Below, piece after piece: positions 1 to 64,000 of a DNA stretch of 64,000 nucleotides. The notes beneath the pieces were generated by a model. That model did no database searches. It was not told the DNA's origin and worked only from the letters and a program-made list of their open reading frames with translations. This stretch comes from a virus, in the IMG/VR virus record IMGVR_UViG_3300009551_000005, positions 1 through 64,000 of that record; one strand, 5' to 3'. The position numbers were made by a program, and so were the translations under genes. Position 1 is the first letter of the stretch, and every line of letters starts with the position of its first letter.

Positions 1-240
1 CTCCTCGAGGAGTCGAAGACCGAGATCCAGGGGCTTCGTACGCGCGCGAAGGACCTCGTTGCGAAGAACGAGCACTACTTGTCCGTCATGCGCGCGGCGA
101 CCACGCGGCTCGACCAGTTTCTCGACGCGCGCCGCAATCCCAAGGACGCGAACACGCGCAACTCGGAGGTCACGGTGAACTTCGCAATCACTGTCATCGA
201 AGAGGCGCACGGCATGCTGACCAGCGCGGGGCCGCGATGA
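1..240 (+). CDS. Hypothetical protein, C-terminal part only
   Basis: The window opens inside this reading frame. The visible 79 residues are charged and probably helical at first (LLEESKTEIQGLRTRAKDL), then end at a TGA that overlaps the next start codon in an ATGA junction. Nothing identifies a family. The codon choice, with G or C in most third positions, matches the neighbouring genes, so it is probably a real phage gene in the same operon. Its start lies outside the window. Confidence 0.7.
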   Translation, partial: LLEESKTEIQGLRTRAKDLVAKNEHYLSVMRAATTRLDQFLDARRNPKDANTRNSEVTVNFAITVIEEAHGMLTSAGPR

Positions 241-755
241 AGAACGACCAAGAGCCCGCGCGCATCGTCAGGAAGGCTGACAACTTCGCCGAAGTCCGCC
301 TCAGCTCCGTGGAGACGTATCGCGTGTCGTGGGGACTCCCCGGTGAGCCAGTCCACCTCGAGCAGGTGGGCTTTCACCGCTCCACCGTGACGCCTCCCTT
401 CATGCGCGAGCTCGCGCGCGTGCTCCATCTCGTCGCCGGCGAAGTCGACACGAGCTTCAAGGTGCCCAACACCGTCACGGAGCTCCACGAGCGTCTCGCC
501 GCCGAAGAGCAGAAGGCAAAAGCGCTCAACGAGTTGCTTCAGGAAGAGAAGCGACGCGCTTACCACTGGCGCGGCTCTCCCACGGACCTCGCGACGGACC
601 TCCGCGCCCTTCTCACCGAGCAGGAAACGCAGCAGCTCATCGACGCGCTCGCAGAGAAGCTCAAGCCCGAGGAGCCTCATCTCCCGTCGCCTGCTCCGAA
701 GAGGAGGGGTACGCCGATGCCGAAACCCGACGACGGCTCTGGATTGGGGTTCTGA
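237..755 (+). CDS. Hypothetical phage protein, 172 aa
   Basis: Unrecognised. It starts at an ATG that overlaps the previous stop (ATGA) and ends one base before the next ATG, so it is translationally coupled on both sides. Residues about 75-105 are Glu/Lys/Leu-rich and probably a short coiled coil. The C-terminus is Pro- and Lys-rich (PSPAPKRRGTPMPKPDD), a disordered tail. There is no signal peptide or membrane segment. It belongs to the run of small cytoplasmic genes preceding the terminase. Confidence 0.75.
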   Translation: MKNDQEPARIVRKADNFAEVRLSSVETYRVSWGLPGEPVHLEQVGFHRSTVTPPFMRELARVLHLVAGEVDTSFKVPNTVTELHERLAAEEQKAKALNELLQEEKRRAYHWRGSPTDLATDLRALLTEQETQQLIDALAEKLKPEEPHLPSPAPKRRGTPMPKPDDGSGLGF

Positions 756-756
756 G

Positions 757-1191
757 ATGGACGCCAACAAGCACGCCGTTCTCCGCCAGATCGGTTACCG
801 CATCCCGCAGACCTGCGACCTCTGCGTGAACGGGCAGTTCAACGTCGGCGCGTACTTCGGCACCTGCGCGCTCCACACCTACGAGCACGAGAAGCACTCC
901 GAGAAGCGCCGCCACCTCTCCATCTACACGGGAGGCACATGCTCCTCTTTCAAGGAGCGTGAGACCGCCAAGACTCTGCTCTCGGAGTTTCATCAGTTCC
1001 TCCAAGCTCCGTCTCCCGATGCCGACTACGCGCGTGGACACGTCGCCGGCGTGAAGTCCTCCATCGACGCGGTGGAGTGGCTCCAGTCTCTCAGGCCACA
1101 AGCCGATATCTCGCGCGTCCTCGTCACGCTGCGCACGCACCTCGAGACCGCAGAGAAGGTCCTCGAGCAGTGGGAGAAGCCCAGGCCTTGA
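757..1191 (+). CDS. Hypothetical protein with Cys/His cluster, 144 aa
   Basis: The N-terminal half carries CDLC near residues 20-23, then GTC-x2-H and a further TCSSF. This spacing suggests a small metal-binding fold (zinc or Fe-S) such as is found in many uncharacterised phage proteins. The C-terminal half is helical. The start ATG lies one base after the upstream stop. The function is not recognised, and the metal-binding suggestion rests only on the cysteine and histidine spacing. Confidence 0.75.
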   Translation: MDANKHAVLRQIGYRIPQTCDLCVNGQFNVGAYFGTCALHTYEHEKHSEKRRHLSIYTGGTCSSFKERETAKTLLSEFHQFLQAPSPDADYARGHVAGVKSSIDAVEWLQSLRPQADISRVLVTLRTHLETAEKVLEQWEKPRP

Positions 1192-1379
1192 AGACAAGCG
1201 TGCAGATTGCACACGAAGCTCTCAACGCGCACATGAAGCGCTTCCAAGGGCAGCTCCTCACGCAGGGCACGTTCGCCAGCGAGGAGTTCGACCGGCTCTA
1301 CAACGTCTGGATCACAGCGCGTTGGGACGCTGGCGATCCTTGGGTTCGTTCCGTCTGGAAGACGCGACCGATTCCCTGA
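1188..1379 (+). CDS. Small hypothetical protein, about 63 aa
   Basis: The frame is open upstream, but the upstream gene occupies that part. The best start is a TTG at 1188 overlapping the previous stop, with GGGAGAAG about 9 nt before it. A GTG at 1200 is the alternative and lacks a ribosome site. The product is short, helical and basic-aromatic at its end (VWKTRPIP). No family is recognised. Confidence 0.55.
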   Translation: MKTSVQIAHEALNAHMKRFQGQLLTQGTFASEEFDRLYNVWITARWDAGDPWVRSVWKTRPIP

Positions 1380-1395
1380 CGCGTGTCTCGTCTGC

Positions 1396-1407
1396 TACCT
1401 CAAGAAC
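1396..1407 (+). promoter_or_regulatory. Possible leaderless promoter (TACCTC)
   Basis: TACCTC lies 6 nt before the ATG at 1408. It differs from the TANNNT consensus in the last base, so it is a weaker member of the leaderless set. Confidence 0.35.
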
Positions 1408-1794
1408 ATGGCGAGGAAAGCGCACGGGCAACCGAGGCGATCGGCTGTCGATTCACCAGCTCAGAAACAGGGCGCCCCCGAGAACCTCAACAAGGGCGGC
1501 GACACACTCGTCGACCGCAGGATCTGGAGCGCGGCGGAGACGCAGGCGCACGAGGCGTCCGTCGAGGCGTGGCTCACGCAGGGTGCGACGTTCACGGCCA
1601 TCGAGCAGTCGCTCATGGGCCAGGTGCCCGGCATGTCGAAGTACCGCGCGATGAAGCTCGTGCGGCGCGTCTTCGAGCGCTGGCGCCAGGAGGACATGGA
1701 GCGGAGGGAGCACGCGCTCGGAGCAGATCCGCCGCGTGTTCGGTCACCTCAACAAGGCGCTCAAGCCGAAGTTTCGTCCGCGCATGGTGGGTGA
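1408..1794 (+). CDS. Helix-turn-helix protein, small-terminase-like, N-terminal part
   Basis: 128 codons. Residues about 35-95 (SAAETQAHEASVEAWLTQG... and MSKYRAMKLVRRVFERWRQEDM) look like the DNA-binding helices of a phage small terminase or similar packaging-initiation protein. That role also fits a gene a little upstream of the large terminase. The last 25 residues (PPRVRSPQQGAQAEVSS) look like out-of-frame translation. A sensible continuation (RSEQIRRVFGHLNK) exists in the +1 frame, so this is probably one gene with the frame at 1736-2143, broken by a frameshift near 1709. Confidence 0.55.
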   Translation: MARKAHGQPRRSAVDSPAQKQGAPENLNKGGDTLVDRRIWSAAETQAHEASVEAWLTQGATFTAIEQSLMGQVPGMSKYRAMKLVRRVFERWRQEDMERREHALGADPPRVRSPQQGAQAEVSSAHGG

Positions 1795-2143
1795 CATCGG
1801 CACGGCGAACCGGCGCGAGATCCAGGAGGAGCTCCCGCTGAACCACATGGCCATCGCGCGCTACGAGAACCTGTTGGCCGATCTCCAGGGCACGCGCGAG
1901 CCCATCAAGATCGACGTCGACGTGCGCGTCTCGCAGGCGCTCGTGCCGGTGATGATCGGTCTCACCGGGGAGCAGGTGCGCCACCTCCTCGAGCGCGGAC
2001 GCGAGCGCCTTCGCCTCGCACGCCTCGCGGTGGAGCAGCTCAAGTTGGAGCCGGATGCGGACTACGAGCTCGTGAAGGTGCCGAAGGTGAGACCGGGCGA
2101 GAAGGAACCCGTCATCGACACGAAGGGCGAGGAGGTGAAGTGA
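1736..2143 (+). CDS. C-terminal part of the frameshifted HTH / small-terminase-like protein
   Basis: 135 codons from a GTG. Coding character continues upstream of that GTG (SEQIRR then VFGHLNKALKPKF), which argues that the true protein enters this frame from the one starting at 1408. The region is strongly helical with a central segment (LTGEQVRHLLERGRERLRLARLAVEQ) that could oligomerise, followed by a charged tail (GEKEPVIDTKGEEVK). Its stop overlaps the next ATG. Alternatively it is a separate gene using the GTG, whose ribosome site is poor. Confidence 0.55.
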   Translation: MFGHLNKALKPKFRPRMVGDIGTANRREIQEELPLNHMAIARYENLLADLQGTREPIKIDVDVRVSQALVPVMIGLTGEQVRHLLERGRERLRLARLAVEQLKLEPDADYELVKVPKVRPGEKEPVIDTKGEEVK

Positions 2144-2700
2144 TGGCACGCGTGCTCCGCGGCGGGACTCCGCACGACAACGTCCACTTCTTCCAGCGCT
2201 ACCTCGACGACCCGATCGATCCGAAGCTCGTGAGCTCCGCGGTGGTCGCTGACTCGCTCTCCGTCGTCGACGAGTCGGACACGCTGACGCTCGCGCATGT
2301 GCAGGATGCGGTGAAGCTCCTCCGCGAAGCGAACGTGCCCGCGTTCGAGGGCTGCTACTCCGTTGCGCTTCACCCGCTCGCCATCCGCGACATGCGCAGC
2401 GAGGACACGCACCACCGCCTCTGGCGCGCCATCTGGAAGGTCTCTCCGAGCTCGTGGAAGTGCCCCTGTGACGCGGAGCGCGTGCCCGTTGGGTGCGAGC
2501 GCACGTACGCGGAGATGAGCGCTCTCGGAGGCCGTCTCACGCTCGAGTGGAGGCGTTGGGAGCGGAGCGGCTACAACCGCGAGGCCTTCGCGCCGTCCGA
2601 GAAGCTCCTCCGTGACGTAGGACCGATCGGGCGGAGCGCGTGGTGCGCGGAGTGGGATGACGTTCGGGCGCGCGATCTGGTCATGAGGCACGGACTGTGA
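2143..2700 (+). CDS. Protein with a major-capsid-like motif, 185 aa
   Basis: Residues about 45-93 (DTLTLAHVQDAVKLLREANV, then Pro-Ala-Phe-Glu-Gly) closely match a stretch of the major capsid protein encoded at 35881, which has DTLTLQQVINAVALLRNANV at the equivalent place. The same signature is typical of N4-gp56-type capsid proteins. The rest of the capsid fold is absent. Residues about 105-135 instead carry CPCDAERVPVGC, a possible metal site. It starts at the ATG of a TGATG overlap and is followed by a GTGA junction. Its function is unknown. Confidence 0.75.
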   Translation: MARVLRGGTPHDNVHFFQRYLDDPIDPKLVSSAVVADSLSVVDESDTLTLAHVQDAVKLLREANVPAFEGCYSVALHPLAIRDMRSEDTHHRLWRAIWKVSPSSWKCPCDAERVPVGCERTYAEMSALGGRLTLEWRRWERSGYNREAFAPSEKLLRDVGPIGRSAWCAEWDDVRARDLVMRHGL

Positions 2701-2996
2701 GCGCGCGCTCGAAGTGGGTGGGCACACCTTCGCCCAGGCAACTCCCAATTCGCGAGACTGCGCTGCCGAGCGTCTATTGGGCTGCGAGCGGCTGGGGCAT
2801 CCGTCTCGAAGAGCCCGACGATATCCACTCGGCTATGGCGCCCATGTCGCTACCGCCGGAGCACTGGCGCGAAACCGTGCTGCGCATCTTGCACCTCACC
2901 GAGGGACACGACCCAGACCCCGACGACCAGCGGCCCGATGGAGCGTGCCCGCTCTGCGAGAAGATCGCCGCAGTGCTCTTGGAGGTGCGTCCGTGA
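2697..2996 (+). CDS. Small hypothetical protein, 99 aa
   Basis: It starts at a GTG overlapping the previous stop and ends at a TGA overlapping the terminase GTG, so it is coupled on both sides. The end of the protein has CPLC after an acidic stretch (GHDPDPDDQRPDGA). It resembles small zinc-ribbon-like accessory proteins, but no family is recognised. Its position directly before the large terminase suggests a head-packaging accessory role; this is inference from position only. Confidence 0.65.
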   Translation: MSARSKWVGTPSPRQLPIRETALPSVYWAASGWGIRLEEPDDIHSAMAPMSLPPEHWRETVLRILHLTEGHDPDPDDQRPDGACPLCEKIAAVLLEVRP

Positions 2997-4813
2997 TCTT
3001 CGGAAACACCGCGCTCGCGCCGAACCCCATCGACCTTCGCGACGGCAAGTGGCTCCTCGCCAACGGCTCGGCGGAGGACACGGCCATTGTCCGTGACGAG
3101 CTCCTCCTCGAGGCCGCCGACGCGCGCACCGACATCAAGAAGTTCTTCGACTTCGTGATGCGCGAGCAGACCACGCGAAGGCCCATCACCGCGCTCCCGC
3201 ACCAGCGCGTGGCGCTCGACTTCGTGATGGATCACCAGCGCTCTCTTCTCGTCATGCCCCCGGGCTTCAGCAAGACGTTCATGCTGACGGCCATCTGCCT
3301 CTTCATCATGGGTCACGAGCCCACGATGCGCGGGCTCTTCGTCTCCGCGACGCGTGCGCAGTCCGAGAAGGTCCTCGCCGTCATCCGCGGCTACATCGAG
3401 AACAGCCAGGAGCTCCGCCTTGTGTTCCCGGGTCTCGTGCCGACGCGGCGCCAGGGTGAGAAGTGGACGCAGCACGCGCTCACGGTGGACCGTCCCGCGG
3501 GCATCAACGACCCCACGCTCGTGGCCGTGGGACTCGATTCCGAGTCCATCGCCGGTTCGCGCCTCAACTTCGTCGTCGCCGACGATCTGCTCACCGAGGA
3601 GAACACCGGCACGAAGGACCAGCGCGACGACATCTACAACTGGTTCGCGCAGATCCTCAGGACGCGTCTCGACCCCGGGCACAACATGTCCAAGCTCGTG
3701 GTCATCAACACGCCGTGGCACCACGACGATCTCGTCGCGCGCCTCGAGATGCGTGGGCCGGAGGGCGCAGGCTCGGCGACGCTCAAGATGGACGTCTACG
3801 GTGACATCACCGTGCTCGACGACGAGACAGGGCCGGAGCAGGCCGCTGACGAGGGCAAGGAATGGGAGCCGTGGGACAGCGACGAGCTCCGTCCACGCTC
3901 TCCGGGGGACGCGTCCGATCCGATTTGCCGGCTCGTCGCTCATGACCCGGACAACGACAACCAGAAGCCGCTCTGGCCGGGCAAGTTCGGCGTGAAGGAG
4001 ATCAACCAGATCCAGCGGACGACGCTGGAGAACATCTTCCTCCGCAATTACCGCCTGCTCGTGCGCGACGACGCGACGGCCATGTGCCCGCTCTCCTACG
4101 TGGAGAAGGGGAAGCTCCGCGCCCACCAGCTTGGGTACGACCAGATGGGCGCAGCGCTCGTCCGTCGGCACCAGGACATGAACACCTTCACCGGCGTCGA
4201 CCTCGCGGTCCGTCAGGGGGAGGCAAACGACAAGGTGGCGTTCTTCACGTTCGGCGTTGTGCCCTCAACCGCGCAGGTCGGAGCGCAGATGCTACGCCTC
4301 GTCCTCGACGTGGAGGAGGGCCAGTGGCCGGCGCACGTCATCCTCGAGAAGGTCATCCTGAAGCACGTGCTCTACGGCTCGAGCATCATGGTCGAGAACA
4401 ACGCGGCGCAGGAGTACATCGTCCAGATGTTCGACTCGCCGGAGATCATGAAGGCGGTCATCGAGAAGCTGCGGCGCGAGGGGCACAACGTGCCGGAGGA
4501 CATTGCGATCCCGGTGCGCGGCTACACGACGGGTTCGCAGAAGGCCAACCCGACGTTCGGCGTGCCGTCCATCTTCCTCGAGATGAGCCACGGCGGCTGG
4601 CTCTTTCCGTGCCGCGAAGAGGGCGGGAAGCTTGTCTGCACCTACCCGCTCCAGCGCGCGCTCGACCAGGCGATGAACTACCGGCCGGAGGAGCACACCG
4701 GCGACGCGCTCATGGCGTGGTGGTTCGCCAAGGAGCTCGCGCGTAAGTGGGGACTTCTCACGTACCTGGGAGAGGACGGCGGAGGCGGCGTCGGCTCGGT
4801 CATGCAGCGGTAG
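2993..4813 (+). CDS. terL: Terminase large subunit (DNA packaging ATPase-nuclease), 606 aa
   Basis: The motor that cuts concatemeric DNA and pumps it into the prohead through the portal. The ATPase half has a deviant Walker A (MPPGFSKT, residues about 87-94), a Walker B (FVVADDLL, about 192-199) and a coupling motif (VVINTPWHHDD, about 238). The nuclease half has the RNase-H-like acidic residues in TGVDLA (about 401), VENNA (about 465) and HTGDALMA (about 570). The length is normal for the family. The start is the GTG of a GTGA overlap; the frame is open further upstream but overlaps a real gene there. The stop is followed at once by a copy of the 24-bp palindrome. Confidence 0.95.
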   Translation: MIFGNTALAPNPIDLRDGKWLLANGSAEDTAIVRDELLLEAADARTDIKKFFDFVMREQTTRRPITALPHQRVALDFVMDHQRSLLVMPPGFSKTFMLTAICLFIMGHEPTMRGLFVSATRAQSEKVLAVIRGYIENSQELRLVFPGLVPTRRQGEKWTQHALTVDRPAGINDPTLVAVGLDSESIAGSRLNFVVADDLLTEENTGTKDQRDDIYNWFAQILRTRLDPGHNMSKLVVINTPWHHDDLVARLEMRGPEGAGSATLKMDVYGDITVLDDETGPEQAADEGKEWEPWDSDELRPRSPGDASDPICRLVAHDPDNDNQKPLWPGKFGVKEINQIQRTTLENIFLRNYRLLVRDDATAMCPLSYVEKGKLRAHQLGYDQMGAALVRRHQDMNTFTGVDLAVRQGEANDKVAFFTFGVVPSTAQVGAQMLRLVLDVEEGQWPAHVILEKVILKHVLYGSSIMVENNAAQEYIVQMFDSPEIMKAVIEKLRREGHNVPEDIAIPVRGYTTGSQKANPTFGVPSIFLEMSHGGWLFPCREEGGKLVCTYPLQRALDQAMNYRPEEHTGDALMAWWFAKELARKWGLLTYLGEDGGGGVGSVMQR

Positions 4814-4815
4814 CG

Positions 4816-4839
4816 CCGTCGGTGATCGATCACCGACGG
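4816..4839 (+). promoter_or_regulatory. 24-bp palindrome, copy 1 (perfect)
   Basis: Half-site CCGTCGGTGATC followed by its exact reverse complement. It sits 3 bp after the terminase stop and 3 bp before the hexamer CATGCC. It is a probable operator for a dimeric regulator and could also form a hairpin in RNA. Confidence 0.85.
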
Positions 4840-4842
4840 CGG

Positions 4843-4855
4843 CATGCCGGTGGTC
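4843..4855 (+). promoter_or_regulatory. Leaderless promoter, CAT-type (CATGCC)
   Basis: CATGCC starts 3 bp after palindrome copy 1 and lies 7 nt before the ATG at 4856. This geometry matches the CAT-type promoters elsewhere in the window and favours 4856 over 4844 as the start. Confidence 0.5.
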
Positions 4856-5155
4856 ATGAAACCCACCATTCGCCCCGAAGACGTCCTCGCAGTCAGTGAC
4901 TCCTATCTCATCGCGGTGCCCGCCGCGCAGGTTCAAGCCTTCCGCGAGCTCGCGCGCGTCCACGCGGAGCTCGATGCGACGGACAAGCGCCTCTGCAACG
5001 AGTCCGAGGCGCTCTCGAAGGCCATTCGTGACCTCCTCGCCGGTGACGCAGACGTGACCATCGGACAGCTCCGTGAACTGGCCGCTGTTGTGGATCGCCT
5101 ACTTGTTCAACGCGGAGCTCTCGCACCGCGTTTACGACATCCGGCGCATGGCTGA
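4856..5155 (+). CDS. Hypothetical protein, about 99 aa
   Basis: An ATG at 4844 is in frame, but the spacing of the CAT-type hexamer points to 4856. The protein is helical and charged (QAFRELARVHAELDATDKRL). Its last 25 codons, from about 5080, use rare codons (CTA, CTT, TTA, CAA, CGA) unlike the rest. The next gene covers the same DNA with normal codon use. The end is therefore either a long overlap or the product of a frameshift. Confidence 0.6.
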   Translation: MKPTIRPEDVLAVSDSYLIAVPAAQVQAFRELARVHAELDATDKRLCNESEALSKAIRDLLAGDADVTIGQLRELAAVVDRLLVQRGALAPRLRHPAHG

Positions 5156-5480
5156 CGACCTGCGCGGACGCGGAGAGATCGCCGCGGCGCTGGCCACCGA
5201 GAAGGTCCTCGCGCACCTGAAGGCGGCGGAGGCGCTCCAGAAAGAGCTCGAGGACGTCTGGCACGCGGTGGAGTGGCATCGCTCTGGCGACTGGAGCGCG
5301 GAGGCAGTCATCAAGGCGTGCCGTGAGCACGAGGCGAAGCACAAGCCCGCGCGCGAGGAGTGGGTGGCGATGGCCGTCGTCATCAGCCTCGAGGAAGTCT
5401 CGCGCATGGCGCACGAGCAGCTTCTCAGAGCGATCAGCGGCATCGATCCAGACGCGAGCGGTTCGCCGCGCCGGAGCTGA
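5073..5480 (+). CDS. Hypothetical helical protein, 135 aa
   Basis: It begins at a GTG inside the upstream gene, overlapping it by 83 bp, which is unusual here. Residues about 5-15 are hydrophobic (LLWIAYLFNAEL) and the rest is helical and charged (EIAAALATEKVLAHLKAAEALQKELEDV). It has normal high-GC third-position codon use from its first codons. It may be the continuation of the upstream frame after a frameshift. Function not recognised. Confidence 0.6.
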   Translation: MNWPLLWIAYLFNAELSHRVYDIRRMADDLRGRGEIAAALATEKVLAHLKAAEALQKELEDVWHAVEWHRSGDWSAEAVIKACREHEAKHKPAREEWVAMAVVISLEEVSRMAHEQLLRAISGIDPDASGSPRRS

Positions 5481-5544
5481 GTCCCGGCCGCGGACGGGTA
5501 CTTGGGATCGCCGTCGGGAGGTTCGACTCCTCCCCGGCGGACCG
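5468..5544 (+). ncRNA. tRNA-like element, Pro(UGG)-like 3' half
   Basis: Bases 5517-5533 form a perfect T-arm (GGAGG, loop TTCGACT, CCTCC). It is followed by CCGGCGG, then A and CC, as in the 3' end of a tRNA. Bases 5501-5507 read CTTGGGA, the anticodon loop of a proline tRNA with anticodon TGG. The 5' acceptor strand GCGCCGG pairs at six of seven positions, but the D-arm is not recognisable and the anticodon stem is poor. It overlaps the end of the upstream gene. It may be a decayed tRNA or a tRNA-derived attachment site rather than a working tRNA. Confidence 0.35.
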
Positions 5545-5568
5545 CTCGCCTTCATCAGGAGGCAAGCG

Positions 5569-6198
5569 ATGGAATCATCGGCGAAGGACTTCAGCGAGAT
5601 CGCTGACGCGCTCAGAGACCAGGGTTGGACGCTGGAGAAGACGGCGGACAATCACATGAAGGCGTTCCCACCGGACAAGACGAAGAGCATGGTCGTCTTC
5701 AGCGCCAAGAGCGGAGACTTCCGAGCGATACGGAACACGATCGCGCAGCTCCGAAGGTCTGGTTTCCAGTGGCCGCCCAGAGACGGGTTCGTTCCGCCGG
5801 CTCCACTGCCGCTCATGCCCCATCCGCTCCGTCCGGCGAGCAACAGGAACATCGAGCGCGAAGTTGTCGCGGAGGTGACCGCGCAGGTGCTCGCGCCGCT
5901 GGAGAAGATCGCGGTGGAAGTCCTCGCCGGCAAGGCGACGAACGAGGAGCTCGACGAGTACGTGGAAGCGCATCCGCCCGCGCCTCCACCGTCGCAAGGC
6001 GACGCGCTCGAGGCGCTCTTTCGTGAGCTGAAGGACGCGAAGCAGAACCTCGTGCTCTGCGACGAGATGGTCGCTCACTGCGCGGAGGTCCTCGAGAAGG
6101 CTCGGTTGGACCACGAGGATGCGAAGAGCGAGAGCGTGCGCGCAGTGGAGCGCCTGCGGCAGGCCAAGGCGAAGTTCGATGCGGAGTTCGGCCGATGA
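5569..6198 (+). CDS. HicA-like N-terminal domain protein, 209 aa
   Basis: Residues about 5-68 have the pattern of the HicA mRNA-interferase fold: a helix (FSEIADALRDQGWTL), a strand with a His (TADNHMKAFPP) where HicA has its catalytic Gly-Ser-His, then MVVFS and a second helix (AIRNTIAQLRRSGF). The long C-terminal extension, including a Pro-rich linker and a coiled coil (residues about 150-209), is not part of classical HicA. No HicB antitoxin partner follows, so a phage DNA- or RNA-binding role is as likely as a toxin. The start has AGGAGG about 7 nt upstream. Confidence 0.6.
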   Translation: MESSAKDFSEIADALRDQGWTLEKTADNHMKAFPPDKTKSMVVFSAKSGDFRAIRNTIAQLRRSGFQWPPRDGFVPPAPLPLMPHPLRPASNRNIEREVVAEVTAQVLAPLEKIAVEVLAGKATNEELDEYVEAHPPAPPPSQGDALEALFRELKDAKQNLVLCDEMVAHCAEVLEKARLDHEDAKSESVRAVERLRQAKAKFDAEFGR

Positions 6199-6677
6199 GC
6201 GCTCTTCTCGACGCCGTTCGGCCCATCCTCGGAGCGCCGCTCACGGGCGCGATTGGTCGCGCGTTCCACTTCATGGAGGTCGCGGAGGACGAGATCGCGC
6301 GAGCGTGCGCCGGCAAGCGCGGGAAGCTGCGTGAACGCGTGCACGGCTCGTTTCGCCATCTCGCGCCCGGACCGCTCATCGGGCTCTGCGATGACGTCTA
6401 CAGACACCATTGCCGGGAGATCATCGAGCGCGTCGCGCGCGCCGAAGACGTGCGCCCGGCGACGAAGGCGGAGGTCATGGCGCTCATCTCGCAGGCCAGC
6501 CTCGCCGCGCCGCCCACGCACGTCGCCGGAGCGCTCATGCTGCGCATCTTCAACGAGGTGTTCCCCGAGAATCCCCAGCCGGTCGACGGACACTTCGCGG
6601 CAGTCCCGCGGGCCGACGTCGACGAGCTCTTCGCCGAGATGCGCAAGAAGGGCGCGCGGCATCGCGGAAAGCCATGA
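6195..6677 (+). CDS. Hypothetical protein, 160 aa
   Basis: ATGA overlap with the upstream HicA-like gene and another with the next gene. The protein is mostly helical, with several His and Cys residues in the middle (LCDDVYRHHCREIIE). No membrane or signal segment is present. The family is not recognised. Tight coupling to the HicA-like gene means the two are made together. Confidence 0.65.
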   Translation: MSALLDAVRPILGAPLTGAIGRAFHFMEVAEDEIARACAGKRGKLRERVHGSFRHLAPGPLIGLCDDVYRHHCREIIERVARAEDVRPATKAEVMALISQASLAAPPTHVAGALMLRIFNEVFPENPQPVDGHFAAVPRADVDELFAEMRKKGARHRGKP

Positions 6678-6928
6678 GCAAGAAGCCGGTCGACAAGGCC
6701 AAGAACATCGCGCGCATGCTCACGCAGCTCGTCGATGAGGACGGAGACACGGGTAAGAGCGCCTACCGCGGGACGGACGGCATCGCCGTCTCGCCGGCGA
6801 GCATGCGCTCCGACCAGGCGAAGCCCGAGCTGCCGCCGCGCTGGTCGTTCCTTCTCGAGGAGCGCGAGACGCAGCTCAACGAGCCGCCGCGGAAGTGGCG
6901 TGTCACCGTGGAGGAGGTCTTCGAATGA
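6674..6928 (+). CDS. Small hypothetical protein, 84 aa
   Basis: Starts at an ATG overlapping the upstream stop. A basic N-terminus (MSKKPVDKAKNIARML) is followed by a Pro- and Glu-rich second half. It is coupled by ATGA to the next gene. No family is recognised. Confidence 0.6.
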   Translation: MSKKPVDKAKNIARMLTQLVDEDGDTGKSAYRGTDGIAVSPASMRSDQAKPELPPRWSFLLEERETQLNEPPRKWRVTVEEVFE

Positions 6929-7305
6929 GGCTCAGGCTCGTCATCAAGCAAGCTGCGCGCGAGCTCTCCATCGGTCCGGGAGACTTCTTGGAGCTCGCCG
7001 GACCGCACGACGACTGCATCGACGCGCGCGTGTGGCTCGCCACGCACGGTCGGTTCATGCGCGACCACGTCTTGCCCGAGCTCCTCGCGAACTTCGAGGG
7101 GAAGGACATTCGCAAGGAAGCGGTCCGCGCGGAGGTCTGCAAGTTCGTCGCGTGGCTCGTGAAGCGCTACGTGGGAGACGCCGCGTTCGTGACGTTCCCT
7201 ACGCCGGAGAAACCAGACAAGAAGTTCTTCGAGGAGCGCGAGCGTCAGCCAGTGCTCACGCCGTCCACGTGCCGGCCGGAGCCTCCTTTCACGCGCCGTC
7301 GGTGA
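6925..7305 (+). CDS. Hypothetical protein, 126 aa
   Basis: Starts in an ATGA overlap. Mixed alpha/beta composition with an aromatic-basic helix (KFVAWLVKRYVGD) near residues 70-82. The final codons CGC CGT CGG TGA lie inside palindrome copy 2, so the operator supplies the stop codon. No family is recognised. Confidence 0.65.
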   Translation: MRLRLVIKQAARELSIGPGDFLELAGPHDDCIDARVWLATHGRFMRDHVLPELLANFEGKDIRKEAVRAEVCKFVAWLVKRYVGDAAFVTFPTPEKPDKKFFEERERQPVLTPSTCRPEPPFTRRR

Positions 7306-7319
7306 TCGATCACCGACGG
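7296..7319 (+). promoter_or_regulatory. 24-bp palindrome, copy 2 (perfect)
   Basis: Same perfect palindrome as copy 1. Its TGA (7303-7305) terminates the upstream gene. TAGCCT follows after 6 bp. It separates that gene from the deaminase gene. Confidence 0.85.
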
Positions 7320-7325
7320 TGGCGG

Positions 7326-7331
7326 TAGCCT
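7326..7331 (+). promoter_or_regulatory. Promoter -10 (TAGCCT) of the deaminase gene
   Basis: TAGCCT 6 bp after palindrome copy 2. The start codon at 7352 lies about 20 nt downstream with GAGGAAG as ribosome site, so this mRNA has a short leader. CCTC at 7329 is complementary to GAGG at 7343. Confidence 0.5.
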
Positions 7332-7351
7332 CTACGCGAAGTGAGGAAGAC

Positions 7352-7921
7352 GTGAACGACCAGCCCAAGCCCATGCCCGAGCGCCCGACGTTCCACGAGA
7401 TCTACATGGAGCTCGCGAAGCTCATGTCGCGCCGCTCCACGTGCTCACGCCTTCAGGTGGGCTGCGCGATCGTGTCCCAGGACTTCCGGCACGTCCTCGC
7501 GGTCGGCTACAACGGCGGAGCGTCAGGCCAGAGCAACGACTGCACGCCGTGTGGGACGTGCAGCGGGACGAAGCACTACAACGTCGACGTCTTCAATCCG
7601 GCGACGAGCCTCTTCGAAAGGACGCTGAAGGAGTGCCCGACGTGCCACGGCACGGGCTCGCCGCCGGGGCAGTGTGGTCATCTCCACGCGGAGGACAACG
7701 CGTGCATCAACTGCCATGCGCCGCGGTCCGAGCCCAAGATCGTCTTCACGACCGACTTGCCGTGTGACCAGTGCGCGAAGCGCCTCGTGAATCTCGGGGG
7801 AGTCGTGCGCCTGGTCTACGACCGGCCGTACAGGCTCACCGCAGGTCTCGACGTCTTGCGCGACGCTGGGATCATGGCCGCGCAGTACCTCTCGGACTTG
7901 GAGATCTCGTGGCGCTCGTGA
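7352..7921 (+). CDS. Deoxycytidylate (dCMP) deaminase with DnaJ-like zinc knuckles, 189 aa
   Basis: It would convert dCMP to dUMP, feeding phage dTTP synthesis. The zinc-dependent deaminase signature is clear: HAE at residues 112-114 and PCDQC at 137-141. The N-terminal RSTCSRLQVGCAIV and GYNGGASG are typical of the family. Between them lies an insertion with CTPCGTCSG (64-72), CPTCHGTG (95-102) and C108, the CxxCxGxG style of DnaJ zinc fingers. The start is a GTG with GAGGAAG before it. An in-frame GTG at 7319 would put the promoter inside the coding region and is less likely. Confidence 0.88.
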   Translation: MNDQPKPMPERPTFHEIYMELAKLMSRRSTCSRLQVGCAIVSQDFRHVLAVGYNGGASGQSNDCTPCGTCSGTKHYNVDVFNPATSLFERTLKECPTCHGTGSPPGQCGHLHAEDNACINCHAPRSEPKIVFTTDLPCDQCAKRLVNLGGVVRLVYDRPYRLTAGLDVLRDAGIMAAQYLSDLEISWRS

Positions 7922-8175
7922 ACGTCACCACGCTCCGTGAGGTCCTCGAGCGCGAGCCCGCGGACCTCCGCGCTCAGCGCCTGGCGAAGCTCATCATCGC
8001 GGGCAAGCGCGCAGCCGCGCACATGGGGCAAGCGCGTGAAGCTGTCGGTCGGGCGGCACAGCACACGGTGAAGGGGAGCGGCTGCGCCGCGTCGACGAGT
8101 CACTCTGGCGCCGCCAATCACTTCGGGATCGCGGCGGGCTACGTGCGTGAGCTCATGGAGCTGCTCGATGGCTAA
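7918..8175 (+). CDS. Small hypothetical protein, 85 aa
   Basis: GTG start overlapping the deaminase stop. Basic, Ala-rich helices with a Gly/Ser/His-rich loop (KGSGCAASTSHSGAANHF). No family is recognised. It overlaps the next gene by 8 bp. Confidence 0.55.
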   Translation: MNVTTLREVLEREPADLRAQRLAKLIIAGKRAAAHMGQAREAVGRAAQHTVKGSGCAASTSHSGAANHFGIAAGYVRELMELLDG

Positions 8176-8542
8176 CGTGCACGTCACTGATGGCCGGTAC
8201 GACCCGGGGAGTGGCTCGTTCACCGTCACCATCGTCATCTCGCCGGGAGCGACCAACGCCATTCGCGACATCTACGCGCGCTTGGATGGTCTGGCGGACG
8301 CGGTGACGCGCGCTGCGCGCTACAAGGCGGTCTCCAAGCTGGATCTCTTCGTGGAGGAGCTCCGCGCGGCACGTGCTCGCTACGCGGCGATGCGAGACAG
8401 CGTGGTCGGACCGCTCGACCTCTCCGTGCATTGGAGAAAACCCGCGCAGAGCCTGTCCCTTCGTCCGATCCTCCGCGCTCGCTCGTGCCCGAGGACGCGC
8501 GCCAGTCACCGGCGGAAGCTCCGCACGTGGGAGCGAACGTGA
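8168..8542 (+). CDS. Hypothetical protein, 124 aa, doubtful C-terminus
   Basis: The first 88 residues look like a real protein: a beta-rich start (VHVTDGRY...SFTVTIVIS) and then a long helix. From about 8430 the sequence becomes Arg/Ser/His-rich (RARSCPRTRASHRRKL), unlike the genome's proteins. The -1 frame over the same DNA reads a natural Pro/Ala-rich linker that leads into the next gene. GAGAAAACC at 8434 could be a slip site, so the two may form one protein. Confidence 0.5.
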   Translation: MANVHVTDGRYDPGSGSFTVTIVISPGATNAIRDIYARLDGLADAVTRAARYKAVSKLDLFVEELRAARARYAAMRDSVVGPLDLSVHWRKPAQSLSLRPILRARSCPRTRASHRRKLRTWERT

Positions 8543-8886
8543 GCAAGTTCCTCGATCATGACCCGGACAAGATTGAGTTCATCGAGCTCGATGGCCGCGC
8601 GTTCGAAGCTGCGCGCAAAGCGTATGAGGAGCTCCGTCAGCACTACGAGAAAGAGCTTCACGAGATCTCCAAGCACTTGGTGATCAGCATCCCGCCGCAG
8701 TGCCAGGGCTCTCATGCGGCGCTCGCCGTCATGTACGGAATCCGCTACCCGTCTTACTGGCATGAGCCTCGAGGGCTGGGCGACGAAGGAGAGCGGCGGC
8801 ACGAAGAGGAAGGCTCTTCGCCGGCTGGAGCGTCTCCCGACGAGCGAGACGGGCAGGGGCGCGGCGGTTCCATTCCCTCACGCTGA
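8539..8886 (+). CDS. Hypothetical protein, 115 aa
   Basis: GTG start with GGGAG at a good distance, overlapping the previous stop. Residues about 12-45 are a charged helix (EAARKAYEELRQHYEKELHE). The last 40 residues overlap the ParB-like gene by 125 bp and look less natural. A longer form could begin upstream in the same frame through a frameshift near 8434. Function not recognised. Confidence 0.5.
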   Translation: MSKFLDHDPDKIEFIELDGRAFEAARKAYEELRQHYEKELHEISKHLVISIPPQCQGSHAALAVMYGIRYPSYWHEPRGLGDEGERRHEEEGSSPAGASPDERDGQGRGGSIPSR

Positions 8887-9223
8887 GCGCCTCTGGCGCG
8901 CGGTCACCACGGAGGCGGAGCGGAAGAAGCTCATCGAGGATGCGCCCATCGAGGACGTGGAGCTCGACAAGCTGCACGCCACGCAGCACTCCGTCGTCCG
9001 CTCCAACGTGGAGCGGTACATCAAGGATCCCGGCGCGAAGCCATCGGCCATGGGGCCGAGCAACAGGCACGCGCGGCACGGCGGCAAGGTGGACTTCCCG
9101 ATCGTGTTCGTCGTCGACGGGCAGTGGCTCATCTACGACGGTCACCACCGCCTCACGGCGCACAAGCTCCAGGGCGATGAGTTCGCGCGAGCGCGCGTGG
9201 TGAGGCTCTCCGAAGCGGCATGA
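8762..9223 (+). CDS. ParB/Srx-type nuclease-domain protein, 153 aa
   Basis: The C-terminal two thirds match the ParB N-terminal domain: a paired strand-helix (IEDVELDKLHATQHSVV) and the signature segment VVDGQWLIYDGHHRLTAH, where phage ParB-like proteins carry GxHR. Such proteins occur widely in phages and may act as CTPase switches or nucleases. No HTH DNA-binding half follows, so it is not a full partition protein. The start ATG lies inside the previous gene. Confidence 0.7.
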   Translation: MSLEGWATKESGGTKRKALRRLERLPTSETGRGAAVPFPHAERLWRAVTTEAERKKLIEDAPIEDVELDKLHATQHSVVRSNVERYIKDPGAKPSAMGPSNRHARHGGKVDFPIVFVVDGQWLIYDGHHRLTAHKLQGDEFARARVVRLSEAA

Positions 9224-9232
9224 CCGCTGCTC

Positions 9233-9604
9233 ATGGAAGACCAGATCAAACCGGTTCCGGGCGGCGCTGAGGCGCAGCTCCTTCTGTCTCAACTCCAGCA
9301 GCTCTCGACCAAGTCCCAGTTCTTGGAGTCGAGTCTCCGCCGTGCGATCCAAGCGGTCGACTTCTCGCGCGGGTTCATGGACCGGATGGCAGGAACCTGC
9401 ACTGCGCTCGCAGACCTCGAGGAGGTCGACGACGGACCTCTCGTGAAGGAAGTCAGGAAGGCAGCGGTGAACGAGTTCCGCGCGGCCGCGATGCGCTTCC
9501 TTCGGTCGGCGGAGGAGCGGCAGTGCGCCGAGTACGAGCTTCAGACGGCGAACGCTGAGATGGCGGGCATCCGCGCGCAGCTCAAAGAGATGGGAGCGAA
9601 GTGA
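9233..9604 (+). CDS. Hypothetical coiled-coil protein, 123 aa
   Basis: Almost entirely helical, with Leu/Gln-rich heptads (AQLLLSQLQQLSTKSQFLESSL) and a second helix at the C-terminus. A TGATG junction couples it to the next gene. No family is recognised; it could be a small virion or scaffold-like helper. Confidence 0.65.
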   Translation: MEDQIKPVPGGAEAQLLLSQLQQLSTKSQFLESSLRRAIQAVDFSRGFMDRMAGTCTALADLEEVDDGPLVKEVRKAAVNEFRAAAMRFLRSAEERQCAEYELQTANAEMAGIRAQLKEMGAK

Positions 9605-10002
9605 TGGGAACCAAGAACAACCCCGGTAAGTTCGACTGCTACGCCAACGCCGCGCCCGACGAGCCGCTCTTCGTCTTGCGCGCCACCGACATCGCCGCAC
9701 CCGAGACGGTGCGCTTCTGGACACTTCTCCGTGAGCTCCTCGGAAAGGCGCACACGGAGAAGCTCGACGAGGCCTACGCGTGTGCGCTTGCGATGCACAG
9801 CTTCCGCCAGCGGGTGAAGGGCGAAGAGTCCTTCAGTTTCCCAGAAACGGACCTCGACGTGCCGCAGACCATCGTCAGTTTGGTCCACGACCATCTTCCC
9901 AAAGACCTGACAGACGAGCAGCGCGGAGCGGTGTTTGATCTCGTCGACTCCGCCATCCGTCTCGCGTTCGGTCTCGCGCGCGTGCAGCGCCGGCGCGCGT
10001 AG
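9604..10002 (+). CDS. Conserved-type phage protein, 132 aa
   Basis: The N-terminal segment (NPGKFDCYANAAPDEPLFVL followed by RATD) is a pattern seen in small uncharacterised phage proteins. The biochemical role is unknown. The ATG at 9604 sits in a TGATG overlap; a GTG one codon earlier is possible. Leaderless promoter sequence for the next gene begins 8 bp after its stop. Confidence 0.65.
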   Translation: MGTKNNPGKFDCYANAAPDEPLFVLRATDIAAPETVRFWTLLRELLGKAHTEKLDEAYACALAMHSFRQRVKGEESFSFPETDLDVPQTIVSLVHDHLPKDLTDEQRGAVFDLVDSAIRLAFGLARVQRRRA

Positions 10003-10009
10003 TCGCTGC

Positions 10010-10021
10010 TACTCTCCGCCC
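10010..10021 (+). promoter_or_regulatory. Leaderless promoter (TACTCT)
   Basis: TACTCT ends 6 nt before the ATG at 10022, so transcription would begin at the start codon. Confidence 0.6.
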
Positions 10022-10498
10022 ATGAACCCCATGGGCAAGAGCCAGGCGGCGCTCTCGAAGGAGGCCGCCGACGCCACCGCAGCCGCCAACAAGTCCACCA
10101 AGGCCGCGCGGGACAACGATCCCGAGTCCCACTACCAGGCCGCCAACGACCACCACACCGCCGCGTGGAGGAACCGCGACGCCGGCAATGCCTCCAAGGC
10201 CAAGGAGCACGAGAAGGTCGCGCGCCTGCACGGCGAGAAGGCCAGCCAGGCTTCGGAGACGAAGCGGCTCGCCGAGAACATGAGCCAGCGCGCCGACGAT
10301 CTCTCCAAGAAAGCGGAGCTCGCGAAGCACGGAGACGACAAGCACGACCCGCGCTCCGAGGCGGACCTTCACGAGGCGGCAGCCGACGCGCACGACAAGG
10401 CGGCCAAGGCTCATGATCTTGCGGAGAACCCGCGCGAGTCCGCGCGTCACCGCGAGAAGGCAGAGGGTCACCGCTCCTTCGGATCGGAGAGCGCGTGA
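10022..10498 (+). CDS. Ala/Lys/His-rich helical protein, 158 aa
   Basis: Low-complexity helical protein made of Ala, Lys, Glu, Asp and His, with a recurring motif of about 30 residues (HDKAAKAHDLAEN, HEKVARLHGEKA, HYQAANDHHTAA). The pattern resembles late-embryogenesis-like or histone-like stress proteins and could bind nucleic acid or protect the particle. No catalytic residues or membrane segments are seen. The start is supported by the leaderless promoter. Confidence 0.65.
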   Translation: MNPMGKSQAALSKEAADATAAANKSTKAARDNDPESHYQAANDHHTAAWRNRDAGNASKAKEHEKVARLHGEKASQASETKRLAENMSQRADDLSKKAELAKHGDDKHDPRSEADLHEAAADAHDKAAKAHDLAENPRESARHREKAEGHRSFGSESA

Positions 10499-10971
10499 TG
10501 GAGAAGGTGTTCACCGACAAGGAGCTGCTCTACTCCGCCACTTCGCGTTGCCAGTGCGGCTCCGGTCTCGCGTATCCGCTCGAGCACAAGGCGGCGATGG
10601 AGCTCTCCGCGTGGGTCTGCGCCGCGGTCCTGAAGGGCGAAGCGGCGAAGGGAACGAAGCACGACCAGTACCCGTGGGCCTTCTACAAGGTCCGCGAGGA
10701 GACGAGCGTGAACGGCTCCGCCGGCGGCACGACGCGTCCCCCGAACACGATCGCGCGGACCGTCGGCAAGGCCACGTGTCCGAAGTGCCAAGCCACGTGG
10801 GAGTCGCAGCCATACGACGCAGCCGCGCAGGGTCACCACTGGCGTCCCGGCCCGTGTCCTGGATGCGGCTACACGGTCGGCGCTGGCGCTTCCTGGAGCT
10901 CCAACGACGGACCGGCGATCGACACACGCTTCAGGGATGTCGTGTTCGAGGTGCCGGAGGCCAAGTCGTGA
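10498..10971 (+). CDS. Zinc-ribbon protein, 157 aa
   Basis: Three cysteine pairs are visible: CQCG near residue 18, CPKC near 99 and CPGCG near 124. This suggests one or two zinc ribbons, typical of small nucleic-acid-binding or scaffold proteins. The ATG at 10498 overlaps the upstream stop. Function not recognised beyond probable metal binding. Confidence 0.65.
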   Translation: MEKVFTDKELLYSATSRCQCGSGLAYPLEHKAAMELSAWVCAAVLKGEAAKGTKHDQYPWAFYKVREETSVNGSAGGTTRPPNTIARTVGKATCPKCQATWESQPYDAAAQGHHWRPGPCPGCGYTVGAGASWSSNDGPAIDTRFRDVVFEVPEAKS

Positions 10972-10976
10972 GGCGG

Positions 10977-10988
10977 CATCGACGCCGC
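10977..10988 (+). promoter_or_regulatory. Leaderless promoter, CAT-type (CATCGA)
   Basis: GGCATCGA, with 6 nt to the ATG at 10989. Confidence 0.45.
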
Positions 10989-11564
10989 ATGGCCAACAAG
11001 AAGCGCTCCGACAAGACCAACAAGGCGGAGTTCATCCGCCGCCACGTCGATAAGTCACCCAAGGAAGTTGTCGCCCTCGGCAAGGGGATGAACCTCAAGT
11101 TCACCGAGCGCTACGTGCGCAACGTGCGCGACAAGATGTCCAAGAACCTGGACAAGGTGCTGGCGCAGGCCAAGAAGCCGCTGCCGCTCAAGCTGAAGAC
11201 CACGGGCTACTTGGGCGAGAAGACGCGCGCGCAGCGCCCCCGCAACCCGATCCTCGCGAAGGCGGCGAAAGCGGTTTCCAAGCGCCTCGACGAGATGTTC
11301 TGGGAGGTCGCGGCGGAGCGGATCGAACGCATCATGCAGAGCTCTTTCATGCCCAAGCTCGCGACCGTGGAGGTCGAACGCCGTCTCGTGGAGCTGGCGG
11401 TGGAGATCGGGCTCACGCGCGCCCAGCAACTCCTCCGGCAGGCCGCGGAGTTCGACGTCGTGATGTCCTCCCGTGCGGAGCACCCCGATTACGAGGAGCT
11501 TCTCGAGCGGATGGACCTCTACGACGCCGTTCTGACGGTTCACGGGAGTGCGTCCGTCCACTGA
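10989..11564 (+). CDS. Basic HTH-like protein, 191 aa
   Basis: The N-terminal 60 residues are basic. SPKEVVALGKGMNLKFTERYV resembles a helix-turn-helix segment, suggesting DNA binding. The centre is Lys/Arg/Pro-rich and the C-terminal half is a helical domain with a Leu/Glu pattern. It could be a phage regulator. No partner or family is recognised. Confidence 0.6.
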   Translation: MANKKRSDKTNKAEFIRRHVDKSPKEVVALGKGMNLKFTERYVRNVRDKMSKNLDKVLAQAKKPLPLKLKTTGYLGEKTRAQRPRNPILAKAAKAVSKRLDEMFWEVAAERIERIMQSSFMPKLATVEVERRLVELAVEIGLTRAQQLLRQAAEFDVVMSSRAEHPDYEELLERMDLYDAVLTVHGSASVH

Positions 11565-11622
11565 CCAGACACGAGCGCAAAACCCCTTGCGTGAAAGCGC
11601 GGGCGGTTTCAAGCTAATTCGC

Positions 11623-12099
11623 ATGAGCCTCCGCATCGCCCTCCTCGCTCTCTTCCTCGTCGCCTGCTCGGGCGCGGGTGTCTCGTTCTCCCAAGACCAA
11701 CAGCCCGACGCGCCCACCCCGGACACCGGAGCTCCGCCGCCGGACGCGTTTACGGGCCATCCTGACGCTGGCGCGGGCCAAGATTCGGGACGCGTTGCCG
11801 ACGCCTCTCCGCCTCCCCCTGATGCCGTCGGTGATCGATCACCGACGGTGGACGCGGAGAGCCCGGAAACCGGAGACCCGGGGCAGGACGCCGGCGCGGA
11901 CGCGCCCGGTGAGGCGGAGGCCGGTCCGCCACCCACGTGCACGAGCGGGTGGGGCTACCAGTGCGCCGCGTGGGACATCAGGAACCCGGCGGCCACGGTG
12001 CCGTCTGAGGAGGGCTTCACGAGCGACTGCGCGCCCGAGTGGCTTCCCGATGCCGGCGCGGGCTGCATGCAGATCCCTGGCTACTGGTGCTGCCCGTGA
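11623..12099 (+). CDS. Asp/Ala/Pro-rich lipoprotein, 158 aa
   Basis: A type II signal peptide (MSLRIALLALFLVAC) with lipobox LVAC puts the lipidated Cys at residue 15. A long disordered Pro/Asp/Ala/Gly linker follows, then a Cys-rich end (CTSGWGYQCAAW...CAPEWLP...CMQI...CC). Composition matches myxobacterial surface lipoproteins. It may be a spanin-like, exclusion or acquired host protein. Palindrome copy 3 is inside the gene and encodes VGDRSPTV in the linker. The start follows TAATTC. Confidence 0.75.
   Translation: MSLRIALLALFLVACSGAGVSFSQDQQPDAPTPDTGAPPPDAFTGHPDAGAGQDSGRVADASPPPPDAVGDRSPTVDAESPETGDPGQDAGADAPGEAEAGPPPTCTSGWGYQCAAWDIRNPAATVPSEEGFTSDCAPEWLPDAGAGCMQIPGYWCCP
11825..11848 (+). 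promoter_or_regulatory. 24-bp palindrome, copy 3 (perfect, inside a gene)
   Basis: Perfect copy inside the lipoprotein linker, with no -10-like hexamer at the usual distance on either side. Comparable to intragenic repressor sites (stoperators) of some temperate phages. Confidence 0.8.
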
Positions 12100-12350
12100 A
12101 CGCTGACGATCCCGGCTTTTCGGTTCACAAGGCACGGTACGCAAAAGGGATGATGCTCGTGCAGGCTCCGAGTCAAACCGGGTTCAAGTCTCGAGCACAA
12201 CGTCTCCTCGGAGCGCTCAACTTCCGATGGACGAACCGCGAAAGAGGCTACGTCGGTTCGCCGACGAAGGTTGCCAAGTTCGAGAAGCTCTACGCCGAAG
12301 GGTGGGATGCGAGCTTCTTCTCTTCGGAGCTCATCGCGCCCGAGGCCTGA
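12096..12350 (+). CDS. Small hypothetical protein, 84 aa
   Basis: GTG start overlapping the lipoprotein stop. Basic and aromatic (KSRAQRLLGALNFRWTNRER, then GYVGSP), possibly nucleic-acid binding. No family is recognised. Confidence 0.6.
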   Translation: MNADDPGFSVHKARYAKGMMLVQAPSQTGFKSRAQRLLGALNFRWTNRERGYVGSPTKVAKFEKLYAEGWDASFFSSELIAPEA

Positions 12351-12357
12351 GCAGCGC

Positions 12358-12369
12358 TACCCTCACCGC
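12358..12369 (+). promoter_or_regulatory. Leaderless promoter (TACCCT)
   Basis: TACCCT ends 6 nt before the ATG at 12370. Confidence 0.6.
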
Positions 12370-12855
12370 ATGCGCGACTGGGACGACGAGAGGTGCTGCG
12401 AGCACGACCAGGTTCTGAGCTCGGAGCGCCGCGCGATGCGTCGGCGGAGGCGCCAGGCGTACCGCGGTGACTCGTGGGTCTATCCCTTCCAGGTCTTCCA
12501 GGATCCTGTCACCGGAGTCCTTCTCACCTCGGACGCGCCGAACTTCGCGCCGCCGGGCTGCATCCCCTTCAACCTGACGGGCGCGAAGGTCACGCTCACC
12601 ATCAAGCGTCACGTGACCGACGGCGACACGCAGGCGCTCGCGCAGGTCTCGACCGTGACGACGGGTCTCACCGTCACGAACCTTGTCTCAGGACAGTGCG
12701 TTGCCACGACGCCGCCGACGACGTTCAACGGGTTCCCGGACGAGCCCGAGCCCGTGGTCTACGACGTTCAAGTGGTCACCGCTGCCGGACAGGTAGCGAC
12801 GTGCGAGCGCGGAGACCTCCTGGTGGTGCCGGACGTGACGCAGGCGACGTCGTAG
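12370..12855 (+). CDS. Probable virion beta-domain protein, 161 aa
   Basis: After a basic N-terminus (ERRAMRRRRRQAYRGDSW) the protein is beta-rich, with strand patterns (NLTGAKVTLTIKRHV, TVTTGLTVTNLV, VVYDVQVVTAAGQV) like small Ig-like or BppU-type domains of phage baseplate and fibre proteins. The exact role is unknown. It starts with a leaderless promoter. Confidence 0.6.
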   Translation: MRDWDDERCCEHDQVLSSERRAMRRRRRQAYRGDSWVYPFQVFQDPVTGVLLTSDAPNFAPPGCIPFNLTGAKVTLTIKRHVTDGDTQALAQVSTVTTGLTVTNLVSGQCVATTPPTTFNGFPDEPEPVVYDVQVVTAAGQVATCERGDLLVVPDVTQATS

Positions 12856-12859
12856 GCGG

Positions 12860-12872
12860 CATCGACGGAGGC
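12860..12872 (+). promoter_or_regulatory. Leaderless promoter, CAT-type (CATCGA)
   Basis: GGCATCGA with 7 nt to the ATG at 12873. GGAGG lies too close to the ATG to serve as a ribosome site. Confidence 0.45.
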
Positions 12873-13124
12873 ATGAAGCTCGTCGACGTTCTCTTCATGA
12901 TCGATGCGGCGTTCATCTTGGGCGCCATCCTCTCGTTCTTCCTCATCGGTTCGGGCGTGGTGAGGGTCACGATCTTCCGAAAGGACGGACGTGAGGTGAC
13001 TCCGCGCCAAAGAGCTGTTCTGGACGTTCCTCTATGCGCTGGTCTGGCCGGCTGCGCTCTACGAGGGCTGGAAGAACCGGAACGAGCCCGACGACGAGGA
13101 CGATCCGTGAAGATGCTCCGTTAG
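12873..13124 (+). CDS. Small membrane protein, probable frameshift, holin-like
   Basis: The N-terminus is a membrane helix (MIDAAFILGAILSFFLIGSG, residues about 8-27). The uninterrupted frame then degenerates after GREVT. In the +1 frame, bases 13000-13110 encode LRAKELFWTFLYALVWPAAL and an acidic tail with good codon use, but no start codon is available. A +1 shift near 12999 would give a protein of about 78 aa with two membrane segments, the layout of a small holin. Sequence error, decay or real frameshifting are all possible. Confidence 0.5.
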   Translation: MKLVDVLFMIDAAFILGAILSFFLIGSGVVRVTIFRKDGREVTPRQRAVLDVPLCAGLAGCALRGLEEPERARRRGRSVKMLR

Positions 13125-13522
13125 CCCGAGTTCGGGAGGAGCGAACTGTCGACGGCGTTCGGCGTCTTCAGGTCGTACATCGCCAGCATGTCCACCGCGG
13201 CTTGCACGACCAACGCCTTGCCGAAGGGCTTCGCGCTCGTGATGCACACGGCCAGCAAGGAGTGCGCGCGCGTTCGGTAGATGAGCGTCCACCCGATGAG
13301 GGTCCTCGGCACCGTGTTGTCGGGCGCGGCGATGAGCACCTGCTTCTCGGGCGCGAGCGCGTGGATCATCAGGCCGCCGGAGAGCGCGGGGCTGTACGAA
13401 GGTCCGACGATGGAGAGACGCGCGTCGCCAGGCAGCTCCACGTAGTTGAAGTTCCCCAGACACTTCTTCGTGAGGAGCGCGAGATTGGCGGTGAGCGTGG
13501 CGGCGCTGAAGTCCCTGGCCAT
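13121..13522 (-). CDS. Hypothetical beta-rich protein, 133 aa
   Basis: Lone minus-strand gene. Its ATG is preceded at 6 nt by TACGAT, matching the leaderless pattern. The protein is mixed alpha/beta (FNYVELPGDARLSIV, QVLIAAPDNTVPRTLIGWTL) without signal or membrane segments. It converges on the small membrane protein gene and diverges from the gene at 13541, sharing the same 7 bp of -10 sequence. Function not recognised. Confidence 0.7.
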   Translation of the reverse strand: MARDFSAATLTANLALLTKKCLGNFNYVELPGDARLSIVGPSYSPALSGGLMIHALAPEKQVLIAAPDNTVPRTLIGWTLIYRTRAHSLLAVCITSAKPFGKALVVQAAVDMLAMYDLKTPNAVDSSLLPNSG

Positions 13523-13534
13523 GGCGGCATCGTA
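13523..13534 (-). promoter_or_regulatory. Leaderless promoter (TACGAT, minus strand)
   Basis: TACGAT on the minus strand (13534-13529), 6 nt before the ATG at 13522. It overlaps the plus-strand CATCGT at 13528-13533. Confidence 0.6.
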
Positions 13535-13540
13535 GCGCGC
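13528..13540 (+). promoter_or_regulatory. Leaderless promoter, CAT-type (CATCGT)
   Basis: CATCGT, 7 nt before the ATG at 13541, on the opposite strand of the divergent TACGAT. Confidence 0.45.
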
Positions 13541-13774
13541 ATGAACGGCAACACTCCCCAATCCCGTCGCTCTTGGTCCCAAGGCTCTCCGCCCAACGTC
13601 GTTGCGCTTCGGCCTGGGTCGCCGGCGGCCAAGTTCAAGCCCGTGAAGATCCGCTACTCGTTCATCGAGCGCATGGACTTCTTCCTCATCGATCACCCGC
13701 GCATCGTCGCCGCGGCGCTCATCTTCTCGCTCGCTGCCATCGGCGCGCTCCTCGCCATCCTGGTCACGCGCTGA
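13541..13774 (+). CDS. C-terminal membrane-anchored small protein, 77 aa
   Basis: A basic, Pro/Ser-rich N-terminus (PQSRRSWSQGSPPNVVALRP) is followed by a single membrane helix near the C-terminus (VAAALIFSLAAIGALLAILV). The layout fits a tail-anchored inner-membrane protein such as a pinholin, antiholin or spanin partner. The next gene, a papain-like protease, starts 22 bp later. Confidence 0.65.
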   Translation: MNGNTPQSRRSWSQGSPPNVVALRPGSPAAKFKPVKIRYSFIERMDFFLIDHPRIVAAALIFSLAAIGALLAILVTR

Positions 13775-13783
13775 GCTGGGCGT

Positions 13784-13796
13784 TAGCCTCCACCGC
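13784..13796 (+). promoter_or_regulatory. Leaderless promoter (TAGCCT)
   Basis: TAGCCT ends 7 nt before the ATG at 13797. TGGTCA lies 17 bp upstream and could serve as a weak -35. Confidence 0.65.
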
Positions 13797-14768
13797 ATGA
13801 GTGTAGAGGCGACGCAGAAGAAGCTCGGGCTCGGCCACCGCATCAACGAAGACCTCCGCAAGAAGGTCGACACCATCAGCGCACGCGGCGCGCTCGGGGG
13901 AAGGCGCGGGCTGTCCCCGTCGGCTGCGCTCTCCTCGTTCGTCGACTTCAACATCGGCACGGTCGCGAATCAGAAGCAGACCAGCACGTGCGTCGCGCAC
14001 GCGCTCTCCGTCGCGCTCTACGTGCGCGCGAAGAAGCTCGGAGCTCCCTTCAGCCCCGTGGGCGTCATCCCTTCGCGGCCCGGGATCTACTGGGCAGCGC
14101 TGGCCATCGAGAGACGCCTCAGCGTTCCTGCTGACGCGCCGGTGGACGTGAAGCTGCCGGACCTCCTCGACCAGGGCTCCGACCCGATCCTCGCGGGGCA
14201 AGGCGTCGGCGAGTTCGGCGCGTGCCTCGAGACGGACTGGTCGCTCGGGCAGGCGTTCCCCGATGCGGATGCGGGAGCGCCCGACGGTCAGCCCTTCGTC
14301 GTGCCGCAGCCGCCGTTCGGCGCACTCGAGACCGGGCAGACGTTCACGCTCCGCGATGTCCTTCAGGTCCAGTCGGTTGGGCCGGAGCGTGTGCTCGACG
14401 TTCAGCAGGCCATCGATACCGGCTTCCCGGTGCCAGTCGGCATGCTCGCTGACCAGGCCATGATGCAGTACGGCCCGAACAGTCCTCCGCTCGGAGCCTC
14501 GAACAAGGCGACGGGAGTCGGCGGGCACATGCCTCTCCTGCTCGACTACTACGTCGACCCCGCGTTCGGTCTCGTGTTCTTGGGCGCGAACTGGTGGGGT
14601 TCGGACTGGGGGCGCAACGGCTACTTCCTCTGCACCCCGGACTTCATCACCGCGGATACCACCAACGATCTCCTCCTCGTGGAGGGTCACGCCGGCGTCA
14701 CGCAGGCGGTCAGCAACAGGAAGCTCGCCGCGCATGCGAAGCTCGCAGCCGTGAAGGAGAAGAAGTGA
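13797..14768 (+). CDS. Papain-like (C1-type) cysteine protease, 323 aa
   Basis: The papain signature is present in order: Gln and the nucleophile in NQKQTSTCVAHALS (Cys near residue 65), the catalytic His in GVGGHMPLLLDYY (near 244), and the Asn motif GANWWGSDWGRNGYF (near 264). No signal peptide is seen, so it is made in the cytoplasm. A role in virion maturation, host takeover or lysis is possible. Papain-family enzymes are rare in phages. It is followed in a TGATG overlap by a lipoprotein gene. Confidence 0.82.
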   Translation: MSVEATQKKLGLGHRINEDLRKKVDTISARGALGGRRGLSPSAALSSFVDFNIGTVANQKQTSTCVAHALSVALYVRAKKLGAPFSPVGVIPSRPGIYWAALAIERRLSVPADAPVDVKLPDLLDQGSDPILAGQGVGEFGACLETDWSLGQAFPDADAGAPDGQPFVVPQPPFGALETGQTFTLRDVLQVQSVGPERVLDVQQAIDTGFPVPVGMLADQAMMQYGPNSPPLGASNKATGVGGHMPLLLDYYVDPAFGLVFLGANWWGSDWGRNGYFLCTPDFITADTTNDLLLVEGHAGVTQAVSNRKLAAHAKLAAVKEKK

Positions 14769-15076
14769 TGAAGCTCTCGCTCTTGCCGATCCTTTCCCTC
14801 CTCGCGCTCGCGGCGTCGTGTACGCCGGCCAACAACCCGACCGACGCCGGTGATGGCGCTCCGCCTCCGCCAGGACCGGCTGCGGCGTGCTCGGCGATGT
14901 GCGCGACGCTGCGCAAGATCCCTTGTCCTGAGGGACGCGCGGACGCGGGCACTGCGTGCGAGGACTCCTGCATGAAGGTGCAGGCCAATCACTCGGGTGA
15001 TCTCAAGCCGCTCTGCGTGGCCGACGCGGGCAGCGCCGAAGCAGTCCGCGCTTGCGGCACGATGACTTGCCAGTAG
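14768..15076 (+). CDS. Cys-rich lipoprotein, 102 aa
   Basis: Signal peptide with lipobox LAASC (Cys near residue 18), then a short Asp/Pro/Gly-rich linker and eight further cysteines (CSAMCATLRKIPCPEG...CEDSCM...LC...CGTMTC), suggesting a small disulfide-bonded domain in the periplasm. The style is that of myxobacterial lipoproteins. Coupled to the protease gene, which suggests a shared role at the cell envelope. Confidence 0.75.
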   Translation: MKLSLLPILSLLALAASCTPANNPTDAGDGAPPPPGPAAACSAMCATLRKIPCPEGRADAGTACEDSCMKVQANHSGDLKPLCVADAGSAEAVRACGTMTCQ

Positions 15077-15103
15077 AGTGAGCCCACGCCCGGCGACGGG
15101 AGC

Positions 15104-15109
15104 TTAGCC
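15104..15109 (+). promoter_or_regulatory. Promoter (TAGCCT) with no start codon at +1
   Basis: Identical to the leaderless promoters, but the expected start of transcription (15116) is the first base of a perfect hairpin, not a start codon. Probable promoter of a non-coding RNA. Confidence 0.55.
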
Positions 15110-15115
15110 TCCTCC

Positions 15116-15188
15116 CCGCGGCGCCAGAGCGCTGACTTCGAGCAGTTCTCTGGCGCCGCGTAGTTCAAAAGGCTCTCCACTGGGGAGC
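15116..15188 (+). ncRNA. Candidate structured non-coding RNA
   Basis: The first stem is 13 perfect base pairs (CGCGGCGCCAGAG at 15116-15128 with CTCTGGCGCCGCG at 15147-15159). A second hairpin follows (GGCTCTCC at 15170 with GGGGAGCC at 15181, one G-U pair). A third, weaker one lies near 15197-15225. The RNA would begin exactly at the first stem, driven by TAGCCT at 15104. The interval has no plausible coding frame. It may regulate the endolysin gene downstream or act in trans. Confidence 0.5.
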
Positions 15189-15245
15189 CGCGGCAGAACG
15201 ACGGGCACTTTCGTCCGTTCACGAGCACCTCGAGCGGCTCAGCGG

Positions 15246-15258
15246 TAGCCTTCACCGC
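15246..15258 (+). promoter_or_regulatory. Leaderless promoter (TAGCCT) of the endolysin gene
   Basis: TAGCCT ends 7 nt before the ATG at 15259. Confidence 0.65.
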
Positions 15259-16803
15259 ATGCCCGTCCCCAAGAAGACCGCTCGCCTTGTCCCGCACCTC
15301 TTCGTCGTCGACCGCGACGCCATCGTGACCGAGGAGCAAGCGGTGCTCCTCTACCGCGCGGGCGTGCGCGTGATCGAACGCTGCGTCGGTCACCCGACGA
15401 TGAAGGACCAAGACCTCACTGCCGAGGAGCTCGACCGGCTCATCACGCCGAACGCGAACCGCGGCGGCTTCGGTGTCCTCACCTACGGCTACTACCGCGA
15501 CGCGGACCACACGCCGGACAACGGCGCAGCCGACGCGAAGCTTCACCTCGCGCAGTGGGCCGCGGCGGGTTGCGCTCCCGGCTCAACGCACTCTCTCGAC
15601 CTCGAGGCCTCGCATTGGGGACCGGACGTCGCGGGCTTCGCGGAGGTCTACATCGCGCTGGTGAACGAGCCGACGTTCGATGTCATCGCCAATCCGGGTG
15701 ATGGGCCGGAGTCGTGTGCCTACGACTTCTGTGCCGTACTCACCACGCAGCAGAAGGACGCGCTGAACGCCAAGATGTGGTGGGGCACGCCGGCGACGCA
15801 GCTCGCGTACTGGCACCGCCCGACGATGGGTTACGTGCTTCTTCAGAGCGCGCAGACCACGGTCGCCGGCGTGGTCGTGGACAAGGATGCGGTGGTCGAC
15901 GGGATGCCCCTCTACCCCAACGCCACGGTCCACGAGAGCTGGAGCGGGTGGGACACCGCGGTCATCATGCCCCCGCCGCGTCAGCTCCCGACGCCCGATC
16001 CGAAGGATGCGCCGTTCACCTTCGTGCGCGGTGATGCGGAGAGCGCGGAGGAAGCGGTGGCGCGGTGCATGGAGGAGCTCCTCGACGTGGAAGGAACCGA
16101 GAGCATCGGTCACACGAAGCATCCCGCGCGCTACGCGAGCTACATCGACGGTCCGACGCAGCCCGCGGGCTTCATGAACGGGCACGCGGTCGCCGACATC
16201 TCTTCGTGGTCGACGTCCTGCGAGATCGTCGTGGAGGCTGCGGAGCGTTGGGCGGGTATCCACCGCGCGCCGCCGACCAACGGGCAAGGCTTCTTCGCGG
16301 TCTTCGGCAACGTACACGTGAAGTGGGATGGCAAGACCGTTCCCCCGCGCGGTGCTGAGCTCTATTGGGCGAGCAACGGCACGAACGGGCACACGGAGAT
16401 CATGCTCCGCCAGCTCCCGAACGGAGACTGGGAGACCGCCGGTGGCGGAGGCGGAAAGGACGGCACGGAGACCTCCATCCGCCGTCATCCGCACGGCGTC
16501 GATCCCTACGGGCGTCCGCTCGTCGGTTGGTGGCTGCCCTCCATTCACGCTGGCGAGGCCACCATCCCACCGCCTCCGCCCACGCTCCCGACGATCCTCG
16601 ACCTTCACACGGTCGCCGGCGTGCAGGGCGCGTTGAAGCGCCTCGGACACGATCCCGGTCCGGTGGATGGCATCATCGGCGTGCGTACGCGCGCGGCGGC
16701 GAAGGCGTTTCAGGCCGCCGTCGGGCTTCCTGCCACGGGCGTCGTCGACGATGCCACGCGCGAGGCTCTTCAGTCAGCGCTCGACAAGCAGGCGAGCGCC
16801 TGA
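15259..16803 (+). CDS. Multidomain endolysin, 514 aa
   Basis: Lysis enzyme that cuts the host cell wall. Residues about 10-220 resemble a GH25/DUF1906-type glycosidase barrel, with the acidic pair in HSLDLEASHWG near 112-115. Residues about 255-430 look like a CHAP amidase: Cys in SWSTSCEIVV, then PPRGAELYWASNGTNGHTE with the His. Residues about 450-512 are a peptidoglycan-binding domain (GVQGALKRLGHDPGPVDGI...RTRAAAKAFQ). There is no signal peptide, so export would need a holin. The combination of glycosidase, amidase and cell-wall binding is large for a Gram-negative phage endolysin. Confidence 0.82.
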   Translation: MPVPKKTARLVPHLFVVDRDAIVTEEQAVLLYRAGVRVIERCVGHPTMKDQDLTAEELDRLITPNANRGGFGVLTYGYYRDADHTPDNGAADAKLHLAQWAAAGCAPGSTHSLDLEASHWGPDVAGFAEVYIALVNEPTFDVIANPGDGPESCAYDFCAVLTTQQKDALNAKMWWGTPATQLAYWHRPTMGYVLLQSAQTTVAGVVVDKDAVVDGMPLYPNATVHESWSGWDTAVIMPPPRQLPTPDPKDAPFTFVRGDAESAEEAVARCMEELLDVEGTESIGHTKHPARYASYIDGPTQPAGFMNGHAVADISSWSTSCEIVVEAAERWAGIHRAPPTNGQGFFAVFGNVHVKWDGKTVPPRGAELYWASNGTNGHTEIMLRQLPNGDWETAGGGGGKDGTETSIRRHPHGVDPYGRPLVGWWLPSIHAGEATIPPPPPTLPTILDLHTVAGVQGALKRLGHDPGPVDGIIGVRTRAAAKAFQAAVGLPATGVVDDATREALQSALDKQASA

Positions 16804-16863
16804 CACATTCCTTCTCGCGACGGACCTACGGAACCTCGACGGCAGCAGGCACGCGACGCATGA

Positions 16864-16938
16864 GGGGCTGCCCGCCGGCCCACCTCCCAAACCCGCTCCC
16901 CTCGGGTGAACAGGAGGCTGGGAACGGCGGGCAGCCCC
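16864..16938 (+). other. Long branched hairpin element
   Basis: GGGGCTGCCCGCCG (16864-16877) pairs perfectly with CGGCGGGCAGCCCC (16925-16938). Inside, CCCACCTCC can pair with GGAGGCTGGG and ACCCG with CGGGT, making a nearly continuous stem of about 75 nt. There is no T-run after it, so it is not a standard intrinsic terminator. It lies between the endolysin stop and the next leaderless promoter. Confidence 0.7.
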
Positions 16939-16950
16939 GCCCTCCCGCGG

Positions 16951-16963
16951 CATCGCAGCGGGC
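16951..16963 (+). promoter_or_regulatory. Leaderless promoter, CAT-type (CATCGC)
   Basis: GGCATCGC with 7 nt to the ATG at 16964, just after the long hairpin. Confidence 0.45.
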
Positions 16964-17320
16964 ATGACGTACACCGCGAATTACGTGAGCGCCCCGCCCA
17001 GCTTCAAGCCGAGTGAGGTCCGCATCCTCAGGTTCCCCTTCGTCGGAACGTTCAACCGCGCAGAGCGTGAGACCGCGGCCGCGGTTCTCGTCGTTGCGTG
17101 CCAGAAGATCGACGCGTGGGCAGCGTTCACGCTTCCCGAGCTCGCCGATGTCCTCGAGGAGCTCCCCAAAGACCACGTGCTCATCGACGCTCTGAACAAC
17201 CCGTTCACCACGCCAGACTTCGAAGACCTCGTCGCCGCAGGCTTCGCGGAGAAGACGGAGACAGGAGCTTATGGCTTCACGCAGCAGGGGTTCGAGCGGC
17301 TCGCGAGGTGGGCTCCGTGA
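16964..17320 (+). CDS. Hypothetical protein, 118 aa
   Basis: Helical protein. Its C-terminal part (DLVAAGFAEKTETGAYGFTQ, then QGFERLA) looks like the wing of a winged-helix domain, hinting at DNA binding. It is coupled by GTGA to the methyltransferase gene, so it may be its specificity or regulatory partner; this is inference from position. Confidence 0.6.
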   Translation: MTYTANYVSAPPSFKPSEVRILRFPFVGTFNRAERETAAAVLVVACQKIDAWAAFTLPELADVLEELPKDHVLIDALNNPFTTPDFEDLVAAGFAEKTETGAYGFTQQGFERLARWAP

Positions 17321-17976
17321 GCACGTTCAACGTCATCAGCGCCGATCCTCCGTGGCCGTTCGGGGACAAGCTTCCGGGCAAGAAGCGCGGAGCCGCGAAG
17401 CACTACCCGCCCATGCCCGTCGAGGCCATCAAGCAGATGGTCTGCGGTCCGAATCAGAGGGGTGCGCGGTTCTGCAACGTGCGCGTCCTGTCCAAGCGGG
17501 AGTTCAGACAGGAGCCTACGAGGCGGTTTCTTGCTGACGATGCGCTCCTCTTCCTCTGGCGTGTCGCTGCCATGCAGGAGGAGGCGTTGGCGGTGGCGCG
17601 CGCGTGGGGCTTCGAGCCGAAGTCCGAGCTCACTTGGGTGAAGCTCAAGAAGGGCACGGAGATCTCTCGTATCCAGCTCGAGACCGATGGTGACCTGGTC
17701 ACTGTCCTCCCTCCGCTCCACTTCGGCATGGGCCGGTACGCGCGCCAGTGCCACGAGTCGTGTCTCGTTGCGACGCGCGGGAAGGGGCGCGAGCTCATCG
17801 TGGATCACGGCGTGCGCTCGACGTTCTTCGCGCCGGTGCAGGACCACTCACGGAAGCCGGCCGAGTTCTACGAGACCGTGGAGAGGCTTGTTGGACCTGG
17901 TGCGAGGAAGCTGGAGCTCTTCGCGCGATCGCAGCGAAGCGGGTGGACGTGCACCGGAGAGGAGTCGGGCGAATGA
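17317..17976 (+). CDS. MT-A70 family adenine methyltransferase, 219 aa
   Basis: Transfers a methyl group from S-adenosylmethionine to N6 of adenine in DNA (or RNA). The catalytic DPPW motif is at residues about 9-12 (ISADPPWPFGD). The family core follows, including DDALLFLWRVAAMQEEAL and the C-terminal SRKPAEFYETVERLVG...KLELFAR. Start is the GTG of a GTGA overlap. No restriction enzyme is nearby, so it is probably a solitary phage methylase for evading restriction or marking its own DNA. Confidence 0.88.
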   Translation: MSTFNVISADPPWPFGDKLPGKKRGAAKHYPPMPVEAIKQMVCGPNQRGARFCNVRVLSKREFRQEPTRRFLADDALLFLWRVAAMQEEALAVARAWGFEPKSELTWVKLKKGTEISRIQLETDGDLVTVLPPLHFGMGRYARQCHESCLVATRGKGRELIVDHGVRSTFFAPVQDHSRKPAEFYETVERLVGPGARKLELFARSQRSGWTCTGEESGE

Positions 17977-18152
17977 GCGGAGAGCGCTGCGCCTACTGCG
18001 GGCGCGAGGTTTCTGTCTGCTGGGTGATGCCCTGCTTCGTCCTCGAGAACGCTCTCAAGTCGGGTGACGAGGCGGAGCTCTCGAAGTGGGCGCGCGCGAG
18101 CGGCGTGGGTCTCAAGAAGGGCGAAGAGGTTCTCGTCCAACCGTCGAAGTAG
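17973..18152 (+). CDS. Small zinc-ribbon protein, 59 aa
   Basis: CAYCGREVSVCWVMPC at the N-terminus gives two closely spaced cysteine pairs, typical of a zinc ribbon. A basic C-terminus follows. Coupled by ATGA to the methyltransferase. Confidence 0.6.
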   Translation: MSGERCAYCGREVSVCWVMPCFVLENALKSGDEAELSKWARASGVGLKKGEEVLVQPSK

Positions 18153-18156
18153 CTGC

Positions 18157-18162
18157 TACCGT
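18157..18162 (+). promoter_or_regulatory. Promoter -10 (TACCGT)
   Basis: TACCGT with predicted transcription start near 18169. The mRNA has a leader of about 22 nt with GAGGAGG as ribosome site. Confidence 0.5.
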
Positions 18163-18188
18163 CCTCCTCGTACCTGGCGAGGAGGACG
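18160..18188 (+). promoter_or_regulatory. Inverted repeat joining -10 region and ribosome site
   Basis: CGTCCTCCTCG (18160-18170) and CGAGGAGGACG (18178-18188) are perfect 11-bp complements around TACCTGG. The right arm is the Shine-Dalgarno sequence of the gene at 18191. The predicted transcription start is at the end of the left arm, so only mRNAs arriving from upstream could form the hairpin. Confidence 0.65.
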
Positions 18189-18190
18189 AC

Positions 18191-18802
18191 ATGGCGGACG
18201 ACAAGCACATCGTGGTGTGGGACCCCCTGGGGGAGTTCGAACAGGGCTCGCTCCTGACGGCCGAGGAGGCGAACCTCCTCCATCAGAACCACGGCGCGGT
18301 GGTCATGCCCACCGACGTGGGACTTCACCGCCGGAGCGGCGTCGGCGGCTTCGCTTTCCGCGCATGGGGGGCGGGTTTCCCGCTCGAGAGCACCTATCCG
18401 CGTCACGTCTGCCCGCTCGTCCTCTTCGGTGACGGAGAGCACGGCTACGTGCACTGGGCGGTACGCCTGGTGGCCGAAGAGGAGCTCTACGAGCAGGTGC
18501 GAGGGGGTCGGAAGCTCGAAGGCCAGATCCGCTTCGGCGGAGACTCTTCGCAGATCAATCACCTCCATCCACCTCTCGCGGCGACCGACACCGCGATTCA
18601 CGGTCACAAGCTCACCGCGTCGAGCATGCACCGTACGGGCGGGTGGATCGTGGGCGGAGTCATCCCCTATCAGCCCCGCGCCGGCGACGGCGGCGGGCAC
18701 TATCCCTTCAGCGTCTACGGGCGCATGGAGGGGCTCAAGGCCGCGTGGGCGGCGTGCACCAAGACCGGAGCCGTGCGCGGCGTGATGGGAGGCTGGGGAT
18801 GA
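18191..18802 (+). CDS. Hypothetical protein, 203 aa
   Basis: Beta-rich with many His, Gly and Trp residues (GYVHWAVRLVAEEELY, HGHKLTASSMHRTGGWIVGG). No signal or membrane segment. Possibly a small virion or carbohydrate-binding protein, but no family is recognised. The start follows a strong GAGGAGG site that can be sequestered. Coupled by ATGA to the next gene. Confidence 0.6.
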   Translation: MADDKHIVVWDPLGEFEQGSLLTAEEANLLHQNHGAVVMPTDVGLHRRSGVGGFAFRAWGAGFPLESTYPRHVCPLVLFGDGEHGYVHWAVRLVAEEELYEQVRGGRKLEGQIRFGGDSSQINHLHPPLAATDTAIHGHKLTASSMHRTGGWIVGGVIPYQPRAGDGGGHYPFSVYGRMEGLKAAWAACTKTGAVRGVMGGWG

Positions 18803-19311
18803 GGTTTCAGCAGGTATTCAGGCGCTCCAAGACCGTCACCACGAACCCGGCGCTCGGCGGTGACCACGCGCCCGACAACACCACCGGGAGACCCGGAAAC
18901 GGCGCGGCGACGAGCTCCAACGGGAATCTCAACAACTGGGACAACGTCCTCAACGCGCCGTTCGCCAATTCGAGCGGATGGCCGGTGCAGCGCATCGCCG
19001 TCGCGGTCCGTTTCGATCCGACGACGACAGGCACCGCGACGCTCACTGCCAACGGCTACATCTACGAGGAGCTCACGGGCACGTGGCACCTCATGAACAG
19101 CAGCCCGATCACGCTCACCGCCAACCAGCTCGCGTTCTTCGACGTGCCGGCTATCCCGCCGGCCATCCAGACGTCGCAGTCGGGGCAGATGGGCGCGCCG
19201 TCAGCGGGCAGCATCGCGTTCATGCTGGTCCTCACCGACACCGGTGGGGCCACCGCGAGCGGAAACGTCACCGTGGCCATGGCGCCCGACACCACGAGCA
19301 ACCCGCTGTGA
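18799..19311 (+). CDS. Beta-rich probable structural protein, 170 aa
   Basis: After a short basic start, the sequence is Thr/Ser/Asn/Gly-rich with beta strands (RIAVAVRFDPTTTGTATLTA, then NGYIYEE), the composition of phage fibre or head-decoration domains. ATGA start and GTGA end couple it to both neighbours. It lies just before the portal, so a virion role is likely but unproven. Confidence 0.6.
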   Translation: MRFQQVFRRSKTVTTNPALGGDHAPDNTTGRPGNGAATSSNGNLNNWDNVLNAPFANSSGWPVQRIAVAVRFDPTTTGTATLTANGYIYEELTGTWHLMNSSPITLTANQLAFFDVPAIPPAIQTSQSGQMGAPSAGSIAFMLVLTDTGGATASGNVTVAMAPDTTSNPL

Positions 19312-19625
19312 GCCTCAGGAGCAAGGTCGCAGAGATGTTCAGGCGCGTCGGCAACGCCGCGCACACGCTCGCCGAGAGGATCTCGCCCTCGATGCAGTGG
19401 ATCGAAGACGAGCCCGAAAGGCCGGCGGACCCCGCATCGCTCGGGGAGCTCGCGCCCATCGTGGAGCTCTCTCCCAAGGCGCGTGAGATGGTCGAGGCGG
19501 GTCTTCACCCGCCTCCCCGCCCCAAGCCCGCCGTCGGTGATCGATCACCGACGGCGACCCCTGAACCCCCGGTGAGCTTCCCCAAGCCCGCTGCCGGCGC
19601 TCGCGTGCGTTCCTGGCGCGGGTAG
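19308..19625 (+). CDS. Small hypothetical protein carrying the palindrome, 105 aa
   Basis: A helical, basic N-terminal half (SKVAEMFRRVGNAAHTLAER) is followed by a Pro-rich tail. Palindrome copy 4 lies in that tail and encodes VGDRSPT in frame, as in the lipoprotein at 11623. The shared peptide reflects the DNA site, not homology. GTG start in a GTGA overlap. Confidence 0.6.
   Translation: MSLRSKVAEMFRRVGNAAHTLAERISPSMQWIEDEPERPADPASLGELAPIVELSPKAREMVEAGLHPPPRPKPAVGDRSPTATPEPPVSFPKPAAGARVRSWRG
19531..19554 (+). promoter_or_regulatory. 24-bp palindrome, copy 4 (perfect, inside a gene)
   Basis: Perfect copy inside the gene just before the portal, 69 bp upstream of the portal's TAGCAT hexamer and not at the usual 3 or 6 bp. 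Confidence 0.8.
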
Positions 19626-19634
19626 CATCGTCCC
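19623..19634 (+). promoter_or_regulatory. Leaderless promoter (TAGCAT) of the portal gene
   Basis: TAGCAT ends 6 nt before the GTG at 19635, overlapping the stop of the previous gene. Confidence 0.6.
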
Positions 19635-21527
19635 GTGGCAACGATGGCGAACCTCCAGCCGGTCGGTCGCGACTACGGCAACGAAGGGACCTACGGCCCG
19701 GGCTCTACCTTCCAGGGTCGCCAGGTCCTCGACTCCGCGCGCTACCGCTCTCTCGCCTGGAAGCAGGCCTACTACGCGTGCACGCAGCACGATCACAAGA
19801 AGCACGACTTCGACGGTCGGCTCGTCCAAAAGATGGGCGGTGGAGCGTTCGGCGCGCCGCTCATGACGTTCGAGAAGAGCGCCTACTTCGTGCCGTTGCG
19901 CGAGCGCCGGCCGAGCTTTCCCGCGCGCATCGGGCGCGTGATCGTGAATGCGTTCACGGGGCTCGTCTTCGGTGAGGGGCGCTTCCCTGAGATCATGTGC
20001 CGCGGCGACGTCGAGACGCAGGACTTCGCGCGCACGCTCTCGCGCGTCGCGCACTTGCCCTCGCGCATGATTCTCGCCGCCACGCGCGCTGGCGCGACGG
20101 GCACGGTCTGCCTCTCCTGGTGCTACCGGAATGGGCGCCCCAAGGTCACGGTGCACAACGCGCGGAACATCTACGTCCACAAGTGGGCGCACCGAGACGA
20201 GCACATCGTGAAGCACGCCTCGGAGATCTGGACGTTCCAGCAGGACGACCCAGACCCGAAGAGACCCGGGCAGCTCGTCACGAACACGTACTGGCGTCGT
20301 CGCGACTGGACGATGAACGCCGACATCATGTTCAAACCCGTTCTGCACGAGGAGGGGAAGGATCCCAACGAGAGCTGGGAGCCGGACCTTGGGCGCTCCG
20401 TCATCCACAACGACGGCGTGTGCCATCTCGAGTGGGCTCAGAACCTTCCCACCGACCAGATCGATGGCGAGGCCGATTACGAGGGGCTCTACGAGCAGAT
20501 GGACGAGTACGACACGATCTGGTCGGTCGTGACGCGCTCCGCGAAGCTCAATCTCGACCCGACGCTGAAGTTGAAGATGGACCCCGCGATGCTCGGCAAG
20601 AAAGCCGTGGCGAAGGGATCGGACAACTCGCTCATCGTGGGCGTTGACGGTGACGCGGAGTACCTCGAGCTCGAGGGCCAGAGCGTGAAGGCGGGTATCG
20701 ATCTCCTCGGCTCCATGCGGCGCGAGATCCTCGAGCAGGCGCAGTGCATCGTGCCCGACCCGGACACGGTGGCCGCGCAGGGAGTCAGCTCCGTCGCCAT
20801 CCGTGCGATGTACGAGCCGATGCTCAACAAGGCGAGCATCAAGAGGGAGCAGCTCCACCAGCCCATCGAGAGGATCCTCGACGGTCTCATCACCTCCGCG
20901 CGCGCGAAGAGCGGCAAGAAAGTGTTCGTCTTCGTCGACGGCGTGGAGGTCGAGGACGTCTTCGAGGTGAAGCTCCCCAAGCGCGCGGAGGAGGAAGACG
21001 AAGTCGACGAGGACGGCAATCCCACCGGCGAGAAGAAGGTGAACATGGTCGAGCGCACGCCCGGTGAGGGCGAGGAGATTGAGCTCGAGCCGCGTCCCTA
21101 CTTCACGCTCACGCCGGCGGATCTCGGAGCCATCGCCACGTACCTCTCCACGTCGCTCGGCGGCACCACCGCGTTCATGGCGGTGGAGACCGCGGCTGGC
21201 GAGATGGCCAAGGCCATCGGCAAAGACGGCAAAGAGGAGTGGCGCAAGATTCAGCACGCCGGCGCGCAGGCGCAGCAGAAGCAGCAGGACATGTTCGACG
21301 ACCACGACGCGGATGCGGGCGGGAAGGTCGAGCACGAGATGCAGCTTCCCGGCGGTGCGAAGGTCAAGACGTCCAAGGCTCCCAAGCCCCCGCCGCCCAA
21401 GCCCCCGCTCCCCGGCATGGGCGGACCGCCGAAGCCCGGCGCGCCTCCAGGCATGCCCGGCGCGAAGGAGATGGGCGGCGACGAAAGCGCAGGAGCGAAG
21501 CCCCCGGCGGGCAAGCCTCCGAAGTGA
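19635..21527 (+). CDS. Portal protein, 630 aa
   Basis: Forms the dodecameric ring at the head vertex through which DNA is packaged and ejected. The size, the order next to a Mu-F-like gene, and segments such as FPARIGRVIVNAFTGLVFGE (N-terminal) and AGIDLLGSMRREILEQAQCI...VAAQGVSSVAIRAMYEPMLN (the helical stem and wing region) match phage portal proteins. The C-terminal 90 residues are a Pro/Gly/Lys-rich disordered tail. The GTG start is supported by the leaderless hexamer. Confidence 0.88.
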   Translation: MATMANLQPVGRDYGNEGTYGPGSTFQGRQVLDSARYRSLAWKQAYYACTQHDHKKHDFDGRLVQKMGGGAFGAPLMTFEKSAYFVPLRERRPSFPARIGRVIVNAFTGLVFGEGRFPEIMCRGDVETQDFARTLSRVAHLPSRMILAATRAGATGTVCLSWCYRNGRPKVTVHNARNIYVHKWAHRDEHIVKHASEIWTFQQDDPDPKRPGQLVTNTYWRRRDWTMNADIMFKPVLHEEGKDPNESWEPDLGRSVIHNDGVCHLEWAQNLPTDQIDGEADYEGLYEQMDEYDTIWSVVTRSAKLNLDPTLKLKMDPAMLGKKAVAKGSDNSLIVGVDGDAEYLELEGQSVKAGIDLLGSMRREILEQAQCIVPDPDTVAAQGVSSVAIRAMYEPMLNKASIKREQLHQPIERILDGLITSARAKSGKKVFVFVDGVEVEDVFEVKLPKRAEEEDEVDEDGNPTGEKKVNMVERTPGEGEEIELEPRPYFTLTPADLGAIATYLSTSLGGTTAFMAVETAAGEMAKAIGKDGKEEWRKIQHAGAQAQQKQQDMFDDHDADAGGKVEHEMQLPGGAKVKTSKAPKPPPPKPPLPGMGGPPKPGAPPGMPGAKEMGGDESAGAKPPAGKPPK

Positions 21528-21533
21528 GGGCCC

Positions 21534-22580
21534 ATGCCCAAGACTCCCGCGCAGGTCGTCAAAGCGCTTCAGAGTGACCGCCGAGACGCGCTCCGCGTCG
21601 TCCAGCAAAAAGGTCTCAAGGGGACGCGTCAGCTCCTCAAGAGCGCCCACGTGGAGCTCGCAGAGCGCCTCGACGCGGTGATGGAGAAGAGCGGCGAGGA
21701 CACGTACACCGCGGCGAAGGTTCGCGCGCAGCTCGAGCAGGTGAAGCTCGTCGAGAAGCGGCTCACGCTCGGGATGCGCGGGCTTGTCCTTCAACAGGGC
21801 GAGGACGCCGCCGGGCTGGCGGTGGAGCACACTGTGCGTGCGCTCGTCGACGGTGAGGCGGCGCACCACGGCGCGGCGCTGGCGGAGGCACTGCCGCTCC
21901 GCGAGGCGTCGATGCTCGATGAAGCGGTCGTGGGCGTGCGCGCGAGCATCCTGCGCAGGCTTGGTGGCGATCCCGAGCATCCCGCGGCCGAGGGCATCCT
22001 CGCGCGCTATGGGGAGGCGACCGTGGGCACCTTCGAGCAGGAGCTCAGGATGGGCCTTCTGACGGGCAGGACGTGGGAGGCGACCGCAGACCGCCTCGAG
22101 GCGCGCTCACCATTCCTCGCCGGGCAGCCGCGCTTCTGGGCGGAGAGGATTGTGCGCACCGAGACCATGGGCGCGTACAACCGCGCGGGCTTCGAGGCGA
22201 CGCGCGAGGCGGATGAGCAGCTCGGTGACGCGGTGAAGATCCTCGTTTCCACGTTCGATGACCGGACGGGCGCAGACAGCATCGACGTCCACGGTCAGAT
22301 CCGTAGGCCGGAGGAGGCGTTCGAGTCCTGGTTCGGACTTTTTCAGCACCCGCCGGACCGCCCGAACGATCGCGCGGTGGTCGTCCCGCACCGCATCTCG
22401 TGGCCCATTCCGCCGGAGCTCGCGTGGCGTCCGCGCGCGGAGGTTCTTCAGCGCTGGAAGGCGGAGAAGCGGAAGGGTGCTCCTCCGCCGCGTCCCAAGA
22501 TGACTACGGTGCCGCTCTCTCGCTTCGGCGCCGCGCCGGCGCGCGCGAAGGGCGGGGACTCGGAGTCGCCTGGTTCCTGA
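21534..22580 (+). CDS. Mu-F-like minor head (head morphogenesis) protein, 348 aa
   Basis: Residues about 195-270 carry the Mu gpF signature: ERIVRTETMGAYNRAGFEA followed by DDRTGADSIDVHGQ, where the family has ARTE and an Asp/Arg-Thr/His box. The rest is helical. Such proteins sit inside the head at the portal and are often ejected with DNA. Its last 77 bp overlap a minus-strand gene. Confidence 0.85.
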   Translation: MPKTPAQVVKALQSDRRDALRVVQQKGLKGTRQLLKSAHVELAERLDAVMEKSGEDTYTAAKVRAQLEQVKLVEKRLTLGMRGLVLQQGEDAAGLAVEHTVRALVDGEAAHHGAALAEALPLREASMLDEAVVGVRASILRRLGGDPEHPAAEGILARYGEATVGTFEQELRMGLLTGRTWEATADRLEARSPFLAGQPRFWAERIVRTETMGAYNRAGFEATREADEQLGDAVKILVSTFDDRTGADSIDVHGQIRRPEEAFESWFGLFQHPPDRPNDRAVVVPHRISWPIPPELAWRPRAEVLQRWKAEKRKGAPPPRPKMTTVPLSRFGAAPARAKGGDSESPGS

Positions 22581-22722
22581 GCGCGTCGACGGTGGCAGCG
22601 ACGAGCCTCGCCTTGTAGTCCAAGCCCCCGCCCGCGACCTTCACGCCCATCCACTTCGCGAGCCTCGCCACCTTCTCCGTCTCCATGAACGGGAGGTAGG
22701 CCGCCGTGTCGTTGTCCGCCAT
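22504..22722 (-). CDS. Small minus-strand hypothetical protein, 72 aa
   Basis: Its ATG is preceded at 6 nt by TAGCAT on the minus strand, which supports a real gene. The N-terminal half (EKVARLAKWMGVKVAGGGLDY, then KARLVAATVDALRN) is a plausible small helical domain. The C-terminal third lies antisense to the Mu-F-like gene and is Pro/Arg-rich, so the functional part may be only the first 45 residues. Function unknown. Confidence 0.5.
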   Translation of the reverse strand: MADNDTAAYLPFMETEKVARLAKWMGVKVAGGGLDYKARLVAATVDALRNQATPSPRPSRAPARRRSERAAP

Positions 22723-22734
22723 GCGCGGATGCTA
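22723..22734 (-). promoter_or_regulatory. Leaderless promoter (TAGCAT, minus strand)
   Basis: TAGCAT on the minus strand (22734-22729), 6 nt before the ATG at 22722. Confidence 0.5.
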
Positions 22735-22755
22735 TGCCGCTCGGCCCCTCCCTGG

Positions 22756-22761
22756 TACCGT
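22756..22761 (+). promoter_or_regulatory. Promoter -10 (TACCGT)
   Basis: TACCGT with leader of about 28 nt before the ATG at 22796. TCCTCT (22761-22766) can pair with AGAGGA (22779-22784), the ribosome site. Confidence 0.5.
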
Positions 22762-22795
22762 CCTCTCACAAGGAAGAAAGAGGAGGCAGACGGTC

Positions 22796-24100
22796 ATGGC
22801 TAAGTGGATCCTGCTCAACAAGGTCGCCATCGGAGGCCTGACCCAGTTCCCCGGCATCACGGTCGACGACACCGCGCAGGCGTCTCGTTACCAGGCCATT
22901 CTTGCTGCCAACGGCGTGTTCACGCAGAGCACCAACGCCGCAGTCGCCGCGATGGCAGCTTTCGTGACTGCGCAGCACGCGGCGAAGGGCATCAGCGAAG
23001 ATCTCGCGCAGTCGTACATGTTCGCGTCGCTCCTCGGTTCTCTCCAGATTGGCGGCGAGAGCGCGACGGGCGCCATTACCGCAGGCACGACGCGCACGCG
23101 CGCGGGGGCGACTGCGCTCACGAGCACGGTCAACTTCGTCACCACCTCCACTGCACCGGCTGCGGGCACTGTTCTCGGTGATGGCGTCGTCCTGAGGGCC
23201 TCGACTCCGGGTGTTACCCAGAAGGTCGCCAACTCGACCGCGAACGTCATCCAGGTCTACGCGGCCGGTTCGGACACCATCAACGGCATCGCCGGCGCGA
23301 CGGGCGTCCCCGTGCCGCCTGGCGACGTCGCCTACTTCGAGTGTGCGGTGGCTGGCGCGTGGATGTTCGAAGCGGGTCTCGGTGCAACGGGCCAGCTCTC
23401 GCTCGTCCTCGCGTGCGACGGCATCACCGCGGCGGGCACGAGCCAAGCGACGGCAACGCAGCTCGTGGCGAACATCAACAACGTCACGACCGTCGCTGCC
23501 GGAACCGGTGTGAACCTCCCCGCGAGCGCGCCGGGGCAGGACATCACCATCATGAACAACGGAGCCAATCCGCTCCTCGTCTATCCGCTCCAGGGCGCGA
23601 CGGACACCATCAACGGTGTCGCTGCGACGACCGGCATTGCCATTCACCCGGGCACTACGGCCACGTTCAACTCGAGCGCCGCAGGTGCGTGGACCGTGCA
23701 GCCTGCATCCCCGGTCATGGTGAAGCGGAACAACCCCGCGCAGACCGACGCCGCCTACCAGCTCACCGCGGCGGACATCACCGGCGGCGTGGCGGAGGTC
23801 GATGCCATCTTCACGACCACCATCACCGCGGGCCGCACGCTCACGCTTCCGACGCCTGCGCAGCTCGTCGCCGCGCTGCACGCTCCGACGGTGGGTACGA
23901 GCTACAAGCTGCGGATCATCAACGCGCAAGCTGGTGCGTTCAGCTTCACGGTCGCGAACAACGCGACTCCGTGGACGCTGGTCGGCTCTCCCACGCTCAC
24001 CATCGCGCAGAACACCTGGCGCGACTTCGTGGTCACGGTGACTGCGGTCGGCACTCCGGCGGTCTCTCTCGCGGCGGCTGGCACCGGCACCTACTCCTGA
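22796..24100 (+). CDS. Fibre/decoration-like protein with internal repeat, 434 aa
   Basis: Ala/Thr/Gly-rich beta protein. Residues 1-40 (KWILLNKVAIGGL...FPGITVDD) share a pattern with the next two genes. Two related units, at about 148-194 and 257-302, both contain DTING, a Pro-Gly turn and an Ala-Gly-Ala-Trp end (DTINGIAGATGVPVPPG / DTINGVAATTGIAIHPG). This is typical of fibre shafts or head fibres. Start chosen at the ATG after AGAGGAGG; coding before it is lacking. Confidence 0.75.
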   Translation: MAKWILLNKVAIGGLTQFPGITVDDTAQASRYQAILAANGVFTQSTNAAVAAMAAFVTAQHAAKGISEDLAQSYMFASLLGSLQIGGESATGAITAGTTRTRAGATALTSTVNFVTTSTAPAAGTVLGDGVVLRASTPGVTQKVANSTANVIQVYAAGSDTINGIAGATGVPVPPGDVAYFECAVAGAWMFEAGLGATGQLSLVLACDGITAAGTSQATATQLVANINNVTTVAAGTGVNLPASAPGQDITIMNNGANPLLVYPLQGATDTINGVAATTGIAIHPGTTATFNSSAAGAWTVQPASPVMVKRNNPAQTDAAYQLTAADITGGVAEVDAIFTTTITAGRTLTLPTPAQLVAALHAPTVGTSYKLRIINAQAGAFSFTVANNATPWTLVGSPTLTIAQNTWRDFVVTVTAVGTPAVSLAAAGTGTYS

Positions 24101-24109
24101 GGTCTTTCG

Positions 24110-25222
24110 ATGCTCTGGTACGCGGTCACTGGGACAATCGTCGCGGGCAACCAGATCTGGCCTGGTACGCCCATCGACGACGTCGCGAACCCCCAGTTCC
24201 TGGCCAACTACCAGACGGCTGGGGGCATCGCGATTCCAGCGTTCGACCCGAACCTCGCCACTGCGGCCGCCAAGGTGCAGAAGGCGCGGCTTCAGGGGAA
24301 AGACGTCCTGTGGTGCGAGTTCCTCATGCTGGGGTCCCTCGCGCTGTCGCACATCACCCAGATCGACGGCGTGTTCGGGACCGGAGTGAACGGGAACCTC
24401 GTGTTCGACGGCACGAGCACCGTGCTGGGCATGACGCCCAGCAACGGCGTCTACACGATGGCCCAGGACATCTTCGCGGCGTCCATCACCATCGCCGCGG
24501 GAGCGACGCTCGTACCAGGAGGCTACCGGCTCTACGTCGCAGGAACGCTGAACGTCATCGGTGATCTCGCGATCGACGGTGGGGCCGGAGGTAACGGCTC
24601 CGCCGGCGTCGCGGGCACCGCGGGTGTCGGCATCACCGGCGTCACGTTCAGCGCCTCCGGCGGAGGCTTCAACGGTGGTGCGGGCGGCACCAACGCGGCG
24701 GGAACCAACGGCGTCTCTTCGACCAACGTCGCCGCCACCGGAGGCGCGGGCGGAGCGGGTGGATCAGGTGGTGCTCACGCCGGCGGCAGCGGTGGAACCA
24801 TCACCGCCACGCCGGCGACCAACGGAGGGATCGACAACTCCACCTACATGGAGCAGGGCATCACCGCGGGCTTCGGTGGCGGGCTCGCGGGCGGCGCGGG
24901 CGGGGGCGGCGGAGGGAGCACCGACGGGAGCTCCGGTGGCGGCGGCGGAGGCGGTGGCGGCGGAGCGATGATCGTTGTCGCCTACTGCGTGAACAACACC
25001 GGGAAGATTCACGCGAACGGCGGCAAGGGTGGCAACGCCGGAGGCTCGACCGCAGCAGGTGGAGGCGGCGGAGGCGGCGGAGGTCTCATCGTTCTCTTCT
25101 CGCGCTTCTACGGCGGTGGCGGTCAGCTCACCGTCAACCCGGGCGCGGGCGGCTCGAAGACCAGCACCGGCGTCGCGGGCAGCCCGGGTCTCGTCGGGAC
25201 CATCAAGCAACTGCGGGTCTGA
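24110..25222 (+). CDS. Glycine-rich fibre/adhesin-like protein, 370 aa
   Basis: Residues 1-40 repeat the N-terminal pattern of its neighbours (AGNQIWPGTPIDDV). The region from about 155 to 345 is extremely Gly-rich, with several Gly-only runs alternating with short hydrophobic strands (AMIVVAYCVNN, GLIVLFSRFY). This resembles polyglycine-helix sandwich adhesins of phage fibre tips. It probably contacts the host surface. Confidence 0.72.
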   Translation: MLWYAVTGTIVAGNQIWPGTPIDDVANPQFLANYQTAGGIAIPAFDPNLATAAAKVQKARLQGKDVLWCEFLMLGSLALSHITQIDGVFGTGVNGNLVFDGTSTVLGMTPSNGVYTMAQDIFAASITIAAGATLVPGGYRLYVAGTLNVIGDLAIDGGAGGNGSAGVAGTAGVGITGVTFSASGGGFNGGAGGTNAAGTNGVSSTNVAATGGAGGAGGSGGAHAGGSGGTITATPATNGGIDNSTYMEQGITAGFGGGLAGGAGGGGGGSTDGSSGGGGGGGGGGAMIVVAYCVNNTGKIHANGGKGGNAGGSTAAGGGGGGGGGLIVLFSRFYGGGGQLTVNPGAGGSKTSTGVAGSPGLVGTIKQLRV

Positions 25223-25225
25223 TCG

Positions 25226-27166
25226 ATGAGCACCAAGTGGGCACTCATCAACACCACGACGCTGCGCGGGGGACGCAAAGTCCTCCCCGGCGAGATCGTC
25301 GATGACAATCCGAGCGGTCCGCAGGCGAAGGACTACGCAGACCTCCTGAGCGCCAACGCGGAGCTCTGGCCCATCGCCAACGCCATCATCGCGAGCGCCC
25401 AGCTCCGCGCCTCTCGCGCGAGGACGCAACGCGCGGTGAACGAGCTCGAGCTCGAGAGCATCATGCGTGCTGGTGCGTCGATGGCGCTCCGCGCCGCGGC
25501 TTCGGCACCGGCGGCTCCGAGCCTCGCCGCGGTCACCGCCATTGAGGCATCGGGATTCCTCTTCGGCGCGCAGGTCTACACGAGCGCTCCGCTCTGGAGC
25601 CGCTACGTGTTCAACCCGGCGAGCACGATCGCCGCGGACGGACGCGAGGTGCTGAACGCCACGGTAGGTGGCGCTATCGCGGCGACGGGGCGCTGGCACC
25701 TCGATACGAGCTACGTCGACCCAATCAACGTTGCCATCACGAACTGGTACGTGAACCAGACCACGGGTCACGACGACACGGGCGACGGCACCCAGACGCG
25801 TCCCGTCGCGTCCGTCGACGAAGTGTTCCGCCGTCGCGGCTACAAGACGAGCCTCTCGCTGCTCGTCGTGAACGTCGTGGGTGCGAGCTACGTGGGGGAC
25901 ATTGTCGTCGACCTCCAAGCCGCGACGGGCACTACGACTTACCTGCGCTTCGGTCAGAACCAGGTGGCGGTCGGCACGCTCTCGAGCATCGCTTACCCGG
26001 CGCGCACGCTTGGAGGCGACGCGACCATCATCGACTCCAACGACATCGCGGACTGGACGCCCCACATCGGCCGGCAGATTGTCTTCGCGGGCGGCGCCGT
26101 CGCCGATATCGTGGGCGCGCCCTCGGCCCATCAAGCGCGCATCACGCTTCCCAGCACCTACGACACCGCGGGTGGCACGGCGAGCTACGGGCTCACCACG
26201 TACCCGAGCCTTCAGATCCCCGGGAACGCGACGTTCACGGTTTGCGACCGCACTCGCCACACCGGCACGCTGCGCCTCTCGTGCGCTTCGCAGACATCGG
26301 TTGCCGCGCTCGAGGCCGGGGTGCTTGTGGCGCAGTACCCGGACAGCGATCTGCTCGAGCCGGGGAACAACGTCGTGGTGGTCGGCCAGCGCCTGCACGG
26401 GCTCTTCGTCGGGCCGGACGTGAGCTGCGACGCCTGCTACGTGCTCGGCGGCAGCGTCGTCGACGACGGCATCGGCATCTCGAACCGCGCCTCCTACGTG
26501 TTCGCCCAGACAACCTACTTCACGAGCTCGGTCATCGTCGGGCCCGGGAAGCTCCACCTCGACGACGATGCGATCCTCGACGGCGTGACGCCGAGCGTGG
26601 ACGCGGGCGGGATGATCAAGCTCGAGGACAACCTCTGCGTCCTCAACTGCGACTCGCCGCTCTCCACGGGCGACGGCATGGTCGAGTGCCCCGGGGCGAA
26701 CATCTACGGCTTCGGGATCACAACGGGCGTCATCCGCGTCGGCCAGCTCGGGAAGCTGAGCGCGCACAATGTTCGCGTGAACGCGACGGGCGCCCCCGCC
26801 GTCGTCTTCGACAGCGCGAGCTCCAGCGTCTATCGCGGCGACGCCGCGCCCCCGCCCACGACCGCCATCACGGCGCCGACCGTGCTCGCCGCCTCCAACA
26901 TCTCCGTCGACCTCGACACGTCGACCGGCGCCTTCGCGCAGGGGACGCCGCAGCACCTGCCGGTCGCGCCCTACGACAACTACGAGATCACGTTCCTCGT
27001 CTTTGGCGCGAACCCCGCCTGGTGGATCGCGCCCGCTGGGGCGACGGCGCAGAACCCAGACAACCCGAGCGCGGCGCCCACGGCGCTCGCCGTCTCCTGC
27101 TCCGCGGTAGGCTCGACTGTTACGTTCCGGTGGGTCGCTGCTCGGAACACGTACCGCGTCGTCTGA
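25226..27166 (+). CDS. Tailspike/fibre-like protein, 646 aa
   Basis: Residues 1-40 (KWALINTTTLRGGRKVLPGEIVDD) share the module of the two preceding genes. The C-terminal two thirds look like a right-handed beta-helix: short strands and turns with Gly/Asp/Asn and repeated segments such as GPGKLHLDDDAILDGV and VGQLGKLSAHNVRVNATGAP. It is probably a surface-binding or polysaccharide-degrading spike. No catalytic residues can be assigned. Confidence 0.7.
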   Translation: MSTKWALINTTTLRGGRKVLPGEIVDDNPSGPQAKDYADLLSANAELWPIANAIIASAQLRASRARTQRAVNELELESIMRAGASMALRAAASAPAAPSLAAVTAIEASGFLFGAQVYTSAPLWSRYVFNPASTIAADGREVLNATVGGAIAATGRWHLDTSYVDPINVAITNWYVNQTTGHDDTGDGTQTRPVASVDEVFRRRGYKTSLSLLVVNVVGASYVGDIVVDLQAATGTTTYLRFGQNQVAVGTLSSIAYPARTLGGDATIIDSNDIADWTPHIGRQIVFAGGAVADIVGAPSAHQARITLPSTYDTAGGTASYGLTTYPSLQIPGNATFTVCDRTRHTGTLRLSCASQTSVAALEAGVLVAQYPDSDLLEPGNNVVVVGQRLHGLFVGPDVSCDACYVLGGSVVDDGIGISNRASYVFAQTTYFTSSVIVGPGKLHLDDDAILDGVTPSVDAGGMIKLEDNLCVLNCDSPLSTGDGMVECPGANIYGFGITTGVIRVGQLGKLSAHNVRVNATGAPAVVFDSASSSVYRGDAAPPPTTAITAPTVLAASNISVDLDTSTGAFAQGTPQHLPVAPYDNYEITFLVFGANPAWWIAPAGATAQNPDNPSAAPTALAVSCSAVGSTVTFRWVAARNTYRVV

Positions 27167-27183
27167 CGCGAGAGGAGAGGTCG

Positions 27184-29832
27184 ATGAAGAAGTCCTGGGT
27201 CACGCTGGCCGCCGCGGTCATCGCCGCGCTCGCGGTCTCACTGGTCATGCACGTCGCGCTCAAGTCGCGCGCCGGCTCGCAGCGCCTCGGAAGCTTCATC
27301 CCGAGCGTGGAGCACCCCGCGAGCGTCACCGTCGACACGAGCGTGCTCACGCACGACGGGGGCACGCAGTACCCGAGCGGCACCGTCGTCTACGTCTACG
27401 GCGCCAGGGCGCTGCCGGCGAGCAACGCGATGGCGCTCCCGGGCAACAACGCCACGGGCATGTCGGCGAACGCGATCGGAGTCTTCGAGGGCACGAGCGG
27501 GCAGATCCAGACGAGCGGCGAGGTGCTCGACGCGCAGTTCACCGCGCAGGGTGGCAAGCCCGTCGTCGGCCAGTACGCGTGGGTGGCGAACAAGGCGGAC
27601 GACAACGGCACGGGGGACGGGAAGTTCACCGCGACCAAGCCGAGCGCCGCGATCCAAACCCAGGGCTACACGGGCACGGACCGCTTCAACTACCCGCGCA
27701 CGATCGTGAAGGCGTTCCTCGTCACCGACGCCTCGGGCTACGCGCCCTCGTGCGATGGTGGCACCTGCTCGTGCGCGGCGCCCGCGACGTGCACCGCGAA
27801 GGGCATCCTCGTGAAGCCGGAGATGGAGAAGACGGCTTCTGTGACCTCGATGCCGCCGAGCGGCACGCGGTGGAGCAAGACGGGCTACAGCGGCTTCACC
27901 GGCACCGACTACTTCTCGGCCGCGTACAACGCGACCGGCGCGGACCTGCGCGACGGCGACGTCTTCGTCATCACCTGGCAGCACCCCTACGTGACCGCGA
28001 GCTACTCGATGCTCAGCAACAAGGACAGCTCCAACAACGGGTGGGAGCTCTACGTGCTGCACTCCGCTGGGCACGACTACGGGGGCATCCGCCTCTGGCA
28101 TGCGGGCGCCGACGCGGGCAACAACTTCCCCATCGCGCCCGGCGTGAACCGCATGGTGGTCCGCAACTGGCACGGGCAGACGTGCGTCGTCGTCGCGAAC
28201 GCGGGCAACCCGCTCCCCTTCACTTCGACCAACGGCTCGTTCCCGACGTGCTGGCCCAACACCGCGTGGTCGCCCGCCTCGAACAACGCCGCCAACGGCG
28301 CGCTGAAGCTCGGCACTGGGTCCGACGGCAGCACGCCCGGGACGATCTTCAACATCGCGCACTTGCGCACCACGCTCGCCGACGACGCGGGCGCGCCGAT
28401 CTCCGACGCGGACATGAACCGCTGGGCGCGCCTCGTCGTGCCGACGACGCTCAGCGACGTCTCGCGCATCGACCTCCCGGAGGAGATTACGACGCACACC
28501 GCGCTCCTCTGGGCGCAGAACGACTGGGGCAACCTCCCGCAGCCCATCACTCAGCTCGGGCCCGGCAGCCCCGTCTTCTCGTGGACGACGAACGGCAGCC
28601 CCAAGGCGGTCGCGAAGATCGAGCGCCTATGGACGGGCGAAGACCTCGCGGCCCTCTGGCGCGGGACCGGCCGCGCCGACCTCGACTCGTGGAACGTGCC
28701 GCGCGCCTCGCCGTTCGCGGAGATCACCTACACCTCGCAGGGACAGGACGCGGGCGCGGGCTTCTCGGGTGAGACGGAGATCGGAGTCCTCTACTACTCC
28801 GAGTCCCTCGACAACTCGGACCAGGTGCAGCCGGGCCTCGTCCTCGCCGACGCGGGCTTCCTCAACTACACGAACAAGATCTGGCAGGGCTCCTTCCAGG
28901 GCTCCGGCTCCGTGCAGACGGCCGGCGCGCCCGTCGACCCGAAGCGCATCAAGATCGCGTGGATCACGACCGACCCCATCTCGATGGCGGCCGACTCGCC
29001 CACCGGCCCGAAGGCCATCACGATCCTCAACGGCGGCCCGACCGAGGCGTTCTACAGCCCCGGCTTCATGGCCTACTACGGCGGCTTCGTCGTCGGTATC
29101 ATCACGCAGGACGCGCAGGTCTTCACCTCCACGGCGACGGTCCCGAAGGCCATGGTGGTGGTCGGGGACAACACGCTCCTCGGCGATAACTGCAACGGCA
29201 GCTCGACCCCGGTGCAGTGGAACTGCGCGCCCATCAACATGATGCGGCAGACGTTCCCGACCTCCGGCGGCCCGGGCGTCGTGCACGCGTTCGTCCGCAC
29301 GGGCGAGCAGACCCTCCTCGCCGCGGGTAGCAGCGGCATCGCGAGCAGCCCCGGGCTCCTCGTGAACGGCTCCACGAAGCCGGCCGCGCACATGATCCTC
29401 GACGAGTGCACGCACGAGGGCGCGACCAACTGCACGGTGCTCATCACGCTCGACGGCTTCTGGGAGTACAGCAACCAGGACGCGAGTCAGCGCCCCGCGG
29501 CGTTCGGCGTGGCGGCCGGCGCGCTCGTCGACAACGTGCACTCGCTCTGCGGGCTGGCGAACATCACCTGCAACATTTACTGGGCCTACAACCAGCGCTC
29601 GGCCTGCTCGGCGCACGCGAACACGCTCGGCGACACCTACGCCAACTACCAGAGCCAGATCTCCGGGCTCACGAGCGGGCGCGCGTGGATGCACGGTTTC
29701 GACTCCTCGACCCCGAACTCGGTGACCTTCACCAACTCGGGCACGTGCATCAGCGGCAACGGCAACCAGTGGATGAACTTCGCGGGGGCCACGAACTGGA
29801 ATCTGAACCTCAAGACGGGTGTCGCCTGGTGA
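27184..29832 (+). CDS. Membrane-anchored or secreted large beta protein, 882 aa
   Basis: The N-terminus (MKKSWVTLAAAVIAALAVSL) is a clear signal or membrane anchor, unusual for a gene in a fibre cluster. Residues about 240-345 (GDVFVITWQHPYVTASYSML...GGIRLWHAG) look like a LamG/concanavalin-type jelly roll. Residues about 585-870 (AMVVVGDNTLLGDNC, TVLITLDGFWEY) loosely recall an SGNH hydrolase, though the usual Ser of GDS is Asn. Cysteines are frequent. Start follows GAGAGGAGAGG. Confidence 0.65.
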   Translation: MKKSWVTLAAAVIAALAVSLVMHVALKSRAGSQRLGSFIPSVEHPASVTVDTSVLTHDGGTQYPSGTVVYVYGARALPASNAMALPGNNATGMSANAIGVFEGTSGQIQTSGEVLDAQFTAQGGKPVVGQYAWVANKADDNGTGDGKFTATKPSAAIQTQGYTGTDRFNYPRTIVKAFLVTDASGYAPSCDGGTCSCAAPATCTAKGILVKPEMEKTASVTSMPPSGTRWSKTGYSGFTGTDYFSAAYNATGADLRDGDVFVITWQHPYVTASYSMLSNKDSSNNGWELYVLHSAGHDYGGIRLWHAGADAGNNFPIAPGVNRMVVRNWHGQTCVVVANAGNPLPFTSTNGSFPTCWPNTAWSPASNNAANGALKLGTGSDGSTPGTIFNIAHLRTTLADDAGAPISDADMNRWARLVVPTTLSDVSRIDLPEEITTHTALLWAQNDWGNLPQPITQLGPGSPVFSWTTNGSPKAVAKIERLWTGEDLAALWRGTGRADLDSWNVPRASPFAEITYTSQGQDAGAGFSGETEIGVLYYSESLDNSDQVQPGLVLADAGFLNYTNKIWQGSFQGSGSVQTAGAPVDPKRIKIAWITTDPISMAADSPTGPKAITILNGGPTEAFYSPGFMAYYGGFVVGIITQDAQVFTSTATVPKAMVVVGDNTLLGDNCNGSSTPVQWNCAPINMMRQTFPTSGGPGVVHAFVRTGEQTLLAAGSSGIASSPGLLVNGSTKPAAHMILDECTHEGATNCTVLITLDGFWEYSNQDASQRPAAFGVAAGALVDNVHSLCGLANITCNIYWAYNQRSACSAHANTLGDTYANYQSQISGLTSGRAWMHGFDSSTPNSVTFTNSGTCISGNGNQWMNFAGATNWNLNLKTGVAW

Positions 29833-29873
29833 GACCGTTCTCGTCGCGGCCAGCGTCACCGGGTGGTAGTTCG

Positions 29874-29897
29874 CCGTCGGTGATCGATCACCGACGG
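29874..29897 (+). promoter_or_regulatory. 24-bp palindrome, copy 5 (perfect)
   Basis: Between the stop at 29832 and the leaderless gene at 29914. TAGCCT follows after 3 bp. Confidence 0.85.
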
Positions 29898-29900
29898 TGG

Positions 29901-29913
29901 TAGCCTCCCGGGC
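29901..29913 (+). promoter_or_regulatory. Leaderless promoter (TAGCCT)
   Basis: TAGCCT 3 bp after palindrome copy 5 and 7 nt before the ATG at 29914. Confidence 0.65.
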
Positions 29914-30078
29914 ATGGGCAAGAAGCCTTACAACCTCACGCCTCCCCCGCCCGCGCCCAAGAACGCACCCCAGGCGACTCCGCCCCCCAACGCGGCACCT
30001 CCGAAGGACCGCGACAAGGGGCAGGAGCTCCCCTGGCCTCCTGCGACTCCTCCCGACCACAAGCCGATGAAGGTGTAG
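29914..30078 (+). CDS. Short Pro-rich protein, 54 aa
   Basis: A small open frame immediately downstream of an operator and leaderless promoter. The product (MGKKPYNLTPPPPAPKNAP...) is about one third proline and disordered, like several other tiny Pro-rich proteins of this phage (32533, 55401). A GTG 4 bp after its stop begins the next gene. Function unknown. Confidence 0.6.
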   Translation: MGKKPYNLTPPPPAPKNAPQATPPPNAAPPKDRDKGQELPWPPATPPDHKPMKV

Positions 30079-30082
30079 GCGC

Positions 30083-31636
30083 GTGCTCGCTCCGAGCATC
30101 AAGTTCACGCAGGGCGTGACTGTCGGTACGCCGAACGTCGCGCTCATGGGCGTGCTCACGACGTCTGTCACCGCGCAGGCCAACACCGCCGACGGCTCGA
30201 AGCGGTGGGTGTTCTCGTGGATCGACGCACCTCCGACGTCCGCCATCACGCGCGCGCAGGCGGTGCAGGACTCGGGGTCTGTCTCCGCTCTCACCTTCTC
30301 ACCCGACGTCGCGGGCTGCTACTGCCTCCAGCTCGATTCGTACGATGCCAACGGCGCGCGAGCGACGGTCTATCTCTGCTTCGGTGTCCTGAACGCGCAC
30401 GGCAGGCTCCCGAGCTTTCCGGCGATGGTTCCTTTCGCGGGCTTCCCTGAGATCACCGCCTACCAGTGCATGAACTTCAGCGGAGGGACTCGCGGCTACG
30501 CGCCCTACGTCGAGGCCTACAACGCCGCGGTGGATGCCGGCGGCGCGGGCGGCAACGCACTCCAGCTCCAGGGCGTGGACATCTCGAACGTCGCGCCGAC
30601 GAACGGTCAGGCGCTCGTCTATGTGAACGGCACGACGAAGTGGACGCCGACGAGCCCCACGGGGAGTCTCGGCGGCACGTATCTCACGCCCACGGTCGTG
30701 GCCATCGACGGCGCGGCCGGCACCGTGCCCGTCAACTGCGCGGCGATGACGTGGGCAGACGCCGCGGGCGCCCCCGTTATCGGACAGGGCGCGCACGCAA
30801 GCGGGACGTCGGCGGTGATGACCGTCGAGTCGCAGCAGTCCTCCTCTGGGAGCGCCGGCGGCTTGGTCCTTCGCGGCGGCAAGGGCAGCGTCGCGGGCGG
30901 CAACGTCGACATCCAGGTTGCGGCCACGACGACCTACGCCGTCATCGGTCGTTTCACCTCCGCCGGGTTCTTCCCTGGCACCTCTTGGCACTCGTTCCAA
31001 AACGGCTTCATCGAGATTGGCGCCGTGGGTGGCGTCACGGTGCCGAATACGGGCACCGTCCGTCTCGTCAACAACGGCTCGCTCCAGTCCTTCACGGGTG
31101 GCGCACCCGGCACCGGGCTCTCGCTTCTCTCGTGGAGCGGCACGACCATCACGCTGGGCAACGCCTCCAACGCCTCATCGCTCAGCCTGCAGGTGGCGGG
31201 CGATCTCACGTTCACGCCTTCGGGCAAGGCAGTCATCCAGAGCGCTACCAAGTGGATGAAGGGCGGCGTCTCGCACGCGGGCTGGACGTTCTCTGACCAG
31301 GCGGACCCCCAGCTCACGAACAACACACCGACCGCGGTCTACACGTTCGCGACGAACAATGGCTCGAACTACTGCAAGGCGAAGATCGTCGGCACGCGCA
31401 ACGACCAGGCAGCGGCCTTTGCGCAGGAGCTCAAGTACGCGGCCCTGAACAACGCCGGCACCCTGAGCGACCTCGCCGTGGTGAGCACGCTCTCCGGTCC
31501 CGACTCGGTCAGCACGGGCTCCACCATCACGGCGACGATGGGTCGCTCCGGCACGAATGTGGTGGTCACCATCACGAGCAATGCCGCCGAGACCTGGAAC
31601 TTCCACGTCGAGTTCGAGGCGACTATTCAGCCGTGA
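30083..31636 (+). CDS. Fibre-like structural protein, 517 aa
   Basis: Thr/Gly/Ala/Ser-rich beta protein. The N-terminal 120 residues form an Ig-like domain with a Cys pair (GCYCLQLDSYDANGARATVYLC). The middle has Gly-rich repeated strands (GGLVLRGGKGSVAGGNVDIQ). The end (CKAKIVGTRNDQAAAFAQEL) resembles fibre C-termini. GTG start; GTGA overlap with the next gene. Confidence 0.7.
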   Translation: MLAPSIKFTQGVTVGTPNVALMGVLTTSVTAQANTADGSKRWVFSWIDAPPTSAITRAQAVQDSGSVSALTFSPDVAGCYCLQLDSYDANGARATVYLCFGVLNAHGRLPSFPAMVPFAGFPEITAYQCMNFSGGTRGYAPYVEAYNAAVDAGGAGGNALQLQGVDISNVAPTNGQALVYVNGTTKWTPTSPTGSLGGTYLTPTVVAIDGAAGTVPVNCAAMTWADAAGAPVIGQGAHASGTSAVMTVESQQSSSGSAGGLVLRGGKGSVAGGNVDIQVAATTTYAVIGRFTSAGFFPGTSWHSFQNGFIEIGAVGGVTVPNTGTVRLVNNGSLQSFTGGAPGTGLSLLSWSGTTITLGNASNASSLSLQVAGDLTFTPSGKAVIQSATKWMKGGVSHAGWTFSDQADPQLTNNTPTAVYTFATNNGSNYCKAKIVGTRNDQAAAFAQELKYAALNNAGTLSDLAVVSTLSGPDSVSTGSTITATMGRSGTNVVVTITSNAAETWNFHVEFEATIQP

Positions 31637-32496
31637 TCCACGCGCCTTCACTTCGCGAGGTCGAGCACGTACGGCGCACGCGCAAGGCATCGCCGCGCAT
31701 GCTCATGTCGCCCGCGGGCTTCCCGACGGCGATGGGCTCGTGGAGCGCCGCGAATTGGACCCCGGCGAAGGCGACAGGAATCCTTGACTGGTTCTATGGG
31801 CCACACGCGCTCGTCGGTTCATGGCCGAACGAGATCGTCGGCGGTCCGATCTCTCCGGTGCAAGCGACGGGCGCGAACCAGCCGTCGCTTTCCGTCGGCA
31901 TCAATGGTCTCCAGTGCCCCTTCTTCCCGGTCGCGGCTCTCGGGAGCTCCGCGGTCTACGACTGCGGCGCGGTCTCCCCGACGAGCGGGAACAGCTACTG
32001 GGTGTGTGTCGTCGCAAAGGCGACCTCGGGGCTAGGGAGCAACGCGACGATCTACGGTCGTTGGTGGAACAACAACGCGTTCAGCATCGGTAACAACGCC
32101 ACCACCGGAGCCGGTAAGTGCGCCTTTTTCGTGGGCAACGACACCGCCTCGTGTACGGCGACCACCAACGCGGCACCTGGGACGAGCGCGTTCTGCGCCA
32201 TGGGGGTCTGGAACAACAGCAACTCTCCCGGCTCGCCGACAGCAGTCATCTATCTCATCTCCGGCGGCTCTGCGGTGCTTCAGACGTCGAAGAGCACTGC
32301 TGGCTCGGATTACGCGGGCAGCTTCCCTAACCTCGGCACTGGAGACCACACCTCGATCGGTGCGGGTCTTTCTGGAGCCGGCGGTCCGCCGACCGGTGAC
32401 GTGTTCAACGGCTACATCGGCGAGATCTTCGACGGCACCGGCGCGCCGCCCCTAGCGCAAGCCCCCGCGTACATCCTGAAGAAGTGGAACATCTGA
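31633..32496 (+). CDS. LamG-like fibre protein, 287 aa
   Basis: A basic start followed by a jelly-roll pattern: SYWVCVVAKATSG, NNNAFSIGNNATT, AFCAMGVWNNSN, and a C-terminal end FNGYIGEIFDGTGAPP typical of LamG/concanavalin domains. These bind sugars and are common in phage receptor-binding proteins. Start is the GTG of a GTGA overlap. Confidence 0.68.
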   Translation: MIHAPSLREVEHVRRTRKASPRMLMSPAGFPTAMGSWSAANWTPAKATGILDWFYGPHALVGSWPNEIVGGPISPVQATGANQPSLSVGINGLQCPFFPVAALGSSAVYDCGAVSPTSGNSYWVCVVAKATSGLGSNATIYGRWWNNNAFSIGNNATTGAGKCAFFVGNDTASCTATTNAAPGTSAFCAMGVWNNSNSPGSPTAVIYLISGGSAVLQTSKSTAGSDYAGSFPNLGTGDHTSIGAGLSGAGGPPTGDVFNGYIGEIFDGTGAPPLAQAPAYILKKWNI

Positions 32497-32505
32497 GACG
32501 CGTGC

Positions 32506-32511
32506 TAGCCT
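32506..32511 (+). promoter_or_regulatory. Promoter -10 (TAGCCT) with masked-ribosome-site geometry
   Basis: GCCTCCG (32508-32514), overlapping the -10, is perfectly complementary to CGGAGGC (32520-32526), the ribosome site. The predicted transcription start, near 32518, lies between the arms. Confidence 0.55.
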
Positions 32512-32532
32512 CCGGCCTACGGAGGCACGAAC

Positions 32533-32823
32533 ATGGCACGACAGGAAGGCATCACGGGCGGCGACGGCAAGACCTCTCCCTTCGGAGACGGCAACGGCAA
32601 GCCGCAGCACTCTCCCTCCAAGCCCAGGAACTTCGCCGCAGAGCCGGACCCCATGCCGGGCAGCGCGGTGGGACCCAACACCAACGGCGGTGCGTGCGCG
32701 GACTCCATCCCGGAAGGGAACGGGGGACGCATCCTCACGCGCGATCCCGGTCCGGTGAGCAAGGCGAATCACGCGAGCGGTGTCACCGGCGTGAGCAAGG
32801 TCCCGTTCAAGGGTCTCAAGTAG
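32533..32823 (+). CDS. Gly/Pro-rich small protein, 96 aa
   Basis: Low-complexity Gly/Asn/Pro/Lys protein (GGDGKTSPFGDGNGKPQHSP) without predicted fold. GGAGG ribosome site before the ATG. Probably a minor virion or scaffold component given its place between fibre and head genes; function not recognised. Confidence 0.6.
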   Translation: MARQEGITGGDGKTSPFGDGNGKPQHSPSKPRNFAAEPDPMPGSAVGPNTNGGACADSIPEGNGGRILTRDPGPVSKANHASGVTGVSKVPFKGLK

Positions 32824-32830
32824 GCGCGCG

Positions 32831-33262
32831 GTGTCGATCCTCGTCAGCCTCGCCGGCGCGGTTCTTCAGGCGCAGCCGGGCAGCCAGGGGCAGGACCAAG
32901 CGTCCTTCCCCTCCGGTGCGCTCTCCGTGCCCTTCGAGCTCGTTCAGAACCCGAAGCTCGCGAACGTCGACACCGGCGTGATGCGTCCGAACGTGCAGTC
33001 GCCCAACGCCCCCGCCACCATGCAGGGCGTGGGCGCTTCACCCGCGCCGGTGACGGCGGGGCACACGCTCTATCTCCGCACGGCCACGCAATTCATGGTG
33101 CAGTTCATCACCCAGAACCCGGCGGGTGGCGGAAACATCACCGGCACCGCTCTTCCGCTCATGGGCCTTTGCGTGTGGGAGTTCCCGCCGAACGGGCAGC
33201 TCGTGGGTCTCACGCTCCAGGGTGCGGGGCAGGTCGAATACTACGTCGCCGGCAACCAGTAG
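32831..33262 (+). CDS. Small beta-rich virion protein, 143 aa
   Basis: GTG start 8 bp after the previous stop. A hydrophobic N-terminus (ILVSLAGAVLQAQP) precedes a beta domain ending GLCVWEFPPNGQLVGLTLQG, then AGQVEYY. The pattern is of a small trimer-forming decoration or connector protein. No family is recognised. Confidence 0.6.
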   Translation: MSILVSLAGAVLQAQPGSQGQDQASFPSGALSVPFELVQNPKLANVDTGVMRPNVQSPNAPATMQGVGASPAPVTAGHTLYLRTATQFMVQFITQNPAGGGNITGTALPLMGLCVWEFPPNGQLVGLTLQGAGQVEYYVAGNQ

Positions 33263-33283
33263 ACGCGTGGGGCGCGCGGGCCG

Positions 33284-33289
33284 TAGCCT
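33284..33289 (+). promoter_or_regulatory. Promoter -10 (TAGCCT)
   Basis: TAGCCT with a leader of about 23 nt and AAAGGGAG ribosome site before the ATG at 33319. Confidence 0.5.
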
Positions 33290-33318
33290 GAGCCCAGACA
33301 ACCCAAAGGGAGATCGTC

Positions 33319-34140
33319 ATGACCATCGGCGTGAAGGCCAACGCGCTCGTTCAGCTCCTCAACACCGTTTCCGGTCCGGGCCAGCTCGCCGAGATGATGA
33401 AGCTCATCGGCATTGGCACCGTGATCCGCAACCTGCCGACGTACCTCAACTGCAAGGCGCCTCTCGCTGCGGGTGCAAGCCCGTACGACGGCGCGACGAT
33501 CGGGGCCCTCGTGCTGCCCGACGACGCCAAGGCGGCGAGCATCATCCGCGCCTACGGCCGGACCGGAGGCGTTACCGCCACCGAGCTTGCAGCCCAGGCC
33601 TACGCGGCGACGCCCACCACCGGGCAGATCGCGGTCGCGCCCTCGGGCAACATCGCACTCCTCGGAACGGATGCGTGGACCAACATGGATGTCGCGTACA
33701 TCCCGATGAAGCAGGACCCCGTGGAGCTCGTGCTCCCCTGCGCGTCCAACGCGGCGGCGCTCCCCGTCACGACCAACTCGCAGCTCAACGCGGGCACCGG
33801 TTCCACCGGCGCGGGCGGCGTCATCATGCTGATGGAGGCGGAGATCCTCACCGGCACGACGCCGGGTAAGAAGATCGTCACGCAGGAGTCCGCGAGCACC
33901 GCGGCCACCGGCACCGCGCGCCTCGACCTCGCGAAGGCCAACGTGAAGTTCGCCTCCGCCGACGCCGCGACGCAGGTGCGCGTGAAGCTCGGTGTGGCTT
34001 GCAAGAGCCAGATCACCGGCGTGCTCGGCACGCTGGCGGCGATGGGCTCCCCGGCGCAGGTCATCCCCGCGCCGCCGGTCGTCCAGATCTCGACGCCGGA
34101 CCTCGACGCGCTCCTCGAGGCCGCGAGCACCACCCCGTAA
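33319..34140 (+). CDS. Head decoration-like structural protein, 273 aa
   Basis: Ala/Gly/Thr-rich, mixed helix and strand, without cysteine-rich or signal regions. Own promoter before it and an intrinsic terminator after it suggest strong, separate expression, fitting an abundant virion protein. It lies directly before the scaffold and capsid genes. A capsid decoration or second shell protein is the likely role; no family is recognised. Confidence 0.62.
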   Translation: MTIGVKANALVQLLNTVSGPGQLAEMMKLIGIGTVIRNLPTYLNCKAPLAAGASPYDGATIGALVLPDDAKAASIIRAYGRTGGVTATELAAQAYAATPTTGQIAVAPSGNIALLGTDAWTNMDVAYIPMKQDPVELVLPCASNAAALPVTTNSQLNAGTGSTGAGGVIMLMEAEILTGTTPGKKIVTQESASTAATGTARLDLAKANVKFASADAATQVRVKLGVACKSQITGVLGTLAAMGSPAQVIPAPPVVQISTPDLDALLEAASTTP

Positions 34141-34167
34141 CCAGGACCGCGAGAAGAGCACGGCGAG

Positions 34168-34205
34168 GGGCCGAGCCTCGAGCGGGGTTCGGCCCTTCTG
34201 TCTTT
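34168..34205 (+). terminator. Intrinsic terminator
   Basis: GGGCCGA (34168-34174) pairs with TCGGCCC (34189-34195) and is followed by TTCTGTCTTTT. One of the few T-rich tails in this GC-rich window. Confidence 0.7.
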
Positions 34206-34224
34206 TGAGGAAGGCGAGGAGACC

Positions 34225-35160
34225 ATGTCGGAAGAGAACAAGGACAAGGGCACGCCGGCGGCTGCCGGTGCAGAGGGCGCGAAGGGCACGGAGGCCAAGC
34301 CGCCGAAGGAAGAAGCCGTCGCGAAGCCGGAAGCCAAGGGCGATGCGAAGCCGGAAGCCAAGGGCGAGAAGACGGCTGGCAAGTCCAAGTCGGAGGAAGT
34401 CCAGGCCACCGCGAAGCGCTACAAGCTCGAGGATGATGACGACGAGATCCCGGAAGATGCGGACCTTCTCGACCTCACGCCGCGCGGTCTGAAGAATCGC
34501 CTCACGCGTGCCAAGAACAGCGTTCTCAAGGAGCGCTTCGGCACGACCGACGTCGACTCCATCGTCGCGAAGCTGAAGAAGCTCGAGGAGTTCGAGGAGA
34601 AGGAAGCGAAGGCCAAGAAGGAGAAGATGGACAAGGAGGAGCGCCTCGCTGCCGAGAAGGCAGAAGCCGAGGACCGCGCCGCCAAGGCCGAAGCACGCGC
34701 GAAGGCAGTCGAGGAGGAGCGCGCCGTCGAGAAGGAAGGCACGCGGCTGAAGGGTCTCTGCGAGGACCAGATCAAGCCGAAGTATTGGCGCCACGTGAAG
34801 GCGGACCTCGCCGAGTGGATCCTCAACGGCGAAGATGGTGAGCCGCGCTCCCCCAAGGAGATCCGCGCGCTCAAGGACAAGGACATCAAGAAGTGGCTCG
34901 GGAACTACTTGAAGGACAACCCCGAGTTCTCCGCCGGCGCGGCCGCTGACGCAGCGAAGGCCGCCAAGGAGGAGAAGGACAAGAAGAAGGGTCTGAACAC
35001 CGGCGCGGACAACGATGACGAGAAGACGGGCACCGACGGTGACACCGACCCGTCCGTCGACCCGGCCACCGGCAAGACGCTGAAGCCCGGACGTCCCAAC
35101 TCGATGACGAAGGCGGAGGCGCAAGCCTTCCTCCGCAAGAAGGGCATCGAGCTCCCCTAG
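34225..35160 (+). CDS. Capsid scaffolding-like protein, 311 aa
   Basis: Highly charged Lys/Glu/Ala-rich protein with a long coiled coil (residues about 105-175: KLKKLEEFEEKEAKAKKEKM...) and a disordered N-terminus. This composition, and the position immediately before the major capsid gene, match phage internal scaffolds. It would shape the prohead and then leave or be digested. Ribosome site GAGGAAGGCGAGGAG. The stop TAG overlaps that of the convergent minus-strand gene. Confidence 0.75.
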   Translation: MSEENKDKGTPAAAGAEGAKGTEAKPPKEEAVAKPEAKGDAKPEAKGEKTAGKSKSEEVQATAKRYKLEDDDDEIPEDADLLDLTPRGLKNRLTRAKNSVLKERFGTTDVDSIVAKLKKLEEFEEKEAKAKKEKMDKEERLAAEKAEAEDRAAKAEARAKAVEEERAVEKEGTRLKGLCEDQIKPKYWRHVKADLAEWILNGEDGEPRSPKEIRALKDKDIKKWLGNYLKDNPEFSAGAAADAAKAAKEEKDKKKGLNTGADNDDEKTGTDGDTDPSVDPATGKTLKPGRPNSMTKAEAQAFLRKKGIELP

Positions 35161-35675
35161 CCCGTCTTGTTGCGCGCGAGCCTCTTCTGCTCGCGCTTCT
35201 CGTCCGGCGCGATGGCGAGGAGGATTGTCGTGTGGTCCCTCCCCACGAGCCTCCCGATCTGAGGGTAGCTCAAACCCTTCGCCCGAAGTCTCTTCCAAAA
35301 CTCGACGCGCGCCTCGACGAGCTCCGTCGTCCGCACCCTGCCGAACAGCTCTCGCTCATTCACGAAGTGCTTGGTGCAGACGTCTTCGATGTCAGCGCCG
35401 AACCCGCGGTGACGAGCTGCCTGCGAGAGCCCTTCCTCCACGTTCAGGCGTGCCGCGCGCGCGGTTCCCCACGCGACCCGCGCGCGCATCTTGCCGCCGT
35501 CGAACGTGAGCTTGGCCTCCGCGACGGTCTTGCCGTCGGACACCTGGACTTCATCACCCGGCACGACGTGGTTCACGAGCATCGTCGCGCGTGACCCTTC
35601 GGAGTCGAGGAGCACGAGCCCGTCTTCTTGGCGTTCGAAGTCGACGAAGATGATGACCGGACCCTTCAGGACCAT
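35157..35675 (-). CDS. DnaA-domain-IV-like regulator, 172 aa
   Basis: Residues about 120-160 (EARVEFWKRLRAKGLSYPQI, then GRLVGRDHTTIL) match the DnaA C-terminal DNA-binding signature, in which an IGR...RDHTT motif contacts DnaA boxes. There is no AAA+ ATPase domain. The N-terminal 80 residues are a small beta domain (VPGDEVQVSDGKTVAEAKLT) that loosely recalls CsrA. The ATG at 35675 is supported by CATCCG 6 nt before it; a longer TTG start is less likely. It diverges from the capsid gene and may control it. Confidence 0.7.
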   Translation of the reverse strand: MVLKGPVIIFVDFERQEDGLVLLDSEGSRATMLVNHVVPGDEVQVSDGKTVAEAKLTFDGGKMRARVAWGTARAARLNVEEGLSQAARHRGFGADIEDVCTKHFVNERELFGRVRTTELVEARVEFWKRLRAKGLSYPQIGRLVGRDHTTILLAIAPDEKREQKRLARNKTG

Positions 35676-35687
35676 GGCCGCCGGATG
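35676..35687 (-). promoter_or_regulatory. Leaderless promoter, CAT-type (CATCCG, minus strand)
   Basis: GGCATCCG on the minus strand with 6 nt to the ATG at 35675. Confidence 0.45.
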
Positions 35688-35714
35688 CCGCTGGACGCGA
35701 CCGCTTTCGGCTCG

Positions 35715-35720
35715 TAGATT
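35715..35720 (+). promoter_or_regulatory. Probable capsid promoter (-10 TAGATT)
   Basis: TAGATT with TGGACG 17 bp upstream (35692-35697) as a fair -35. Transcription would start near 35727 and give the capsid mRNA a leader of about 154 nt, the longest in the window. Confidence 0.45.
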
Positions 35721-35880
35721 CCGATCGTCACCAAGCAACAAGCCGAACGAACCACCCACCACGAGAGTACGCGCCTCGGTCAAGAGCGCGGTGAAAGGGC
35801 GGAAGTGAGGTCGAAGGCGTGGAGGCCGACGTGCGTGCCCCCGTGAGCGGCGCGCGAGGCAACCGACCGGAGATCTACCA

Positions 35881-37281
35881 ATGACCCTCGTCCTGGGCGT
35901 ACCGCCCGCAGTTCTCGAGCTCCAGCAGCAGGGACTTCTGGAGCGCGCGTTTCACGATGCTCTCTTCCCCAAGCTCCTCTACCGCCAGGAGTGCAGCGTC
36001 GAGGATTGGCCGGCGAACACGGGCACCACGGTGCTCATGTCCAAGCCCGGGCTCCTGCCGCCCATCACGACGCCCACGACGCCGGGCAGCGACCCGCCGG
36101 ACCAGACGCTCAACTACGAGCAGTGGTTCGCGACGCTCGAGCAGTACAGCGGATCTCTGCCGACGCACATCCCGACGGCGGTGACGGCGAACGCGAACCT
36201 CTTCCTCCGCAACATCCAGCAGCTCGGGATGCAGGCGGGGCAGAGCGTGAACCGCCTCGCGCGCAACAGGATGTTCAAGGACTACCTGGGCGCTCAGACC
36301 AACGCGCTGACGACCATCGGCTCGAGCGACACCACGATCCGCGTCGCTGCGCTGAACGGGTTCCGCTACGTGGTCATCCCCGGCACGAACGTCGCGCCGC
36401 AGCCGGTCTCTTCGTCCTACCCGATGCAGGCGACCGTGGGCACCGCGCCGACCACGGCGACGGTCTCCATCGTGGGCGTCGTGCCCGACAACGCGAGCGA
36501 CCCGGATGGTCCGGGCACTCTCCAGCTCGCGGCCGCCGTCGGCACCGCGTTCGCGACGACGCGCACGCCGGTCATCGGTGCGTACGCGCCCCTTGTCGTG
36601 AACAGCGCGGGTGGCACGAACATCGACAACATCACCGCCGGCGACACGCTGACGCTCCAGCAGGTCATCAACGCCGTCGCGCTCCTCAGGAACGCGAACG
36701 TGATGCCCCACGAGGACGGCTACTACCACGCGCACATCGGCGCGCTGTCGGTGCCGCAGCTCTACGCGGACCCCGTGTTCCAGCGCCTGAACCAGTCGCT
36801 CCCGAACGGGGACATCTACCAGACGGGCTTCGTCGACACGATCAACGGCATCAAGTTCTTCTTGAACACGGAGTCGCCGCTGTACGCGTCGAACAACGTG
36901 GGCAAGCTCACCGCGACCGCGTCTTCGGGCGTGTACGCGGCGGACATCGGGTCGGAGATCGTGAACGGCAACGGCGTCCAGATCGGCATGGTGCTCATCA
37001 CCGGCCGGGGTATCACCTGGGAGAAGCGCCTCGACGAGTCGAACTACGTCACCGAGGCCGGCACCACCGGCAAGATCGGCCAGTTCGATGTCGTGAACAA
37101 CGGCATCCAGGTCATCACCGAGGGCATCCGCCTCATCATCCGCGCGCCGCTCGACAAGCTTCAGCAGGTCGTGTCGGTCTCGTGGAGCATCTCTACGAGC
37201 TTCTCGAGCCAGACCGACTACCTCGCGCAGAGCGGCCCCCAGGCCTACAAGCGCGGGATCGTCCTCCGCCACGCGGCGTAA
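35881..37281 (+). CDS. Major capsid protein, 466 aa
   Basis: Main shell protein of the head. The central segment DTLTLQQVINAVALLRNANV followed by EDGYYHAHIGALSVPQLYAD matches N4-gp56/HK97-fold capsid proteins, where a helix is followed by a Gly-Tyr-Tyr strand. The N-terminus (LLERAFHDALFPKLLYRQEC) and C-terminus (FSSQTDYLAQSGPQAYKRGI) fit too. It lies after the scaffold-like gene. The ATG has GGAG upstream, after a long leader. Confidence 0.85.
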   Translation: MTLVLGVPPAVLELQQQGLLERAFHDALFPKLLYRQECSVEDWPANTGTTVLMSKPGLLPPITTPTTPGSDPPDQTLNYEQWFATLEQYSGSLPTHIPTAVTANANLFLRNIQQLGMQAGQSVNRLARNRMFKDYLGAQTNALTTIGSSDTTIRVAALNGFRYVVIPGTNVAPQPVSSSYPMQATVGTAPTTATVSIVGVVPDNASDPDGPGTLQLAAAVGTAFATTRTPVIGAYAPLVVNSAGGTNIDNITAGDTLTLQQVINAVALLRNANVMPHEDGYYHAHIGALSVPQLYADPVFQRLNQSLPNGDIYQTGFVDTINGIKFFLNTESPLYASNNVGKLTATASSGVYAADIGSEIVNGNGVQIGMVLITGRGITWEKRLDESNYVTEAGTTGKIGQFDVVNNGIQVITEGIRLIIRAPLDKLQQVVSVSWSISTSFSSQTDYLAQSGPQAYKRGIVLRHAA

Positions 37282-37468
37282 TCCGCTTCCCTTCGCCGAG
37301 CGCCTCGGAGATCACCTGCGAGGCCTCGGCGAACGAGTCGCATACGCAGGGCACTTCGCCCGGAACGTACGCGAGCCATCCCTCTCCTTCGCCCTCCGGC
37401 CCGACGATTCCGAACACCTTGGACACCTCGAAGAGGTGGTCGAAGTCGACATCAACGGACACCTTCAT
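37193..37468 (-). CDS. Small minus-strand hypothetical protein, 91 aa
   Basis: The ATG at 37468 is preceded at 8 nt by CATCGA, itself 3 bp from palindrome copy 6. The first 65 residues look natural (MKVSVDVDFDHLFEVSKVFG, CVCDSFAEASQVISEALGEG). The last third is antisense to the capsid gene and Arg/Gly-rich. Function not recognised; probably a small regulator or accessory protein. Confidence 0.5.
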   Translation of the reverse strand: MKVSVDVDFDHLFEVSKVFGIVGPEGEGEGWLAYVPGEVPCVCDSFAEASQVISEALGEGKRITPRGGGRSRACRPGGRSARGSRSGSRSS

Positions 37469-37482
37469 GGCGTCGTTCGATG
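37469..37482 (-). promoter_or_regulatory. Leaderless promoter, CAT-type (CATCGA, minus strand)
   Basis: CATCGA on the minus strand, 3 bp from palindrome copy 6 and 8 nt before the ATG at 37468. Confidence 0.45.
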
Positions 37483-37485
37483 CCG

Positions 37486-37509
37486 CCGTCGGTGATCGAT
37501 CACAGACGG
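37486..37509 (+). promoter_or_regulatory. 24-bp palindrome, copy 6 (one mismatch)
   Basis: One change (C to A at 37504). It lies between divergent genes with a -10-like hexamer exactly 3 bp away on each side: CATCGA (minus) and TAGCCT (plus). Confidence 0.85.
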
Positions 37510-37512
37510 TGC

Positions 37513-37518
37513 TAGCCT
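37513..37518 (+). promoter_or_regulatory. Promoter -10 (TAGCCT)
   Basis: TAGCCT 3 bp after palindrome copy 6. CCTCC (37516-37520) is complementary to the ribosome site GGAGG (37530-37534). Confidence 0.55.
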
Positions 37519-37541
37519 CCACCGGAGACGGAGGAATCCCC

Positions 37542-37922
37542 ATGGCGAGGCACGTACCCAACAAGAACAGCGAAACCGCGGTCCGCGCGCCCATCCAGGG
37601 CGGCACGCTCGGTGTCCCCGCGCAGCCCCAGGCCGCGCCGCTTCCAGGCCCGTTCGTTCATCGGCAGCAGGGTCCCAGGCCGCCGGAGAAGAAGCCGCGG
37701 CGCTGGGAGGTGATGGACAACCCGAGGAAGGGCTCCGACGGTGATTGGCGCGTCCTCTTGAACCACGCGGTGGTCATCCTGAAGAGCGGGAGGATCGTGA
37801 CGGCGCTCAACTACAACCTCGATGAGCTCCGCGCACAGGGCGTGAAGCTGAAGCCCCTCGACCCGCCGGACGAGGAGGAGAACAAGCCCGAAGCGGACGG
37901 CGAAGAAGCCGCGGCGGAGTAG
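37542..37922 (+). CDS. Hypothetical protein, 126 aa
   Basis: A Pro/Gln-rich disordered N-terminus is followed by a short folded segment (WRVLLNHAVVILKSGRIVTA, then LNYNLDELRAQGVKL) and an acidic tail. It is the first gene of the capsid-to-tail run and shares its operator with a divergent gene. A head completion role is possible from position; no family is recognised. Confidence 0.62.
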   Translation: MARHVPNKNSETAVRAPIQGGTLGVPAQPQAAPLPGPFVHRQQGPRPPEKKPRRWEVMDNPRKGSDGDWRVLLNHAVVILKSGRIVTALNYNLDELRAQGVKLKPLDPPDEEENKPEADGEEAAAE

Positions 37923-37926
37923 CTCT

Positions 37927-38139
37927 GTGGGAGTGGAGCTCGTCTACTCTTGCGACGTCTGCAAGGACGTGGCTCACGAGAAGGACTTCTACGCGGGCAA
38001 GCCGCGGTGGACCACGATGAACATCAACTCTCCGAGCATCCCCGGCGTGGGCATTGCGCAGGTGGCTCTCTGTTCGGAGAGGTGCCTGGTGAACTGGCAC
38101 GAGAAGGAAGCTCGTAGGCTGAGAGGCGGTGCGCGGTGA
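37927..38139 (+). CDS. Small zinc-finger-like protein, about 70 aa
   Basis: CDVC near residue 10 and CSERC near 50, with a His-rich end (CLVNWHEKEARRL), suggest a small zinc-bound fold. GTG at 37927 or, two codons later, 37933 could be the start. TAGCTC lies 7 nt before the latter. It overlaps the next start by 4 bp. Confidence 0.6.
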   Translation: MGVELVYSCDVCKDVAHEKDFYAGKPRWTTMNINSPSIPGVGIAQVALCSERCLVNWHEKEARRLRGGAR

Positions 38140-38546
38140 CCCAGATCTCTTCGACCAACCGGGTGAAGGCGCGCCATCACATGGGCTACGGCGGCGTCAC
38201 GCAGGCGCAGACGTTCATCTTGGGCGTGCCGGCGGCGACGCAGCAGCAGTTCATGATCGAGAACGCGCTGAACCAGCTTCTCCCCGAGTCGCTCCCCAAG
38301 TTCGAAGAGATCCTCAAGCAACTCGACGGCATCGAGGAGCGTATCTGGAAGGCCATCGGGAACTTCGAGGCGAACAAGGTCGGCAACATCGAGGTCAACA
38401 CGAAGGCCGACCAGGACATGATCCGCGGCTACCTCTTCTTCCAGGGCGCGCTCGCGAACATGCTCCTCGTGCCGCCGAATCCGAACGACATGCGCCCGTG
38501 GATCGGCGGAAGCGGTGGGATCAACGCGCCCGTGATGCACGGATAG
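38136..38546 (+). CDS. Hypothetical protein, 136 aa
   Basis: GTG start overlapping the previous stop. The helical core (QQQFMIENALNQLLPESLPK, FEEILKQLDGIEERIWKAIG) suggests an oligomeric helical protein, possibly head-tail associated. No family is recognised. Confidence 0.62.
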   Translation: MTQISSTNRVKARHHMGYGGVTQAQTFILGVPAATQQQFMIENALNQLLPESLPKFEEILKQLDGIEERIWKAIGNFEANKVGNIEVNTKADQDMIRGYLFFQGALANMLLVPPNPNDMRPWIGGSGGINAPVMHG

Positions 38547-38557
38547 CAGAGCGGCAG

Positions 38558-38569
38558 TAGCCTCTCTGC
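38558..38569 (+). promoter_or_regulatory. Leaderless promoter (TAGCCT)
   Basis: TAGCCT ends 6 nt before the ATG at 38570. Confidence 0.65.
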
Positions 38570-38959
38570 ATGAGCCCCTATCGTCAGCCCGGCAAGATCA
38601 CTCCCACCCGCAACCCTCGCAGCGTCTTCGGCGCTGGCCTCCTGATGCTGGCCATCGCGGTGCCCGTCGGCGCGGCCACTTCGTCGACCACGGGATGCGG
38701 CGCTGCCGCCGTCGTTCCGACGGTGGTCTCGCAGTTCCCGCAGTTCGAGCAGCTCTATCAATGCGTGAGCTCCAACTGGGGCAAGCCCGTCGACCAGATC
38801 GTAGGCGCCTGCGGTCAGCAGTTCGCCAACGTCATCGCGGACATCATCGCGGACATCGAGATCACCGCAGGGCTCATCGGCACGCCGAAGGATCCCTACG
38901 CGGCCGAGCCTCGCGTCCAGACGCTCGTCGCTGCCAAGCTCGCCGCGGCGAAGAAGTAG
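38570..38959 (+). CDS. Secreted or membrane small protein, 129 aa
   Basis: A basic N-terminus is followed by a hydrophobic stretch (FGAGLLMLAIAVPVGAA, residues about 20-36) and a Ser/Thr-Gly-Cys segment near residue 43 that could be a signal cleavage or lipid site. The mature part is helical (QFANVIADIIADIEITAGLI). Probably an envelope protein involved in exclusion or lysis. Confidence 0.62.
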   Translation: MSPYRQPGKITPTRNPRSVFGAGLLMLAIAVPVGAATSSTTGCGAAAVVPTVVSQFPQFEQLYQCVSSNWGKPVDQIVGACGQQFANVIADIIADIEITAGLIGTPKDPYAAEPRVQTLVAAKLAAAKK

Positions 38960-38965
38960 GCATAC

Positions 38966-39586
38966 GTGTCCGACATCCGCCCGCTCACGCCCGGGGAGGC
39001 CGAGGACTCGCTCGCCAACCGGCTGAGCGGGATGGCGGACCGCGTGCGCCAGATCCCTACGCGCTTCGGCGCGCGCCCTTACAGGACGTTCCTCGTGTGG
39101 ACGCGGTGGGGAGGGAAGATGCGCGGTGACGGCAACGAGGAGGTCACCAACGAGCTCGAGCTCCTGCCCACGCCGGAGGTCCAGAGCCTCGACGCTGTCA
39201 CCTTCTCCGCGTTCCACGCCGGCAATCTGCCGGTGGGTTCCATCCGCCTGATGGGCGTGTCGGTGCGTCTCTACTCCTACGACATGCTCGTCGGGCGTCT
39301 CATCCCCAAGTGCGTAGATCCCGACAGCGGACGCGTGGAGGTGGCGGCCGCGTACGAGCACCTCCCCCAACCGCTCGACTTCTATTACGAGGTCCGCGAA
39401 GACGGTCGGCAGCTCCCGCTCAGCGTCGACTGCCGGCCGGAGCGGCGTCGCTTCCAGCTCTTCTCGTGGCCATTCAAGAAGGCGGAAGACGTGGAGTGGA
39501 CGCTCATGCTCGAGAAAGCGAGTGGTGACCGCACGCGCGCGGGTCTACCCCAGCTCTCGGAGCGCGGACCGCAGGAGGGTACGTGA
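38966..39586 (+). CDS. Probable head-tail or tail protein, 206 aa
   Basis: GTG start. Mixed alpha/beta with long hydrophobic strands (IRLMGVSVRLYSYDMLVGRL, LDFYYEVREDGRQLPLSVDC). It sits among genes expected to encode neck and tail-completion proteins, but no family is recognised. GTGA overlap with a lipoprotein gene. Confidence 0.6.
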   Translation: MSDIRPLTPGEAEDSLANRLSGMADRVRQIPTRFGARPYRTFLVWTRWGGKMRGDGNEEVTNELELLPTPEVQSLDAVTFSAFHAGNLPVGSIRLMGVSVRLYSYDMLVGRLIPKCVDPDSGRVEVAAAYEHLPQPLDFYYEVREDGRQLPLSVDCRPERRRFQLFSWPFKKAEDVEWTLMLEKASGDRTRAGLPQLSERGPQEGT

Positions 39587-39780
39587 GGTTCGCGCTCGTC
39601 TTCCTCGTTGCGTGCGCGTCCGCTCCTCCGCCTCCGCGTGAAGCGCCCGTCACGTGGTCTTTCTGCGACGGGCTCGCGCCGCCGGAGTGCGCGGAGGAAC
39701 CGCTTTGCGCCGTTCGTCCGGTCACTGATCCGAAAGGCTTCTCGCGTCCGAAGTGCTTCAGCGCTTCTTCAGGACGATGA
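39583..39780 (+). CDS. Tiny lipoprotein, o-spanin-like, 65 aa
   Basis: MRFALVFLVACASAPPPP carries a lipobox LVAC with Cys at residue 11 and a Pro-rich linker, then four cysteines. Size and layout match outer-membrane spanin lipoproteins that complete lysis. A membrane-anchored lytic enzyme is encoded about 0.9 kb away on the other strand. The spanin role is inference. Confidence 0.6.
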   Translation: MRFALVFLVACASAPPPPREAPVTWSFCDGLAPPECAEEPLCAVRPVTDPKGFSRPKCFSASSGR

Positions 39781-40075
39781 TCGAAGGCGTCGCGATCATC
39801 TCGTTCTTCAACATGAGCTGACGCATCACGAACCAGCGGTAGGCGACTTCCTCCGCGTGCGCAGCGAGCCACTGAGCCTCACGCACTGCGTCTGCGCCGT
39901 TGCCGATGAGCATCCTTTGGAATGCGATCTCCGCGCGCTTGCGGAGCTCCAAGGTCTCCTCGAGATCCTTTCGCGCTTGGCTCCCCGGCTCGAAGCGCTT
40001 CAGGAGCTCCTGCACGGGGTCACGCGCGCTTGTCACGATCTCGAGCTCGTCCGAGTCGGTGCTGGGGATGCTCAT
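39758..40075 (-). CDS. Minus-strand helical protein, 105 aa
   Basis: ATG preceded at 7 nt by CATCGC. The protein is helical and charged (DPVQELLKRFEPGSQARKDL followed by EETLELRKRAE) with a basic tail. Divergent from the gene at 40111. No family is recognised. Confidence 0.62.
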   Translation of the reverse strand: MSIPSTDSDELEIVTSARDPVQELLKRFEPGSQARKDLEETLELRKRAEIAFQRMLIGNGADAVREAQWLAAHAEEVAYRWFVMRQLMLKNEMIATPSIIVLKKR

Positions 40076-40088
40076 GGCTCGCGCGATG
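40076..40088 (-). promoter_or_regulatory. Leaderless promoter, CAT-type (CATCGC, minus strand)
   Basis: GGCATCGC on the minus strand, 7 nt before the ATG at 40075. Confidence 0.45.
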
Positions 40089-40097
40089 CCGCCCCCG

Positions 40098-40110
40098 TAC
40101 GATCTTCCTT
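40098..40110 (+). promoter_or_regulatory. Leaderless promoter (TACGAT)
   Basis: TACGAT ends 7 nt before the GTG at 40111 and selects that start. Confidence 0.6.
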
Positions 40111-40635
40111 GTGCCGACCTTCGACGCGCTCGATCCCGGGAAGCTTGCCGCGTACCTGAACGGGCAGCTCCGCGACCGCACGCGCAGAGGCATCTACTCC
40201 GCGGCGGTTCTCACGCACCAGGAGATCGTCGTGCGTCTCATCCCCGGGGAGAAGCCTCCGCCGGTGGACCGCGGCGCGTATCGCGCGGGCTGGCGCGTGG
40301 AGATGACGGAGGAGGGCGCGGACATCGTGAACAAGGTGCCGCAGGCGGCCATCATCGAGCTCGGAGTACGCGCGGCGAACGTGAAGCCCGGCAAGGCGAT
40401 GATCGATGCGCTCGCTGAGTGGGCGCGCAGGAAAGGACTGCTCGGTAAGGGAGTGCGACGCGACGATCCGCAGCTCCGCGGCGTCGCATGGGCCATCGCC
40501 ACCGCCATGCGAAAGGGCAAAGGCATCTTCGTGCGAGCTGGACGCGAGGGGCTCCGCATCGCGGAGCGGGGCAAGGAGTTCTTCGAGAAGAAGGCGGTGG
40601 AGGAGGTCGCGAAAGCGATCAGCGAGGGTCCGTGA
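40111..40635 (+). CDS. Neck / tail-completion protein, HK97-gp10-like, 174 aa
   Basis: The frame is open far upstream, but the leaderless hexamer marks the GTG at 40111. The protein has the layout of gp10-like tail-completion proteins: N-terminal helix (KLAAYLNGQLRDRTRRGIYS), a middle (PPPVDRGAYRAGWRVEM) matching the tested-by-insertion RGxxRxxW-type segment of the family, and a basic C-terminal helix. These proteins join head and tail. The match is by pattern only. Confidence 0.6.
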   Translation: MPTFDALDPGKLAAYLNGQLRDRTRRGIYSAAVLTHQEIVVRLIPGEKPPPVDRGAYRAGWRVEMTEEGADIVNKVPQAAIIELGVRAANVKPGKAMIDALAEWARRKGLLGKGVRRDDPQLRGVAWAIATAMRKGKGIFVRAGREGLRIAERGKEFFEKKAVEEVAKAISEGP

Positions 40636-41476
40636 ACGGGTGCTTGGAGCTCCACGAGCGCGCGTGCTCGAGGCGCTCGTCGCCCTTCGGGCAGGGTCCA
40701 AGCTCCCCGGTGAACTGGCAGAGTCCAGCCTTGGCACGGAGGCTCTTTCTCATCATGTGGAGCGCGATGCGCGCCGCGAGCCTGCGGTTACCGCGTACCG
40801 CCTCGCGCGTGACGGGTACCGCGCCATCCCTCGAGGAGCATCCGTAGGACCACTCCCGCGCGTCGTCGTAGAGCGCGATGCCCCCGCAGTCGTAGTGCAC
40901 CTGCCAGAGCGAGACCGCGATTCCACCGTCGCAGTCACCCTGCATCATCGTGACCGCGTTCTTCGCACGCCACGCGGAGTCGTTGCACCTTTGGGCGTCC
41001 ACGTACTCGCGGAAGTGTGAGCCCTCGTAGTCGGCCACCGCGGCGAGGAGTATGGCGGTCCGCGCACGAGACTCATCACCCTCAAACGCGGGCTGCTCGC
41101 GAAGTGCCACATGCGCGATGTCGCCGGCGAGCTCCGTGAAGGGCACCGTGGCCTTCGACTCCTTCACCCACGACCGCATCGCCTCGAGGACGTGTGCGGC
41201 GAGGCGCTCCTCGACCTCCGGCGAAACTGTCGGCGGGAGAGGCGCGGGCGGAGCAGAGGAAGACGCGACGGGCACAGAGCTCGGAGCAGGAGGCGTCGGG
41301 ATGGAGACCGCTGCCACTGTCGTAAGAAGGCGCGCCGCGGAGGCGGATGTCATCGGGCGTGGAGAGGTCATCGCGTTGTCCACCGCAAGGATGACTCCGA
41401 GGAGAACGATCGCGGCTGCGAGCACACCGAAGAAGGTGAGCGCGTTCTTGAGTGCGTTTTTCATGGTGTGGTTCAT
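40619..41476 (-). CDS. Membrane-anchored lytic transglycosylase-like enzyme, 285 aa
   Basis: An N-terminal membrane helix (FFGVLAAAIVLLGVILAV, residues about 15-32) and Pro/Ala/Ser-rich linker lead to a lysozyme-like domain. VADYEGSHFREYVDAQRCND gives the likely catalytic Glu, followed by GDCDGGIAVSLWQVHYDCGG, which resembles the S-x-GLWQ motif of lytic transglycosylases. The anchor may be a signal-arrest-release type. It is encoded alone on the minus strand, far from the endolysin at 15259. Upstream GGCATCCC lies 10 nt before the ATG. Confidence 0.7.
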   Translation of the reverse strand: MNHTMKNALKNALTFFGVLAAAIVLLGVILAVDNAMTSPRPMTSASAARLLTTVAAVSIPTPPAPSSVPVASSSAPPAPLPPTVSPEVEERLAAHVLEAMRSWVKESKATVPFTELAGDIAHVALREQPAFEGDESRARTAILLAAVADYEGSHFREYVDAQRCNDSAWRAKNAVTMMQGDCDGGIAVSLWQVHYDCGGIALYDDAREWSYGCSSRDGAVPVTREAVRGNRRLAARIALHMMRKSLRAKAGLCQFTGELGPCPKGDERLEHARSWSSKHPFTDPR

Positions 41477-41507
41477 GGCGCGCGCCGGGATGCCGCGCCA
41501 GGGGTGG

Positions 41508-41519
41508 TAGGCTCTCCGC
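41508..41519 (+). promoter_or_regulatory. Leaderless promoter (TAGGCT)
   Basis: TAGGCT ends 6 nt before the GTG at 41520. Confidence 0.6.
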
Positions 41520-42299
41520 GTGGGCCTCTATGACCTCCTCCGGCAGTTCTTCGGGCCCTTCAAGAGCCCTGCTGGCGATCCGCCGGGGCAACCAGTCTCC
41601 GCGGCGAGCTTCTTCGGGCAGGTGTGGCCACCGCGCAATCCGCCGCCCATCGCAGTGCCGACAGAAGACGGTCGGACCGTCGCGCTGAGGCAGCTCCGCA
41701 CCTACGTGGCCAACCTGACGTTCTTCCGCCCGGGCAACACCGGTGCGCGCCCCATCCCCGTGCGCATTCCTGAAGACCACTTTCACATCGAGTGGCCAGA
41801 GCGCATCGAGGACATGATCATGCCGTGCATTGCGGTGGTGGAGTCCAACGGACCCTACCTCTCCATCGGACTCGGCCCGAGCTACATCGACCCGCGCTCC
41901 GAAGACGTCTACGCGCCAGGCACCGTCGTGCAGTGGCAGGCGGAGTACCGCGAGAAGATCAACCTGGAGATCTGGACAGAAGAGAAGAGCCAGCGACGCG
42001 CCATTCTCGCGGGACTCGAAACCGCGTTCTCTCCGGCGGAGCAGATCTCGGGCGTGCGCTTCCTGATGCCAGGATTCTTCGGGCAGCTCGTCACGTTCGA
42101 CCTCAACGCGCGGCGCATCATCGACGACAAGGACAGCGCGATCCGTCGCCGGCGAGCGCAGGTGGAGATGGGCATGCGTCTCACGACGGTGCGGCTCGTG
42201 AACAAGGTCACGCTGCGCCCGGTGACGAGCGCGGTGGTTGGCTTCCCCGGGGAGGTCGACCTGTCACTCGACGAGAATGCGACCGTGCTGCCTCCCTAG
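41520..42299 (+). CDS. Probable tail terminator / neck protein, 259 aa
   Basis: Beta-rich protein directly before the sheath gene: segments TYVANLTFFRPGNTGARPIP, SYIDPRSEDVYAPGTVVQWQ and AEYREKINLEIWTEEKSQRR. The size and place fit the terminator or neck protein that caps a contractile tail. No signature is decisive. GTG start is supported by the leaderless hexamer. Confidence 0.62.
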   Translation: MGLYDLLRQFFGPFKSPAGDPPGQPVSAASFFGQVWPPRNPPPIAVPTEDGRTVALRQLRTYVANLTFFRPGNTGARPIPVRIPEDHFHIEWPERIEDMIMPCIAVVESNGPYLSIGLGPSYIDPRSEDVYAPGTVVQWQAEYREKINLEIWTEEKSQRRAILAGLETAFSPAEQISGVRFLMPGFFGQLVTFDLNARRIIDDKDSAIRRRRAQVEMGMRLTTVRLVNKVTLRPVTSAVVGFPGEVDLSLDENATVLPP

Positions 42300-42331
42300 C
42301 CGAGGCGCTCGTCACGGGGGTGGCACCCTGT

Positions 42332-42337
42332 TACCTT
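42332..42337 (+). promoter_or_regulatory. Promoter -10 (TACCTT) of the sheath gene
   Basis: TACCTT followed by a short leader with AAGGAG before the ATG at 42363. Confidence 0.5.
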
Positions 42338-42362
42338 CCGCCGGGAGAGCAAGGAGCAAGCG

Positions 42363-44999
42363 ATGGGAGCCTCGTTCATCCGCCGGTACACGTTCGACCC
42401 CGGCAGCACGGTCCTCCTCAACATCGAGTCGGTCAACATCCTCGACCTCCAGCCGCCGGCGTCCATCACCGGAATCGGCTCGGGGACGGCGATGCTGGTC
42501 GGCGAGTTCGAGGATGGTCCGTTCAACTCGCCGTTCAACGTCGGGTCGACGACCGGCTCGACGGGGCTCGTCACGCTCGCAGGAGCGCTCGGGTACACCT
42601 ACAACGGCGTGCAGGGGCAGTACCCGTGCGCGGTCCAGCGGAAAGCCGACGGCGCGGTCTTGCCGGAATACTGGAACGGCAACGGGTTCGTTCAGCTCAA
42701 CGCGAAGCAGTTCGCGGCGCTCGTCCTCTGCCGCGTGAACACCAGCGTGGGCAGCGTGAGCTTCACGCGCCTCGCGTCGATCACGGGCTCCATCGTCAGC
42801 TACTCGTACCAGCTCTCCGCTTCGCAGGTTCTCGCTCTCGACCTCGGACTCGGAGCCGGCGCGGTGAGCGCGACGTTCTCCGCCGCGGCTGCGACGGTCA
42901 CCGGTTCCGGCGCAACCTTCGCGAGCATCACCGCCGGTCAGACCGCGGTGCTCGGATACGACGGGCAGCCGAACGTCACCGTCACCTTCCAGAGCGGTGA
43001 CAACTCGCAGGCGTGCGCCATCGCGCGCATCAACGCGGTGTTCGGCTTCGCGTTCGCCTCGACCTCTGGCGGGCAGATGTCGCTGACTGGCCTTCAGCAG
43101 GGTAACGGCGGGCAGGTGCGTGTCATCTCCGGCACCGCGCTCACGAATCTCGGGCTCACCGTCGCCAACACGAGCGGGACGGGCAACGTCGCCAACATCA
43201 ATCAGGTGGCGTTCAACGAGGTGCAGTCGGTCATCCAGACCGCCGTCGCTGGCACGAAGGTGGAGCAGGACTCCTCGGGACGTCTGCGCATCTCCAACAC
43301 CGCGACGCCGGGCACGGGCGCCATCACGGTGGCATCTGCGACGACGGCCACGGGCCTTGGGTTCACGGTGGGTCAGCAGGGCACCGCGACGGGTTACGCG
43401 TACCTGACGGGCACCGCGATGACCATCCCGCCGACCTTCGCCGGCGGCGAGACCGTGACGCTCGGGATCGACAACCTCCCGAACTTCGTCACGACGTTCC
43501 AGGCGGGTGACACGACCGCTGCGCTCATCGCTTCGCGCATCAACGCGGCCGCGGTGGCGGCGGGCTACCCCGCGACCGGCTTCACGTTCGCGACGGCGCT
43601 CGGTTCGAGCCCCTTCTACCTGAACCTCCAGGGCTTCACGCAGGGCGGTCAGATCCGCGTCGTTGGCGCGAGCGCGGGCTCGGTGCTCACGAAGCTCGGG
43701 CTCACCGTCGGCACGCAGGTCGGCACGGCGCAGCGCGACGGCACGCTGCCCGCGGGCACGCGCGTCCAAGTCCCCGGCGGAACGCTCTACGTGACGATGC
43801 AGACCATCAGCGTCACGGCCATCGCCATTCCCGGGCAGACCGCGAGCGGCGTGGGTCCGTACAGCGTTCCGGTCCGCTTCGCGGTCGACGACGGCACGGG
43901 TTCCGCGTCTTCTGCGAGCGCGATCACCAGCGTGGTCGCACCGCCGGACATCGCCGCGTTCAGCGTCCTGAATCCGCTGCCCACGACCAACGCGCTCACC
44001 GAGGCGCAGATCGACGCGGCTTACGTCCAGGCGTTCAACTCCACGCTCGACCAGAACGGCGTCGCGTCGGTCGTGAACATCGTCTGGAGCGCGCGCCAGT
44101 CCAACCAGGTGCGCAGCGCGGGCGGACAGAACGCCATCGCCGCGAGCAACGCAGGCCTCTACGGGCGCGTCTTCGTCGGACGCACGCCGATGGGCACCGC
44201 GGAAACCACCGCGTTCAGCACCACCGCGTCGCCAGGCGTCGGTACGTACCGGAGCGACCGGTTCATCTACGTGTGGCCGCAGGTGAACACCTTCGTGCCG
44301 CTCATCGCGCAGCGCGGTCCTGCGGGAGGCGCGGCGTTCAACGCGTCTGGCAACGTGGACGTCGGTGCCGACGGCTTCCTCGCGTCGCTCATGTCGCAGC
44401 TCAACCCCGAAGAGAACCCGGGGCAGGAGACCGGCTTCACTGGCGGCGCGCAGGCGATGGAGACCGCGTTCCAGCCCGGCGGCTCGCAGTACACGGCAAC
44501 GCTCGGCGGCGCGGGTCTCCAGGTCGACGACTACAAGCAGTGCAAGGCGCTCGGCATCTGCGCGCCTCGCTTCGACCAGGGTGTCCTCATCTTCCAGAGC
44601 GGCGTGACCAGCGTCGACCCGGTGGCCAACAGCGGGCTCGCGCCGATCTCGCGCCGGCGTATGGCGGACTTCCTCGAAGACTCGGTCGCACGCTTCGCCG
44701 TCTCGTACGGCAAGAAGCTTTCGACCTACCGCCGGCGCGCGGGTCTCTGCCAGGCCATCCGCATCTTCCTCCGCGGACTCCTCTCCGCGGACGACCTCTC
44801 GCAGCAGAGGATCGGCGGGTTCAAGGTCGACGGGAGCGCGCGGGCAGGCAACACGCCGGCGCTTCTCCAGGCGGGTCTCTTCCGCATCAAGATCAATGTC
44901 CAGCTCCTGCCGTCGATGGACTCCATCGTCCTGGAGTTCAACGTGGGCCAGAACGTGTTCGACGTGACCGAGTCGGTGCCGCTCCAGCTCGCGGCGTAA
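42363..44999 (+). CDS. Tail sheath protein with repeated insert, 878 aa
   Basis: The contractile sheath subunit. The N-terminus (SITGIGSGTAMLVGEFEDGP) and C-terminus (SRRRMADFLEDSVARFAVSY...LQAGLFRIKINVQLLPSMDS) are standard for the family. Between about residues 170 and 455 lie three repeated units of about 95-110 residues. They have the pattern of flagellar-hook-like domains, e.g. TVTFQSGDNSQACAIARINA versus VTTFQAGDTTAALIASRINA, each ending LGLTV or LGFTV. These would decorate the outside of the sheath and explain its large size. Confidence 0.88.
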   Translation: MGASFIRRYTFDPGSTVLLNIESVNILDLQPPASITGIGSGTAMLVGEFEDGPFNSPFNVGSTTGSTGLVTLAGALGYTYNGVQGQYPCAVQRKADGAVLPEYWNGNGFVQLNAKQFAALVLCRVNTSVGSVSFTRLASITGSIVSYSYQLSASQVLALDLGLGAGAVSATFSAAAATVTGSGATFASITAGQTAVLGYDGQPNVTVTFQSGDNSQACAIARINAVFGFAFASTSGGQMSLTGLQQGNGGQVRVISGTALTNLGLTVANTSGTGNVANINQVAFNEVQSVIQTAVAGTKVEQDSSGRLRISNTATPGTGAITVASATTATGLGFTVGQQGTATGYAYLTGTAMTIPPTFAGGETVTLGIDNLPNFVTTFQAGDTTAALIASRINAAAVAAGYPATGFTFATALGSSPFYLNLQGFTQGGQIRVVGASAGSVLTKLGLTVGTQVGTAQRDGTLPAGTRVQVPGGTLYVTMQTISVTAIAIPGQTASGVGPYSVPVRFAVDDGTGSASSASAITSVVAPPDIAAFSVLNPLPTTNALTEAQIDAAYVQAFNSTLDQNGVASVVNIVWSARQSNQVRSAGGQNAIAASNAGLYGRVFVGRTPMGTAETTAFSTTASPGVGTYRSDRFIYVWPQVNTFVPLIAQRGPAGGAAFNASGNVDVGADGFLASLMSQLNPEENPGQETGFTGGAQAMETAFQPGGSQYTATLGGAGLQVDDYKQCKALGICAPRFDQGVLIFQSGVTSVDPVANSGLAPISRRRMADFLEDSVARFAVSYGKKLSTYRRRAGLCQAIRIFLRGLLSADDLSQQRIGGFKVDGSARAGNTPALLQAGLFRIKINVQLLPSMDSIVLEFNVGQNVFDVTESVPLQLAA

Positions 45000-45010
45000 G
45001 GAGAAGGACG

Positions 45011-45457
45011 ATGGCAGGGCAGCGCATCCTCGGACAGGAGATCGTGATCCTCATCACGGAGAACGGCGTTCTCCAGGAGACGCTCGACTCCGTCCAGGCG
45101 TTCGAGTTCTCGTGCGACTTCGAGGTGAAGTCCCAGGCCTACATCGGCCTGAAGACGCAGCTCAAAAGATTCGTCTTCAAGGGCATCTCGGGGTCATTCG
45201 ACCTCCACGTGCACACGGCCGATTACTTCACGTTCCTTCAGGACGTGAAGAACACGGCGCAGAGCCTGACGCCCAACACGAACTTCACCGCGTCCGGCGC
45301 GTTCAACTTCCCGAACGGCGACACCGCCGAGACCACGTTCCCCAACCTGGTCTTCGGCAAGATCGATCACAACGTGAAGGCAGCCGGCGACTTCTTCGAC
45401 ATCAAGGTCCCCTTCGAGGGGAGCGACCTCGACATCGAGCTCCAGATCAACGTCTAG
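45011..45457 (+). CDS. Tail tube protein, 148 aa
   Basis: Builds the inner tube through which DNA passes. It follows the sheath gene by 11 bp, the standard order, and has the usual size. Beta-rich sequence with a TFLQDVKNTAQSLTPNTNFT centre and a strand-rich end (FFDIKVPFEGSDLDIELQIN). Ribosome site AAGGAGAAGG. Confidence 0.85.
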   Translation: MAGQRILGQEIVILITENGVLQETLDSVQAFEFSCDFEVKSQAYIGLKTQLKRFVFKGISGSFDLHVHTADYFTFLQDVKNTAQSLTPNTNFTASGAFNFPNGDTAETTFPNLVFGKIDHNVKAAGDFFDIKVPFEGSDLDIELQINV

Positions 45458-45475
45458 GCGAGGGGTTGTTCCACC

Positions 45476-45582
45476 GGAGGCGCGCACAGGGCGTCGTCGG
45501 CGGCTCGGGCAACCTCCGACTTCCCCGCCCATCCTCGCCGGGCCTGGATGGGGGAGAGGAGGTCTGGTGAGAGAGCGCCTCC
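45476..45582 (+). other. Structured leader of the tail-chaperone gene
   Basis: GGAGGCGC (45476-45483) pairs with GCGCCTCC (45575-45582) around an inner hairpin CCCATCC / GGATGGG (45528-45534 with 45546-45552). No coding frame and no T-run. May control expression of the chaperone pair. Confidence 0.4.
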
Positions 45583-45627
45583 CCAGCCCGGGGCCGTCGT
45601 CGCCCGACTAGAAAGACGAGGAACATC

Positions 45628-46350
45628 ATGGAAGGCATCAAGAGGAGCTTCGGTCCCAAGATCGACAGCAGCGAGCCGTCGGCGGAGGAACGTGCGGCAG
45701 TGGGCGCTGTGGGCGGTCATCCCGCGTTTCGCGACGCACCCCCGCCTGGCGTGCCCAAGGTGAAGACGCGCGCTCCTGAGCAGGAGATCGACGAGGAGGA
45801 CGAATCGGAGCTCGTCGAAGAGGCAGGAGCTCCGCCGGACGACGACAGCCCGGGCAACGCCGCGCAGGACGACGATGACGATCCCAAGCCGAAGCTCAAC
45901 GCGGCGGCTGATGACGTCCCCTACCCGGACTTCGAGGAAGAGGACAACTGGCCGGCGTGGGCGGTCCTTCCCAAGCAGGTGAAGCCGAAGCCCGGCACGC
46001 GCATGGAGTGCTTCAAGTTCGAGGCGGAGCACACCGAGGACCAGCAGGAGCACTGGTGCATCGTCTGGCCGCTCAAGGACAAGGAGCAGGCCAACGCGTA
46101 CAAGAACACCGCCGGCACCGCGGAGCGCGCCATCGCGGAGCTTGCGAAGATGGGTCTGCGCGTCGTCGACGGGCTGCCCGCGCGCTGGGACGTCACGCCG
46201 GCGACGTCGGGCAGTATCATGGGTTTCTGGAACGTCATCGGCGCGAAGGGGCGCCAGATGCTCCAGGAGTGGTACGCGAAGGCTCACGCGTTCTCCAAGG
46301 AGGAGCGGAAGGTTTTTTTCGCGCGCTGCTACGGTTCCAAGAGGGCGTAG
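45628..46350 (+). CDS. Tail assembly chaperone, short form (G-like), 240 aa
   Basis: Acidic protein lying between tail tube and tape measure, where contractile and flexible tail phages encode chaperones that coat the tape measure. Residues about 50-95 are Asp/Glu-rich. The last codons before the stop contain a slip sequence, so a fraction of ribosomes make the longer form. Confidence 0.82.
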   Translation: MEGIKRSFGPKIDSSEPSAEERAAVGAVGGHPAFRDAPPPGVPKVKTRAPEQEIDEEDESELVEEAGAPPDDDSPGNAAQDDDDDPKPKLNAAADDVPYPDFEEEDNWPAWAVLPKQVKPKPGTRMECFKFEAEHTEDQQEHWCIVWPLKDKEQANAYKNTAGTAERAIAELAKMGLRVVDGLPARWDVTPATSGSIMGFWNVIGAKGRQMLQEWYAKAHAFSKEERKVFFARCYGSKRA

Positions 46351-46613
46351 CAGCGGGGGACGACATCGAGGACGCGCTGGAGGCGCTGGGCGGGGACAGG
46401 ATCTTGCTCGCCTACGCCTTCGCGCAGTCCTGCGACCCGGACGACATGCTGAGGAAGATGAAGCGTCAGCACATCTACCTGTGTCGGTACATGCACGTGT
46501 CGCTCGAGCGCGTCGAGGACATGGATGCCGAGGAGATCCGCGACTACATGGAGGAGCTCTCCGAGGTCATCAAGCAGGAGACTCCCACGCCGGCGGGGCC
46601 CGGCTCGCAGTGA
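45628..46613 (+). CDS. Tail assembly chaperone, frameshifted long form (GT-like)
   Basis: Ribosomes slipping back one base at T_TTT_TTC (46314-46320) read through FFRALLRFQEGVAAGDDIED and onward to the stop at 46611, adding about 98 residues. The second frame alone has no good start codon. This arrangement mirrors phage lambda G/GT and the equivalent genes of many tailed phages. Coordinates give the full span; the protein changes frame at 46320. Confidence 0.82.
46298..46355 (+). other. Programmed -1 frameshift signal
   Basis: Three elements in order: an internal Shine-Dalgarno sequence AGGAGG (46298-46303), the slip heptamer T_TTT_TTC (46314-46320), and a perfect 9-bp hairpin (CGCTGCTAC at 46324-46332 with GTAGCAGCG at 46347-46355). 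Both flanking elements are known to raise -1 frameshifting. Confidence 0.85.
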
Positions 46614-46705
46614 GCTCCCAGCCCGCCGAAGGGGTGCACCTCTCCGGCGGGCCAGTTCCGGCATCCGCCCCGTGGGCGGTCTGACCGACAGCTCTCCTGA
46701 TGCCG

Positions 46706-46729
46706 CCGTCGGTGATCGATCACCGACTG
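46706..46729 (+). promoter_or_regulatory. 24-bp palindrome, copy 7 (one mismatch)
   Basis: One change (G to T at 46728). TAGCGT follows 3 bp to the right. CATCAG lies 3 bp to the left on the minus strand, without a start codon after it. Confidence 0.85.
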
Positions 46730-46732
46730 TGG

Positions 46733-46744
46733 TAGCGTCACCAC
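46733..46744 (+). promoter_or_regulatory. Leaderless promoter (TAGCGT) of the tape measure gene
   Basis: TAGCGT 3 bp after palindrome copy 7 and 6 nt before the ATG at 46745. Confidence 0.62.
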
Positions 46745-48682
46745 ATGGCAGGCAGCGGCCCGTCGGCAGAAGTCAGGATCTCGCTTCAGGTCGAAGAGGC
46801 CAAGGCGCACGCCGCCATCGCGCGCACGAGCGCGATGTTCGGGAAGATCGCGCAGTCGGCGCAGCGCGCGCTGCACGGCGCCATGGAGGCGGTGTCGGGA
46901 TTCGCTTCCACGATGTTCAAGGCCGCAGGGATCGCCGGGCTCGTCGGCGGCCTGGCAGGAGGTTTCGGCCTCGTCGAAGGCGCCATGGAGGCGGCGCGCG
47001 CGGCGGAGAGTCAGAAGAAGGCCATCGCTCAGACATTGGCCATCACGGACCAGAGCGGCGCGTCTTTCGCGCAGCTCAAGGTGAAGGCCGCCGGGCTCCG
47101 CGAGGAGTTCGTCGAGATGGGGATGAAGGCCGGAGTCATGGGCTCCGAGGTGGCCTCCATCTTCCAGGAGATCGCGGAGAGAAGCGGGCGGCCAACGTCT
47201 GCGGTGAAGGAGCTCACCGAGAAGATCGTGCAGGCCGGGCGCGTGGTCGGTGACACCGAGACCATCACGCGGGGCATGCGCATGCTCGAGATGGGCATGA
47301 CGGGTGCGCGCAACCCGATCGTGGCGCTCATCCGGTCCACCGGTGTCCTCAAGGGTTCCATCCACGACGTCTCGCACGCGCTCTCGAAGATGAAGCCGGA
47401 GGACCAGCTCCGCGCCGGTGAGGAGGCCATCAACAAGCTCGCCGCCAAGGCGAAGGATCTGCCGCTCACGTTCGGGCAGATGGCCAATCAGCTCAAGCAG
47501 ATGAAAGAGAACGTCCTCGAGAACATCGGGGGTCCTCTCATCAGCGGGATCATGCCGGCGCTCATGGAGGTCCAGAAGTGGATCGCTGGTCACCGGCGCG
47601 AGATTGAGGCCTACGCGAAGGCGCTCGGGCAGAAGGTCGGCGAGTGGGTGAAGGCGGCTGCCAAGATGATGGGCGAGGCCTTCAAGTGGATCGACACGCA
47701 CTCGAAGGAGATCTCCGACGCCATTCAGGGCGCGGCGTCGGCGCTCAAGTCCGTCTTCAGCTTCATCATCGCGCACAAGGAGGTCATCGCCGGGATGTTC
47801 GCGGCGAAGGCGCTCGGCGGGTTGGTGGGAATGGGTGGTAAGGCCGGAGCCGCCGCCGCGGGTATCGGCATCTACAAGGAGATTCTCGAGGGCGTGAAGG
47901 ATGCGGTCGACAAGGCCTTCGTCCACAAGGAGACGAAGCACGAGGCGGCTGGCGCGAACATGAACGCTGGCATGGACGCCATCCAGCAGATGTACAAGGC
48001 CAAGAACCTCCAGGGGCTCCTCGACTACCAGAAGCAGTTCGTCGAGTACGCGGAGCAGTGGGACGGCGAGAAGGGCAAGAAGGCCGCCACGAAGTTCATC
48101 GACAAGTACATCAACGCGCTGTGGGACGAGCAGTCTCGCCAGTCCGACCGGATGCACGATCTCGCGATGAAAGCCGACGACGGCCGGCGGACCATCCAGG
48201 ACACGCTCATCGAGATCGGCAAGGCGAAGGACTCCTACGGGAAAAACTTCATGGGACCGACACCGGACTTCGAGGGGCAGTCGAACGAGCAGGGCGCTTA
48301 CATCGCGAAGATCTACAACGACGCCATCACAGCGCAGGACCAGGGCATGCAGATGCAGGCCGCGATCCTCCTTCGCTCGAGCGACATGGCGCGCCAGGCG
48401 CTCATCAACTCCGGCGTGGAGATCTCCGAGGGCATCGACAAGCTCGCGGCCATGGTCGGAGGCTCTGCGGGCGAAGCGCTCAAGAAGCTCTTCACGGATC
48501 GCCAGGCGTCGCTCAACAAGCCGACGATGACGCAGAACTTCAGCGGCGGCCAAACGTTCCACATCACGCAGGACTTCAGGAAGGCGGACCCCGACAACGT
48601 GGCGATCGTCACGCGGAAGGACACCTTCAAGCGGGCGTTCGCGCGCGGCTTCGCGAAGACCGCCATCTTCCAGGGCAGCTAG
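46745..48682 (+). CDS. Tape measure protein, 645 aa
   Basis: Sets tail length and is chaperoned by the upstream proteins. It is nearly all helix with Ala/Gly-rich hydrophobic stretches (MFKAAGIAGLVGGLAGGFGL and AAKALGGLVGMGGKAGAAAA), typical of tape measure proteins. By the rule of about 0.15 nm per residue it would give a tail of about 97 nm. Starts from a leaderless promoter with operator. Confidence 0.85.
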   Translation: MAGSGPSAEVRISLQVEEAKAHAAIARTSAMFGKIAQSAQRALHGAMEAVSGFASTMFKAAGIAGLVGGLAGGFGLVEGAMEAARAAESQKKAIAQTLAITDQSGASFAQLKVKAAGLREEFVEMGMKAGVMGSEVASIFQEIAERSGRPTSAVKELTEKIVQAGRVVGDTETITRGMRMLEMGMTGARNPIVALIRSTGVLKGSIHDVSHALSKMKPEDQLRAGEEAINKLAAKAKDLPLTFGQMANQLKQMKENVLENIGGPLISGIMPALMEVQKWIAGHRREIEAYAKALGQKVGEWVKAAAKMMGEAFKWIDTHSKEISDAIQGAASALKSVFSFIIAHKEVIAGMFAAKALGGLVGMGGKAGAAAAGIGIYKEILEGVKDAVDKAFVHKETKHEAAGANMNAGMDAIQQMYKAKNLQGLLDYQKQFVEYAEQWDGEKGKKAATKFIDKYINALWDEQSRQSDRMHDLAMKADDGRRTIQDTLIEIGKAKDSYGKNFMGPTPDFEGQSNEQGAYIAKIYNDAITAQDQGMQMQAAILLRSSDMARQALINSGVEISEGIDKLAAMVGGSAGEALKKLFTDRQASLNKPTMTQNFSGGQTFHITQDFRKADPDNVAIVTRKDTFKRAFARGFAKTAIFQGS

Positions 48683-48702
48683 CGGAGTCGGACGGGCCTT
48701 GA

Positions 48703-48708
48703 TACCGT
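48703..48708 (+). promoter_or_regulatory. Promoter -10 (TACCGT)
   Basis: TACCGT with a short leader and AGGAGAAG before the ATG at 48729. Confidence 0.45.
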
Positions 48709-48728
48709 CCGGGTCATAGGAGAAGACG

Positions 48729-48884
48729 ATGGCGTTCCCCGACAAGAGCAAGAACGGCAAGGGCGGAAGCAAGGACGCGAGCGAGAGCCCGGACGCGAGC
48801 GAGTCGGAGTCCAGCTCTTCTTCGGAGTCGGCGGAGAGCGAGAGCTCGCCGCTCGAGAAGTGGGCCAAGGCCCAGAAGAAGTGA
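48729..48884 (+). CDS. Ser/Glu-rich tiny protein, 51 aa
   Basis: Disordered, very Ser- and Glu-rich (ASESESSSSSESAESESS) with a basic start and end. It has its own promoter and ribosome site and lies between tape measure and baseplate genes. Function unknown. Confidence 0.6.
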   Translation: MAFPDKSKNGKGGSKDASESPDASESESSSSSESAESESSPLEKWAKAQKK

Positions 48885-48916
48885 CGCGCTCGCGCGCCGG
48901 CGCGGAGGTGTAACCC

Positions 48917-50218
48917 GTGGCCAGCGCGAGCTCCACGATCCTCATTGAGGAGATCACCAGCCAGCCTGGCCAGGTGCGTCGTTCGATCCTTCTCTCCGGT
49001 CCCACGCTCCCCTTCATGGGGCCGGAGTGGGGCTCGGAGCGGAACGAGAAGATCACCTGGTACCCCGGCAACAGCCAGGCGACCTGGCAGCTCATCGGGC
49101 CCAAGGCGGTGCCCATGCAGTGGCAGGGTCACTGGAGCCGCCAGCAGATGGGGAGCCGGCCGGCGATCTTCCACGACGTCGACGGCACGCCGCAGGACAT
49201 CGTCGACCCGTCCATCCTCCGCGAGAAGATGGAACAGATCTCGCTCGGCGGGCGCATCGTCCGGGTGACGTGGACGGTGCAGCAGGCCGGCGGGCAGCTC
49301 TCCGCCGCGCAGCAACGCGCGCTCGGGCAGGGCACTTCCCCGCAATCGCAGGGCTCCATCGTCCGCGAAGGCAGCCTCACGAAGTTCTCGGTGAAGCCCG
49401 AGACGTGGGACGACATGCCGTGGGAAGCGACGTTCAACTGGACGAACTTCGGCACGCGTCAGGCCCCTGCGAAGGCGTCGCGCGCGCCGTCGCTCGGGAG
49501 CTCCGCCGGCAAGATCAAGGCGTCGACCTCGCAGCTCAAGAACCTCTCGACGGGCACGCCGGTCGTGGCCTCCAACCCGTCGGTCCTGAACAGCGCGAGC
49601 TTCGTCACGCTCGGACAGCTCGAGAGCTTCCCCTTCGCGCTCGAGGCGGCGCTGGCGGCCACGGTGTCTACGGTCGTAGGTCTTGCGGATCGACTCTCCT
49701 CCGCCGCACTGGTTGGTCAGCAGGTGGCCGTGGTGCCCCTCGCGGTGCAGCAGGACTCCGTCGCGGCTGCGCGTCTCGCGGTGACGGAAGCGCTCCTCCT
49801 CGAGGACCAGCTCGGGCAGACGCCTTGGGAGCTCCAGACGCTCGGGCAGGAGGTGAAGGACATCCTCGCCGCCATCCAGCGCTACCAACCGATTCATGAG
49901 GAGCTCGAACAGCTCGCGCTCCTCGCCGCGGAGATGCGCGACGAGCTCCAGGCGCAGCTCTCGACGCCTCCGCTCAGTGGTCGCCGCTCCGCGCTCGGGC
50001 AGGGCGGTGGAGGTGTGACGGGCGCTGTTCTCGGCTTCTACGTGGTGAAGGCGGGCGACACGCCGGAGACCATCGCGCGCGCGTGGTACGGCGATGACAC
50101 GCTCTCCACCGAGATCCTCAACGTGAACGGTCTGCCGTGGCACATCGTCACGCTGCCGCCGGGTCTCCGCCTCCTCATCCCGCGGGTGAAGGGTTCAGGC
50201 GTCACGAAGAGCATCTGA
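48917..50218 (+). CDS. LysM-containing baseplate protein, 433 aa
   Basis: The C-terminal 50 residues (YVVKAGDTPETIARAWYGDD, then NVNGLPWHIVTLPPG) are a LysM domain, which binds peptidoglycan. The N-terminal 130 residues are a beta domain (KITWYPGNSQATWQLIGPKA), and the centre is helical. This matches baseplate proteins next to the tube of contractile tails, such as the XkdP or T4 gp53 type. GTG start after GGAGGTG. Confidence 0.82.
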   Translation: MASASSTILIEEITSQPGQVRRSILLSGPTLPFMGPEWGSERNEKITWYPGNSQATWQLIGPKAVPMQWQGHWSRQQMGSRPAIFHDVDGTPQDIVDPSILREKMEQISLGGRIVRVTWTVQQAGGQLSAAQQRALGQGTSPQSQGSIVREGSLTKFSVKPETWDDMPWEATFNWTNFGTRQAPAKASRAPSLGSSAGKIKASTSQLKNLSTGTPVVASNPSVLNSASFVTLGQLESFPFALEAALAATVSTVVGLADRLSSAALVGQQVAVVPLAVQQDSVAAARLAVTEALLLEDQLGQTPWELQTLGQEVKDILAAIQRYQPIHEELEQLALLAAEMRDELQAQLSTPPLSGRRSALGQGGGGVTGAVLGFYVVKAGDTPETIARAWYGDDTLSTEILNVNGLPWHIVTLPPGLRLLIPRVKGSGVTKSI

Positions 50219-50230
50219 TAGATTCCGCGC
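50219..50230 (+). promoter_or_regulatory. Leaderless promoter (TAGATT)
   Basis: TAGATT overlaps the upstream stop and ends 6 nt before the GTG at 50231. Confidence 0.55.
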
Positions 50231-50575
50231 GTGGCAATCGTCGTCGCCCTCGTCGTCGCGCTCTCTGCCTCGCTCGCGGCGAACGTGGTTCAAGCAGTGA
50301 GGCTTCGGCGCGCGAAGCGCCAGGAAGAGAAGATCATGGCAGCCATCGACGTCCTCACCGCGCAGGTCACCGAAAACGTCACCGTGGACGGGAGCGCGAT
50401 CCAGCTCCTCAACAACATCGCGGCGCAGATCCAGGCGGCCAAGAGCAGCGAAGCAGCACTCGAGGCTCTCGCTGCGCAGCTCAAGTCGAGCGCCACCGCG
50501 CTCGCTGCGGCGGTCACCGCGAACACGCCGGCGGCACCTCCGGCGAGCCCTCCGCCTCCCCCGCCTGCGCCCTGA
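50231..50575 (+). CDS. Membrane-anchored coiled-coil protein, 114 aa
   Basis: Residues 1-20 are a membrane helix (MAIVVALVVALSASLAANVV), then a basic helix (RLRRAKRQEEK), an Ala/Gln coiled coil and a Pro-rich tail. This layout is that of an inner-membrane spanin or small holin-associated protein, although it lies among baseplate genes. Function unproven. Confidence 0.62.
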   Translation: MAIVVALVVALSASLAANVVQAVRLRRAKRQEEKIMAAIDVLTAQVTENVTVDGSAIQLLNNIAAQIQAAKSSEAALEALAAQLKSSATALAAAVTANTPAAPPASPPPPPPAP

Positions 50576-50589
50576 GCACGGCGCAGCGG

Positions 50590-50601
50590 TAGGCTGCTCC
50601 C
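50590..50601 (+). promoter_or_regulatory. Leaderless promoter (TAGGCT)
   Basis: TAGGCT ends 6 nt before the GTG at 50602. Confidence 0.6.
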
Positions 50602-52464
50602 GTGTACCTCATCCCCTCCTGCAAGGTGCGCCTGGCCATCCGCTTCGACGAGATGGGGGCGCACCGTGACCTGAAGACCAAGGCCGACGCTCAGAACGCC
50701 ACCGCCACCACCAAGAACCTCTCCGGCGTGAAGGTGGAACGCGGTGACCTGAAGCTCGTGCAGGACGGGGATGCGCCGCCGGGCGTGTCGCGTCTCATCC
50801 TTCTTTCGTCGAGCAGCGTCTCGCAGATCCAGTCGAACCAGCCGAACGCGCTCCAGCAGGACAAGGGCGGGTTCCTGCGCATCGCCAACAGCATCCCTCA
50901 GCGATCGCAGGACAAGCTCACGTACGACGTCCTCCTCATCCCGACTGAGGCGACGTGGAAGAAGAACGGCATCCGCGAAGCCGACCACCTCACGGTGAAG
51001 TTCCCCTACTCGCAGTTCCCCTTCGACCCACGCCTCGTTCGCTCCGTCGCGATGGAGCTCATCATGGGGTGCGTGAAGCCGGAGGACTACGAGGCCGGCG
51101 TGAATGGGGAGTACCGCACGCTGCCCGATGGCTCTCAGGAGCTCCGGTCTGTCGTGCCCGACACGTACACCGACAACCAGGGAAGGCCGCGCACCAACAC
51201 ACGCTTCCAGGGCTTTTGCGACACGTGGGAGAACGAGTGGCCGACCGACGGAGAGCCGATGGTCACGCTCGAGGGGCGCGACAACACGCAGCTCATCATC
51301 GACCAGACGGTCTCGCCGCGGCTCGTCGTCGACATGAACAAGCCGATTCACGAGGCCGTGGCGCAGTACCTCTCGCACTTCCCGCAGTGCGAGGGGCTCA
51401 GCGTGGAGTACCTACCGCCGGGGGAGACGCCGCCGGTGCTCAGCAAAGTGCTCGCGAACACCGCGTTCCGTCCGCAGCTCGGACCGCAGCCCTCGAAGGG
51501 CGGTCAGGATCTCAAGGCGTGGGACTACCTCACGGACATCGTAGGCGCCGTCGGTCACTCCATCCGCCTCGACGGCACGCGGGTCATCATCCAGCGCGTG
51601 CGGAGCTTCATGACCTCCGCGTCGGTGCGCCGGCCGGACGATCCGTACACCGGAAGAACTGGGCCCGCGGGTGAGCGCCTCGAGTGGCGGCGTTTCCTCT
51701 GGGGCAGGAACATCGCGAGCCTCAAGACCAAGCGCACGTTCACGCCCACGCGCTCGCCGGTGAACATCGAGGTCCGCATCTACAACCATGCGACGAAGCA
51801 GCTCATCGTCGGGCGGTTCCCCGAAGACCACGACCGCCAGGTGTACGCGATCCCGGGTGACGCTTCTCCTGACCAGAAGTGGGAGGTGCGTCGCATCGGC
51901 TACGCAGGGATCAAAGACGCGAAGACCGCGAAGCTCATCGCGCAAGAGCTCTATGAAAGCCAGGGAAGGAACGAGCTCGAGGTGGAGCTCCACACCGACG
52001 ATCTCGCGAGCTACGCGGGAAGTGACGATGACCCGGACATCCTCGACGCCACCGCCGGCGACACCATCGAGGTCATGACCGCGGAGGCCGCGGCGGACGA
52101 GAGAGACAACGAACAGGTCACGCTCGCTGGCGTTCTCGCGAGCTCCTCGCGCGCACGGCAGCACATCAAGAACCTCGGCTTCACCGACGAGTTCGCGGAC
52201 GCGTTCGCACAGGCGAGCGCCAACAGCGCCTTCGTTCAGCAGTTCCGGCTGAAGGAGCTCGAGTCGAAGTGGACGATCGGCGACGGTGGCGGAGGAGGCA
52301 TCGAGCTCACGGTCGCCGGCACGAACTACCAAGAGGTCAGGAGCGACAAGGTGGGTCTCGACGAACCGGACAACAACCCCGGTCTGCCGCCGCTCCCCGG
52401 TCCTAACGCTGGCCCGCCCGCGAACCTGCCCGCGCCTTCCGGCTCGCCTTCCGGTTGGATCTAG
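50602..52464 (+). CDS. Baseplate hub protein (gp27/gpD-like), 620 aa
   Basis: The hub joins the tube end to the spike. The size, the order between LysM protein and spike, and the two-barrel pattern (RFQGFCDTWENEWPTDGEPM then VTLEGRDNTQLIIDQ, and later WEVRRIGYAGIKDAKTAKLI) match late-control-gpD or XkdQ-type hubs. The C-terminal 45 residues are Pro/Gly-rich. GTG start supported by the leaderless hexamer. Confidence 0.75.
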   Translation: MYLIPSCKVRLAIRFDEMGAHRDLKTKADAQNATATTKNLSGVKVERGDLKLVQDGDAPPGVSRLILLSSSSVSQIQSNQPNALQQDKGGFLRIANSIPQRSQDKLTYDVLLIPTEATWKKNGIREADHLTVKFPYSQFPFDPRLVRSVAMELIMGCVKPEDYEAGVNGEYRTLPDGSQELRSVVPDTYTDNQGRPRTNTRFQGFCDTWENEWPTDGEPMVTLEGRDNTQLIIDQTVSPRLVVDMNKPIHEAVAQYLSHFPQCEGLSVEYLPPGETPPVLSKVLANTAFRPQLGPQPSKGGQDLKAWDYLTDIVGAVGHSIRLDGTRVIIQRVRSFMTSASVRRPDDPYTGRTGPAGERLEWRRFLWGRNIASLKTKRTFTPTRSPVNIEVRIYNHATKQLIVGRFPEDHDRQVYAIPGDASPDQKWEVRRIGYAGIKDAKTAKLIAQELYESQGRNELEVELHTDDLASYAGSDDDPDILDATAGDTIEVMTAEAAADERDNEQVTLAGVLASSSRARQHIKNLGFTDEFADAFAQASANSAFVQQFRLKELESKWTIGDGGGGGIELTVAGTNYQEVRSDKVGLDEPDNNPGLPPLPGPNAGPPANLPAPSGSPSGWI

Positions 52465-52501
52465 CCTTCCTGCAGCTTTTAGGGCTGCGGCTCAGTGCGT
52501 G

Positions 52502-52514
52502 TAGGCTCCCGGGG
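52502..52514 (+). promoter_or_regulatory. Promoter (TAGGCT) between hub and spike genes
   Basis: TAGGCT with predicted transcription start at 52515, where a TTG and a structured stretch begin. Confidence 0.45.
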
Positions 52515-52640
52515 TTGTTGGACCGTCCTGCCCGAGGTCGTAGCACGCAGAATCGACCGCGCCACCAGCTCTTCGTATTGGACGAAGCCACTCGCGCTCC
52601 CAACCTCGGACCGTCCGCAATCTTTCTCCGCCGTCGGTGA
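52515..52640 (+). ncRNA. Candidate structured RNA, or a 41-codon leaderless TTG gene
   Basis: Stems are visible: CCGAGGT (52532-52538) with ACCTCGG (52603-52609), GGAC (52520-52523) with GTCC (52613-52616), and an inner hairpin CTTCGT / ACGAAG (52571-52576 with 52582-52587). A TTG at the predicted +1 opens a 41-codon frame ending in palindrome copy 8, but its codon use is poor. An RNA role seems more likely. Confidence 0.4.
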
Positions 52641-52654
52641 TCGATCACCGACGG
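52631..52654 (+). promoter_or_regulatory. 24-bp palindrome, copy 8 (perfect)
   Basis: TAGCGT follows after 3 bp. Located between the candidate RNA and the spike gene. Confidence 0.85.
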
Positions 52655-52657
52655 TGC

Positions 52658-52670
52658 TAGCGTCACCGGC
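52658..52670 (+). promoter_or_regulatory. Leaderless promoter (TAGCGT) of the spike gene
   Basis: TAGCGT 3 bp after palindrome copy 8 and 7 nt before the ATG at 52671. Confidence 0.62.
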
Positions 52671-53633
52671 ATGGGACACAACGACGGGAGGGACCACGCC
52701 CCGATCCCGATGCCCGGCGGCGACACGCGCGAGTGGGGGTGCTTCGGCATCGTGCAGCCGGCAACGTCAGGCTCCGGCGCGTCCATCCGCTTCTACGACG
52801 ATGACGGCAACCCGCTGCCCGAGGGATACCTCGTCGACGTGAAGCTCATGCCCTCGGGCACGATCGTCCCGTGCCTCGTCGCGTCCTTTCTCGCGGGCCA
52901 AGGCGAGGCGTGCTTCTTCCCGTTCAACGCCGGTGACGAGGTCTACGTGATGGTGCCCGAAGGCGACGAGCGCGCGGGCTGCACGATCGTCGGACGGTGC
53001 AACCAGGCGCTCGACGTCTTCCCGCTCCAGGTCGCGGGGCAAGACGTCACGCAGAACAACTTTGGCTTCGTGCGCATGCGCACTCCGTTCATCGTCGAGA
53101 CCGCGAGCTCACTTCTTCTACGGCACTCCGTCTCCGGTGCGTTTCTCGCGTTCGATCTCTCCGGCGCGCTCACCATGGCACCCGGTGACGGAGGAAGCCT
53201 TCATCTCGGCCCAGACTTCCTCGGCTTCCAGACGCTCGACAGCTCGGGCAGCGTGCAAGTGGTTCCCGCGAACGGATCGCAGGGCAATCAGGTGCAGATG
53301 AACGCTGACGCTACGAGCTTCCTTCTCGACGGCTCTGCGAGTCAGCTCCTCACGACGGGCACGCTCACGCTCGCGACCGCGGGCAACCAGTTCTGCGGGC
53401 ACGCGCTCACCGTGGAGCAGTTCCTCACCATCATGCAGGGGATCGTCATCCCGCCGACAGGTCTCACCGGACCGACCATGTGGGCCGCTCTTGCGGCGGC
53501 CATCACCGCGGGCAACGCGACACCCCTCGACACCACGGTCATCACGCCGGCGCTCACGTTGGCCCTCACCACGCCAGGGACTCCCGCGCCGGGCACGTTC
53601 GGAGTGGCCTGCCCGGGACTCCTCATCGGCTGA
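52671..53633 (+). CDS. Baseplate central spike protein (gpV-like), 320 aa
   Basis: The N-terminal 120 residues have an OB-fold pattern (EACFFPFNAGDEVYVMVPEG then RAGCTIVGRCN) as in phage spike proteins. The centre has short repeated strands (GSLHLGPDFLGFQTLDSSGS) compatible with a beta-helix needle. The C-terminal part is Thr/Ala/Pro-rich. It follows the hub gene, the usual order. It would pierce the outer membrane. Confidence 0.75.
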   Translation: MGHNDGRDHAPIPMPGGDTREWGCFGIVQPATSGSGASIRFYDDDGNPLPEGYLVDVKLMPSGTIVPCLVASFLAGQGEACFFPFNAGDEVYVMVPEGDERAGCTIVGRCNQALDVFPLQVAGQDVTQNNFGFVRMRTPFIVETASSLLLRHSVSGAFLAFDLSGALTMAPGDGGSLHLGPDFLGFQTLDSSGSVQVVPANGSQGNQVQMNADATSFLLDGSASQLLTTGTLTLATAGNQFCGHALTVEQFLTIMQGIVIPPTGLTGPTMWAALAAAITAGNATPLDTTVITPALTLALTTPGTPAPGTFGVACPGLLIG

Positions 53634-53680
53634 GAATCCTTGGGCGGCGCGGGAAAGTGCCACCCGCGGTGAAAAACCTG

Positions 53681-53708
53681 TTGCGCTATAGCGCAGGTGG
53701 TTTATAGT
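53681..53708 (+). promoter_or_regulatory. Strong sigma70-like promoter with internal palindrome
   Basis: TTGCGC (53681-53686), 16-bp spacer, TATAGT (53703-53708). A perfect 14-bp palindrome TGCGCTATAGCGCA (53682-53695) overlaps the -35 and spacer, the place for a repressor. It differs from the TAGCCT promoters of the structural genes and heads the accessory cassette. Confidence 0.7.
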
Positions 53709-53751
53709 TTCCCTTATGAGCGGCGCTGAGGGCGCGAAAGGGGAAACGACG

Positions 53752-53970
53752 ATGCAATTCGAAAAGTTCGCGGTGTGGGCTGACGTTTTCGGCTACCTGG
53801 CGATGGGCGCGACTCTTCACTACCAGGCACCCATGGATGCGCGTCCGCGCCGCGTGCGCATCGTCCGCATCTTCAAGAACGCCAAGCTCCGCATCGAAGC
53901 TGGCGACCTTTCCTTCACCGCCGACGAGGGTCATCTCTCGCGCTTCCGGCGAGAAGTCATCGCCGCCTGA
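53752..53970 (+). CDS. Small hypothetical protein, 72 aa
   Basis: First gene of the accessory cassette. AAAGGGGAAACGACG precedes the ATG at 53752 and almost the same sequence precedes the next gene, supporting this start. An in-frame ATG at 53716, 7 nt after TATAGT, would give a leaderless 84-aa form. The protein is a small beta-type domain (MDARPRRVRIVRIFKNAKLR) and could bind nucleic acid. Not recognised. Confidence 0.62.
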   Translation: MQFEKFAVWADVFGYLAMGATLHYQAPMDARPRRVRIVRIFKNAKLRIEAGDLSFTADEGHLSRFRREVIAA

Positions 53971-54032
53971 TTCGGTCTCTCCGACCCGGCTTCGGCCGGC
54001 TCAGAGCGAACGAAACGAAAGGGGAACGACCG

Positions 54033-54407
54033 ATGACGTACCTGGATCTGGTGCAGGCTTTGGAGCTTAAGAACGAGCAGCACATGGTGCTCTGCGAGAT
54101 GGCGATGCAGATCGACCGTCTCGAGCGCAACGTTCGCGAGGGCTCGAAGGAGTTCGCGGAGAAGGTCTCGAATTGGCAGAAGCGCATCGAGAGCGACGAC
54201 ATCATCCACAACACGTTCAGCTACCCGAACATGCTGCTGGAGATCACGAAGGACCAGACGGCGCTCGGAGCGCTTTTTCACTCCTTCCGCATCACCTTCA
54301 AGGTCATCACTGGGATGACGCTCGAGAAGGCGCAAGAGGAGCTCGTGGAAGCGGAAGGCGAAGGCGTGCCGAGCATCTCCAAGGCCGGCAGGAGCACTCC
54401 GCGATGA
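54033..54407 (+). CDS. Hypothetical helical protein, 124 aa
   Basis: Helical and charged (KNEQHMVLCEMAMQIDRLER, KSNWQ-like segments), without signal or membrane parts. Ribosome site AAAGGGGAACGACCG is a near copy of that of the preceding gene. ATGA overlap with the next gene. Not recognised. Confidence 0.62.
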   Translation: MTYLDLVQALELKNEQHMVLCEMAMQIDRLERNVREGSKEFAEKVSNWQKRIESDDIIHNTFSYPNMLLEITKDQTALGALFHSFRITFKVITGMTLEKAQEELVEAEGEGVPSISKAGRSTPR

Positions 54408-54595
54408 AGCGCACCATCACGCCGCCGCGCGGTACCGCTTCAACGCTTCCCCCCGTTCCGCGTCTCTCGAGCGCAGCCACGCTGCCGACGGTGCCCGTTC
54501 CGCCACCGTCACCGCCCAATTCCTACTGCATCTGGTGCGAGAAGCCCTCGCACGAGTGTTCGTGTGACGGCAACGGAGTCGACCACTGGAGATGA
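54404..54595 (+). CDS. Small Pro-rich protein with Cys motif, 63 aa
   Basis: Pro/Ser/Thr-rich start, then CIWCEKPSHECSCDGNGVDH, a compact metal-binding candidate. ATGA-coupled on both sides. Confidence 0.6.
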   Translation: MKRTITPPRGTASTLPPVPRLSSAATLPTVPVPPPSPPNSYCIWCEKPSHECSCDGNGVDHWR

Positions 54596-54879
54596 CCATG
54601 GACCAGAAGATTCAGGACAAGAAGGAAGCGATCTTCAACGTCTACCTCGCGGCTTACGTCTCGACGGTGTTCAACGAGAAACCCGCACCAAAAGTGAGTC
54701 CGCAACTCACCGCCGTCGAGCACGCGACTGCGAGCGCGATGGGCGTGAACCACGGACTGAACGCGAAGGACTGCGCACCGCGCGCTCTCTCCGACTTCTG
54801 GCAGCTCTTCGAGCAGAAGCTCGGGCGGACGACGCCTGCGGTGGGGACGGAGGCTCTCGTGCCCAAGGACGTGTCATGA
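54592..54879 (+). CDS. Small hypothetical protein, 95 aa
   Basis: Helical cytoplasmic protein (KKEAIFNVYLAAYVSTVFNE) coupled by ATGA to both neighbours. Not recognised. Confidence 0.6.
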   Translation: MTMDQKIQDKKEAIFNVYLAAYVSTVFNEKPAPKVSPQLTAVEHATASAMGVNHGLNAKDCAPRALSDFWQLFEQKLGRTTPAVGTEALVPKDVS

Positions 54880-55070
54880 AGTTCCACGTCTACATCGCGC
54901 GTGGTCCCAACGCCGCGTCGACGATGATCGAAGCATCAGACTCCAAGGACGCTCTCAAACAAGCGGCGACTCTTTGGGATGAGCAGCGCGAGAACATCAA
55001 CGTGCACTCCGTGAAGAACTGCACGGAGATGGGTTGCGGCGAGGGCTACGAGAAACGGAGGTTTGCATGA
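54876..55070 (+). CDS. Small hypothetical protein, 64 aa
   Basis: An alpha/beta mini-protein (MKFHVYIARGPNAASTMIEA, then SDSKDALKQAATLW), the pattern of a small ferredoxin-like strand-helix unit. ATGA-coupled to both neighbours. Not recognised. Confidence 0.6.
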   Translation: MKFHVYIARGPNAASTMIEASDSKDALKQAATLWDEQRENINVHSVKNCTEMGCGEGYEKRRFA

Positions 55071-55384
55071 GCGTCATCGGGATTCCCAAGAGCATGAAGC
55101 ACTTCCTCATCCGCGACGGGAAACGTCACAAGCTCACGCTCGACTTCCCCGAAGCTTCTTTCGCGCGCGTCGCCGACGAGAAGTGCCCGCATTGCGGCTC
55201 CGAGCAATTCGGCGTCGCGGGCACCGGCAAGCGGCCGAGCAAGGACGATCGCGCGTGGGAGGCTGACGCGGTCAGCACGTGCTGCAAGAAACCCGTCGGC
55301 ACGATCCGAGTCGAGACGGGCACGCTCTTCGGCGTGCGCGAAGACGCGGAGGTTCTCTCCGGCCGTTACGGGCGCGTCTACTGA
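55067..55384 (+). CDS. Zinc-ribbon protein, 105 aa
   Basis: CPHCGS near residue 40 and CCKKP near 72 form a probable zinc ribbon in a beta-rich domain. It is the last gene of the accessory cassette. Not recognised. Confidence 0.62.
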   Translation: MSVIGIPKSMKHFLIRDGKRHKLTLDFPEASFARVADEKCPHCGSEQFGVAGTGKRPSKDDRAWEADAVSTCCKKPVGTIRVETGTLFGVREDAEVLSGRYGRVY

Positions 55385-55388
55385 CTGC

Positions 55389-55400
55389 TACCTTCCCGGC
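55389..55400 (+). promoter_or_regulatory. Leaderless promoter (TACCTT)
   Basis: TACCTT ends 6 nt before the ATG at 55401. Confidence 0.6.
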
Positions 55401-55787
55401 ATGGGCTTCCCGCCGCCGGACCTTCCTCCGCCTGTCCCCACCAGCATCGCGCTCTCGCAAGACGCGGCGTTTCCTGCGATCCCAGGCGCCGTGGGCCAGG
55501 CGGCCTCCATCGCGCTCTGCCTCCTCAAGTTCAAGCCTCCCTTCCGCGCGTTCACCTTCGGATTCAAGATCCCGGGCTTCCCTCCGAAGCTCCCTCAGCT
55601 TCCCCGTCTTCCCTACGGCGTGAACTGTTTTCTCCAGCCAGCGCCCGCTCTCATCCCTGACCAGGCGCGAACGCTTCTCGGCGGAATCGTGTCTCCCAAT
55701 CCGCTCAACCCCGTCGCCGGCGTCGAGCCTGGTGGTGGGAGACCGGTGCTCCTGCAACCCGATCCCGACGACAAGCCGGGGGCATAA
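55401..55787 (+). CDS. Pro-rich tail-associated protein, 128 aa
   Basis: Very Pro-rich (PPPDLPPPVPTS, FKIPGFPPKLPQLPRLPYGV), with a central hydrophobic stretch (GQAASIALCLLKFK). It is encoded 2 bp before the gp25-like gene. The composition suggests a small structural linker. No family is recognised. Confidence 0.6.
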   Translation: MGFPPPDLPPPVPTSIALSQDAAFPAIPGAVGQAASIALCLLKFKPPFRAFTFGFKIPGFPPKLPQLPRLPYGVNCFLQPAPALIPDQARTLLGGIVSPNPLNPVAGVEPGGGRPVLLQPDPDDKPGA

Positions 55788-55789
55788 CG

Positions 55790-56710
55790 ATGCCCGGCGG
55801 CGGCACTTGGGGCACGGGAGCCTGGGGCGGTGGCGCGTGGGTTGGCGGAGGCGTCAGCTTGGCGCTCACGCTCGCGTGGGCGCGAAGGGAGAACTGCATC
55901 AGGCTCCAGTTCAACGAGCCCGTGTACCTCTCCGATCTCCTCGACGAGTTCGACGCCTCGAGACCGGAGCTCTTCACGGTGACCGCGGTGACAGGAACCG
56001 TCGGTCTCGACGGACTGCCCGCGCGCGCGGTCGCGCCGGCGACGGTGGCCTACCCCGATCCGTTGAATGACCCGGTGGCGACGCCGGCGACGTTCAACAC
56101 GATGCTGGACGTGTGGCTCGACCGGAAGATGTCGCCCTATCCCGCGGCGTACGTCGTGACGTGCCAAGGGCTCGCCGGCGACCCTGCTGGCGCCACGCTC
56201 CTCGACCCAGGCCAGAGCTCCTTCCAGCTCCTCGGAGTGCAGCAGGACCTCGTGCCGCCGACGCTCGACCCCATCGCGGACCGCGGCGGAGACTTCGCCA
56301 ACCCGTCGACGCTCTCCGCCGCGCAAGCGGCCAAGATCCCGAACGCGGGACCGACAACGCCTCTCGGCACCTACCTCGCCGACGGCACCGGTGCCTACGC
56401 GCGCGACCGCGGAATCGAGAGCTACAAGAAGCGCATCGTGCGAGCCGTCCTCGCGCGGCGCGGAGCCTTCATCCATCTGCCGACGGATTGGGGAGGAGGA
56501 CTCGCGGGGATGGGCAAGGCGCTCGCCACGCGTGCTCGCGTCGAGCAGGCGCAGAGCGCGATCCTCCAGATCGTGCAAAGCGACCCGGAGACCGCGCAGG
56601 CGCGCGTGATGCTCCTCCTCGAGCCAACTGGCGTGTGGCGCGTCTCCATCGTGGCGCGCTTGCGCTCTGGTCCGGTCATCAAGTTCGGCACGCAGCTCTC
56701 GCCGCAGTAA
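55790..56710 (+). CDS. Baseplate wedge protein, gp25/gpW-like C-terminus, 306 aa
   Basis: Residues about 205-300 (SYKKRIVRAVLARRGAFIHL, PTDWGGGLAGMGKALATRAR, and strand-rich RVMLLLEPTGVWRVSIVARL) match the gp25-like wedge fold that anchors the sheath to the baseplate. The N-terminal 200 residues are an extra beta domain with a Gly-rich start (PGGGTWGTGAWGGGAW). Confidence 0.72.
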   Translation: MPGGGTWGTGAWGGGAWVGGGVSLALTLAWARRENCIRLQFNEPVYLSDLLDEFDASRPELFTVTAVTGTVGLDGLPARAVAPATVAYPDPLNDPVATPATFNTMLDVWLDRKMSPYPAAYVVTCQGLAGDPAGATLLDPGQSSFQLLGVQQDLVPPTLDPIADRGGDFANPSTLSAAQAAKIPNAGPTTPLGTYLADGTGAYARDRGIESYKKRIVRAVLARRGAFIHLPTDWGGGLAGMGKALATRARVEQAQSAILQIVQSDPETAQARVMLLLEPTGVWRVSIVARLRSGPVIKFGTQLSPQ

Positions 56711-56719
56711 CCTTCGTGC
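56708..56719 (+). promoter_or_regulatory. Leaderless promoter (TAACCT)
   Basis: TAACCT overlaps the upstream stop and ends 6 nt before the ATG at 56720. Confidence 0.55.
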
Positions 56720-57019
56720 ATGTCCGACCCTGAGAGCGGTGAGGAGTACGCGAAGAAGTTTCACGCGAACCAGCGCATCACGGGCTACGGGCTCGAGACC
56801 ACGATGCACCTGCCATGCCCCTTCTGCGCGGAACCCGACTTCCGTGTCTACAGGGTCATCGACTCTGAGATCGCGTGGAAAGAGCCGGCGGTTTGCAAGC
56901 ACTGCGAGCGTGGTCTCGAGCTCGTCATTGAGAGGACAGCGACCGGCACCACGATGCAGTTCTTTCAGTCCTCCGGCCCGGAACAGCCGCGTTGGTCCAA
57001 CATGCCCCGTCGCGGGTAG
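56720..57019 (+). CDS. Small zinc-ribbon protein, 99 aa
   Basis: CPFCAEPDFRVYRV near residue 33 and CKHC near 58 form a typical zinc ribbon. It lies between baseplate wedge genes. Not recognised. Confidence 0.62.
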   Translation: MSDPESGEEYAKKFHANQRITGYGLETTMHLPCPFCAEPDFRVYRVIDSEIAWKEPAVCKHCERGLELVIERTATGTTMQFFQSSGPEQPRWSNMPRRG

Positions 57020-57028
57020 TCTCCATCC
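57017..57028 (+). promoter_or_regulatory. Leaderless promoter (TAGTCT)
   Basis: TAGTCT ends 6 nt before the GTG at 57029. Confidence 0.58.
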
Positions 57029-58138
57029 GTGGACCTCGCGACGCGCCTCGACCTCTTTCAGACCGGCCGGCAGTTCTTTCGCCAGCGCACGACGAGCATC
57101 GACCCCGCCCAGGTCGACATCCTCGGATCGGATGCGAACCTCATCGTGGGTGGCCAGTCCGTCATGGCCGCGAAGGTCGTGCAGCAGGTGGCCTACCAGA
57201 GCGGTCGGCACTTCGTGGCCGGGTGCTTCGATGAAGATCTCGACCGCTACGCGTACGACAAGTGCTTCGGGCTCCTGAGGAAGGGCGCATCACCGGCGGT
57301 CTCGCAAGTGCGCTTCTTCCGCGCCGGCGGTGCATCAGGAAGCATCCCCGCGGGCACCGTTCTTCGCACCGTCGGCGGGCAGGTGGAGCACGTGATGGTC
57401 ACGCCGGCGGTCTTCTCTTCCGGCGGTCTCTCCGCGACGTGTTTCACGCGCGCGACGCAGGCGGGCAAGAGCTCGCAGACCGGCGCGAACACCATCCGCA
57501 CGTTCGCCAACCCGACGGCCATCTTCGACCAGACGATCCAGCTCACGAACGACGTGGCCACCGCTGGCGGTGAAGACCGCGAGGACGACGACACGTTCAA
57601 GGGACGCATCATCCAGTTCCCGCAGAGCCTCGCGAAGGGGACGAACCCCGCCATCCAGTTCGGCGCGCTCACCGTGCCCGGAGTCGTGAGCGCGCTGGCA
57701 CAAGATGCGGTCGACCCGTCGGGTAACAGCGCACGCGTCGTGAACCTCTTCATCGCGGACTCGACGGGCGTCGCCAACGCGGCTCTCGTCGCCAACGTGG
57801 TTTCCGTCCTGCCCGAGTACAAGGCCGGAGGCATCGCGGTCGTCCTCTTCACGAGCATCCCGCAGATCCTGTCGATCGTGACCGCGCTCCAGTTCTCGGG
57901 GAACGTGGACACGGTCTCGCTGACCGCCGCGGTGTGGAACGCGCTCGTGGAGTTCGTGAACACGCTGCCCGTCAACGCGCCGCTCTACAGGAGCGACCTT
58001 CTTGCGGTCGTGCGCAGGTTCAAGCCGCTGGGCGTGGTGCCGTGGGGTGGGAGCATCGTGTCGCCGGCGGGGGACGTCTTCCCCACGCTCGGTCAGACCA
58101 TCAGGACGAGCCTCGCGTACGTCAGCGCTGCTTCCTAG
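57029..58138 (+). CDS. Baseplate J-like wedge protein, 369 aa
   Basis: Forms the arms of the baseplate wedge. Family features: GASGSIPAGTVLRTVGGQVE followed by a beta domain, EDREDDDTFKGRIIQFPQSL in the centre, the FGALTVPGVVSALAQDAVDP strand, and a C-terminal helical end. GTG start supported by the leaderless hexamer. The gene converges on a minus-strand operon. Confidence 0.82.
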   Translation: MDLATRLDLFQTGRQFFRQRTTSIDPAQVDILGSDANLIVGGQSVMAAKVVQQVAYQSGRHFVAGCFDEDLDRYAYDKCFGLLRKGASPAVSQVRFFRAGGASGSIPAGTVLRTVGGQVEHVMVTPAVFSSGGLSATCFTRATQAGKSSQTGANTIRTFANPTAIFDQTIQLTNDVATAGGEDREDDDTFKGRIIQFPQSLAKGTNPAIQFGALTVPGVVSALAQDAVDPSGNSARVVNLFIADSTGVANAALVANVVSVLPEYKAGGIAVVLFTSIPQILSIVTALQFSGNVDTVSLTAAVWNALVEFVNTLPVNAPLYRSDLLAVVRRFKPLGVVPWGGSIVSPAGDVFPTLGQTIRTSLAYVSAAS

Positions 58139-58865
58139 ACTTCGTCGCAACTGGCGGAGGAAGAAGCATCGGGATGATCCCGATGGGACGCTCGAGCGTC
58201 TTCGTGATGAGGTGCATGACCTGCGCTCCACCACCGCGGACGATGTGCCGGATGGACGACCTCGCGTTCCTCAAGACATCAGCCACGCGGCAGAGTCCCT
58301 CCCACGCCTCATCTGAATATGGAATCACCGCGACATCGTTCCAATCGCCGTGGTACTCGCGCGCACCATCGCCGACTGCTCGAAGCCTGCGCATCTCCTC
58401 AGCGTCTTTCTCCCAGCCCTTCAAGCTTTGCTCGAAGTCCTTGGAGTGTGAACGCGTGAACCACCGGTCTTGCCGCTTGTTGCTGCCGTCGTACCTCCTG
58501 TTGACCTTCGTGATCCCGGCGGTGTCGTTTCCGCGGACCAACGCTCGCTCGAGCCGTTCGAACGACAGCTTCACGTGGACTTCGACGTCGTTCATCTTTT
58601 CCCTGTCGAGGGGTTCGAACGCGTCGGGTTTCTCCCACTTGGAAAGGTCCGAACCGACCGTGATGACTGGCTCCCACACGTATCGGATCACCTTCTCGAG
58701 CTCCGCCTGAGCCTTTTCCTTCACCTCGTTGATGGTGTCCGCGCGCAACTCTTCGTCGCCGACCTTCGCGAAGAAGTTTTTCCTGTCACGGTCGAAGAGA
58801 ATGTCGACCCATCCGTGTTTCGTTTGGAGCTTGTCGACGACGTAGGGTTTGAGTGCGCGGCCCAT
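58122..58865 (-). CDS. Hypothetical protein, 247 aa
   Basis: Second gene of a minus-strand pair. ATG at 58865 in a TAATG overlap with GAGGAG before it. Sequence is charged alpha/beta (HGWVDILFDRDRKNFFAKVG, VEVHVKLSFERLERALVRGN) with a helical C-terminal half. A longer upstream frame exists but overlaps the first gene. No family is recognised. Confidence 0.65.
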   Translation of the reverse strand: MGRALKPYVVDKLQTKHGWVDILFDRDRKNFFAKVGDEELRADTINEVKEKAQAELEKVIRYVWEPVITVGSDLSKWEKPDAFEPLDREKMNDVEVHVKLSFERLERALVRGNDTAGITKVNRRYDGSNKRQDRWFTRSHSKDFEQSLKGWEKDAEEMRRLRAVGDGAREYHGDWNDVAVIPYSDEAWEGLCRVADVLRNARSSIRHIVRGGGAQVMHLITKTLERPIGIIPMLLPPPVATKSRKQR

Positions 58866-59431
58866 TAGCGACTCCTCGTGAAGCACGCTTCGCGGAACAT
58901 CGCGAGAAGGACTGCGGCGGTGGATTGGGCGAGCGGTTCGAGCTTCTCCGTCGGCTTCTTCAACCCGGGGTGCTGATAGGTCCAAGGTTCGGCAGTGACC
59001 ATGAGAGTCAGAACCGGCGAAGTGACCGGGTTCACCCAATGCCATCCGTTCGGTTCCGTCATCTCGTAGCTCGAACCCTCGGGCAGACGGAGCACCATCA
59101 CAGTTTCCGCCGGGTCGCTGGAGTCACGTGAAGTGCCAACGCCCATCTCGTAGACGCCCGAAGCCTGGATGATCTTCACTGCGCTCGGCCAGGGGTGCGG
59201 GTGGTAGAGCGGCGTGCCACACGGATGGATGCGGTGGAGGTAGAGGCGAAGCGAACCGTGTTTCGGATGCTTCACGCTTCGCCAGAGCCGTTCGACGCGC
59301 GGCTTGTCGTAGTCCACGTCCAGCGACGTCCAGTCCGAGGGATCGTCGCAGATGAACGGGAGCGCGCTTTCGAAGTCTTCAAGCGCTGCGAGGAGCTCCC
59401 CTTTCCTGTATGTCCTTTTCTCTTCAGCCAT
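58865..59431 (-). CDS. Cupin-like protein, 188 aa
   Basis: Residues about 55-160 have a cupin pattern: LRLYLHRIHPCGTPLYHPHP with closely spaced His, then GVYEMGVGTS, and GWHWVNPVTSPVLTLMV. The paired His suggest a metal site as in small dioxygenases or isomerases. The substrate is unknown. Start at the ATG 6 nt after CATCGC. First gene of the minus-strand pair. Confidence 0.65.
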   Translation of the reverse strand: MAEEKRTYRKGELLAALEDFESALPFICDDPSDWTSLDVDYDKPRVERLWRSVKHPKHGSLRLYLHRIHPCGTPLYHPHPWPSAVKIIQASGVYEMGVGTSRDSSDPAETVMVLRLPEGSSYEMTEPNGWHWVNPVTSPVLTLMVTAEPWTYQHPGLKKPTEKLEPLAQSTAAVLLAMFREACFTRSR

Positions 59432-59443
59432 GGCGCCGCGATG
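59432..59443 (-). promoter_or_regulatory. Leaderless promoter, CAT-type (CATCGC, minus strand)
   Basis: CATCGC on the minus strand, 3 bp from palindrome copy 9 and 6 nt before the ATG at 59431. Confidence 0.5.
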
Positions 59444-59446
59444 CCG

Positions 59447-59470
59447 CCGTCGGTGATCGATCACCGACGG
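59447..59470 (+). promoter_or_regulatory. 24-bp palindrome, copy 9 (perfect)
   Basis: Lies between divergent genes. CATCGC (minus) is 3 bp to the left, TAGCCT (plus) 6 bp to the right. Confidence 0.85.
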
Positions 59471-59476
59471 CGCTGC

Positions 59477-59489
59477 TAGCCTCCTGCGC
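59477..59489 (+). promoter_or_regulatory. Leaderless promoter (TAGCCT)
   Basis: TAGCCT 6 bp after palindrome copy 9 and 7 nt before the ATG at 59490. Confidence 0.65.
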
Positions 59490-61397
59490 ATGGCCAACGG
59501 CGTCGGCGCTCTCACTCCCCAGGACCTCCTCGCTGCGTGGCAGTCGGGGGCCGATGAGGGCTACACGCAGCCGCTCATCGCTGCCGGTGACGGCCAAGGC
59601 CTCGAGGTCTTCTCGCAGGCGGCCGTGCAGCTCGCGCGCGTCAGCCAGTGCTCGGACAACACGTTCGGCTCGTTCTACATCCTGCCCTGGAGCGGTCAGA
59701 CCGCGCCGTCGGCAGGGGGAGCGCAGCAGGCGACGGTGACCATCACCGTCACGAGAAACCTCAGGCTCGACGTTCCGCTCGTTCTCCCCGCCGGCGCGTT
59801 CGTCGAGGAAGTGGCGTTCGACTGGGGTCCCACCGGCGCTGTGCCGGTGCAGACCGGGCGACGTTTCCAGCTCCTTTCGAACGTCGTGTTCTTCAGCGGT
59901 GACAGCGGCCCTTACAACGTGATCGCGCAGGCTGAGAAACCGGGGTGGGGCTACAACAACCCGCAACCCGGCTCCATCTCACTCGTCGACCAGCCGGGCA
60001 GCGGCTACGAGAACACGCTCGCATCGGTGACGTTTGACCCGGGCTCCGGTCCACCGACTCCGCGCTCGCTCTCCGCGCTCCTCATCTCCGCGCCGCAGCC
60101 GGACATGTTCGTGCTCGAACACGTGGGCCAGTACGTCGCGTTCACCGCCGGCGCGAACGTCGGGCAGGTGGCCAGGATCTCCGCGGTACAGCCCCCGGTG
60201 CCGCCGACATCGGGAACCACCGCGGTCCTCGACTCCATTCTCTGTTTCGAGTGCACGACGTTCTCTGGCCCCTTCTTCGCCGGCGAGCTCGCGACCTTCA
60301 AGAGCGGCGGCGTGACGGTGGGTTCGGGCACTGTGCTCGCCAGCGCAGTGAACCCCGCAAGCGGAAACCTCCGCACCGTCGTGCATCTCTCCTTCGACAG
60401 CGGCTTTGCCGCCGGTGTCACCTGCACCGGCGTATCCTCCGCGCTCTCGGCGACGCTGACGCGTTTCCTCTACCGCCCGAGCTTCACCGCAGAGGCGCCG
60501 TCGGGTGGCGCGGGAGGAGCCTCGTGGAAGGTCCTCGACTGGGCGGCAGATCTCGGGGTCGAGGTGACCAACGCCGCGCAGCCCTCCGGCGGAAGGCTCG
60601 GAGTGCTCGACGAGCTCGGGAGAGAGCGCGGAGTGCCGCGCGCGGGAGGCGAAGGAGACATCCCCTATGCGAAGCGCGTCCACGCTGCGCCGGACAAGGG
60701 GAGCACGAACGCGCTGAAGCGCGCGTTGAACAAGCTCCTCGGCCCGGGCTCGCAGTGGTGCCTTCGTGAGGTGGGCACCGCGCTCCTCCCCGGCATGTTC
60801 TACGACGGCGGGCTCGAGACTCCTTCGTCGACGCCCGGGCGTGGAGAGAACGACTGCTACGACGTCGACACTGTGAGCTGGAGCGGCGGCGTCTACGTCG
60901 GCACGTTCAAGTTTCAGGAGCCGTGTGTCTACGTTGACGCGAGCGGAAACCAGCGGATCTTCGGGTACGTCGGATCGACCGTGGGAGGGCTCACGATGAT
61001 CCGCCGGCAGACGACGCAGGGCGCGTTTCCCGCAACGTCTTCGCCGACCGACAGGGTCAAAGGTCTCATCTCCGGCGCGACCTATCAGCCGCTCGCGAAC
61101 CCGGTTCAGAGTCCGAGTTTCACCGCGCGGCGCTTCCGCATGGTCATGAACTACGCGGAGTTTCGCGCGTTCTTTCTCGTGGGCCTGCCGCCATCGAACG
61201 CCGGCGAGTTCGGTTTCGCGTACGACTCGGGCACCTCCAACGCGTATGACCTGACAGGCACCGTCTACCCGACCTTCTACGACGGCTACCCCGTGGACTT
61301 CGCGGAGGAGTGCATGGCCGTATGGAACACGATGAACGCCACGAAGGATGGCGGCGTCGGGTTCGACCTGTACCTGGAACCCGGCCCCTGCTCCTGA
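59490..61397 (+). CDS. Probable baseplate wedge / tail protein, 635 aa
   Basis: Large mixed protein following the J-like wedge. The N-terminal 250 residues are beta-rich (ATVTITVTRNLRLDVPLVLP, then AGAFVEEVAFDW). The segment LDELGRERGVPRAGGEGDIP, PYAKRVHAAPDKGSTNALKR near residues 370-415 has the look of wedge proteins that clamp to the J-like protein. A distal-tail role is likely; the family is not certain. Confidence 0.65.
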   Translation: MANGVGALTPQDLLAAWQSGADEGYTQPLIAAGDGQGLEVFSQAAVQLARVSQCSDNTFGSFYILPWSGQTAPSAGGAQQATVTITVTRNLRLDVPLVLPAGAFVEEVAFDWGPTGAVPVQTGRRFQLLSNVVFFSGDSGPYNVIAQAEKPGWGYNNPQPGSISLVDQPGSGYENTLASVTFDPGSGPPTPRSLSALLISAPQPDMFVLEHVGQYVAFTAGANVGQVARISAVQPPVPPTSGTTAVLDSILCFECTTFSGPFFAGELATFKSGGVTVGSGTVLASAVNPASGNLRTVVHLSFDSGFAAGVTCTGVSSALSATLTRFLYRPSFTAEAPSGGAGGASWKVLDWAADLGVEVTNAAQPSGGRLGVLDELGRERGVPRAGGEGDIPYAKRVHAAPDKGSTNALKRALNKLLGPGSQWCLREVGTALLPGMFYDGGLETPSSTPGRGENDCYDVDTVSWSGGVYVGTFKFQEPCVYVDASGNQRIFGYVGSTVGGLTMIRRQTTQGAFPATSSPTDRVKGLISGATYQPLANPVQSPSFTARRFRMVMNYAEFRAFFLVGLPPSNAGEFGFAYDSGTSNAYDLTGTVYPTFYDGYPVDFAEECMAVWNTMNATKDGGVGFDLYLEPGPCS

Positions 61398-61409
61398 TAC
61401 GTCTACCGC
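61398..61409 (+). promoter_or_regulatory. Possible leaderless promoter (TACGTC)
   Basis: TACGTC ends 6 nt before the ATG at 61410. It departs from the consensus in the last base. Confidence 0.35.
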
Positions 61410-63125
61410 ATGCCCGGTGGCGGAAAAGCGATCGTCATTCAGACGCAGGAACGGGCGGTCTCGCCCGACATCAACAGGGCCCAGATCTTTGGCCAGTGGC
61501 AACTCGCCGAGGTCCTCCGTGGCCTCATGGACGTCACCACGACCGATGACTTCGACGCCGGCGGCAACGCTGCGAGCTCGCTCTCGATGGGCACGCCGAT
61601 GCGCGCGGAGATCTTCTCCGGCCTCGAAGTTCGTCCGCAGACAGGTGCGGGAGTCCTCGACCTTCAGGTGACGCCCGGCGTGGCGACGTGCGTTGCGCCC
61701 GACGGTGACACCGACGCTTCGGTGAACAAGGTCGTCTCCGATCCCGGCATCAATGTGAACGGGCTGCTCCAGATGACGGCCAACTCGTCGGGTTCGACGA
61801 GGATCGATGTCATCGAGGTGCAGTTCGCGCAGCTCGTCCTCACGACCGACAACCGCGACATCTTCAACCCGGCGACGGGTCTCTTCACCGCGACCAACGT
61901 CACGAAGAGCACGCAGGGCTATCTCACCGCGCTCTCCGGCACGCTCGTCTCCGGCAACGGACCGCCATGCATCCGCGTGCGTGCGGGCACGCCCGGCGGC
62001 GGGCTTCCTGCGAACCAGAGCGGCTGGACCCCCATCGCCGTCGCCTTCGTGCCCAACGGCGCGGTGCAGTGCGATGACATGGACTTCTGGGACGTGCGCC
62101 CGCTGGTCTCTGACCGGCAGTTCAACCTGACCGACACGAGCTCGATGTCGTACATGAAGCGCTTCATTGGGAGCGCGAACGACCAGGACTCCGGCGGTCA
62201 CACGTACGTGACGGGCATCGCAGAAGCGACGTTTGGCGCGCGGCGCGTCGGTGGAAACCTGCTCACTGGATGTCCCAGCGTCGACACGCTGCCGACGGCG
62301 AACTTCGACGCGCAGCTCGCGCGCGACCAAGACGGCGGGTCGCTCCCGTCTTCAGGCCTCTGGTACCTCTACCTGCTCTTTCCGGGAAACCTTCCGCGGT
62401 GGGCGCGCTACACGCGCAGCGCTCCGCGCGTCCCGCGTTCGCCGCGCGGGATTCCGGTCGTGTCGGGCACCGCACCGCAGCACGTGACCGGCAAGCCGTC
62501 TTCTGCGATCAACCTCCCCGCCGCATGCGGGCTCGGGGGTAGCACTCAGAACGGCGTCTGCATCATGTCCAGCGTCACGTCCTCGAGCACGCCTCACGGC
62601 GGCTCGGCGGATGGGCAGAGATTCTTTCCGTCGATCGTCCAGAGCTTCGGCGCGGCGACGAGCTCTCTCGACACGTGCACGTGGAACCTTGTCGATGGGA
62701 CCACGCATCCGCCCAACGCCCGGTCGATCCTCGTGTCGCTCACGATGACCATCAGGTTCACGGGCACGGGCGCGGCGTACACGCACACGGGCGTGGGCGG
62801 CACGCCTCCCAATCCGGTCCAGATGGGAACCGTGGCGACGGCTCCAGGCGCTCCCGGCGCAATCAACCAGATCGCGAACGTGTTCCCGAGCTCGAAGATG
62901 ATCTCGATCATCGCCACGGCCGGCTTCTACGACGTCCAGGTGGTGACCGAGACGCTCGAGATCCCGCTCTTCCCGGTCTATCCGGCGTCGGTAGCGAACC
63001 AGACTCGGAAGATCCAGTGGAAGCCGAACTTCAACACCAACTTCCTCCTGATCTCAGGCTCGAGCTCCCCATCCCTTCAGGGGACTCCTCAGATGCAAGT
63101 CGTTGGCTGGACGATGCACGACTGA
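61410..63125 (+). CDS. Probable distal tail protein, 571 aa
   Basis: Beta-rich with Gly/Thr/Ser and Pro turns. The N-terminal 60 residues (QTQERAVSPDINRAQIFGQW, QLAEVLRGLMDV) are helical, and residues about 65-230 look like an internal beta module. The C-terminal half contains SILVSLTMTIRFTGTGAAYT, as in phage fibre proteins. It may attach fibres to the baseplate. Not assigned to a family. Confidence 0.62.
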   Translation: MPGGGKAIVIQTQERAVSPDINRAQIFGQWQLAEVLRGLMDVTTTDDFDAGGNAASSLSMGTPMRAEIFSGLEVRPQTGAGVLDLQVTPGVATCVAPDGDTDASVNKVVSDPGINVNGLLQMTANSSGSTRIDVIEVQFAQLVLTTDNRDIFNPATGLFTATNVTKSTQGYLTALSGTLVSGNGPPCIRVRAGTPGGGLPANQSGWTPIAVAFVPNGAVQCDDMDFWDVRPLVSDRQFNLTDTSSMSYMKRFIGSANDQDSGGHTYVTGIAEATFGARRVGGNLLTGCPSVDTLPTANFDAQLARDQDGGSLPSSGLWYLYLLFPGNLPRWARYTRSAPRVPRSPRGIPVVSGTAPQHVTGKPSSAINLPAACGLGGSTQNGVCIMSSVTSSSTPHGGSADGQRFFPSIVQSFGAATSSLDTCTWNLVDGTTHPPNARSILVSLTMTIRFTGTGAAYTHTGVGGTPPNPVQMGTVATAPGAPGAINQIANVFPSSKMISIIATAGFYDVQVVTETLEIPLFPVYPASVANQTRKIQWKPNFNTNFLLISGSSSPSLQGTPQMQVVGWTMHD

Positions 63126-63137
63126 TAGCTCGGCTGT

Positions 63138-63150
63138 TACATTCCGGGAC
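63138..63150 (+). promoter_or_regulatory. Leaderless promoter (TACATT)
   Basis: TACATT ends 7 nt before the ATG at 63151. Confidence 0.6.
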
Positions 63151-63639
63151 ATGGCTACTCCCGAGGAGATTGGACAGGAGCTCGTAAAGCACGGCATCGC
63201 CGCGGTAGTTGCCGGCGTGACCGCGCTCTTCGTCTCCGGCAAGTCGCTCCTCAAGCGTCACAAGGAGCACGGCGAAACCATCGCCAAGCACACGCAGTCC
63301 CTCGGGGACGTGGACGTGAAGCTCGTCGCGCTCGGACAGGCTGTCGCGACGATCACCGCGAACGTCGACGCCAAGGTCGCAGCGCTTCGCAAAGACGTCG
63401 ACTCCGATCTCGACGTCTTCGACGAGAAGCTCAAGAAGCATTGCGAGAAGATCGACGTCGACGTGCGCGCATTGCACGACAAGATCCACGGCGTGCGAGA
63501 GAGCTCCCACGACTTGGCAGACCGCGCGGAGGTCGCGCGTGTCATGACGGAGGTGACGGAGAGATGCCTGGAGATCGCGAAAGACACAGCGGAGCTCAGG
63601 GGGATGGTCGAGATGATGGTTTCCGTGCGGAAGCGGTGA
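63151..63639 (+). CDS. Membrane-anchored coiled-coil protein, 162 aa
   Basis: A hydrophobic segment (GIAAVVAGVTALFVSG, residues about 15-30) is followed by a long charged coiled coil (DVDVKLVALGQAVATITANV...KLKKHCEKIDVDVRALHDKI). The layout suggests an inner-membrane spanin or holin-like accessory with a periplasmic or cytoplasmic coil. Overlaps the next gene by 4 bp. Confidence 0.62.
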   Translation: MATPEEIGQELVKHGIAAVVAGVTALFVSGKSLLKRHKEHGETIAKHTQSLGDVDVKLVALGQAVATITANVDAKVAALRKDVDSDLDVFDEKLKKHCEKIDVDVRALHDKIHGVRESSHDLADRAEVARVMTEVTERCLEIAKDTAELRGMVEMMVSVRKR

Positions 63640-63770
63640 CCGAGCCCGACTCGCTCCAGATGGCGAAGCGGAAGTTCGACCTCGTGACTCGAGACATCAA
63701 GGAGTCGCAGCGCCTCGCGAAGACGCGTCTGCGCGCCATCCTCGCGTCCACGGGCACGGACCGTCGGTGA
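63636..63770 (+). CDS. Tiny basic protein, 44 aa
   Basis: GTG start in a GTGA overlap. Basic helical product (MAKRKFDLVTRDIKESQRLA, then KTRLRAIL). Its stop TGA (63768-63770) lies inside palindrome copy 10, as for the gene ending at 7305. Confidence 0.5.
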   Translation: MTEPDSLQMAKRKFDLVTRDIKESQRLAKTRLRAILASTGTDRR

Positions 63771-63784
63771 TCGATCACCGACGG
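63761..63784 (+). promoter_or_regulatory. 24-bp palindrome, copy 10 (perfect)
   Basis: Supplies the stop codon of the tiny upstream gene. TAGGCT follows after 6 bp. Confidence 0.85.
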
Positions 63785-63790
63785 CGCTGC

Positions 63791-63796
63791 TAGGCT
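63791..63796 (+). promoter_or_regulatory. Promoter -10 (TAGGCT)
   Basis: TAGGCT 6 bp after palindrome copy 10, with a leader of about 25 nt and AGGAG before the ATG at 63828. GGCTC at the -10 is complementary to GAGCC at the ribosome site. Confidence 0.5.
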
Positions 63797-63827
63797 CATC
63801 CGGGAGACCTCAACAGGAGCCCGGACA

Positions 63828-64000
63828 ATGCCCGACGAAGCCAAGACCGAACCGACCAAGATCGACGCGCCGAAGGAGATGGCCAAAGTCATCGTCGCCG
63901 GCGACCCGCCTGCCAGCACCACGTCTCTTCAAGGCACGAGCGCAGGCTTCGCCACGCGGCAGTTCGCGATCACCGCGCTCTGCGTCGCCGGCGGGTTCCT
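63828..64000 (+). CDS. Hypothetical protein, N-terminal part only
   Basis: 57 codons visible before the window ends. A disordered Lys/Glu/Pro-rich start (PDEAKTEPTKIDAPKEMAKV) leads to a hydrophobic stretch beginning FAITALCVAGGF that looks like the start of a membrane helix. Possibly a holin or other membrane protein; incomplete. Confidence 0.6.
   Translation, partial: MPDEAKTEPTKIDAPKEMAKVIVAGDPPASTTSLQGTSAGFATRQFAITALCVAGGF

Follow-up and report, generated by a model that had tools for sequence, protein, structure and literature searches.

What is the role of a long, perfect hairpin that stands, with further hairpins behind it, between a promoter-like hexamer and the endolysin gene of a tailed phage? 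The window, i.e. the whole stretch of 64,000 nucleotides analysed here, comprises bases 1-64000 of the 100,493-bp IMG/VR record IMGVR_UViG_3300009551_000005. The phage was recognized by its terminase (2993-4813), its major head protein (35881), and a weak portal match (19635), and the second part of the record carries genes for a DnaB-like helicase, PolB, a RecA-like protein, and ThyX. Nearly all genes of the record lie on the + strand, with a GC3 of ~0.85-0.9. The gene list was produced by a simple codon-usage caller, so that non-coding fractions are approximate, including the called non-coding share of the record (~6.5%). The gap before the endolysin gene (Table 1) is 182 nt long and extends from a stop codon at 15074-15076 to the ATG at 15259. 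Of the two genes upstream, the 323-aa gene shows a weak match to phrog_16701 'peptidase' (E 0.0011), and family searches with the 102-aa gene returned no match. No credible ORF was found on the + strand of the gap (15076-15259), and the long minus-strand ORF running across it is of the spurious antisense type that is common in this high-GC genome; the interval is thus non-coding, as an earlier, sequence-only reading of the locus had it.

Table 1. Features in and around the gap before the endolysin gene (window coordinates).
Feature	Position	Strand	Remarks
Upstream gene, 323 aa	13797..14768	+	Leaderless promoter TAGCCT at 13784
Small gene, 102 aa, lipoprotein-like by eye	14768..15076	+	Last gene upstream of the gap
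TAGCCT hexamer without extended -10	15105..15110	+	Hexamer exact; doubtful as a promoter
Hairpin 1: perfect 13-bp stem, 1x1 mismatch, 4 more pairs, 8-nt loop	15117..15160	+	-34.0 kcal/mol
Hairpin 2: 8 pairs, one G-U, 3-nt loop	15171..15189	+	-12.7 kcal/mol
Hairpin 3: 7 pairs, two G-U, 6-nt loop	15200..15219	+	
Fourth, weak hairpin	15223..15240		Just 5' of the endolysin promoter box
Endolysin leaderless promoter, -10 box TAGCCT	15246..15251	+	Top score among the listed non-coding sites of the record
Endolysin-like gene, 514 aa, C-terminal PG_binding_1	15259..16803	+	Pfam PF01471, E 2e-14; PHROG endolysins
Partner hairpin: perfect 14-bp stem, 47-nt interior	16864..16938	+	In the gap just 3' of the endolysin gene

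Many genes of this phage start 6-7 nt downstream of a TANNNT box, usually in the form TAGCCT, TAGGCT, or TAGCGT, and without a Shine-Dalgarno sequence. These starts match the leaderless arrangement described for high-GC bacteria, in which TANNNT is located ~12 bp upstream of the start (PMC3160421). TAGCCT-N4-10-ATG is found five times in the window, as compared with 0.38 expected. The information in 20 leaderless starts sits in the hexamer and in the bases immediately upstream, a TGN-like extended -10 in which -4 is always C or G, -3 is T or C in 17 starts, and -2 is G in 15; the -35 signal of the same starts is slight. When left out of the training set, 15 of the 20 still score at least 8.4 bits. 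The endolysin ATG likewise has no Shine-Dalgarno sequence upstream, and the proposal that an endolysin-type gene is expressed here from its own leaderless promoter at 15246 is well supported.

Further elements are associated with gene starts and gaps elsewhere in the record. GGCATC precedes the ATG by 7-10 nt in eight genes that have no TANNNT box (0.6 expected), with starts at 6674, 10989, 13541, 16964, and 31699 of the window and at 64328, 69656, and 77170 of the record. It often lies within a small hairpin abutting the start codon, e.g. GGCCGCG-GCATCAGA-CGCGGCC-ATG, and may be a translational operator or mark promoters of a second class. The + strand gene at 13541 is divergent from one of the rare minus-strand genes (13121-13522), whose leaderless-type box, TACGAT, is the reverse complement of part of the GGCATCGTA element of gene 13541. 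Two gaps, at 53680-53730 and at ~72400-72450 of the record, share a near-identical stretch in which a GCGCTATAGCGC-like palindrome is followed by GGTTTATAGTTTCCCTT(A/G)TGAGCGGC, putatively a second, AT-richer type of promoter or operator.

The three hairpins that had been noticed before the endolysin promoter, the first with a perfect 13-bp stem, are all present at the positions listed in Table 1. The arms of hairpin 1 are CGCGGCGCCAGAG (15117-15129) and CTCTGGCGCCGCG (15148-15160); 11 of the 13 perfect pairs are G-C, and past one mismatch the pairing continues into an inner stem (15131-15134/15143-15146). Besides hairpin 1 and a repeated family of palindromes (see below), the record has no perfect stem that reaches 13 bp and encloses a loop of 25 nt or less, and composition-preserving shuffles in 60-base blocks produced 0-1 such stems per genome (mean 0.2). 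The folding z-score is -4.4 for 15104-15258 and -3.4 over its full length, and at least this degree of structure is seen in five more gaps of the genome; without hairpin 1 the gap folds slightly better than shuffled sequences (z -2.3). All four G-U pairs of hairpins 1-3 (inner stem counted) are formed on the + strand and would be A-C mismatches on the minus strand, which points weakly to an RNA of the + strand. A structure arisen by chance, or a relic that has no present function, is improbable: ~0.2 such stems are expected per genome and the shuffles yield no more than one of 13 bp or longer per 100 kb, but this one falls within the small non-coding share (~6.5%) and has two more hairpins directly behind it.

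The reading favoured here is that the hairpins form a transcript-boundary element, either a U-less terminator or a 3'-end/processing hairpin of the unit 13797-15076, insulating the endolysin promoter at 15246; we give it slightly less than an even chance. Transcripts of the upstream unit would fold hairpin 1 and, farther downstream, hairpins 2 and 3. The first of these may act as a U-less terminator that stops RNA polymerase, and/or constitute a protected (hence stabilised) or processed 3' end of the mRNA. Read-through into the endolysin gene would be blocked, and expression would start from the gene's own strong leaderless promoter (TAGCCT 15246, ATG 15259); as this promoter is the top-scoring non-coding site, read-through appears dispensable for endolysin expression. 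The position of hairpin 1 supports a boundary, since it begins 41 nt past the stop codon and ends 99 nt before the endolysin start, and so do its G-U pairs, which fit the + strand, and its stable folding in read-through RNA from upstream, where the pair probability is at least 0.95 (in RNA initiated at the 15105 box the pairing is the same, every pair reaching at least 0.9).

A wider search covered perfect stems with loops of up to 59 nt in the non-coding DNA of the record, with the palindrome family left out; the stems found measure 13 bp (15117), 14 bp (16864-16938), 11 bp (18160-18188), and, in two cases, 9 bp. The two longest non-coding stems outside the palindrome family flank the endolysin gene, one on each side, the partner hairpin beginning 61 nt past the stop codon; downstream of each stem, the next gene has a promoter-like element (TAGCCT at 15246, and GGCATC before 16964). 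Other genes are followed by strong stems too, at 34141-34224, where the tail is T-rich, and at 73889-74034. Both the flanking stems and those behind other genes support the boundary reading, and the partner hairpin could play an equivalent role at the other end of the endolysin gene; the bracketing of this gene was noticed after the fact and is suggestive only.

The boundary reading is weakened, on the other hand, by the lack of a U-tract. The tail after the stem of hairpin 1 is UAGUUCAAAAGG, no U-tract or other terminator was found in 15160-15258, and a simple terminator scan flags none of the stems; as compared with a canonical intrinsic terminator, the GC-rich stem is present and the U-tract directly 3' of it is missing. 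Furthermore, the 18-nt apical part of hairpin 1, in which the 8-nt loop lies past the inner stem, would be a long one in a terminator, and the fit between the 15105 box and the stem (~0.8-2.4% by chance) is left as a coincidence. Terminators without a poly-U tail, at most 50 bp from the stop codon, have been described in mycobacteria (PMC12288462), a claim that is disputed; the title of a 2014 mBio paper cited therein calls the U-tract a requirement. Hairpin 1 resembles these U-less ('I-shaped') terminators in its GC-rich perfect stem without poly-U, in its start within ~50 bp of the stop codon, and in its location before the next transcription unit. It differs from them in a larger apical loop and in the extra hairpins behind, and as a putative terminator it would need a host RNA polymerase that stops at U-less hairpins.

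The same stems could also be substrates of RNA processing. A double-strand-specific nuclease, e.g. RNase III, would in that case cut hairpin 1 and the 16864-16938 hairpin and free the endolysin mRNA. The early mRNAs of T7 are cut between genes. Long stems do stand on both sides of the endolysin gene, and hairpin 1 has 17 pairs with one mismatch, but this is short for RNase III; besides, ATG 15259 has a leaderless promoter and no Shine-Dalgarno sequence, so that a processed, leadered mRNA would be translated poorly. Processing of this kind is, in our opinion, distinctly unlikely.

A different origin of the RNA would follow if the TAGCCT hexamer at 15105 were a real -10. Chance would place 0.6 copies of TAGCCT in the whole non-coding DNA of the + strand and ~0.016 in the gap before the endolysin gene. 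The non-coding + strand holds 11 copies, nine of them 6-29 nt upstream of a gene start; the two exceptions are the copy at 15105, 148 nt from the start, and another at 52462, 203 nt from the start and overlapping a stop codon. The sequence-only reading had described the 15105 box as identical to the leaderless promoters, with a stem exactly where the start codon should be. The second observation holds, in that hairpin 1 begins 6 nt past the box, the N6 spacing of leaderless starts (chance of such a fit by random placement in the gap: 0.008 for the exact distance, 0.024 with a tolerance of three bases). The first is correct for the hexamer but not for the bases preceding it, GCT, which do not fit the extended -10; the box scores 2.94 bits, which 532 positions on the two strands match or exceed, and neither a palindromic operator nor a -35 was found at it. 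A promoter at 15105 is possible, but unproven.

In its amended form, the first reading would let the RNA start at 15117, the first base of hairpin 1, with a paired and protected 5' end, and the product would be a short regulatory RNA, or else the endolysin gene would have a second mRNA, poorly translated and with a structured leader of 142 nt. The exact hexamer, rare in non-coding DNA and mostly close to gene starts, speaks for this, as does the stem at the exact N6 distance. There are also precedents for abundant intergenic non-coding RNAs in phages, namely in the Rhodococcus phage WC1 and in mycobacteriophages (PMC10986025); the common feature is a non-coding intergenic interval, but those RNAs were seen as abundant transcripts, whereas the present case consists of a DNA sequence with a weak putative promoter. 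Against an RNA from 15105 stand the missing extended -10, operator, and -35, the low score, the absence of a terminator for a discrete RNA, and the absence of any target above shuffled controls: the longest complementarity of 15117-15245 to trans targets is 12 nt, equal to that of shuffled sequences, and the best duplexes with start regions fall inside the shuffled range. We find the amended reading doubtful. The regulatory RNA of 75-130 nt that had been originally proposed is not supported; from the proposed structured non-coding RNA, the exceptional stem and the G-U pairs fitting a + strand element are retained, but not a discrete, promoter-driven transcript. As no terminator-like feature follows the hairpins, an RNA from 15105 would continue into the endolysin gene as a leader. 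It seems unlikely that such an RNA, protected at its 5' end by the 13-bp stem, accumulates and either acts alone or delays lysis as an untranslatable endolysin leader, in competition with the mRNA that the promoter 141 bp downstream would produce, which is leaderless and translatable.

Known regulators of phage lysis genes differ from such a leader. PAK_P4as15 is likewise a putative RNA regulator at a phage endolysin gene, but it is an antisense RNA of ~550 nt (review PMC12197685), whereas the 15105 RNA would be a sense leader or upstream RNA. The leader of T4 gene e likewise has a hairpin adjoining a lysis gene, with a promoter close by; this promoter lies in the 5' arm, so that RNA started there lacks the hairpin and leaves the ribosome site accessible (PMC3014915). 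At the endolysin locus, in contrast, the box precedes the stem, both kinds of transcript keep the hairpin, and no ribosome site is sequestered. A T4-e-like switch for the endolysin is ruled out, since hairpin 1 pairs in the same manner in both transcripts and there is no Shine-Dalgarno sequence. Elsewhere in the window, a layout like that of T4 gene e (cf. PMC3014915) was observed at 18157-18193, where a perfect 11-bp stem (18160-18170/18178-18188) hides the GAGGAGG Shine-Dalgarno of the gene at 18191; a promoter-like box, TGC-TACCGT, at 18157 overlaps the 5' arm, and the resulting transcript would lose the hairpin.

Finally, the inverted repeat might function as DNA: its two half-sites of 13 bp, at a spacing of 31 bp (~three helical turns), would bind a phage regulator or a recombinase near the endolysin promoter. 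The arms are perfect, and the phage has many long DNA palindromes, several of which adjoin promoters; but the arms of hairpin 1 are single-copy in the genome, bear no relation to the palindrome family, and stop ~86 bp short of the endolysin -10, and the G-U pairs in the continuing stems suggest RNA. A DNA site is accordingly a very improbable explanation.

The palindrome family itself comprises perfect or near-perfect palindromes of 24-28 bp with the core CCGTCGGTGATCGATCACCGACGG, in ~19 copies over the 100-kb record. Those in the window are located at 4814, 7294, 11823, 19529, 29872, 37484, 46704, 52629, 59445, and 63759, and nine more copies of the core at 65945-98246 of the record. These sites lie inside genes as well as directly before TAGCCT/TAGCGT promoters, with the centre ~15 bp upstream of the box, and the palindrome resembles the operator or stoperator sites to which phage regulators bind. 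Its 20-bp core is present in one other IMG/VR contig. The contig IMGVR_UViG_3300049811_000692, with one palindrome core in common, shows no protein relatives, and six other IMG/VR contigs with a 16-bp palindrome core are unrelated.

The endolysin, peptidase-like, portal, and terminase proteins found no relative with this locus in IMG/VR, nor did the N-terminal part of the endolysin in a collection of bacterial genomes, in scans that used short exact peptide patterns, which distant relatives could escape. Searches of phage and plasmid records by DNA or protein found no relative of the locus either. Endolysin matches in IMG/VR cover essentially the peptidoglycan-binding end alone, and all terminase relatives there have <60% identity. 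A 9-bp core stem occurs in 37 IMG/VR contigs, but with unrelated loops and flanks and no preceding TAGCCT, and the 13-bp stem pattern is absent from the bacterial genomes. Rfam gave no match in the window at the gathering score, and with a lax threshold only chance-level miRNA matches at the hairpin locus. A search for tRNA genes in the window found none. At 79812-79880 of the record ARAGORN calls a tRNA-Leu(CAA), where Rfam shows no tRNA with E up to 1; a T-arm-like hairpin with GGTTCGACTCC is present both in that gap and at 5481-5568 of the window, and the two gaps may hold degenerate tRNAs or tRNA-like structures.

The readings of the endolysin locus have different consequences for the phage. 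Should the 15105 box be active, lysis would be controlled by two competing transcripts, one leaderless and translatable, the other structured and silent. Should the hairpins be a transcript-boundary element, as favoured here, a phage that relies on leaderless promoters would insulate its lysis gene on both sides, and the gene's own promoter alone would time lysis.
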